Shown here: positions 1-34,941 of the stretch, in pieces
How positions within the stretch are numbered: the first letter of the stretch is position 1
Layout: every line of letters starts with the position of its first letter
Origin: Patescibacteria group bacterium
GTDB taxonomy: Bacteria; Patescibacteriota; Patescibacteriia; UBA10025; JAHIVO01
Length of the DNA: 34,941 nt
Assembly: GCA_018816445.1 (NCBI GenBank)
Contig: JAHIVO010000019.1
Location: forward strand, 1 to 34,941
Reading direction: 5' to 3'
Notes under the pieces: model-generated
What the model was told of the DNA's origin: nothing
Seen by the model: only the letters and a program-made list of their open reading frames with translations
The model's database searches: none
Position numbers and translations under genes: made by a program

Positions 1-173
1 GCGATACTGAACGGTTTTTCATCCAATCGTGGAATCCAGACGATAACGAACTGGCCGGGCTGCGATTTCATGGCCTTGTCAAAATAAAATGTTCTAACCC
101 TTTCGTTTTCTTGTTTAATATCTGCGATGGGCAGTACTTCTGGCTGTTCAATTGTACCAAAAGCATGTTCCAT
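1..173 (-). CDS. pyrK: Dihydroorotate dehydrogenase electron-transfer subunit (PyrK-like), N-terminal part, truncated by window edge
   Basis: Reverse translation begins MEHAFGTIEQPEVLPIADIKQENERVRTFYFDKAMKSQPGQFVIVWIP (FAD/NAD reductase-like start). Its ATG overlaps the pyrD stop (TAATG). Confidence 0.75.
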   Translation of the reverse strand, partial: MEHAFGTIEQPEVLPIADIKQENERVRTFYFDKAMKSQPGQFVIVWIPRLDEKPFSI

Positions 174-1093
174 TATTTTTCTAGTTTATGGGTTAATGCA
201 ATAAAGTCTTTTAGGCTTTTGTATTTTTTATCCTGCATAAAGTCTTTAATTTCCTGGGTAACTTTTTTAAACACCTCGAGGCCGCGGTAATATATACCAG
301 TGCCTATTTGCACAGCTGAAGCTCCGGCCATAAGCATGGCTAGCGCGTCCTTGCCATAAGTTACCCCGCCGCAGCCGATAATGGGAATGGTTACAGATTT
401 ATAAATGTCATAAATACAGCGTACGGCAATAGGATGCAGGGCTGGACCGGAAATTCCACCGATTTTAAAATCCAAAATTGGCTGGCCTGTCTGGATATCA
501 ATAATCATGCCCGGACCCATAGTATTAGTAGCGGTAATAGCATCAGCTCCACCAGCTTCAGCTGCTTTGGCTACTTCGCCAATAGGCTGGGAATCAGGTG
601 AAATTTTTACAAAAATTGGCAGCTTGGTATTTTCTTTGACTGCCCGGGTAATTTTTTCCGTATTTCGGGGAGTGTTTTGGCCAGCTAAGGTTCCATAGCC
701 AGGCGTGTGTGGACAGGACAGGGCTAATTCAACTGCAGCAAATTCGCCGGGCAGGAATTTTTCTGCCATCATGGCAAACTCTTTTTCGTCCTGACCAATG
801 ATACTGGCGATGATTGGGGCACTCAGATCCTTAAGATCAGAAAATTCTTTTTTTGCCTGGTCTACGCCCGGATTGGAATAGCCAATGGCGTTCATCATGC
901 CGCCGGCAAAAGTGATAATATTGGGAGCGGCGTGGCCGGCGCGCTCTTCTAGGCTGATTGATTTTATAACACAGGCGCCGGCCCCATTCTTAATCACGTT
1001 ATTAAGCGAGGCGCGGGAAACTCCCATAATGCCTGAAGCCAGCATGGTGGGATTGGTCAGGTTTATTCCGGCAATATTTGTGCTTATGTCCAT
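173..1093 (-). CDS. pyrD: Dihydroorotate dehydrogenase catalytic subunit (class 1B-like)
   Basis: 306 aa ORF; NPTMLASGIMG, ELALSCPHTPGYG, VKISPD, GGISGPALHPIAVR and PIIGCGGV motifs. Confidence 0.95.
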   Translation of the reverse strand: MDISTNIAGINLTNPTMLASGIMGVSRASLNNVIKNGAGACVIKSISLEERAGHAAPNIITFAGGMMNAIGYSNPGVDQAKKEFSDLKDLSAPIIASIIGQDEKEFAMMAEKFLPGEFAAVELALSCPHTPGYGTLAGQNTPRNTEKITRAVKENTKLPIFVKISPDSQPIGEVAKAAEAGGADAITATNTMGPGMIIDIQTGQPILDFKIGGISGPALHPIAVRCIYDIYKSVTIPIIGCGGVTYGKDALAMLMAGASAVQIGTGIYYRGLEVFKKVTQEIKDFMQDKKYKSLKDFIALTHKLEK

Positions 1094-1097
1094 GTAG

Positions 1098-1550
1098 TTA
1101 GATTACTTCAATTTCGTGTTCTTTGAAATATCTTTCGCAATAAGCGCAGCGGAGTTCTATCTTTTTGCCATTTTCTTTGAAAAATCGCGTTGTAGCCACA
1201 GGATCATGGTTGGTAACGCAGGCTGGATTAGGGCATTTTACAATACCTTCCAAGGTTTCAGGCAGCTCAACATTGAATTTTTTTACAATCTTATGGTTTC
1301 TAATGATATTCATGGTGGCGGTTGGCGCAACGATGGCAATTTTATTTACTTCAGCGGGTGTTAATTCTTTATCTTCAATTTTAATTACGTCTTTTTTACC
1401 GTGTTTTTTACTGTGAAATCCAATGCCCAGGGTAACTGTTCTATTCCATTGGCGCAGATTGAGCAGGTCAATAATGCCCATGCCCTGGCCGTCTGGTATA
1501 TGGTCAATGACTGTACCATCTTTTATAGCGTAAACTTTATAAGCTCTCAT
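1098..1550 (-). CDS. pyrI: Aspartate carbamoyltransferase regulatory subunit
   Basis: 150 aa; IDHIPDGQG start and C-terminal four-Cys zinc site (CPNPAC...CAYC). Confidence 0.95.
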   Translation of the reverse strand: MRAYKVYAIKDGTVIDHIPDGQGMGIIDLLNLRQWNRTVTLGIGFHSKKHGKKDVIKIEDKELTPAEVNKIAIVAPTATMNIIRNHKIVKKFNVELPETLEGIVKCPNPACVTNHDPVATTRFFKENGKKIELRCAYCERYFKEHEIEVI

Positions 1551-1551
1551 A

Positions 1552-1593
1552 TAGTTTATAGTTAATGGTTAATGGTTGATAGTTTATGGTTGA
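1552..1593. repeat. Six phased heptamers upstream of pyrI
   Basis: TAGTTTA TAGTTAA TGGTTAA TGGTTGA TAGTTTA TGGTTGA. Confidence 0.85.
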
Positions 1594-1602
1594 GCTTGAA
1601 TT

Positions 1603-2520
1603 TTATACCTTGCCCAAGACCAAAGCCAAGAGTGCTTCTCTGACAAAGAGACCATTATTAGCCTGCTCAAAATAGTAGGCGTAGGGAGTATTATCAACTT
1701 CATAATTGATTTCATTAACACGCGGCAGGGGGTGTAGTATCTTGAAATTTTTCTTTACCTTAGTCAGCAGCTTATTGGTGATAATATAGGCGTCTTTTAC
1801 TTTTTCATATTCCATGGGATCGCCAAAGCGTTCTTTTTGGATGCGCGTAGCATAAAAAATATCCAGCTTGGGCATGATGCGTTCAGGTTCTGTATGGGTG
1901 GAATATTTAGCTTTTAATTTTTTTAGGTCATGGGTTACGTAAGATGGCATTTGCAAAGACGGCGGAGCAATGAAGAACAACCTGGCTCCGAACATGCCCA
2001 AGGCATAAGCTAGGGAATGGGTGGTGCGCCCGTATTTAAGGTCGCCCACCAAGGCTACGTTCAATCCTTTTAATTTTTTTTGGGTTTCTAAAATGGAAAA
2101 TAGGTCCAGAAAAGTCTGGGTTGGATGCTGGTTAGCTCCGTCACCCCCGTTTAAAATCGGGTTGTTAGACACTTCTGAGGCCAGGCGGGCAGATCCTTCC
2201 AGCGAGTGGCGCATGGCAATGACATCACAGTATTTATCCACGATTTTTATTGAATCAGAAACAGATTCTCCCTTGGAAGCTGAACTGGATTTTGCTTCGG
2301 CCAGGGAAATAATTGAGCCACCCAGTCTTTCCATAGCAGATTCAAATGAAAAACGTGTCCTAGTGGAAGGTTCAAAAAATAAGCTGGCCAGAATTTTGTG
2401 TTTGAGCAGGATTGGGTTGACCTTTATCTTGAATTTCTTGGCCGTGTTTAAAATGTGCATGATCTCCTCTTTGGTAAAATCTTTGATGGAAATAATGTTA
2501 CGGTTTTTAAAAGGCTTCAT
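1603..2520 (-). CDS. pyrB: Aspartate carbamoyltransferase catalytic subunit
   Basis: 305 aa; FFEPSTRTRFSFESAMERLGG, NGGDGANQHPTQTFLDLF and HPLPRVNEI motifs. Confidence 0.96.
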   Translation of the reverse strand: MKPFKNRNIISIKDFTKEEIMHILNTAKKFKIKVNPILLKHKILASLFFEPSTRTRFSFESAMERLGGSIISLAEAKSSSASKGESVSDSIKIVDKYCDVIAMRHSLEGSARLASEVSNNPILNGGDGANQHPTQTFLDLFSILETQKKLKGLNVALVGDLKYGRTTHSLAYALGMFGARLFFIAPPSLQMPSYVTHDLKKLKAKYSTHTEPERIMPKLDIFYATRIQKERFGDPMEYEKVKDAYIITNKLLTKVKKNFKILHPLPRVNEINYEVDNTPYAYYFEQANNGLFVREALLALVLGKV

Positions 2521-2541
2521 GTTATTAATATTTAAGTTATT

Positions 2542-2633
2542 AAAAAAAATTCCCCGTTTTCGGGGGAATTATATCACCTTTGATTTAAATAATTTGTTTG
2601 ATCTGGGGAAATTATCTTTTTCATATTCTCCAT
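2542..2633 (-). promoter_or_regulatory. Candidate pyrB attenuator: short leader ORF followed by an intrinsic terminator upstream of pyrB
   Basis: On the minus strand: TTTACA-N17-TATTAT promoter (2637-2665), leader ORF MKKIISPDQTNYLNQR* (2574-2624), then AATTCCCCCGAAAACGGGGAATTTTTTTT before the pyrB ATG. Confidence 0.6.
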
Positions 2634-2674
2634 ATTATAATATCAAGGATTTCAGTTTATGTAAAGTAATTAAT

Positions 2675-2705
2675 AAGAATACCCTGCTATTTTGCGATAG
2701 CAGGG
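2675..2705 (-). terminator. Intrinsic terminator-like hairpin downstream of the CDP-alcohol phosphatidyltransferase gene
   Basis: Minus strand CCCTGCTAT-cgcaaa-ATAGCAGGG followed by TATTCTTATT. Confidence 0.6.
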
Positions 2706-2718
2706 CATGAATAAGGCT

Positions 2719-3408
2719 TTATTCTTGCGGCAAGGATGCCCTCGGGGCGCGGATAAACCTCTGGAGCCAGGTAATTCCTTGAACTAAGCCGATGACGGCT
2801 ACGCACCAGAACAATATAGGCATGTCCAGGATTGGCTCAGTTATCAGTAGAGCAATTATACATGAACCGCCCAGGAGTATTAGAAAAACAGTGCGCGTCA
2901 AGGGTTTCTTTTCGCCCAGTGTCAGCCCAACTCCCTCTACTTTGGCCCGGATCCAGCTTGAGGCGAGGTTGAAAGGATACGAAAGGATGACCATGAAGAG
3001 TGCTATCCAATGCAGCCAGTTTAATTCCGATAGCTGGATAAAGGCTGGCAATACATATATGAGTATGCCCAGCCAGAGTGCAGCATCAGCGTGCCGGTCA
3101 ACAAACGGGTCAACCATCTGTCCGCGTTTGATTTGCAGTTCGGAACGGCGGTTCTTTTCGTCGAGCATGCGAGCCAGGAGACCGTCGGCCATATCAGTCA
3201 GAGAGCTGAGCAGGCCAAGGATTAGGGCTGGCAAGAATATACCAAAGGCAAGAAAGCCTCCAGCAGCAACGGCTAGAGCCAATCCAGACCAGCTGAGCCA
3301 GTCGGGATTAAATCCGCGACTTGCTAAGCGTTCCACAACCGGTCCTAGGTATTTTGTTGTAAATAGGTGCAGCCTTGTGGGCACCGAAGCAATTTGCTTT
3401 TCGTGCAT
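2719..3408 (-). CDS. CDP-alcohol phosphatidyltransferase family membrane protein
   Basis: DMADGLLAR...GQMVDPFVDRHAD matches the DG..AR..G...D...D signature; several hydrophobic segments. Confidence 0.85.
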   Translation of the reverse strand: MHEKQIASVPTRLHLFTTKYLGPVVERLASRGFNPDWLSWSGLALAVAAGGFLAFGIFLPALILGLLSSLTDMADGLLARMLDEKNRRSELQIKRGQMVDPFVDRHADAALWLGILIYVLPAFIQLSELNWLHWIALFMVILSYPFNLASSWIRAKVEGVGLTLGEKKPLTRTVFLILLGGSCIIALLITEPILDMPILFWCVAVIGLVQGITWLQRFIRAPRASLPQE

Positions 3409-3560
3409 ATTAATTATTCTCCTAAAGAAAGAGCAAACATAATCTAATGATGTATCATAGCAAAAGAGCGCTGGTTGTCAAATTAATTCCCCCACACCAG
3501 AACTTGGTGTGGGGGTAAAAAAAAGCGCACAGTAACTTTAAAGACAAGTTGCATTGCGCG

Positions 3561-3911
3561 CTATTGTTGGCCATCGCCGTTATCACTGAAGATATCATGG
3601 AAGATGGCTCCTCGGGGTTTGCGGCTTAATCGCGTAATTCTCGTACCTTCAGGTAGATTTTCTAGGTAGAGATAAGCCATATATAGATGAACTTTACATG
3701 TGCCTGATCCAGCTTTTGTTAATGGCTGACCATTAACCTTTATGCCCGAGACGTTACCCTCTGGAAATCTGCCGTTGCCAGTATCCACATGGAACTGAAG
3801 CTGGTCATTAAGCTGGATTGTTTCTCCATCCACAACAGTGATTTCAGTTAAGCCATTGGTATCCCCGGTAATTATGCCAACAGTGTTTTGGGCTTTGCTT
3901 TTTGGTGTCAT
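3561..3911 (-). CDS. Small protein, possible EF-Tu domain II-like beta-barrel (cluster member 1)
   Basis: ORF track starts at 3944. The internal ATG at 3911 has an SD-like AGGGGAATC. Pattern VGIITG...ITVVDGETIQLNDQLQFHV...VSGIKVNGQPLTKAGSGTCKVHL. Confidence 0.65.
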   Translation of the reverse strand: MTPKSKAQNTVGIITGDTNGLTEITVVDGETIQLNDQLQFHVDTGNGRFPEGNVSGIKVNGQPLTKAGSGTCKVHLYMAYLYLENLPEGTRITRLSRKPRGAIFHDIFSDNGDGQQ

Positions 3912-4012
3912 GATTCCCCTCTGTTTTGTGTTCAAAAGGTGCAAAATATAAAAAGGTCATGTTATAGTAACACCGTAATATAAAGATTGTCAAATAGTGC
4001 ATTGGGAGTAAA

Positions 4013-4051
4013 AAAAGGGCGCGTAATCTGTTCTATCTTAGATTACGCGCT
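4013..4051 (-). terminator. Intrinsic terminator
   Basis: Perfect 11-bp stem GCGCGTAATCT/AGATTACGCGC followed on the minus strand by CCTTTTTTT. Confidence 0.8.
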
Positions 4052-4072
4052 AAATGTTAACTCGCGGATGCT

Positions 4073-4408
4073 TTACCAGATGGTTCTCTTTCCATCTTTT
4101 GGCGGATGCTGATAGTTGAAGCCGGGGCGGTTGGCTAGCGTGGCTGCAGAGCCAACTGGCGGGGCAGATCCCTGAAAAGTCATATTTAGACTGGCGGTGC
4201 ATTGTCCAGTTGTCACTTCATCCTGAGCATTTCCCCCTCCTGTTGTTAAGGATAAGATGCTGCCCGTGAACTGTTTACTGCCTTTTTTAAATTTCAGGGT
4301 GTCATTTACTTTGACGCCGCAACCCTGAACTTGGATAATGACGGTATTGTTGTCATCAACCCCAACAATCGTTCCGACTACGTCTCCGATTTTCATTTTT
4401 TGCCCCAC
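4073..4408 (-). CDS. Small protein, possible EF-Tu domain II-like beta-barrel (cluster member 2)
   Basis: MKIGDVVGTIVGVDDNNTVIIQVQGCGVKVNDTLKFKKGSKQFTGSILSL; TTGACA-N17-TATAAG promoter upstream. Start is GTG at 4408 or ATG at 4396. Confidence 0.65.
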   Translation of the reverse strand: MGQKMKIGDVVGTIVGVDDNNTVIIQVQGCGVKVNDTLKFKKGSKQFTGSILSLTTGGGNAQDEVTTGQCTASLNMTFQGSAPPVGSAATLANRPGFNYQHPPKDGKRTIW

Positions 4409-4577
4409 TTTCTCTGGTTGCTAAAGTGAGATTCAGATCCCCGGGTAAAACCATCTTTAGTCATGATCCCTCCGTACTTTTTTGGATGATTGGTAAAATA
4501 GCATTGTTGTATTTTGTTTTATTTAACTTATAAATTTATTGATTTTTTGTCAAATACTCTTCAATAAATTCAGAGTA

Positions 4578-4612
4578 AAAAAAGAGCGCACCTGTAAGTT
4601 TTAGGTGCGCTG
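4578..4612 (-). terminator. Intrinsic terminator
   Basis: GCGCACCT...AGGTGCGC stem followed on the minus strand by CTTTTTTT. Confidence 0.8.
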
Positions 4613-4630
4613 GAATTTTGTGGCGGGTGT

Positions 4631-5017
4631 TTAGTGCCAGACTGTTCTTTCGGGTCGTCCCTTTCCCTTGTCAGGACGCGGTGTGAACCCTTGTGTCAGT
4701 TGGGCAGCACGTTCTGCTTGATCTGCGCGGGCATAGACTTCCCATCCGGTTTTTGGCTGGATAGAAGGTTTACGGCCCACCATGACAGCGCAATCCTGCT
4801 CTGGGAGACAAACGTTGGTTCTCTGGCGTCTGATTTCAATCGAACCAACAGTTGCATTGATGGTGTGTTTCCCATCCGGAGAACGGATCTCTAATCTGCA
4901 TCCTCCGCTAATAGCCTTGTCTGTTACTCTGATGCCGAAGATGCTGGCGCTAGCGTGCTTGGCATCAAAAACCTGGCCTATTAGGACCATTGTACGTCCT
5001 GGGTTGGCCATGACCAC
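4631..5017 (-). CDS. Small protein of the same cluster (member 3)
   Basis: MANPGRTMVLIGQVFDAKHASASIFGIRVTDKAISGGCRLEIRSPDGKHTINATVGSIEI; SD-like GGAGGTGG before the internal ATG. Confidence 0.6.
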   Translation of the reverse strand: MVMANPGRTMVLIGQVFDAKHASASIFGIRVTDKAISGGCRLEIRSPDGKHTINATVGSIEIRRQRTNVCLPEQDCAVMVGRKPSIQPKTGWEVYARADQAERAAQLTQGFTPRPDKGKGRPERTVWH

Positions 5018-5233
5018 CTCCTTGTGCTTTAAGGGTTCTTTGTTTATTTTTTTAGGGATTTAATTTTATATTAGCTTATTAAAATTTCTTTTTTTTGTCA
5101 AATAAGAAGCGCGCATGACTTGTGATAAGTAGCGCGCTTCAATGTCTTAGTTTGGAGTGAGATCTAAGTAGTAAAAGTACCATTTACACCTTCCCGATGA
5201 ATGTGCAAAGTAGATTTGCGGTGCTCCCGGCCT

Positions 5234-5536
5234 TTAATTGACAACAAAGACCAGGGTACCGGAACGAGGAAGGTTGCCGCTGCCAATATGGACAGCGCAT
5301 TTTTGGCCTGGCTTCACCTGATCAACAGGCTGTTTACCGATCTGGACTGAACTAGCAATGATTTCAAAACCCGTTCCACCAGTAGGATCAGTCTCGAAAA
5401 AAAGCTTTGCACCGGAGGGGAATCCAGCCTCTTTTGTGGCAATAGCGGTACAACCAAGGTTAGAGAAGTTGCGAAATGTTTTGCCTACCAATGTGAGATC
5501 GGTAGGCCTGCCTACAGTAACGGATTGTCCCGTCAT
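5234..5536 (-). CDS. Small protein of the same cluster (member 4)
   Basis: ORF track starts at 5611 inside rnc. The ATG at 5536 has GGAGGCTTATT upstream; MTGQSVTVGRPTDLTLVGKTFRNF...GAKLFFE...SSVQIGKQPVDQVKPGQKCAVHIG. Confidence 0.65.
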   Translation of the reverse strand: MTGQSVTVGRPTDLTLVGKTFRNFSNLGCTAIATKEAGFPSGAKLFFETDPTGGTGFEIIASSVQIGKQPVDQVKPGQKCAVHIGSGNLPRSGTLVFVVN

Positions 5537-5591
5537 AATAAGCCTCCAGCTGAAATGTGGTTTTGTGATACATGAAAAGGTTCGTATTTTT

Positions 5592-6281
5592 TTACCAGCC
5601 TTTTTGTTCAAGTCCGGCTTCTGCAGCAGCTACCTGCGCTTCGTGCTTTGAAGTGCCTTCGCCTTTAGCAATCAGTTTTTTATCTAAATGAACGCCAACA
5701 ATAAATTTCTTGTTATGGTCAGGGCCAGTTTCTGAAATCACCTTATAGGACGGAGTAATGCCGAATTTTTCCTGGGCTGCTTCCTGGAATTTGCTTTTTG
5801 GGTCCAGATACAGGTGGTTTTGCAGGATAGCTTCCAGCTCGCTAAGGATATGCTCTTTAATGAATTTATCCGCCGTTTCCAGGCCTTGGTCCAGGTAAAT
5901 GGCCCCGATTAGCGCTTCAAAAGCGTTAGCTAAAATATATTGACGGGCTTTGGTGTTGTCGTCTTTGGCTTCCCCTTTTGACAGGTACAGGAATTCATTC
6001 AGTTCCAGCTTTTCAGCGATTTTAGCCAGCATAGTGGAATTAACCAGGCTGGCGCGCCAGTTGGTCAGCTCGCCTTCGGGATTTTTATAATTTAAATAAA
6101 GATGTTTGGTGACTACCAATTCCAAAACCGCATCACCCAGGAATTCCAAGCGCTCATTATGGTCCAGCTTAAAACTAGGGTGCTCATTAATATAGGAGCG
6201 GTGCACCATAGAAGTTGTCAGCAGGTCCTGATTGGTGAAATTAATATTTAATTTTTTCTCCAGCTTGCCGAAATTTTTCAT
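5592..6281 (-). CDS. rnc: Ribonuclease III
   Basis: HNERLEFLGDAVLELVVT signature, DNTKARQYILANAFEALIGAIYLD, C-terminal dsRNA-binding domain. Confidence 0.96.
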   Translation of the reverse strand: MKNFGKLEKKLNINFTNQDLLTTSMVHRSYINEHPSFKLDHNERLEFLGDAVLELVVTKHLYLNYKNPEGELTNWRASLVNSTMLAKIAEKLELNEFLYLSKGEAKDDNTKARQYILANAFEALIGAIYLDQGLETADKFIKEHILSELEAILQNHLYLDPKSKFQEAAQEKFGITPSYKVISETGPDHNKKFIVGVHLDKKLIAKGEGTSKHEAQVAAAEAGLEQKGW

Positions 6282-6352
6282 AGGGTTCCTTTACATCAGC
6301 TCGAACCAGTGTTCAATAAATATTAAAACCCTAATTTAAGCTGATTTATTTT

Positions 6353-6829
6353 TTAGCCTTTTGGTTTTTCTTTTTTTTCGGCGTCCGGTTCGGAGATCGG
6401 CGCATCGCCGCCTTTTATCATGTCCTTGTAAATACTGCCCAGCACGCCGTTGATGAATTTTCCGGAGGACTCGCCGCCAAATGTTTTGGCCAGTTCTATG
6501 GCCTCATTAATAGCTACCTTGGGTGGAATTTCCCCTTTGGAAAATTTTAATTCATAAATGCCAATACGCAGGACATTCCGGTCAACCACGGTAATCTGGT
6601 CCAGCGGCCATTCAGGCGCGTATTTGGTTATCATCTGGTTAATCTCCTTTAGATTGCCAACCACACCTTTGATAATATGCAAAGCAAAACCATTGTCATT
6701 AAAATCTGGAGCAAAATCTTTAATATTCCGCTGCGCCAGTTCTGGCAGATCGTTAGACTCAATATTATTAAAATCCCATTCATACATGGACTGCATGGCT
6801 ATTGTTCTGGATAAGTGGCGGTTGGACAT
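6353..6829 (-). CDS. nusB: Transcription antitermination factor NusB
   Basis: [15 protein letters not shown]...[34 protein letters not shown]. Confidence 0.93.
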
Positions 6830-6914
6830 GTTTTTAGTTATTAGTAATTCGTAATAGGTAAAATGTAGAATTATAATTATAATGACTACAAATTACGGAT
6901 TACAATTTACGGAT
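6830..6914. repeat. Fold-back heptamer-like array between rpmF and nusB
   Basis: TTAGTAATTCGTAATAGGTAAAATGTAG ... CTACAAATTACGGATTACAATTTACGG. Confidence 0.6.
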
Positions 6915-7151
6915 TTACTTATTCTTGGCTTTATCCTCTTTTTTCTTGGTCTTTTTCTTCTTGCGTTCAGCTTTCAGGTCTAGATACAAAACATCCAGCC
7001 CTTTGTAAAAGCCGCAGAATTTACACACATGATGGGGTAGTATCGGCTTTTTGCATTTTGGACAGGTTGATAATTGCTTTTCCGTCAAAGCAAAATGTGA
7101 AGCACGCTCACGTTTTTGTTGTTTAGTTCTTTTTTTTGCTTGGGTGCTCAT
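6915..7151 (-). CDS. rpmF: Ribosomal protein bL32
   Basis: TKQQKRERASHFALTEKQLSTCPKCKKPILPHHVCKFCGFYKG. Confidence 0.9.
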   Translation of the reverse strand: MSTQAKKRTKQQKRERASHFALTEKQLSTCPKCKKPILPHHVCKFCGFYKGLDVLYLDLKAERKKKKTKKKEDKAKNK

Positions 7152-7274
7152 ATTTGTTCACTATTTCTATTATAAGTAAAATATTGTTTTTTGACAAATT
7201 TACTGGATAAATTAATTCAATATTAATTGAGGTTATACAAATTGTCTGAGTTTGTCAAATATTATAAAATTCAG

Positions 7275-7303
7275 TTGACAATTATAGTGCTAGATTATAA
7301 TAT
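7275..7303 (+). promoter_or_regulatory. Sigma70-type promoter for the small gene at 7358
   Basis: TTGACA (7275-7280), TATAAT/TAATAT at 15/17-nt spacing. Confidence 0.6.
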
Positions 7304-7357
7304 AAAAAATCAAGCACTTTTTTCTATATACAATACCTTATGATCGGAGGGCCAAGG

Positions 7358-7627
7358 ATGGCTGAACAAGTAAGTCCTGATATTGAGCAGCTGCGCCGGT
7401 TCCTGGATAGTCCAGGTGCTGTCAAAGCGCTAGTAGAGGCGGCTATAAAAGCCAAACAAGAGCAACTAGATCCAGATTCATGTCCACACCATGTGTATGA
7501 AGACGCCGGGGCATGGAACATGGAGATTATTGGCAAGCCGGATGCTCGGTTAGTAGTCTGCAAAGAATGCGGACATGACGTGGTCATCACACCTTTTGAG
7601 TTCAAGCAGCTCAAAGCCACAGCATAA
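7358..7627 (+). CDS. Small orphan protein with possible zinc-binding Cys/His residues
   Basis: GGAGGG SD seven nt before ATG 7358 (track start 7340 lies before the SD); CPHHVYE...VVCKECGHDVVITPFEFKQL. Confidence 0.7.
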   Translation: MAEQVSPDIEQLRRFLDSPGAVKALVEAAIKAKQEQLDPDSCPHHVYEDAGAWNMEIIGKPDARLVVCKECGHDVVITPFEFKQLKATA

Positions 7628-7698
7628 TGATCAGGAATCTAGCTGCCACAAAAAATCTCCTTGTTGAAAGACCAGGGGATTTTATTATTAAAATTGGT

Positions 7699-10179
7699 TT
7701 ATATAAAAGTAACCGAGGCTACTTTATCACCTGTTTCAGAAAAGCGCATAAGCCTGACACCCTGAGTGGCGCGTCCTAAGACAGAAACAGTTTTTAAAGG
7801 CAGTCTGATAACCTGGCCTTTAACCGAGATGATAATCAGGTCCTCCTGTTCAAGCTTGGCGTTGACGATGAAAGCGGCTACCGCCTTGCCTGTTTTGGGT
7901 GTAATTTTTGCTGTTCTTACTCCAGACCCGCCGCGTCCCTGGAGGCGATAATTCTTAAGGCCGGATCTTTTACCGTGACCATTTTCCATGACTACCAATA
8001 GCTGTTCATTCTGGTCAATTCTGCCCTCGTTAATTATATCCATGCCGGCAATTTTATCATCCCCTTTCAGTTTGATAGCCCGTACACCAGCAGCGTTGCG
8101 GCCCATGGGCCTGACCTGTTTTTCCCTGAAGCGGATAGCCTGGCCGTTTTCTGTGACTGTGATAATGTCATCTTTGCCGGTAGATGGTTTAACCCACTCA
8201 AGCTGGTCATCACCTTTCAGCTTAACTGCGATTAAGCCGGAGCGGCGCACTGAGGCAAAATCTTTGATATCAACTTTTTTAATAATACCTTTTTTAGTTA
8301 CCATGACCAGGTACTTAAAGTCGCCTAGTTCTTTGAATGACATGACGGCTGAAACTTTTTCATTTTGGCCGAGCTGTAGGAAATTCACAATAGCCTGGCC
8401 CTTGGAAGTTCGTGAAGCTGGCGGCACTTCATAAGCCTTTAGTTGGAAAATACGGCCGCGACTGGTGAAGAAAAGCAGGTCAGCATGAGTATTGGTAGTA
8501 ATTAATTGGTCAACTGTATCCTGCTCTTTGGTGGTTAAGCCGATAACTCCGCGGCCGCCCCTTTTTTGCGTTTTAAAAGTTTCTGGAGGAACACGTTTAA
8601 TATATCCATCAAGTGTGATCATAACCACTGTAGCTTCATCTGGTATTAAATCTTCCTGGCTGAATTCGCCGATAGGATTTGGGTTTATTTGTGTTTTTCT
8701 TTCATCCCCGAATTTTTCTTTAATTTCACTTAATTCATTTTTAATTATGCTGAATATCTTTTTTGGGGATGCTAGGATGGCCTTTAGTTCTGTTATTAAT
8801 TTTATTTTTTCTTTAAGCTCCTGTTCAATCTTTAGACGTTCCAAATTAGCCAGTTGTGATAATCTCATTTCCAGAATGGCAATAGTCTGGCGATCAGTGA
8901 ATTTGAACCTTTTCATCAGGTTGATTTTGGCCTGGTCCTTATCTTTTGAGGATTTAATGACCTTAATTACAGCATTGATGTTATCTACTGCCTTTTTAAG
9001 TCCTTTTAAAATATGAGCCCTTTCTTCAGCACGATCCAGGTCAAACTGCGTTCTGCGCCTGACCACTGACTGGCGATGTTTGATGTATTCTTCCAGTATC
9101 ATTTTTAGGTTCAATACACGCGGCTGCAGTCCGTCAATCAGAGCCAGCATATTGAAATGAAAAGAGGTCTGCAGGTTAGTCAGGCTGTATAAGCGGTTCA
9201 GGATTTTTTTTGGATAAGTATCTTTTTTAAGGTCAATAACAATACGCACGCCGTCTTTATCTGACTCATCACGCAGGTCTCTAATGCCGTCAATTTTTTT
9301 ATCCTGAACCAGTTTAGCAATATCTTCAATTAAATAGGCTTTATTAACCTGGAATGGTATTTCAGAAACAATAATTCTGAAGTTGCCGGTTTTATTCTCA
9401 ACAATTTCAGCTTTTCCGCGCATAACCACCGAACCCTTGCCTGTGCCATAGGCCTGTTCAATATCTTTTTGGTTGAAAATAATACCGCCAGTAGGAAAAT
9501 CAGGGCCTTTAATAAAACCCATAAGTTCTTCAACTGTAGTTTCGGGTTTATCAATTAAATGGACTGTACCGTCAATTATTTCCGTCAGATTATGCGGCGG
9601 GATTGAGGTGGCCATACCTACAGCAATACCCATGGTGCCGTTTAGCAGCAGTCCAGGCAGTTTAGCCGGCAATACCCTGGGCTCTTTTTGTGAGCCGTCA
9701 TAGTTGGGGATGAAGTCAACCGTGTTTCTGTCTATATCGGCCAGTGATTCCTCAGTAATGCGCATCAGCTTGGCTTCTGTATAACGCATGGCCGCAGCTT
9801 CATCACCGTCTACTGAGCCAAAATTACCCTGGCCATTAACCAGCCGGTAACGCATAGAAAAATCCTGGGCCATGCGGACCATAGAGTCATAAACCGCCGC
9901 ATCGCCATGCGGGTGGTATTTGCCCAGCACTTCACCAACTACGGTAGCTGATTTGCGGAATTTTGCTCCTGAGCGCAGTCCAATACTCCACATAGCATAC
10001 AGGATGCGCCGGTGGACCGGTTTTAATCCGTCGCGCACATCAGGCAGGGCGCGTGAAATAATTACGGACATAGCATAGTCAAGATACGAATCTTGCATTT
10101 CTTCAGTAATTTGTCGCATTTCCACCTTATCGTGTGATGACTTTTCTAATTTATCGTTTTTATCGTTATTTTTAGGCAT
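7699..10179 (-). CDS. gyrA: DNA gyrase subunit A
   Basis: [33 protein letters not shown]; catalytic Tyr context [12 protein letters not shown]-terminal GyrA repeats. Confidence 0.97.
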
Positions 10180-10181
10180 AA

Positions 10182-10637
10182 TTACTGTTTTTGTGGGTCT
10201 TCAAATTGGGGAAAAAATTGGTTTTCAAGCTCGTTAATATATTCTTCATTGTTATTTAAACTCGCCTCAGCATCCGTTTCATCAGAATCAAGTTCATTCT
10301 TAATGTTAAAAATATCTGCTTTAATTGATTCCCAGAGATTGGCCGTAGTCTGACTTAATCTGCCAATAAGTGAATTGTCATCTTTTTGAGTTTGAGGACC
10401 GGAAATTTGCCATGATAATATCCAGATAATCACAATTACCATTGAAGATACGCCTACCAGGATCCACATAGTATTTTCTTTTTTTGGCTGATTATCTATT
10501 GGTGACAGTTTTTCTTTAGGCTTAATTTTAGGCTTGGTTTGCCCCTTCGCCTTTAGCTGTTTTTTCTCCTCTGCAGGAAGTTCTGTTTTTGGAGTATAAT
10601 TTTTATTTGGCGGGCTAATGCCGTCTAAAGGGCACAT
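10182..10637 (-). CDS. Hypothetical single-pass membrane protein
   Basis: Lys/Pro-rich N-terminus, one TM segment ([21 protein letters not shown]), directly upstream of gyrA. Confidence 0.6.
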
Positions 10638-10641
10638 ATGT

Positions 10642-11277
10642 TTATGGTTTTAAAAATATTATTTTTGTTTCTTCTACCGGTAGATCTTTTTTAGTTATCT
10701 TTAACCTTTGTTCAACATTATCGTTTTTAATGCCCATTTCCTTGCAAAAGAGATCTTCATTATTAATCTTTTCTTTGAGTTTTGGGATTTTATAGTGCAT
10801 AGGGATAACAATTCTTGGTTCAATCTGGCTTATTACTTCAGCAGCTTTTTTGCCATCAATTGTATAAACTCCGCCTACCGGGATGAGCAGAATATCTACT
10901 CCCTCAATTTTTTCTAGCTGCTCTTGGGATAAAGTGGTGCCGAGATCGCCTAAGTGGGCAATTTTAATTTCCTCAAATACAAATATGTAAATTATATTAG
11001 CGCCTCGTTCCGCACCTTCCTTATCATCATGCCAGGAAGGTATGCCTTGGATTAAAATATTTTTTATCTCATATTCTCCCGGCGTATCAATTACAAAAGG
11101 CTGTCCGCTGATTGCCTTCACATTATTATGGTCGTAGTGGTCATGGCTGACCGTAACGACATCAGCTTTTAGGTGGGGCATATTAAGCCCAATTTTTGGC
11201 TCAAAAGGATCGGTAATAATTGTGGCTTCTTTGCCTTGTATTTTAAAACAGGCTTGTCCTAACCAAGTAATATACAT
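10642..11277 (-). CDS. MBL-fold metal-dependent hydrolase
   Basis: MYITWLGQACFKI...DVVTVSHDHYDHNN...HLGDLG...VIPMHY. Confidence 0.85.
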   Translation of the reverse strand: MYITWLGQACFKIQGKEATIITDPFEPKIGLNMPHLKADVVTVSHDHYDHNNVKAISGQPFVIDTPGEYEIKNILIQGIPSWHDDKEGAERGANIIYIFVFEEIKIAHLGDLGTTLSQEQLEKIEGVDILLIPVGGVYTIDGKKAAEVISQIEPRIVIPMHYKIPKLKEKINNEDLFCKEMGIKNDNVEQRLKITKKDLPVEETKIIFLKP

Positions 11278-11373
11278 AGTCTTTTATATATCCCTTAAGT
11301 GGGTTAATAATATCATTAAAAAGTCTTACAGTAAAGCCTATTTAATTAAGGAGTTAGTACTTATTGGGCGTAT

Positions 11374-12492
11374 TTATATTGGCAGATCCTCAATTTCTGT
11401 AGATGGAGATTGTCCCTTTGATTCAGGGTTTAATTTAGTAAATAAGGAATTATTTATATTCCATTTTATCTTGCGTTCCATGGCAAAAAAGTCGTCAGTA
11501 TTCTCCCGGCTATCCAGCAGTGTAAGCACAACGCCCGTATCAACATTTATCATTTTAATTGAAATATTAAGTGAATGCCCAGAAATTAATACAGTGCCTT
11601 TGAGATAAAGTTTAGCTTTTAAATGTTTGGCAATTTCCTTGAGGCCGTTTTCTTCATCATAGTTTGGGAGTGATTTCAAGTGAAGGTTCTCAAGAGCAAG
11701 GCTGATTTTTTTTTGTGGTATCGTTCTGAAAATACTAATACTGCTGATAATCCTTTGGACTGAGCTAGTTAATTTATCTACCAGTTCCCTGGCAATTTCT
11801 TGGCTATTGGAAAGGTTATAAAATGGCAGGATTAATACAGTAATTGGCTGTGCCCCGCTGGAGGCAGTTTGGTTTTGGATTCCACTTGTTTGATCAGTTG
11901 GCATACTGGTTTGGCCTTTGTTTTGGGATTGATTTGCAGTTATTCCACCGCCTTGGCTCATGGGAGGAGGGGTAATTCTTTTGTCAGTATCTGTCTTATT
12001 ATTATCAGTCTGGTTTTCCATTTTTCTTTTTTCCATCTCAATGTCTCTAGCCCGCTGATGCTGGTGCTCTGTTTTTAAACCTAGTTCACGCCTTTTTTGC
12101 CTGGCAATCTCCTCTTTCGTTGGTCCAGTTGGTGCTTCAGCGGTGATTTGTTCAGTGGCAGCTTTTTTATAAATTTTGTTCAGCCCAATATCGCTTACTT
12201 CACCCTGCCTGCCTATGCGTATGCCGATTTTTTTCTGGGCGATTTCGCTGACATGCAATTTATCGCTTTGTTTAGCTGACTGAATGACATTCTTGAAAAA
12301 TCTTTTTGATTCATACTTAGAGAGGGTAGTATTCTTTTTGGAATATACGTATTTGCTTAATGTCTTGTTATCTCTTAGGAATTTCTTAAAACGGGTATCA
12401 TTGATCTTCTGCCCTGTATGGGTTCTTAAAACACCCTTAATGATATTTTTTGCTGTTCCAACCTTAATTTTTGGTAGATAATCTTGGACCAT
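11374..12492 (-). CDS. Hypothetical protein with FlgO/TolB-N-like C-terminal domain
   Basis: C-terminus TVLILPFYNLSNSQEIARELVDKLTSSVQR...LYLKGTVLISGHSLNISIKMINVDTGVVL; low-complexity central linker; basic N-terminal region. Confidence 0.5.
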   Translation of the reverse strand: MVQDYLPKIKVGTAKNIIKGVLRTHTGQKINDTRFKKFLRDNKTLSKYVYSKKNTTLSKYESKRFFKNVIQSAKQSDKLHVSEIAQKKIGIRIGRQGEVSDIGLNKIYKKAATEQITAEAPTGPTKEEIARQKRRELGLKTEHQHQRARDIEMEKRKMENQTDNNKTDTDKRITPPPMSQGGGITANQSQNKGQTSMPTDQTSGIQNQTASSGAQPITVLILPFYNLSNSQEIARELVDKLTSSVQRIISSISIFRTIPQKKISLALENLHLKSLPNYDEENGLKEIAKHLKAKLYLKGTVLISGHSLNISIKMINVDTGVVLTLLDSRENTDDFFAMERKIKWNINNSLFTKLNPESKGQSPSTEIEDLPI

Positions 12493-12643
12493 ATTATTAT
12501 TTTTTTACACTGGTAATTATAGCTTTTTTTACGCCTCCATTCAATGAATTTTTCCTTATCCTCCCACGCCTTATTACCCCTTGTCAAAACCAGGGTTTTA
12601 TAGTACCATGGATGACACAAGTAAATATATCTAATAAACTCTT

Positions 12644-12674
12644 TATTGGGCTGATATTGTTAGATAGCCCAATA
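12644..12674 (+). promoter_or_regulatory. Leader hairpin upstream of rpsA
   Basis: TATTGGGCT-gatattgttagat-AGCCCAATA, about 65 nt before the rpsA ATG. Confidence 0.5.
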
Positions 12675-12738
12675 TTAAGGGACTCATTTCTCGTGAAATA
12701 CGGTGAGTGGGTTAAGACAATTTTTTTATTTATAAATT

Positions 12739-14028
12739 ATGATTACTCAAAAAGAAATTAAGCAGTCATCAAAGATGGATGAATTATTAGCTAGTTCCGA
12801 CCAGCCAGCCGTGCCTAAGGTTGGGGATGTAGTAGAAGCAACGGTTATTAGCGTATCCAACAGTGAGGTTTATTTAGATATTGAGGGCTTAACCACCGGC
12901 ATTGTACGCGGCCGTGAATTAATTGACGAGTCAGGCTTGTACAGTGATTTAAAAGTTGGTGACAAAGCTCAGGCTACAGTTCTGGAGATTGAAAATGAAA
13001 AGTGTGAAATGGAATTGTCCTTTAGGCAGGCCGGTCATCAGAAAGCCTGGGAGAATTTAGAAAAATTAATGAACGAGGGAACGGTAATCGGAATAAATGT
13101 TACTGAGGCAAATAAAGGTGGGCTGATGGTACAGGTTGGCAAGATTGACGGTTTTTTGCCCGTTTCCCAGCTGACTGTTGAACATTATCCGCGCGTTGAA
13201 GGAGGAGATAAAAGCAGGATATTAGAAAAACTAAACCAATTCATAAATACTGAATTAAAGGTGAAGGTTATTGATGTTGATGAAAAGGAAGGTAAGCTAA
13301 TCGTGTCTGAAAAAGCTGCTTGGGAACAGCAGCAGGAAAAAGTTATATCACAGTATAAAGTTGGTGATATAATTAACGGTACTATAACGGGTGTGGTAGA
13401 TTTTGGCGCTTTTATAGAGTTTGGTGATAATTTGGAGGGCTTGGTGCACATATCAGAATTAGCCTGGCAGCGGATTGATAGTCCCAGTGATTATGTAAAG
13501 GTGGGTGATAAAGTAAAAGCTAAGATTATTAGCATAGATGGTTCTCGAATCTCCCTTTCTTTAAAATCCCTACAAGTGGATCCTTGGCAAAAAGCAACGG
13601 AGAAGTATAAAATTGGCCAGCCAGTGAAAGGCAAGGTGATTAAAATTAATCCTTTTGGAATTTTTGTAGAGTTAGACAAGGAAATACATGGCTTAGCTCA
13701 TATTTCTGAACTTTCTAGTGACCGGATTAATAACCCATCGGATGTAGTAAAAGTGGGGGAATCATATACTTTTAAAATTTTATCTATTGAGCCGGATAAC
13801 CACCGTTTAGGTTTATCTATGAAAGTAAGTGAAGATAAGGTTGAATCTACACCTGTTGCTAAAGAACTAGCAAAAGAGGCCCCGGACGCAAAGAAGCCTG
13901 AGGTTAAAAAGTCTGAAGAAAAATCCGCCAAAGGCGGATCTCAGCCAAAGGTTGATCCCTCCAATTCGGCGGGCAGGCAGCCTCTGATTGGCGAAAAAAC
14001 CTCTAGCGGAAAGAAAGATAAGAAATAG
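12739..14028 (+). CDS. rpsA: Ribosomal protein S1-like, four S1 RNA-binding domains
   Basis: Repeated S1 motifs, e.g. GDIINGTITGVVDFGAFIEFGDNLEGLVHISELAW and GQPVKGKVIKINPFGIFVELDKEIHGLAHISELS. Confidence 0.92.
   Translation: MITQKEIKQSSKMDELLASSDQPAVPKVGDVVEATVISVSNSEVYLDIEGLTTGIVRGRELIDESGLYSDLKVGDKAQATVLEIENEKCEMELSFRQAGHQKAWENLEKLMNEGTVIGINVTEANKGGLMVQVGKIDGFLPVSQLTVEHYPRVEGGDKSRILEKLNQFINTELKVKVIDVDEKEGKLIVSEKAAWEQQQEKVISQYKVGDIINGTITGVVDFGAFIEFGDNLEGLVHISELAWQRIDSPSDYVKVGDKVKAKIISIDGSRISLSLKSLQVDPWQKATEKYKIGQPVKGKVIKINPFGIFVELDKEIHGLAHISELSSDRINNPSDVVKVGESYTFKILSIEPDNHRLGLSMKVSEDKVESTPVAKELAKEAPDAKKPEVKKSEEKSAKGGSQPKVDPSNSAGRQPLIGEKTSSGKKDKK
13923..13978 (+). repeat. GC-rich palindromic sequence inside the rpsA C-terminal tail
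   Basis: ATCCGCC-aaa-GGCGGAT (13923-13939), then CCCTCCaattcGGCGGGCAGGC. Confidence 0.6.
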
Positions 14029-14176
14029 AATTATTGATATTCTTACTATTTGGGATTTTAAAAAATTTAGAGTGGGGAATTTTAGATTTTTGCCCGGTTT
14101 GCCAAATTGGTGATTTTAAGTTATAATATAAGCTGATTTTATAGTTTTAATAATAATATTAGCTTTTTAAATATTT

Positions 14177-16021
14177 ATGAATAGGAGCAATATTTTTAAG
14201 AATTTTCTGGTACTGTTTGTGGTAATTCTAGTGGTCATGGCAGTATTCAGTCTGTTTACCAACTCTTTTGATAAACCTGATTTAGTCAGTATCAGCACGA
14301 TAGTTGAAAAGATAAACCAGGGAGAAGTAAAAACCATTGAAGTAGACGGGGATAAATTAAACGTGACGCTTAATAATGAAGAGCTGGTTACTTCACGCAA
14401 AGAGCCGGCTGACTCCATGAGTTCGTTATTAAGTGACTACCAGGTTGATCCGAATAAATTAACCGAAGTTGATATTGTCGTAAAGGAAGAATCAGGTTTC
14501 GGTTTTTGGGCAGGGGCAATATTGCCATTTTTATTGCCATTTATTTTGATAGTAGCCTTTTTTTGGCTAATGATGCGGCAGGTACAGGGCGCCAATTCTA
14601 AGGCTATGTCTTTTGGCCAGAGCAATGTACGGGAACAAAAGGCGCAGGGCCAAAAAAATAAGGTTACTTTCAAGGATGTAGCCGGCGTAAAAGAATCCAA
14701 GGAAGAATTAAGCGAAATTATTGATTTTCTTCGCAGTCCGGCTAAATTTTTATCCTTAGGTGCTAGGATACCCAAGGGTGTTTTACTGATTGGCCCGCCA
14801 GGTACAGGTAAAACCCTGCTGGCAAAAGCAGTAGCTGGAGAAGCAAACGTGCCATTTTTTCATATTTCTGGTTCTGAATTTGTAGAAATGTTTGTTGGTG
14901 TTGGTGCTTCTAGGGTGCGTGATTTATTCAAACGGGCCAAGAAGTCAACTCCTTGTATTGTGTTTGTTGATGAGATTGATGCAGTAGGCAGACAGCGCGG
15001 TGCTGGCCTGGGAGGCTCTCATGATGAAAGGGAGCAGACATTAAATCAAATATTAGTTGAAATGGACGGGTTTGATACCGATACTAATGTGATTGTTGTT
15101 GCCGCCACTAACAGGCCAGATGTTCTGGATCCGGCCCTCCTGCGGCCAGGTCGTTTTGACCGTCGCATCACCCTTGATTTACCGGATATCCAGGATCGCG
15201 AAGAAATTTTAAAAGTACATGCTATTAAAAAGCCTTTTGATAACGACGTGGATTTAAGGAGAGTTGCCGAAAGGACACCCGGGTTTTCCGGTGCAGATCT
15301 GGCGAATTTATTAAATGAAGCGGCCATTTTAGCTGCCCGCAGGAATAAGAAGAAAATTAATCAGATTGATTGTTTAGAAAGCATTGAAAAAGTTATGCTC
15401 GGGCCTGAACGTAAGAGCCGCGTCATGTCGGAAAAGGAAAAAAAGATTACAGCTTATCATGAGGCCGGCCACGCACTAGTAGCCCATAATCTGCTCAACA
15501 CCGATCCGGTGCAGAAGATATCCATAATTTCCCGCGGACAGGCGGCTGGCTATACTCTGAAAATGCCTACCGAAGACAAGCGCATGTACACTAAATCATA
15601 TTTTATTGACGAGCTGGCGGTCCTACTAGCAGGGCATGCAGTTGAAAAAGAGGTGTTTGGCGATATTACTACTGGTGCTTCTAATGATTTACTAGAAGCC
15701 ACCAAGCTGGCCAGGCGCTTAGTAACTGAATTCGGCATGAGTGATGTGCTAGGGCCAAGGACTTTTGGTCAACACGAAGAAATGATATTCTTAGGTAGAG
15801 AGATACATGAACGCCGTGATTACAGTGAAAAGGTGGCTCAAACCATTGACCAGGAAGTATCCAAATTTATTAATTCTGCCCATGAAGTGGCCAAAAAGAC
15901 TATAAAAAAGGCGCGTCCGTACTTAGAAGCTATAGTCAAGCGCTTACTTGACAAGGAGACTATTGAAAAGGAGGAATTTGATGCTATTTTCGTAACCAAA
16001 CCAGCAACTAAACCTATTTAA
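14177..16021 (+). CDS. ftsH: ATP-dependent zinc metalloprotease FtsH
   Basis: [51 protein letters not shown] zinc site. Confidence 0.97.
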
Positions 16022-16042
16022 AATAAAATTAAGGAGGTTCAT

Positions 16043-17053
16043 ATGGCTAAAACATTAACTATGCCTACTTATCGGATCGTATTAAAGGAGGCATTTGATA
16101 TTGTCAAAAAGAGAAAGTTCTTATGGGTGTTTGGGTTTTTTGCCGCTCTGCTGGGAGCAGGGGGCGAGTTTGAAACTTTATTTACAAGTTATTCAAATTT
16201 GGCCCAAACATCAACTGATATTTTGAGCGTGCAATCGCTTTATCAGGGTGGTGTGATCTGGAGCATGTTTACGAACGTTAAGTATTTTATCGGTACGTAT
16301 CCATGGCAGACTTTTATTTTTATCCTGATGTTTGTGGTTTTAGGGCTGGTCCTGCTGTGGTTAGCAATCATTTCCCAAATTGCCTTATTTGATGCTGCTG
16401 CTAAATTCAAAAATAACAAAAAAGTTGGCTATGCTGAGGGGTATAGGATCGGCAATAAATTCTTTGGTCCGGTATTCCTGATTAATGTGGTGGTAAAAGT
16501 AATCCTTTATTTCCTGTTTATTGCGGTTAGTGCTCCCTTAATAACCTGGTTTCTGGTTGGAAACAGTGTTTTGGGAGGAGTAATTTTTATCATTTTGTTA
16601 TTTTTACTTTACATTCCTTTATCAATAATCGCGGCCTTTGTTGTAAAGTATACAGTTGCTTACATTGTGATTAAGGATAAAAAATGGCAGGAAGCAATTA
16701 AGTTGAGCTGGGAATTGTTCAAAAAAAACTGGCTCACAACCATTGAGATGGCTTTCATACTTTTGGTTTTTGGGATTTTAGTAGGCTTGGCAATAATTTT
16801 ATTGGTCGGAATTTCTTCCATTCCGTTTATCCTTATCAGTTTAGTAGCAATATTTATAAATTCCAGTTTATTATTTAATGCGGCCACGTTTATTGGAATA
16901 ATTGTTTGGTTTATAATAATTGCTATTCTTGGTGCGGCTTATGTGTCTTATCAGTACACGGCTTGGACATTGTTATTCCTCAAGCTGGTTGATAGAAAAG
17001 CGGAGAGCAAATTAGTGCGCTGGTTTAGCAAGATAGTTCCGGATAAGGCTTAA
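16043..17053 (+). CDS. Polytopic membrane protein of unknown function
   Basis: 336 aa with multiple hydrophobic segments; textbook AAGGAGG SD before ATG. Confidence 0.75.
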   Translation: MAKTLTMPTYRIVLKEAFDIVKKRKFLWVFGFFAALLGAGGEFETLFTSYSNLAQTSTDILSVQSLYQGGVIWSMFTNVKYFIGTYPWQTFIFILMFVVLGLVLLWLAIISQIALFDAAAKFKNNKKVGYAEGYRIGNKFFGPVFLINVVVKVILYFLFIAVSAPLITWFLVGNSVLGGVIFIILLFLLYIPLSIIAAFVVKYTVAYIVIKDKKWQEAIKLSWELFKKNWLTTIEMAFILLVFGILVGLAIILLVGISSIPFILISLVAIFINSSLLFNAATFIGIIVWFIIIAILGAAYVSYQYTAWTLLFLKLVDRKAESKLVRWFSKIVPDKA

Positions 17054-17068
17054 AAAAATTTAGAAATA

Positions 17069-17101
17069 AAAAACAAGGGCTAACAGGCCTTTGTTTTTTT
17101 A
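17069..17101 (+). terminator. Intrinsic terminator after the 16043 ORF
   Basis: AACAAGGgctaacaggCCTTTGTT followed by TTTTTT. Confidence 0.6.
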
Positions 17102-17138
17102 TCCTAAAATGCGCGTAGATGGATTAACCTCCACTTTA

Positions 17139-17200
17139 CCTGCCTGCCGCCGTGCTCCGCCACAGCGTGGCTACGCGACGGCGAGTACGGAGTTAGGTAG
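17139..17200. repeat. GC-rich palindromic element, left arm
   Basis: CCTGCCTGCCGC...GCCACagcGTGGC...GAGTACGGAG; ends are shared, inverted, with the element at 17343-17406. Confidence 0.7.
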
Positions 17201-17212
17201 AATTTCGTTTAC

Positions 17213-17288
17213 TGGTGGGCGTAGATGGATTTGAACCATCGACCCCCACTTTATAAGAGTGGTGCTCTAACCACTGAGCTATACGCCC
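17213..17288 (-). tRNA. tRNA-Ile(UAU), CCA encoded
   Basis: GGGCGTA/TACGCCC acceptor, D-arm GCTC..GAGC, anticodon arm CCACT-CTTATAA-AGTGG, T-arm GATGGTTCAAATCCATC, then A-CCA. Confidence 0.9.
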
Positions 17289-17342
17289 ACCAGTAAACGA
17301 AATTAAATAGCAGATTTTAATTATAAATATATTTCTTTTGTT

Positions 17343-17406
17343 CTATGCTCCGTACTCCGGCCCGCCCGCTCCGACTCGCGGAGCGATGTCGGGCGCGGCA
17401 GGCGGG
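17343..17406. repeat. GC-rich palindromic element, right arm (inverted relative to left)
   Basis: CTCCGTACTC...CGCTCCGactcgCGGAGCG-type core...GCGGCAGGCGGG. Confidence 0.7.
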
Positions 17407-17421
17407 TAAGAGTGGTGCTCT

Positions 17422-17462
17422 TTGTCCGCCGAACCCTGAATTTGTTTCAGGGGAAGGAGGAT
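17422..17462. repeat. Palindromic insert in the D loop of the outer tRNA-Ile copy
   Basis: CCCTGAA...TTCAGGG hairpin between two tRNA-matching pieces. Confidence 0.65.
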
Positions 17463-17473
17463 AACCGACTGAG

Positions 17474-17529
17474 TCCCGATCGCCGATTCGGCGATCGGGG
17501 ATCCTCGATTACGCAAAGCGGAATCGGGA
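17474..17529. repeat. Palindromic insert with terminal inverted repeats TCCCGAT/ATCGGGA
   Basis: Contains GATCGCCGattCGGCGATC-type palindrome; lies between two tRNA-matching pieces. Confidence 0.65.
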
Positions 17530-17617
17530 CTATATGCGTATGAGATTTATGCTAGTTTTTTTAGTATATTCTAAATTATTGATATGGTAAAGTGAGTCAT
17601 AATGGCTCACCCTTTTT

Positions 17618-17660
17618 TATATAAAAAAACCCGAGAACAGCGATGTCATCGGGTCTTTGG
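17618..17660 (-). terminator. Intrinsic terminator for the 17683 ORF
   Basis: Minus strand ACCCGA...TCGGGT followed by TTTTTT. Confidence 0.7.
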
Positions 17661-17682
17661 AGTACGTAATTATGAAGGAACA

Positions 17683-17880
17683 TTATCTACCTGGGTAGCC
17701 GTCACGCATATGGGTTATCTGTTCAAAGCCTGCTGCATCAAGCTGATCTTCACGATGGAGGGTTGCCATAGTAATTTCCTGGTCTTTTGCTGCTGCGAGA
17801 AGATTCTCTAATCGACTCACCTCAGCTATCAGCCTTTTATTCTCCGCAACGAGCCAAGTGTTTTCTGATTGCGTGGACAT
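17683..17880 (-). CDS. Small coiled-coil-like protein
   Basis: 65 aa, AGGAG SD upstream, terminator downstream; MSTQSENTWLVAENKRLIAEVSRLENLLAAAKDQE. Confidence 0.6.
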   Translation of the reverse strand: MSTQSENTWLVAENKRLIAEVSRLENLLAAAKDQEITMATLHREDQLDAAGFEQITHMRDGYPGR

Positions 17881-17954
17881 AACAATTAACTCCTGTAAAT
17901 GTAATGAACGTTTTTGTTTACTTTTTCTCTGGTACTAATATTTAATTAGTCTCA

Positions 17955-17993
17955 GGGAAAAGGAGGGAAGTCATACAAAATGACTTCCCTTTA
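17955..17993 (-). terminator. Intrinsic terminator for the secreted protein gene
   Basis: GGGAAGTCA...TGACTTCCC followed on the minus strand by TCCTTTTCC. Confidence 0.65.
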
Positions 17994-18010
17994 AGTTTGG
18001 AGAGTAAGAG

Positions 18011-18592
18011 TTAGAAATTGAGTACTGCCCTGGCCCAGATTTGGTTAGGGCCCGAATGAAACTGGTAACTTCCGATTAGCACGAACTGCCCATCTTTGAA
18101 TGGCAGAACCAGCCGTGGGCCGTAGCCATAATCGTCAACTGCATCCTTGAAGTGCATATTTTCGGTTTCAGCACCGAGAAGGCAGATCTGTCCGAGGCGG
18201 TAGTTGGCATCCAGATAGGTGTACCAGTTCTGGGAATCCATGAAGTATTCGATATTGCTCCAGATATGTACCGGGTCTTTTTTGTCGTAGGAAAAGCGGA
18301 TGTCGATCATACCTTCACCTTTATTTTCTTTAATAAAGGCGCCGGCATTGAATTCAATCCACCAATTATTCCCGCAATACTTAGGACCAGCAACAGCCAC
18401 AGTTACCTTGGCGCCGGGATTGGGGATAATCAGCCAGCCGCTGATGCCGAACTTACTTGTTTCACTGACCTGCTTAGTGCCATGCAACAGTAACTTTGTG
18501 TTATAAACGATTTCAGCCTGAGCCGGAATAGCACAAATAGCCCAAAAACAGGTGACAATGGCTATTACCATAAATGATTTGAGTTGTTTCAC
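18011..18592 (-). CDS. Secreted beta-rich protein with signal peptide
   Basis: GTG at 18592 preceded by GAGGAGGG; signal peptide VKQLKSFMVIAIVTCFWAICAIPAQA-E; alternating aromatic/polar C-terminus ending WARAVLNF. Confidence 0.7.
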   Translation of the reverse strand: MKQLKSFMVIAIVTCFWAICAIPAQAEIVYNTKLLLHGTKQVSETSKFGISGWLIIPNPGAKVTVAVAGPKYCGNNWWIEFNAGAFIKENKGEGMIDIRFSYDKKDPVHIWSNIEYFMDSQNWYTYLDANYRLGQICLLGAETENMHFKDAVDDYGYGPRLVLPFKDGQFVLIGSYQFHSGPNQIWARAVLNF

Positions 18593-18938
18593 AACTCCCT
18601 CCTCGTGTTTATTGGTTTCTCTCTCCTCTTTCAAAGAACGATCATTTGATCTTTAACCGGTAATACTATATCATTATTAATGAGTGGCAAAGAACACCAC
18701 AGGGTGATAAATAACACCAATAGATAGTGGTATTTTAAGTATTTTGGCTAATATTAGATAATTATTTTTAAATTGGTATTCCTTCTTTTTACTGGTATGT
18801 GTTATATGTTTAAGGTTTTAGGATGAATATATGAAGATAAATTGCATATTATAAAATTTGAATTTTATATATATCTTTCAACATTCTTCTATACTTTTTT
18901 CTTTAAACTATAAACCTTATACTTTATTCAAATATGCG

Positions 18939-18995
18939 ATGTATCGAGAAATCCTCCAACAACTGGACATGCAAAAAAACTTTTTTAATTCATAG
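18939..18995 (+). pseudogene. Truncated N-terminal copy of the downstream TrmB gene (or short upstream ORF)
   Basis: MYREILQQLDMQKNFFNS* versus MYRETLQQLGMHKNEAKIY at 19064. Confidence 0.7.
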
Positions 18996-19040
18996 CCACT
19001 TTAGTGGCGTAGTGTTAGAATGCAACGCGACTGAAGTCGC
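18995..19040 (+). repeat. Two related 14-nt palindromes
   Basis: GCCACTTTAGTGGC (18995-19008) and GCGACTGAAGTCGC (19027-19040). Confidence 0.7.
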
Positions 19041-19063
19041 TAAGAAATAGAAGAGAGAAAAAA

Positions 19064-19846
19064 GTGTATAGAGAAACACTCCAACAATTAGGCATGCATA
19101 AAAATGAGGCTAAAATATACGAAGCCCTGTTGTCTTTGGGTCCGGCTAATGTTTCGGAAATCGCCAGCGCGGGCAAGGTTAACCGCCGCAATGTGTATGA
19201 TTCTTTGCGAGGTTTATTAGAAAAAAATATCGTGTTCCGCATATCTGATACAAGAGAAAACAAGTATCAGGCAGCTGAGCCAAAAACACTGCTGCAAATG
19301 CTATTCGAGCAGAAAAAGATGGTCAGTTCAGTCTTACCAGAATTAAAACAAACATATTCACTGCACATGCCGGATGAGCAGGCTTTTATAGCCCGCGGAG
19401 TAGAGGGCATTAAAAATTTCTGGCGCTATATAGCATCACAAACCGGACCAGTTTTATTTGTGGCTGGCAAAGGAGCTTGGCACGATTCTAAGATAAATGA
19501 AGAGCGGAAAATCTATTTTAAATCCTGTAAAGAGAAAAATATTACTATCCAAGGTATTTTTGATTATGAAATGTTAAAAACAGGCAAAGATATTTATTCT
19601 GAATATCAAGTTGATCAATTACGCTTTTTTCCAGAAGGTTTTTCTACAAAATCTACTATGGATATATGCGGTAATAGGGTATTAATGTTTACTATGCCCA
19701 AAGGGAAAAGTATAGAAAACTCAATGATTTTTAATATTATAAGCCCAGCTTTGGCAGATTCTTTTCGTATCTGGTTTAAATACTTATGGCAATTATCTAA
19801 ACCATTAAAGATTGAAAATGGACAAGGAATTAGTAAAAAAACTTGA
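19064..19846 (+). CDS. TrmB-family transcriptional regulator
   Basis: LQQLGMHKNEAKIYEALLSLGPANVSEIASAGKVNRRNVYDSLRGLLEK winged HTH; GTG start. Confidence 0.85.
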   Translation: MYRETLQQLGMHKNEAKIYEALLSLGPANVSEIASAGKVNRRNVYDSLRGLLEKNIVFRISDTRENKYQAAEPKTLLQMLFEQKKMVSSVLPELKQTYSLHMPDEQAFIARGVEGIKNFWRYIASQTGPVLFVAGKGAWHDSKINEERKIYFKSCKEKNITIQGIFDYEMLKTGKDIYSEYQVDQLRFFPEGFSTKSTMDICGNRVLMFTMPKGKSIENSMIFNIISPALADSFRIWFKYLWQLSKPLKIENGQGISKKT

Positions 19847-20573
19847 TGCTATCGGCTTAACAAAAAGTGAAGCGCAAATTTACTTGGCAGTATTAGAAAT
19901 TGGGCAGACAGGTATTTCCAGCATTGCGGAAAAAACCAGCATAAATCGCCGCAATATTTATGATTCTATTAGTACTTTGCTGGATAAAGGTTTAATTTTC
20001 CAAATTATTAGCGAGCGGGAAGGAAAGTATGGCGCAGTTGAGCCGGATAAACTGGTTGAGCTTATTCAATCTAAAGAAATCGCTTTAGCCAGGATTTTAC
20101 CGGATTTGGATGAGTTATTTGGCACAAAAAAAATCCGCGAACAAGCGGTTATATATAAAGGTATAGAAGGGTTTAGAAATTTTATGCAAGATATTCTAAA
20201 TACTGGCCAAGATGTTTATTGTATGGGTGCAAAAGGGGGGTGGGGTAGTAAGGAATTGGGAAGTTTTGCCGATTGGTTTGAAAAAGAGCGTATACGAAAG
20301 AAAATTAAAGTTTATAACTTATTTGATGAAGAGATGAGACCAGCTATTAAGAAAAAACCTTTGTATAGTGTTTTTGGTGAGCACCGATTTTTAGCTAAAG
20401 AATTTTCCACAAATTCCGCAGTAGATATATTCGGCGATAAAGTGGTTACTTTTACTGGCTTATATAAGGAAAAGTTTGATGAGGATGTGACTTTGTTTGT
20501 TTTAACCAGTCCGGAATTAGCCGAGGCTTGGCGGGTGTGGTTTAGGTTGCTATGGGAGAATTCGAATTCATGA
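19818..20573 (+). CDS. TrmB-family transcriptional regulator, tandem paralog overlapping the previous gene
   Basis: LDAIGLTKSEAQIYLAVLEIGQTGISSIAEKTSINRRNIYDSISTLLDKG; ATG 19818 lies inside the upstream ORF end. Confidence 0.85.
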   Translation: MDKELVKKLDAIGLTKSEAQIYLAVLEIGQTGISSIAEKTSINRRNIYDSISTLLDKGLIFQIISEREGKYGAVEPDKLVELIQSKEIALARILPDLDELFGTKKIREQAVIYKGIEGFRNFMQDILNTGQDVYCMGAKGGWGSKELGSFADWFEKERIRKKIKVYNLFDEEMRPAIKKKPLYSVFGEHRFLAKEFSTNSAVDIFGDKVVTFTGLYKEKFDEDVTLFVLTSPELAEAWRVWFRLLWENSNS

Positions 20574-20599
20574 GGGAACAACCAAGGTTTTTCCCTCAT
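20572..20599 (+). terminator. Terminator-like hairpin after the second TrmB gene
   Basis: TGAGGGA...TCCCTCA. Confidence 0.55.
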
Positions 20600-20674
20600 C
20601 ACTCCTATTTCCTTTTTATTGCATCGCTCACCTTAGGAACCCACGAGACCCAAGGTTCGCAATTCTGATAAAGA

Positions 20675-20702
20675 AAAGGACGCCGGTGAGGGCATCCTTA
20701 AG
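20675..20702 (-). terminator. Intrinsic terminator for the 20715 ORF
   Basis: Minus strand AAGGATGCC-ctcacc-GGCGTCCTT followed by TTCTTT. Confidence 0.7.
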
Positions 20703-20714
20703 AGCGGGTTTTAT

Positions 20715-21116
20715 TTACCATTTCAGGCTGATGCCTGGCGGATTGATGTGGATGGAGCTGGCCTCTACTACTGTAAGAGTTTTTGGCAGGCTAGGCGGCA
20801 GAATGCTATCGGGCTGATTTGGGAATATTTCGACATGCGCGCCCTGCAGCCTTATAGTGCCGGTGACCGTAGTGGTAAATCGTAAAGTATTTTGCTGGCC
20901 ATGCCGCGCTTTTATCCATTTAAGCAAGGGATGCCATTTGGCCTCCTCGCCCTCAATGTAATGAGTATTTGTTGAGGATTTAATAAGGATAAAAGCGCCT
21001 TCTGGAATGTTCAATCCACTACTGCTGTTTTTTACAACCCGCAATAGCAGGACTTGTTGTCCGTTGATATCAACGTAAATCACTGCGCATTCTACTGGTA
21101 CTTCAGTTACGTTCAT
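20715..21116 (-). CDS. Hypothetical 133-aa protein
   Basis: CTGGAGGACTAC-ATG SD; TTGAAA-N17-TACAAT promoter-like sequence upstream. Confidence 0.65.
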   Translation of the reverse strand: MNVTEVPVECAVIYVDINGQQVLLLRVVKNSSSGLNIPEGAFILIKSSTNTHYIEGEEAKWHPLLKWIKARHGQQNTLRFTTTVTGTIRLQGAHVEIFPNQPDSILPPSLPKTLTVVEASSIHINPPGISLKW

Positions 21117-21246
21117 GTAGTCCTCCAGGGGATTTTGTTTTCAAATTATATTATTGTAACTGAATTGAGATAAATTTTCAATAGTCTAATAAAAAACAAA
21201 AACCCTCAATTTTTAAGAGGGCCTTTGCTTATATTGCAGTTATAAT

Positions 21247-21537
21247 TTATTCTTTATTTTTCAGCGAATCCTTTAATGCTTTACCAGCCTTGAATTTTGG
21301 TACTGTTACCTCGGGGATCTGGATTCTTTCAGACGGGTTTTGCGGATTCACGCCGCCTCTGGCTGAGCGAACTTTGGCTGAGAAGGTGCCAAAACCTGTC
21401 AGGGTGACTTCCTGGCCCTGCTTTAGAGCTTCAATGGTAATATTCTCAAAAGCATCAAGCATATCTTCAGCCTGCTTTTTGGAAACGCCGACTTTTTCGG
21501 CAATGCGATTTATTAATTCAGCTTTGTTCATATTCAT
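21247..21537 (-). CDS. hup: HU-family DNA-binding protein
   Basis: MNKAELINRIAEKVGVSKKQAEDMLDAFENITIEALKQGQEVTLTGFGTFSAK. Confidence 0.95.
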   Translation of the reverse strand: MNMNKAELINRIAEKVGVSKKQAEDMLDAFENITIEALKQGQEVTLTGFGTFSAKVRSARGGVNPQNPSERIQIPEVTVPKFKAGKALKDSLKNKE

Positions 21538-21557
21538 AAATCCTTATTAATTATTAT

Positions 21558-22361
21558 TTAAATTATAATTTCTTTGGTTATACGCTTAATATTTTTAGCC
21601 TTTTTTGTTTTAGTGTCTATTTCAATGACTACTGCGTTGGCTATGCAAGGTCCGGTTCGGGGTATAGAATGCGGTTTTTTATCGCTTTTATTCTTGAAAT
21701 TGTGGATTATTACACTTTTATCTACGCCCAGCACCTCGTCTCGCGGCCCGACCATGCCCACATCTGTTATATACGCAGTTCCGTCTGATAATATTCTCTC
21801 GTCAGCAGTGGGAATGTGGGTATGCGTGCCAATAACGGCTGATACCCGGCCGTTGACGTGCCAGCCAAAAGCGACTTTTTCTGAGGTAGCTTCAGCATGG
21901 AAGTCAACGATAATTCCGGCTAATCCACTATTTGTATGACGGCTTAAAATTTCGTCTACCGCCTGGAAGGGGTCAGTAAATTCTTCTTCAATAAATACTA
22001 TACCATTTAAGTTTATCACAAGAATGGGACTGGTGCCAGCCAGGACTGTTTGATAGCCAGCACCGGGCATGTCTTCCGGATAGTTAGCCGGACGAATAAG
22101 TGGTGCATCCGCTTTGGCAAAGATTTTTTCAACATCCGGTTTTTTCCAGACATGGTTGCCCGAAGTGAAAAAATTAATACCGGCGCTTTGGCATTCATCA
22201 AGGGTTTTTGGGGTGATGCCGACGCCATGGGCCAGATTTTCAGCATTAGCAATAGTCAAATCCGGCTTGAATTCTTTTTTCATCTCCGGCAGGACTTGAG
22301 TTATAGCCTGGCGTCCGGCTCGTCCGACAATGTCTCCAAAGAATAGTATTTTTATAGTCAT
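21558..22361 (-). CDS. ymdB: YmdB-family metallophosphoesterase
   Basis: MTIKILFFGDIVGRAGRQAI...NAENLAHGVGIT...TSGNHVW...GTHTHIPTAD. Confidence 0.9.
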   Translation of the reverse strand: MTIKILFFGDIVGRAGRQAITQVLPEMKKEFKPDLTIANAENLAHGVGITPKTLDECQSAGINFFTSGNHVWKKPDVEKIFAKADAPLIRPANYPEDMPGAGYQTVLAGTSPILVINLNGIVFIEEEFTDPFQAVDEILSRHTNSGLAGIIVDFHAEATSEKVAFGWHVNGRVSAVIGTHTHIPTADERILSDGTAYITDVGMVGPRDEVLGVDKSVIIHNFKNKSDKKPHSIPRTGPCIANAVVIEIDTKTKKAKNIKRITKEIII

Positions 22362-22367
22362 AGTTTT

Positions 22368-23900
22368 TTACCTGGCGTATTCGGTTATTCTGGTTTCACG
22401 AATAACATTTACCTTAATTTCACCTGGATATTTAAGTTCTTCTTCAATTTTTGTGGCAATTTCTTTGGCTAGTTTGACGGCCTGCAGGTCATCAATTTTA
22501 TCCGGAATAACAAAGACCCTGACTTCGCGGCCGGCCTGGATAGCGTAAGCTTTTTCAACGCCGTCAAAGGTCTTGGTTAAGTCTTCCAGCTCGGATAATC
22601 TCTGCAGGTAATCTTCGTAAGTGTCTTTTCTGGCGCCTGGCCGTGCTCCGGAAATAGCATCAGCAATTTTTACTATCAGAGCTTCCAAGGATGGCGGTTC
22701 ATCTTCGTGATGATAAGCAATACAATTTATGATTTCCTGGGACAGGCCGAATTTCTTGGCAATGTCCCGGCCTATTTCAGGGTGCGTACCTTGGACCTCA
22801 TGGTCTACTGCTTTTCCAATGTCATGGAAAAAGCCGCCTTTTTTAGCCAGGGCTACATTGGCACCTAGTTCTTCAGCCAGGAGAGCGGATAAATGAGCCA
22901 CTTCAATGGCGTGTCTCAGGTTATTCTGCCCATAACTGGTTCTGTATTTCAGCCGGCCGATAATCTGCAGCAGCTTCGGGTCTAGACCGGCAATACCCAC
23001 TTCATAGGCTGCTTCTTCACCGGCTTTTTTAATATCCAACGCCAATTCCTTTTTAGCCACCTCGATTGTTTCTTCAATGCGAGCCGGGTGGATTCTGCCG
23101 TCCTGAATCAGTTTGTCCAGGGTGCGTTTGGCTAAGTGCCGTCTGATTGGGCTAAAACCGGAAATGACAATGGCTTCTGGCGTATCATCTACAATAATTT
23201 CCACACCAGTTAACTGTTCAAGGGTTTTAATGTTTCTGCCTTCCCGGCCGATAATCCTGCCTTTCATTTCATCTGAAGGCAGGTTGACTACTGTTGTTGT
23301 AGTTTCAGCCGTGTGAGGCGCAGCGCAACGCAGGATAACCCGGCTGAGAATATCCTTAGATTCCCTTTCCAGGGCCTCATTAGATTCTCTTTGGAGCTTG
23401 GAGATTCTCTGTACTAACTCATCCTTGATTCCCCTTTCGGTGTTGTCCAGCAATACCTTTTTCGCCTCGTCTTTTGTCAGTTGGGCAATTTTTTCCAGTT
23501 TGGCGATCTGTTCATCTTTGATTTTAATGATTTCTTTCTTGGCTGCTTCCAGCTTGTTGGCTTGTTCAAACAGCTTTTGCTGTTTTTCTTCCAGGTTGAG
23601 CAGTTTCTGGTCAAATAAATTTTCGCGTTTTTCCATTCTTGACTGCGAGTGTTTTAGTTCGCTTTGGCGCGATTCTCCCTCTTCCTTAGCGTCATCAATG
23701 ATTTTTATAGCTTTGTCTTTAGCCTGAATCAGCATTTCTTTCTGCTTGTTTTTGGTTTCTTGTATTAATGCGCTAAGTTTGGATTCAGCGGTGTTTATTT
23801 GTTTAGCCGCCCAAAATTTTCTGCCCCACCAGCCTACTATCATGCCACCCGGCAGGCCAACAATCGTTAAAATAACCCAGATCCAATTTTTAATTTCCAT
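22368..23900 (-). CDS. rny: Ribonuclease Y
   Basis: N-terminal TM plus coiled coil, KH (GRIIGREGRNIKTLEQLTGVEIIVDDTP), HD (RHAIEVAHLSALLAEELG...FHDIGKAVDHE). Confidence 0.96.
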   Translation of the reverse strand: MEIKNWIWVILTIVGLPGGMIVGWWGRKFWAAKQINTAESKLSALIQETKNKQKEMLIQAKDKAIKIIDDAKEEGESRQSELKHSQSRMEKRENLFDQKLLNLEEKQQKLFEQANKLEAAKKEIIKIKDEQIAKLEKIAQLTKDEAKKVLLDNTERGIKDELVQRISKLQRESNEALERESKDILSRVILRCAAPHTAETTTTVVNLPSDEMKGRIIGREGRNIKTLEQLTGVEIIVDDTPEAIVISGFSPIRRHLAKRTLDKLIQDGRIHPARIEETIEVAKKELALDIKKAGEEAAYEVGIAGLDPKLLQIIGRLKYRTSYGQNNLRHAIEVAHLSALLAEELGANVALAKKGGFFHDIGKAVDHEVQGTHPEIGRDIAKKFGLSQEIINCIAYHHEDEPPSLEALIVKIADAISGARPGARKDTYEDYLQRLSELEDLTKTFDGVEKAYAIQAGREVRVFVIPDKIDDLQAVKLAKEIATKIEEELKYPGEIKVNVIRETRITEYAR

Positions 23901-23909
23901 ATTATTTAT

Positions 23910-23950
23910 TGGTTAATAGTTTTTAGTTAATAGTTTATGGTTTTAGTTAA
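23910..23950. repeat. Phased heptamers upstream of rny
   Basis: TGGTTAA TAGTTTT TAGTTAA TAGTTTA TGGTTT(T) TAGTTAA. Confidence 0.8.
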
Positions 23951-23965
23951 ATTAGGTTTACAAAA

Positions 23966-23993
23966 ATAAGGGTAATCTACTAGCGGTAGACCC
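23966..23993 (-). terminator. Intrinsic terminator downstream of clpP
   Basis: Minus strand GGGTCTAC-cgcta-GTAGATTACCC followed by TTATTTTT. Confidence 0.6.
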
Positions 23994-24033
23994 TCGGTAC
24001 TTATTTAAATTAGGATAATTCTAGGTAAAAATT

Positions 24034-24612
24034 CTATTTATGGATTATCTTATCCACTAAACCGTATTTTTTCGCCTGATCAGCTGACATAAAGTAGTCC
24101 CTGTCAGTGTCTTTCCTGATTTTTTCCAAAGATTGTCCGGTGTGCAAAGCCAGAATTTCATTTATTTTGTCCCTGATTTTAATGATGTGCTCAGCCCGAA
24201 TTTTTATATCAATAGCCTGTCCTTCTGCTCCGCCCATAACCTGGTGCAGCATCAACTCTGAGTTGGGTAGGACAAATCGCTTGCCCTTTTTGCCGGCTGC
24301 CAGGAGCACTGCTCCCATTGAGCCGGCTAGCCCCACACCGATGGTGGCTACGTCGGGTTTCACATATTGCATAGTGTCATAAATTGCCAAGCCGGCCGTG
24401 ACTGATCCGCCCGGAGTATTGATATAGATTTTTATATCCTTGGTCTTGTCAATTGATTCCAGAAATAAAAGCTGAGCAATAACTGTATTAGCTACTACAT
24501 CATTAATGGGACTGCCTAGAAAGATTATCCTTTCTTTAAGTAACCGAGAGTATATATCATAGGCACGTTCGCCAAAGTTTGATTTTTCTACCACCGTAGG
24601 TATTAGGTGCAT
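24034..24612 (-). CDS. clpP: ATP-dependent Clp protease proteolytic subunit
   Basis: [40 protein letters not shown] with catalytic Ser/His contexts. Confidence 0.97.
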
Positions 24613-24730
24613 CTATGTAAAAGACTCGTATTAATTATAAATGTGTATTTAATAGTATAATTGGTAACAGGGATTCTTGTCAAGAAGGGGCACTAAAAAA
24701 ATTGTCTAGATGGGATTAAGAATCCCAGCT

Positions 24731-25708
24731 CTATTTTTTCACCACCTGCCAGCCTTGGGGTGTTTCTTTAAGCTGGCCCTTGATAGTAAAGCCGGCTGCT
24801 TTTTTATGGCCGCCGCCGCCGAAAAATTCTGCAATTTTTGATACATCAACATCCGGCTGCGTTGTTCTTAGGCTGCCTTTAATAGTGCCGTCTAATTTTT
24901 CACGCAGTACGATTATAGCCCTGGCCTGCTCCACATTATTTAGAAAGTTAGCAATCCCCTCGCCGCTTTCATCATCTATACCCAATTCATCAAAGTCTTG
25001 CTGGGTAAGCACTGTTGTAACAATTCCGGTTTTTTTGTTATGTTTGAGGCGCGATAAAGCCCGGCCCCAAAGCTGGAGCTGAGATAGGGATTTATTACGG
25101 AAGGTGTTGGTAATAATTTCTCGTACGCGTGCGCCAGAGGTTAATAATTTTGAGGATACCTCCATGGAAGAAGGTGTGGTGGCCAGGTTAGAAAAACTGC
25201 CGGTATCCGTCAGGATGCCGGTTAATAAGCTAGTGGCCACTTCCTTGGTTATGGGGAGCCTGAAGTAGTCAAGAAAATGGAATATTATTTCCGAGGTAGA
25301 CGAGGCTTGGGGATGAACCAGATTAATGTGACCGTAATACTGGTTTGTCGGATGGTGGTCAATGTTTATAACCACTGGCAAGCCTTTTATTTTCCTGAAG
25401 TGTTTATCTACGCCAGCATATTGCAGGTCACCTGAATCAAGTATGATAATTAAGTCATGTTCATTTTTCATCAGATGATTTTCATCATTGCTAATATGCT
25501 CAGTATCAGGCAGGAATTTCAGGTAGTCAGGAGTTTCTGTAAGACAAAACAAAGTATGGTCAGTTTTGACCAGCCTTAGATAATGATGCATGCCTAGTAA
25601 AGAGCCCAGGGCATCACCGTCAGGATTTTGGTGAGTAATCACAATTACCTTATTGGCTTTGTCTATTTCGTCCTTAATTTTTTGGAAAATAGGAAAAAAT
25701 TCTGTCAT
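24731..25708 (-). CDS. DHH/DHHA1-family phosphoesterase (NrnA-like)
   Basis: VITHQNPDGDALGSLLGM, NIDHHPTN, LLTGILTDTGSFSN, GGGGHKKAAGF. Confidence 0.9.
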   Translation of the reverse strand: MTEFFPIFQKIKDEIDKANKVIVITHQNPDGDALGSLLGMHHYLRLVKTDHTLFCLTETPDYLKFLPDTEHISNDENHLMKNEHDLIIILDSGDLQYAGVDKHFRKIKGLPVVINIDHHPTNQYYGHINLVHPQASSTSEIIFHFLDYFRLPITKEVATSLLTGILTDTGSFSNLATTPSSMEVSSKLLTSGARVREIITNTFRNKSLSQLQLWGRALSRLKHNKKTGIVTTVLTQQDFDELGIDDESGEGIANFLNNVEQARAIIVLREKLDGTIKGSLRTTQPDVDVSKIAEFFGGGGHKKAAGFTIKGQLKETPQGWQVVKK

Positions 25709-25712
25709 TGAT

Positions 25713-25806
25713 TAGTTTATAGTTTGTAGTCTATGGTTTATAGTCTATGGTTGAATGGTATTTATATCTAGTAATAATTTAACCATCAACTAACTACCAG
25801 GAACTA
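25713..25806. repeat. Phased heptamers upstream of the nrnA-like gene plus an opposite-orientation block
   Basis: TAGTTTA TAGTTTG TAGTCTA TGGTTTA TAGTCTA TGGTTGA, then TTAACCA TCAACTA ACTACCA GGAACTA (25779-25806). Confidence 0.85.
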
Positions 25807-25812
25807 TTCATC

Positions 25813-26157
25813 CTACTTTTCTCTGTGAATTTTGTCAATAAGGGTGTCAATATGTGAGACTTTTTCTTGTGAAAGATCACTATAAAAAATTAGCTTTGGC
25901 AATTTACGAATAACCATTTTTTTTCCTAATTCATATTGGAGAAAACCGGCTTTTTTATGCAAGGTTCTCATAATGGGTTCCTGTTCTGAAATAGGCAAAA
26001 TACTGACCATGACCTTAGCTTGGCCCAAGTCCTTGCTGGTGTCCACTTTGGTTATAGTAATAAGACAGCCATGGGGGGTATTTATTTCTTTTAATATCAG
26101 CTGTCCAAGTTCTTGTTTAATTAATTCATTTACTTTTTGGATGCGGTGTGATGACAC
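25813..26157 (-). CDS. rbfA: Ribosome-binding factor A
   Basis: RIQKVNELIKQELGQLILKE...ITKVDTSKDLGQAKVMVSI. Confidence 0.9.
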   Translation of the reverse strand: MSSHRIQKVNELIKQELGQLILKEINTPHGCLITITKVDTSKDLGQAKVMVSILPISEQEPIMRTLHKKAGFLQYELGKKMVIRKLPKLIFYSDLSQEKVSHIDTLIDKIHREK

Positions 26158-26174
26158 AATTATTTTATGTAGAG

Positions 26175-28160
26175 TTATTTTTTAAGCTCTTCCTTAAAGA
26201 CTTCCAGGAAATCATTTTCCTGCAAGGTAATTGGTCCTTTGAACTGAATGCCGCATTCAGAACCAGCGGGCACCTCACTTACTTCAGATTTTGCTACTTG
26301 CAATTTTTCTATCATACCCTGACCAATGTTTACTTTATCGCGGATAACCCGAGCTTCTGTGCCGGTTATAATTTTACCTTTGGTAACTTGAGCGCCTAAG
26401 ATCATACTTTTTTTTGCGGTTCGGAAAATTGCGATTATTTTAGCTCGACCTAGTTCAATAATTTCCTTTTTTATTGTTTTTTGCTTATCAACTTCCTTTT
26501 TAACCAGGTCAATCAAGTCGTATATGATCTCATATAAATGTATGGGAATTTCCTTTTCGTCAGCAATTTCACTGACTCTAGTATTTGTTTTTACTTTAAA
26601 ACCATATATAGCGGCCTTTGTGCCTTCGGCCTGCAGTACGTCCGCTTCGGTAATATTACCTAAGCCCTTACCTACAATTTCAACCTTTACTTCATCTGTA
26701 CTTAGAGTTTCCAGGGATTGCAATAAAGCTTCCTGGGAACCAAGCATATCAGTTTTTAGAATTATATTCACGGTTTTTTTCTTGTTTTTTTCATCATTAT
26801 GTTTAGTTTGGGTGCGTTGCCAGGTCTGTTTGTCGCGGTATACTTTCTGCTGGCTTTGGAGTTTTTTATTTATTTTTTTCAATGAAATTTCATCGCCCTT
26901 AACCTGGAGGAAATCACCTACTTCGGGGGTATCTTTAAGTCCAAGGATTTTTACCGGCATTGATGGCAGGGCTTGTTTAATTTCCTTTCCTAAATAGTCT
27001 TTCATGGCCCTAATTTTTCCTACCACATTTCCTACCTGTACAAATTCACCCTGGCGAAGCGTGCCGGTTTGGATAATGGCTGTAGCCGTGGCTCCCTCGC
27101 CTTTATCAATATGTGATTCAATTATTGTGCCTATGGCCGGCACACCCGGATTGGCCTTAATATTATCCTTTTCCAAGTCTGTTAACAAAATTAAGTGGTC
27201 CAGCAGATCTTCAATTCCTTTTCCTGATTTTGCAGAGACCGGGATAGTAATAATTTTACCTCCCCAATCTTCCGGCAGCAGGTTTTTTTGAGCCAGTTGC
27301 TGTTTAATTTTTTCCACGTCCGCTTCAGGCTTATCAATTTTATTAAGGGCAACTATAAAAGGGAGCTTGGCGCTGTCAATAATTTTAATAGCTTCTACGG
27401 TCTGGGGTTTAATGCCGTCATCTGCTGCAATAACCAGGATTGCGATGTCGGCAATACGCGCTCCGCGGGAGCGCATGGCAGTAAATGCCTCATGACCCGG
27501 AGTGTCGATAAATGTAATTATTCGTCCGTTTTTTTCCATTTGATACGCACCAATGTGCTGGGTAATGCCGCCTGACTCTTGGGCCATTATTTTTGTTTTT
27601 CTGATAGCATCCAAAAGCATTGTTTTACCATGATCAACATGTCCCATAACCACTACTACTGGAGGTCTGGTTGTTAAATTTTCTTTATTAGCAGACAAGG
27701 CTTGTTTAATTTCTTCATCTTCAGGCTTGGCTGACTGTTCTTCTTCTTGTGGTTTTGTTTTAAAGCCAAAGTCCTGTGCTAAGATACTAGCTGTTTCATA
27801 ATCAATTTGTTCATTCAGGTTCGCCAGGATGCCGTTTTTCATCAATTCCTGGATTACAGTAGCCACCGGCATATTAATATAGGAAGCAAAGTCGCGTACG
27901 GTAATAGTTGGTGGGATGACGATTTCTTTGGCCGACATTTCAATCTCTGGTTTTTCCTCAATCTCGTCCTTCTTCTTCAATTCCTCCTTAATTTTAATTA
28001 CTACCTGCGGCTCTTCCTTAAACCTTTTAATGATTTTTTGAGCTACTTTATCATCCACTTTAATTGCCTTTCTGCCAATATCAAAGCCTAAGCGTGGCAA
28101 TATAGTAAAAAGCTCGCTGCTAGGTGTTTTTAGTTTTCTGGCTAATTCTGTTACATTCAT
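26175..28160 (-). CDS. infB: Translation initiation factor IF-2
   Basis: [58 protein letters not shown]. Confidence 0.97.
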
Positions 28161-28229
28161 TTGTTAATAATTTAAAAACGATCTTAGCAAGACCGCTTTT
28201 CTTCCATTACTTTTTTAGTGCAAGGAAAG

Positions 28230-29006
28230 TTAAAACATACGGTTCTTGCCAACAATTACTTTTAATTTTTTTGGAATCACCTTTACGGTCACGGGTGTCT
28301 TTATTTTTATCTGGCCATCAGCAATAACCGGTAGGCCTTCTTTAGAGCATTTGATTTTTAGCTGTTTTAGCGGAAAAACGCTGTTGGTGGAGTACTGTTT
28401 TTTAAAAACATTGAATAGATTCGATCTTTTTGATTGCGGAGAAAAGACTGCTTCCAGAATTCCGTCTTTTGGATTGCAGATTGTTTTATTGGCAGTATCT
28501 TTTTCATTTAGAGAGGTATCAAAGTTGCAAATACTTATAGTTTCATTTTCTGATAATGGGCTAATTTGGTAATTACCACAGTCCATGGTTATGTCTTTTT
28601 GGGAGGGTATCTCCAGCGAGGAGATAAAGTAAAAGTCATTTGCCTTGCCGAGATCAATTTTTTCAATAATTCTGGAAGATATTGTATCGCAGGCAGCTTC
28701 CCCTAATGGAATACCCAGTATTTGGGCAATTTTATTATTATTGCCTATTGGAATAATGCCTAAAGTTATATTTAAATCAGGCAGCAGTTTAATAATTTGA
28801 CTGACTGTATTGTCATCACCAACTGCAATCATTGTTTCAGCACCTTTTTTTACTGCTTCCTGTACAATTTCCTGTAAACTTTTTAAAATAGATAATTTTT
28901 CTGTGCGTCCGTTGATGCCAAGATCCATTAATCTAGTCTCAATCTTGTTTAACGTGCTGGTGTATTTTTTGTCACTTAAAAAGGAATCGTAAATATAAAA
29001 ATACAT
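28230..29006 (-). CDS. Diacylglycerol kinase/lipid kinase catalytic-domain-like protein
   Basis: GAETMIAVGDDNTVSQIIKLLPDLNITLGIIPIGNNNKIAQILGIP resembles the DAGK GGDGT...PLGTGN region. Confidence 0.6.
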   Translation of the reverse strand: MYFYIYDSFLSDKKYTSTLNKIETRLMDLGINGRTEKLSILKSLQEIVQEAVKKGAETMIAVGDDNTVSQIIKLLPDLNITLGIIPIGNNNKIAQILGIPLGEAACDTISSRIIEKIDLGKANDFYFISSLEIPSQKDITMDCGNYQISPLSENETISICNFDTSLNEKDTANKTICNPKDGILEAVFSPQSKRSNLFNVFKKQYSTNSVFPLKQLKIKCSKEGLPVIADGQIKIKTPVTVKVIPKKLKVIVGKNRMF

Positions 29007-29009
29007 ACT

Positions 29010-29405
29010 TTATTCTTTGGAATTTTTTTTAATTTCTTTTATTAGTGCTTCTGTTTCTGCCACCATGGTACACTTACCGTTCATAATGGCTCCTTCTTCA
29101 ATTGTCAAAATTTTTGTATCCAGATTTCCGAATATTTTTGCAGACTGGGTCAGTTTAGCTTTGCCAAGAACTTTTACATTACCCCTGATTTCTCCTGATA
29201 GAAATAAATCATTAGCTTCAACTTCCGCCTTAACTTTTGCTTTACTACCAATTTTTAAATTATGTTTTGTTTTCAGAGTACCGTGCACCACTCCTTCTAC
29301 AGTAATATTGCCTTCGCTTGAAAAATTACCTTCAACTTTTACAGAAGGTCCAATAATGGTTTCTACTTCTCTGTTATCTTGTTCTTCATTTGAAAATAAT
29401 GCCAT
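29010..29405 (-). CDS. Bactofilin (polymer-forming cytoskeletal protein)
   Basis: IIGPSVKVEGNFSSEGNITVEGVVHGTLKTKHNLKIGSKAKVKAEVEANDLFLSGEIRGNV. Confidence 0.92.
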   Translation of the reverse strand: MALFSNEEQDNREVETIIGPSVKVEGNFSSEGNITVEGVVHGTLKTKHNLKIGSKAKVKAEVEANDLFLSGEIRGNVKVLGKAKLTQSAKIFGNLDTKILTIEEGAIMNGKCTMVAETEALIKEIKKNSKE

Positions 29406-29533
29406 AGATTTAAAATTATGTATAATATTTAGTTCATTTTAGTATTTTTTTGATATATTGTCAAATAAAATTGATATAATCTTAATAATGTAATAAACTC
29501 TAATTATCCCAATAATTATTAAATATTCAAAAA

Positions 29534-29803
29534 ATGCCGAAAAATAAGAAAAAGAAGAAATTTCTTCAGGGCATGGAGCACCTTAAACAAGAAATTGGTG
29601 TTGAGAGTGTTCAGTCAACCTCCGAAACCAGTACCGAGAACAGCATATCTAGCAGCCATTCCATCCTTAAAAAAGAGTTATTATCAGCTATGGTATTAAT
29701 ATCAGTTCTAACGCTTGTTTTAGTTGGATTAATGATTTTAGATCAGCAAACTAACTATATTAATAGTTTTGCAAGCAAGGTGATGTCATTTATTAATAAA
29801 TAA
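29534..29803 (+). CDS. Small single-pass membrane protein of unknown function
   Basis: 89 aa; basic N-terminus, one TM (LLSAMVLISVLTLVLVGLMIL). Confidence 0.6.
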   Translation: MPKNKKKKKFLQGMEHLKQEIGVESVQSTSETSTENSISSSHSILKKELLSAMVLISVLTLVLVGLMILDQQTNYINSFASKVMSFINK

Positions 29804-29974
29804 TTTACGACACTACAATTTGTTTAATATTAGCTAAAATATCGTAATTCAAGTAATTTGGGTGATATTGTAACTCCACGATTAAGCATATTTAATGCTA
29901 ACATTAGGACAATTTTAAATTATTTACAATTATCCGCTGAAATAAATTACTATTTAGTGTTAATATCCTAAAAA

Positions 29975-29990
29975 TGTTCCACGTGGAACA
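29975..29990. promoter_or_regulatory. parS-like ParB-binding site
   Basis: Perfect 16-bp palindrome TGTTCCACGTGGAACA; degenerate partner CGTTCCGTGGAACA at 29996-30009. Confidence 0.8.
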
Positions 29991-30126
29991 TTCTACGTTC
30001 CGTGGAACATTATATCCCCTTAATAGCTTGCATCAAAGGCTGATAAATCTTTAGTGGACAATGCATATCTAATTATTACTTATATAGGCCTTGGTAGTTC
30101 AATGGATACCCCGCCCGCCTTAGCGA

Positions 30127-30198
30127 GCCCTCGTAGTTCAACGGATAGAACAAAGGACTCCTAAGCCTTAGATGTAGGTTCAATTCCTGCCGAGGGCA
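30127..30198 (+). tRNA. tRNA-Arg(CCU)
   Basis: GCCCTCG/CGAGGGC acceptor; anticodon loop CTCCTAA; T-arm GTAGG-TTCAATT-CCTGC; CCA not encoded. Confidence 0.88.
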
Positions 30199-30235
30199 GT
30201 TAAGGCGAGCGGGGCGGGGAACATAAGGACTCCTA

Positions 30236-30275
30236 CTTCGTCCACCAAAGCTTCGCTTTAGCGATGCGGACGGGA
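30236..30275. repeat. Palindromic insert in the anticodon loop of the outer tRNA-Arg copy
   Basis: CGTCC...AAAGCttcGCTTT...GGACG. Confidence 0.7.
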
Positions 30276-30291
30276 GCCTAGACAGAGATTC

Positions 30292-30321
30292 TACGCTAAA
30301 GGCTAATCCGCCTCTGGCGGA
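30292..30321. repeat. Palindromic insert in the T loop of the outer tRNA-Arg copy
   Basis: Contains TCCGCC-tct-GGCGGA (30307-30321), very similar to the rpsA palindrome. Confidence 0.7.
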
Positions 30322-30345
30322 GATTGCTCTCAAGGGCAGTTCCTT

Positions 30346-30419
30346 GGGCCATTAGCTCAATTGGCTAGAGCGCTACATTCGCATTGTAGAGGTTACCGGT
30401 TCAAGTCCGGTATGGTCCA
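30346..30419 (+). tRNA. tRNA-Ala(CGC)
   Basis: GGGCCAT/ATGGTCC with G3:U70; anticodon arm CTACA-TTCGCAT-TGTAG; T-arm ACCGG-TTCAAGT-CCGGT. Confidence 0.9.
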
Positions 30420-30440
30420 AATACCCGTACGCTGGGCAGG

Positions 30441-30498
30441 TTGCAGAGGTCGCCAGTTCGTTTGTCCTGATGAATATCAGGAACTCTGGCTAGGTCCA
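30441..30498 (+). pseudogene. 3' half of a tRNA with a palindromic insert in the T loop
   Basis: GCCAG-TTCG[TTTGTCCTGATgaatATCAGGA]ACT-CTGGC then TAGGTCCA. Confidence 0.65.
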
Positions 30499-30564
30499 AA
30501 TTTAGTGAAATATTTGTATTACTATTGGATATTGTGATATTCTATTAATAATCGTAATGATTAT

Positions 30565-30641
30565 GGGCCCGTAGCTCAGTTGGCTAGAGCGCTTGCATGG
30601 CATGCATGAGGTCAGGGGTTCGAGCCCCCTCGGGTCCACCA
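30565..30641 (+). tRNA. tRNA-Ala(GGC), CCA encoded
   Basis: GGGCCCG/CGGGTCC with G3:U70; anticodon loop ATGGCAT; T-arm GGGGTTCGAGCCCC; A-CCA. Confidence 0.93.
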
Positions 30642-30743
30642 TTTGGTTCGTCACATTTGTGACTCTCTTATAGTGTAATCGCATTTTAACTTCAGCGTTT
30701 CAGATTCAAAGAAATGGTGTGCTGAGCAGAGTTGAAGTACACT

Positions 30744-30779
30744 AAAAAACAGCATCCAAAATAGATGCTGTTTTTTGAA
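30744..30779. terminator. Bidirectional intrinsic terminator
   Basis: AAAAAACAGCATCcaaaataGATGCTGTTTTTT. Confidence 0.85.
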
Positions 30780-30784
30780 TGTTT

Positions 30785-31267
30785 TTATTCAGTTTTCGGT
30801 GTTTTTCCTCTCATATTGTCAATTGCCCGTAAGACACCCCATTTGTTTGATATTCTTAGCGATACGTCTTTTAAGTCTGCCCAAAGTGATTCTTTTTCAC
30901 CATGACTTAATTGTTTATAGGCAGATGAAATATCACCTCCAAATTCTTTAAATATTTCTCGTCCTTTCGGACCACCAGTAAATGCGTCTTTAAGATCCCC
31001 CAATAAGCCAGCTGCTTTTTCTTTGAAAGTAGCTACTTCTGCACTATCTCTTTGGCGTGTAGTTAAAACAGTAGGTGGAGCTTGATCTAGTTTCATAATA
31101 CTAATACCATCTAAAACTTGTTCTGGATTATCCGTATTTTGTCCTGACTCAATTTGTTTAACAGCTGAATTTATTATATCAATTTCGCTTTCCGTTTCTG
31201 GATCTAATTCTTGTTTTTCAGGTTTTATGCCCATATCATCTGGACTGGGGCCCATTTCTTTTGACAT
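30785..31267 (-). CDS. Hypothetical acidic protein
   Basis: 160 aa ORF between a terminator and a TrmB gene; no recognised family. Confidence 0.6.
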   Translation of the reverse strand: MSKEMGPSPDDMGIKPEKQELDPETESEIDIINSAVKQIESGQNTDNPEQVLDGISIMKLDQAPPTVLTTRQRDSAEVATFKEKAAGLLGDLKDAFTGGPKGREIFKEFGGDISSAYKQLSHGEKESLWADLKDVSLRISNKWGVLRAIDNMRGKTPKTE

Positions 31268-31302
31268 AATTTTAATTCCTTATATTTAATAATCTTTAAT
31301 AA

Positions 31303-32040
31303 TTATACCACTTCGGCAGATTGCCAAGCAAGTTCGTATAATATTTTATATGATTCTGCAATTGCTTTACTTTCAATAATTATTCCAAAAAATTTGTCTT
31401 TTAATGACACAATGGCTAGTTTATCGTCATATATGGCGCTATCCAGTGTAAATACTACGCCTTTTTTCAAAGCTCTGAATTTATGCTTAGGATTATTGGT
31501 TTTTTTAGCAACTTGTGCATATTCCAGGTCCACGGGGTGGGAAGTAACGATTTCCAAAACTGGAATATTCATTTTTTTAATATGTGATGGATCAAGTATG
31601 CATTCGGGAAAATGCTTTTTAATATCTCTAATAGAACCATAAAAATATATATACTTCTTTGATTTGTACCATTCACTATATATTTTACGAACACCCTCTT
31701 TGCCCTCATAATATCTAATTTGTGGTTTGCCAGTACGTACATTGAATAAAGCTTTTAATAAAGGGATTGCCTTGGTTAATTCACTTTGTTTTTGTTCAAG
31801 CACTGATGATAAAATATTTGGATCTTCAGCAGCATAATGAGTTGTTTTATCTTTTGGTACTTTACGTATTAGGCCTTTTTGTATTAATTCATCAAGAGTC
31901 ACGTATGCAGTTGGTCTTTTAATTTCTGCTTTTCTAGCAATACTCAAGACAGAATCTTGCCCAAGTTCAAGACAGGCTAAATAAACTTTTGCCTGTTTTT
32001 CTGATAATCCAAATTGTTGAAGTGATTTATCTAGATTCAT
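31303..32040 (-). CDS. TrmB-family transcriptional regulator
   Basis: MNLDKSLQQFGLSEKQAKVYLACLELGQDSVLSIARKAEIKRPTAYVTLDELIQKGL. The track start at 32061 adds MFHVEHI encoded by the parS-like palindrome. Confidence 0.85.
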   Translation of the reverse strand: MNLDKSLQQFGLSEKQAKVYLACLELGQDSVLSIARKAEIKRPTAYVTLDELIQKGLIRKVPKDKTTHYAAEDPNILSSVLEQKQSELTKAIPLLKALFNVRTGKPQIRYYEGKEGVRKIYSEWYKSKKYIYFYGSIRDIKKHFPECILDPSHIKKMNIPVLEIVTSHPVDLEYAQVAKKTNNPKHKFRALKKGVVFTLDSAIYDDKLAIVSLKDKFFGIIIESKAIAESYKILYELAWQSAEVV

Positions 32041-32044
32041 AATA

Positions 32045-32060
32045 TGTTCCACGTGGAACA
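32045..32060. promoter_or_regulatory. parS-like ParB-binding site
   Basis: TGTTCCACGTGGAACA, identical to 29975-29990. Confidence 0.8.
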
Positions 32061-32065
32061 TCTAT

Positions 32066-32094
32066 AGTATAAGCCATGTTGATAAATATGTCAA
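32066..32094 (-). promoter_or_regulatory. Promoter of the TrmB gene
   Basis: Minus strand TTGACA-N17-TATACT. Confidence 0.7.
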
Positions 32095-32197
32095 GTCTTT
32101 TGACAACATATGAAAATAATATCATTAATTATATACTAATATCCACAGTTTATTACCAATTTTACTTAGCTTTTATAGCACTAATGTGTCAGAAGTA

Positions 32198-32226
32198 TTG
32201 ACAAACTATTCATATAGGTGTAGTAT
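32198..32226 (+). promoter_or_regulatory. Promoter of the histidine-phosphatase-like gene
   Basis: TTGACA-N17-TAGTAT. Confidence 0.7.
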
Positions 32227-32285
32227 TACTGGTTAAATTAAATAGTTGTTAGTTCTTTACAATGTAATATGTTCTGGAGGAAGTG

Positions 32286-33005
32286 ATGAAACTTGATGAG
32301 TTCGCAAGTAAGCATGGTGGTGTTCGTTGGATGGCTAGACGCCATTTTGAATACACCAAGCCGGTTAATGTTCCTGCTACTGAAGCTGGCAGTAATACCT
32401 CGCTACTAGGAGCACTGGTTTATACCAGGGCGTTTGATCCTGGTAAGCTAGGTCTAACGCCAGACGGAGCATTAAATGCACTAAAGCAGGGTAAAGTACT
32501 GGCTGAGCTAGGGATTATTCCCGAAGCCATTATTTCTGGTATAGACCAGAGAAACACTGATGGCGCCCGGTTTACCGTCGCTGGCATCAAAGAGATCACT
32601 GGTCAGGATATTCAGTGTTTGGCTTCACCGGCTATTACCTATCCATACTACGTTGATGCGTATCAGACTGCTGAACTTATGGAAAAGTACGGTGACGGCA
32701 TGGTACATCGGTGTTTAGCTGGTGACCTGACTGAAGTGTGGACCGAAACAGCCGAAGGACTGGAAAAACGGATTATTAGCGCAGTAGGTGCTAGATATCC
32801 GTGGGGAACGCCGATTCTGTTCGAAATGAACTTTGAACCCATGGTCCTGCTGTACTACTGGTTCGTCAAGGGCACTCAACTGTCCAAGATTCCGCTGGAA
32901 GATGGATGGTGTCCCACGTATGGTTGTATGATCGTCATGACTAATGATGGTACGCCAGCGCTCTGCGATGCCAACCTTGAAGTGATCGAGGACGGCTCAA
33001 TGTAA
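32286..33005 (+). CDS. Histidine phosphatase superfamily-like protein (divergent)
   Basis: ARRHFEY near the N-terminus, then LTPDGALNALKQGKVLAELGIIPEAIISGIDQRNTDGARF; GGAGG SD; own promoter and terminator. Confidence 0.5.
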   Translation: MKLDEFASKHGGVRWMARRHFEYTKPVNVPATEAGSNTSLLGALVYTRAFDPGKLGLTPDGALNALKQGKVLAELGIIPEAIISGIDQRNTDGARFTVAGIKEITGQDIQCLASPAITYPYYVDAYQTAELMEKYGDGMVHRCLAGDLTEVWTETAEGLEKRIISAVGARYPWGTPILFEMNFEPMVLLYYWFVKGTQLSKIPLEDGWCPTYGCMIVMTNDGTPALCDANLEVIEDGSM

Positions 33006-33013
33006 ACAAGTAC

Positions 33014-33058
33014 GAGAGTGTGTGTTAGCTAAAGCTATCCACACTCTCCTTTTCTTTA
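33014..33058 (+). terminator. Intrinsic terminator
   Basis: GAGAGTGTG...CACACTCTC followed by CTTTTCTTT. Confidence 0.8.
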
Positions 33059-33108
33059 ATCATTAATAATTAGTGGGTAAAGAAAAGAATTTGTTATATA
33101 ATTAATAT

Positions 33109-33432
33109 ATGAAGCCATTATTAAAAGGCCTAGGTGTGTCGCCAGGCCAAGTTCAAGGAAAGGTAAGGATTATTAAATCAGGAAAAAAGAATCCACAGTT
33201 TAATTCCGGGAATATTTTAGTTACACACATAACAGATCCCAGCATGGTTCCATTAATGGCCCGGGCAGGAGCTATTGTCTGCGATATCGGCGGCATGACT
33301 TCGCATCCCTCGATTGTTTCGCGTGAATTAGGAATTCCATGCATCGTAAATACAAAAAAAGCTACTCAGGTTTTGAAAAATGGCATGCAGGTTAGTGTTG
33401 ATGGTACTAAAGGGATGGTAAAAATGCTGTGA
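33109..33432 (+). CDS. Stand-alone PEP-utilising enzyme mobile (swivelling His) domain
   Basis: GILVT-type segment then AIVCDIGGMTSHPSIVSRELGIPCIVNTKKATQVLKNGMQVSVDGTKGMV. Confidence 0.9.
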   Translation: MKPLLKGLGVSPGQVQGKVRIIKSGKKNPQFNSGNILVTHITDPSMVPLMARAGAIVCDIGGMTSHPSIVSRELGIPCIVNTKKATQVLKNGMQVSVDGTKGMVKML

Positions 33433-33440
33433 GGAGTTTT

Positions 33441-33488
33441 TGTCAAACTAAAGTTTGACAGTCCGAAATGGGTTTTGGTTTATAAACC
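33441..33488. promoter_or_regulatory. Two perfect palindromes between 33109-33432 and 33509-34606
   Basis: TGTCAAACTaaAGTTTGACA (33441-33460) and GGTTTATAAACC (33477-33488). Confidence 0.6.
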
Positions 33489-33508
33489 TTTAGATTTATT
33501 AAAGAAAT

Positions 33509-34606
33509 ATGACTAAAAAATATCCAAAATGGATAGATGAATATGCAAATTCAGTACACCGGCTGTTTAAAAATATGGATTTTAGGACTTTGCAGCCCCT
33601 GAACTGTTTTCAGTTGCATCCATTATATAGTGATCTTTGGATTAGGTTTTTATTTTTAGCAATTAGGAGATTAAAAGAAAAAAAATTAGCTTTTAATAAA
33701 GCCGTAGAAGTTTTTCCAAATCCCACTTCTATTAGAGCCATAATAAAATTTTTAATACCACATTATTATAATACAGTGCTTGATCATAAAGATGTTGATC
33801 CCAAAAAAGTTAGGGAGGTTTTTAATTTTCTTATCAAAGTGCTTAAAGCAAAGAATCATAGAGATATTTTTGCTTATCAGGAGAATATTTGCCATACAAA
33901 AAGTGAAATTTTGAATATTATTAATAAAATTGAATGGTATGAGGGAAATCCAATGATGGCCAGAGCTTTAGGCCAGCTTTATCTCGGTGCAAGCACTTTA
34001 ATTAATGGTTTAATGAATGACTGGTGCACTGACTGTGGTTTAGACGTATGGGGACCTTATAAACTATCAAAGAAATATGGACATAGTCCTATCTTGGTTA
34101 TTAGAGATTTTAATTATCTTCAACCAGTAGAATTGTGGTCTGCTACGCGCGGCCATAGGGTTAATCATATAACAGTTTACGCAATCTATAATAATGTTGA
34201 AATGAAGGTGGGATATTTTGGTTGTCATACAATTTTTAAAGGTGATTTGGCAAAAAATTTGATAAAATACGCGGTTAAAGTTGATGGTAAGTTTTTATAT
34301 AAACTTGATGAGATAGAGAAATTATCCCGAAGTTTAATTAAATTATCAGCTCAACAATACCAGCGCGTTCGCAATCTAAATTTTGAAGCGTTGAAACGAA
34401 AGATCATCCAACAGGAATTTTTTCAACTAAAAAGTTTTTTTCAGATAGCAGGCCTGGATTATCACCCCCCAAGCAGTTTTTATAAACGAATTAAAAATAA
34501 AAAGCTAATGAAAGGACGTTATCCATTGGATACTCAGGCTATGTCTGGTAAGCAGATTGATAAGCATTTTGGTATAAATACATTACGGGATTTGTATTCA
34601 AAATAA
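33509..34606 (+). CDS. Hypothetical 365-aa protein
   Basis: Long intact ORF; no recognised motif. DWCTDCGLDVWGPYKLSKKYGHSPILVIRDFNY is distinctive. Confidence 0.75.
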   Translation: MTKKYPKWIDEYANSVHRLFKNMDFRTLQPLNCFQLHPLYSDLWIRFLFLAIRRLKEKKLAFNKAVEVFPNPTSIRAIIKFLIPHYYNTVLDHKDVDPKKVREVFNFLIKVLKAKNHRDIFAYQENICHTKSEILNIINKIEWYEGNPMMARALGQLYLGASTLINGLMNDWCTDCGLDVWGPYKLSKKYGHSPILVIRDFNYLQPVELWSATRGHRVNHITVYAIYNNVEMKVGYFGCHTIFKGDLAKNLIKYAVKVDGKFLYKLDEIEKLSRSLIKLSAQQYQRVRNLNFEALKRKIIQQEFFQLKSFFQIAGLDYHPPSSFYKRIKNKKLMKGRYPLDTQAMSGKQIDKHFGINTLRDLYSK

Positions 34607-34906
34607 AAAAAGGCCACCCTGTATGAGCGGTGGCCGAAACTGCAAGATTCCTCAAAATAGAGGGGTACTTAAGGTGACCCTTGTTAGGGTCAAAATACGG
34701 GTTGCCCCGTTGTGCGAAAATATTTGGTTGTAACAGAACGTGTTCAGGACTGATGTCCTGAAGAAAGTACACTACCAGCTTACGGGCCCCTCAGGCTCGT
34801 GCTAGCGAACATCAGGTTTAGAGAAGAATTCATCTTCTCCCTCCTTCGGTGCCTTTTTGGCACCAGTCACGCCATAAACTCGAGTAACTGATTAGGAACT
34901 AGGCTA
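34604..34906 (-). ncRNA. Candidate structured non-coding RNA
   Basis: Minus strand: series of perfect short hairpins including a GNRA-loop stem (ACGGG-GCAA-CCCGT), possible long-range GAGGGG/CCCCTC pairing, and terminal GGCCACC...GGTGGCC-TTTTTTT. No plausible CDS. Confidence 0.5.
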
Positions 34907-34941
34907 TTTATAGCCTATCCATTAGTAAAATATTAGTCAAC

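Follow-up and report, generated by a model that had tools for sequence, protein, structure and literature searches.

The stretch that we analysed (the window, 34,941 nucleotides) is contig 39 of the 1.34-Mb genome of a Patescibacteria group bacterium, which is assembled in 97 contigs and has 42 tRNA matches. On the minus strand of the window, an intact tRNA-Ile(TAT) gene lies within a broken copy of a tRNA-Ile gene. The pieces of this outer copy are collinear with the intact gene and enclose it. The features of this locus, and of a second nested locus in the window, are as follows.

17213 to 17288, minus strand: intact tRNA-Ile(TAT), the inner (current) copy (ARAGORN; Rfam RF00005, 77.9 bits)
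17201 to 17304, no strand: perfect 23-bp inverted repeat (17201-17223 and 17282-17304) by which the acceptor stem of the intact tRNA is lengthened (repeat search; fold)
17530 to 17539, minus strand: outer tRNA-Ile, piece 1, ACGCATATAG (sequence; syntenic break between TAG and CTC in the relatives G001 and G002, with a family II hairpin)
17474 to 17529, minus strand: insert 1, 56 nt, a family II double hairpin (TCCCG..CGAGGATCC..CGGGA) between tRNA positions 10 and 11 (pattern matches; flanks)
17463 to 17473, minus strand: outer tRNA-Ile, piece 2, CTCAGTCGGTT (spliced alignment)
17422 to 17462, minus strand: insert 2, a 41-nt hairpin in the D loop (fold -15.8 kcal/mol, z -4.5)
17407 to 17421, minus strand: outer tRNA-Ile, piece 3, AGAGCACCACTCTTA, ending within the anticodon (spliced alignment, 15 of 15 identical)
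17139 to 17406, minus strand: insert 3, 268 nt, between anticodon positions 35 and 36, with GC-rich inverted-repeat ends around the intact tRNA
17110 to 17138, minus strand: outer tRNA-Ile, piece 4, the 3' part, lacking about 9 nt of the T arm (spliced alignment)
30088 to 30235, plus strand: second nested locus, tRNA-Arg(CCT) at 30127-30198 within a broken Arg copy with pieces at 30088-30108 and 30219-30235 (spliced alignment, score 40.3)

A first-pass annotation of this sequence had described the four outer pieces on the minus strand, and our alignments confirm their positions and their collinearity with the intact gene. It was also correct about the lengths of the inserts (56, 41, and 268 nt) and about the longest one splitting the anticodon (TA on one side and T on the other), and the nested Arg locus that it described is confirmed by the spliced alignment listed above. 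The fragments stand out from shuffled sequence, which that annotation had named as the comparison that could undo its reading: the spliced alignment of the last three outer pieces scores 41.1, as compared to a maximum of 26.0 for 200 shuffled queries (mean 17.3, sd 2.1), and the opposite strand gives just 16.0. These comparisons rule out a chance alignment. The first piece has only 10 nt and is too short to be significant by itself, but at the syntenic locus two relatives (G001 and G002) carry the same type of hairpin at the same place (TAG followed by TCCCGA...TCGGGA). Each of the three inserts is an inverted repeat, and the ends of the third (17136-17150 and 17395-17409) are 93% complementary by repeat search. 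The first-pass annotation did not mention these inverted repeats, the 23-bp repeat around the intact tRNA, or the extent of the pattern across the genome. When the three inserts (17139-17406, 17422-17462, and 17474-17529) are excised, ARAGORN does not detect a tRNA. This is because part of the T arm has been deleted and because the acceptor arms of the outer copy now pair poorly, so we view the outer tRNA-Ile as a decayed copy. Elsewhere in the window, by tRNA-Ala(CGC), there is a second Ala-like 3' part (30403-30501; GTTGCAGAGGTC.CCAGTTC...GAACTCTGGCTAGGTCCA) whose T loop contains a small hairpin; this part forms a direct repeat.

With the neighbouring gene (16043-17053) as a guide, we identified the corresponding tRNA-Ile(TAT) locus by synteny in five relatives. 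Two of these (G004 and G005) have one clean tRNA-Ile, adjoining a tRNA-Val. In G003, the anticodon of the outer tRNA-Ile is split, with an inner tRNA-Ile lying in between. The acceptor stem of this outer copy (GGGCATG/CATGCCC) is the same as in the clean gene of G005, while the inner gene has GGGCGCA/TGCGCCC. Over 59 bases, the outer copy shares 54 with the clean gene of G005 and 52 with its own inner gene, which is a slight difference and lies mainly in the acceptor stem. The other two relatives (G001 and G002) have broken copies of tRNA-Ile with a family II-like hairpin between positions 10 and 11, as in the window. The clean and nested states at this one syntenic locus are a comparison between genera, at a locus without a nuclease gene.

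Misassembly at this GC-rich locus had been raised as a possibility in the first-pass annotation, and the host genome is indeed split into 97 contigs. But three other genomes are nested or broken at the syntenic locus, of which two are assembled in just 3 contigs, and similar broken copies are present in dozens of independent genomes. Because independent genomes share the nested architecture, misassembly is excluded by synteny, and we give an assembly artefact essentially no weight.

At four loci outside the window, the outer tRNA can fold once the inserts are removed, and its anticodon is that of the inner tRNA: Leu(TAG), Gly(GCC), Cys(GCA), and Glu(TTC). At the Leu and Gly loci, the stems of the outer tRNA are unlike those of the inner one yet are still complementary, so these outer copies were formerly working genes. 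Wherever a broken copy was restored, there was an intact tRNA for the same isoacceptor, either inside the broken copy or directly beside it. At several Glu loci, the inner copy matches the outer one exactly over the part that was compared. It might be argued that the hairpins are introns, so that the outer tRNAs are transcribed and spliced and these are functional nested or intron-containing tRNA genes. The precise excision at these four loci would fit, and the anticodon loop is a usual site for introns. However, the outer tRNA-Ile of the window does not yield a tRNA, many other outer copies are incomplete, and an intact gene is always available. Also, at gathering thresholds, Rfam has only tRNA matches in the window, with no match to a known RNA family or to an intron in the inserts. 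We consider introns to be a very improbable explanation.

To see how widespread the broken copies are in the host genome, we aligned every tRNA, with long inserts allowed, to both strands of 26 tRNA regions (the flanks of genes called by ARAGORN). On the strand of the tRNA, 22 fragments scored above our threshold of 30, and these were in 16 of the 26 regions; there were none on the opposite strand. Together with the shuffles and the opposite-strand score for the tRNA-Ile pieces, this bears out the first-pass view that the pattern is not due to chance. Collinear fragments around or beside intact tRNAs also occur in many relatives. In our pooled loci, 62 of 160 tRNAs have broken copies, but this is not a prevalence because many of the loci were chosen on the basis of a nuclease gene or a hairpin. 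Separately, about a dozen intact tRNAs of the host genome (for example Tyr, Asn, Arg(TCT), Thr(GGT), and Leu(CAA)) are flanked by inverted repeats that lengthen the acceptor stem; these were identified by eye, with no comparison to chance.

We mapped 81 breaks within tRNAs by pooling the host genome with related loci, and we compared their positions to a uniform expectation. In the anticodon loop there are 29 breaks, where 9.4 would be expected, and in the D loop there are 18 (11.3 expected), while the T loop has 10 (9.1 expected) and is not enriched. Breaks in stems are few, except in the 5' D stem (5 observed, 4.7 expected). The counts for the anticodon and D loops support the suggestion that tRNA loops are preferred. 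The sites at which inserts recur are between positions 10 and 11 (in the D stem), in the D loop, in the anticodon (between 34 and 35 or between 35 and 36), and in the T loop. No target duplication is visible in the cases of insertion that we tested.

The inserts at the other tRNA loci of the host genome are mostly single or double hairpins. Across 49 short inserts, folding is better than in mononucleotide shuffles (mean z of -3.3, with 71% below -2). Many of the inserts are double hairpins, which form recurrent families. Members of family I have two hairpins of 6 bp each, typically TCACCC-loop-GGGTGA CCACCC-loop-GGGTGG, and are usually found between positions 35 and 36 or between 34 and 35. 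In 16 examples, 192 of 192 base pairs form, as compared to a maximum of 166 in shuffles, and many of the pairs have changed on both sides (compensatory changes); the arms were aligned by hand, one bulged T was removed in locus L084, and the sequences are not independent. Family I thus consists of two adjacent hairpins whose structure is retained despite changes in sequence. Family II is TCCCG-hairpin-CGAGGATCC-hairpin-CGGGA, and its sole pattern match in the host genome is insert 1 of the window (17474-17529). The pattern occurs in 18 of 286 genomes of the class, while a reversed control pattern has 0 matches. Counting nested start points of one element once (by hand), there are 20 distinct elements, of which 13 lie within 350 nt of a tRNA and 9 have left and right flanks (AG and C) that fit tRNA positions 10 and 11 in one orientation or the other. 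Several matches to the pattern have no relation to tRNAs. For example, genome G070 has near-identical short family II-like double hairpins at three places far from tRNAs (L181, L197, and L204), in the context CTCGGG/../CAGGG, and these are perhaps a non-tRNA branch of the family.

REP palindromes, with their dimers, are known mobile DNA of bacteria (PMC3733652). The hairpins might be REP-type palindromes that were moved by RAYT transposases (Y1, IS200-like), with the GIY-YIG genes that we describe below as independent passengers. The host genome has six matches to Y1_Tnp (on contigs C7, C36, C46, C48 (two), and C88). On the other hand, at the four Y1 loci that we examined, ARAGORN detects no tRNA, two have no hairpin by the scan that we used, and none has a match to the core of the hairpins from tRNA loci. 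That core, CCCGTCNNNNGACGGG, has 10 copies in the genome, and all 10 are within 375 nt of a tRNA gene, although by our arithmetic such ground is only about 2.6% of the genome; REPs, in contrast, are generally dispersed. The association of the nucleases with tRNA isotypes (see below) would also be left unexplained. We consider this explanation unlikely, and we rejected RAYT as the mover of the hairpins, as the loci examined show no visible link between the Y1 genes and the hairpins.

Besides the hairpins, many of these loci contain a small nuclease gene. The host genome encodes ten GIY-YIG domains, of which one is in a 595-amino-acid UvrC-like protein and nine are in small proteins. Seven of the nine small genes are within 430 nt of a tRNA, and several lie between the broken and the intact copy of that tRNA. 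(The tRNA-Ile locus of the window does not contain a GIY-YIG gene.) The small proteins have a single domain, are UPF0213/SLX1-like and about 90 amino acids long, and match PF01541 above the cut-off; among solved structures, UPF0213 proteins and SLX1 are the nearest. The Y-x-G, R, H, E, and K columns are conserved in most of 54 tRNA-linked GIY-YIG proteins. A search with the protein from a Glu locus gave 33 loci, in groups of Patescibacteria and in Bacteroidota, Elusimicrobiota, Omnitrophota, and Firmicutes. Many of these loci, from Patescibacteria and Bacteroidota, share a layout: the 5' part of the tRNA, a double hairpin, and the next few bases are followed by the GIY-YIG gene and then by the whole tRNA, or else the mirror image of this. 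The homologs in Companilactobacillus have no tRNA near them and look like ordinary genes of the UPF0213 type. When we searched with the protein from a Leu locus, there were homologs in 246 of 286 genomes of the class, and in most of 30 loci that we examined, there was a tRNA close by.

Of the GIY-YIG genes, 57 have a tRNA within 400 nt, and all 57 are on its strand, mostly less than 50 nt away from it (three of the 57 rows repeat the same genes of the host genome). The tree that we built without the three repeat rows is short and not fully resolved; on it there are 23 changes of tRNA isotype, as compared to 36.2 in shuffles (minimum of 31 in 2000). Ten proteins that are linked to tRNA-Glu form a group that spans Patescibacteria and Bacteroidota. 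The lineage of the nuclease tracks the isotype of the tRNA. Upstream of a tRNA-Ser(CGA) (locus L049, contig C48), there are two successive broken 5' parts of tRNA-Ser, each followed by a GIY-YIG gene, and the nearer gene has an internal stop codon; it is as if two rounds of invasion were stacked.

These loci have two associated components: hairpin inserts and, in many cases, a small GIY-YIG gene on the strand of the tRNA. We think it probable that the tRNA gene at the locus in the window was invaded repeatedly by members of a family of tRNA-specific selfish elements, made up of double hairpins and a homing-type GIY-YIG gene, and that the product has since decayed. We infer that the hairpins are mobile and that the GIY-YIG protein cleaves DNA. 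The nuclease would cut the tRNA gene of a naive genome, or exploit breaks there, and repair would then copy the element in, as with free-standing homing endonucleases. As the tRNA gene is essential, the only survivors would be cells in which a working tRNA arrives or is kept. Old tRNA genes would turn into nested wrecks around the current gene. The locus in the window would be a relic without a nuclease, with the outer pieces derived from an older tRNA-Ile and the inner gene being the current one. Three observations count against invasion by such elements. First, there is no GIY-YIG gene at the tRNA-Ile locus of the window or near many of the other copies that are broken by hairpins. Second, it is not obvious how the inner copy would escape the nuclease at the Glu loci where inner and outer copies are identical. 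Third, the outer copy of G003 is, over its full compared length, hardly nearer to the clean gene of G005 than to its own inner gene.

An alternative is that there is no mobile element and that errors of replication or repair at quasi-palindromic tRNA genes (tandem duplication or template switching) make copies, lengthen inverted repeats, and add hairpins. By nature, tRNA genes are palindromic, and the perfect extension of the acceptor stem of the intact tRNA-Ile fits with a product of template switching. But it is hard to see how such errors would give the same insert families at the same positions in distant genomes, or the strong association with nuclease genes, so we doubt that they are the explanation. 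The first-pass annotation had suggested a process that acts via DNA hairpins or cruciforms. Because the inserts are hairpins, a process that is linked to structure is plausible. The recurring insert families, the GIY-YIG genes on the strand of the tRNA, and the clean and nested states at a syntenic locus argue for insertion of a mobile element rather than passive copying through cruciforms, and plain duplication is not supported either.

A more specific version of invasion by selfish elements is that they are a natural homing-and-rescue drive of bacteria: the GIY-YIG nuclease, with its double hairpin, would cut a specific essential tRNA gene at the anticodon and would supply a whole replacement for the same isoacceptor. 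We see this as a tentative proposal, which could be right but which we would not bet on. If it is correct, then the host could not lose the element, and, over repeated rounds, nested tRNA loci would be left behind and the tRNA repertoire would be replaced.

Genes for tRNAs rank with the most conserved and essential of all, but in these genomes, the wreckage of earlier copies is found at many of their loci. If selfish elements are responsible, then Patescibacteria and Bacteroidota, at least, have members of the family, and there is one more example from Elusimicrobiota. They would explain the replacement of tRNA genes as well as tRNA fragments that confuse annotation, they might be a natural counterpart of cleave-and-rescue drives, and they would be a source of small isotype-linked nucleases that are open to direct testing.

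Among open-licence papers, we did not find any description of this combination in bacterial chromosomes, and the proposed family of tRNA-invading elements would be new in its combination of features. The closest functional parallel is SegB of T-even phages, a GIY-YIG homing endonuclease that is tied to tRNA genes, breaks them, and drives their inheritance or amplification (PMC2988022, PMC13096335). As in the loci that we studied, the genes for SegB and other free-standing GIY-YIG enzymes of T-even phages lie among tRNA genes. Unlike SegB, the loci here are chromosomal, with single-domain UPF0213/SLX1-like proteins of about 90 amino acids, double-hairpin inserts, isotype-specific lineages, and nested broken copies, and homing is putative. 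The mobile hairpin elements of mitochondria (double-hairpin elements and the RHE of sponges) are short, vary in sequence while conserving structure, and have spread through the genome (PMC2800124). Our inserts are similar in being short hairpins, including double hairpins, whose structure is conserved over their sequence, but they are in bacterial chromosomes, target tRNAs at recurrent positions within the gene, and have a linked nuclease gene. REPs and REPINs with RAYTs are also short bacterial palindromes that are often paired, and REPs have an unpaired GTAG or CGTC tag at one end (PMC3733652). The hairpins described here differ in that they are confined to tRNA loci and are not visibly linked to the Y1 genes.

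Two other kinds of insertion also bear comparison. Intervening sequences of 23S rRNA are hairpin inserts in the loops of a structured-RNA gene, sometimes with a small protein gene (S23-type proteins), while here the target is a tRNA, and a second, intact copy lies within it. Integrative elements whose attachment sites are tRNA genes insert into such a gene by means of an integrase and restore a working tRNA, usually at one end only; in contrast, our loci have the whole tRNA and are broken in loops, and their linked nuclease belongs to the GIY-YIG type. We also noticed two genes for four-helix-bundle proteins of the 23S rRNA intervening sequence type (PF05635) between tRNA-Thr(TGT) and tRNA-Trp (locus L031, contig C5, 3318-3632 and 3936-4232, minus strand). 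In the host genome, 2 of 7 genes of this type are beside tRNAs, where they might be another cargo.
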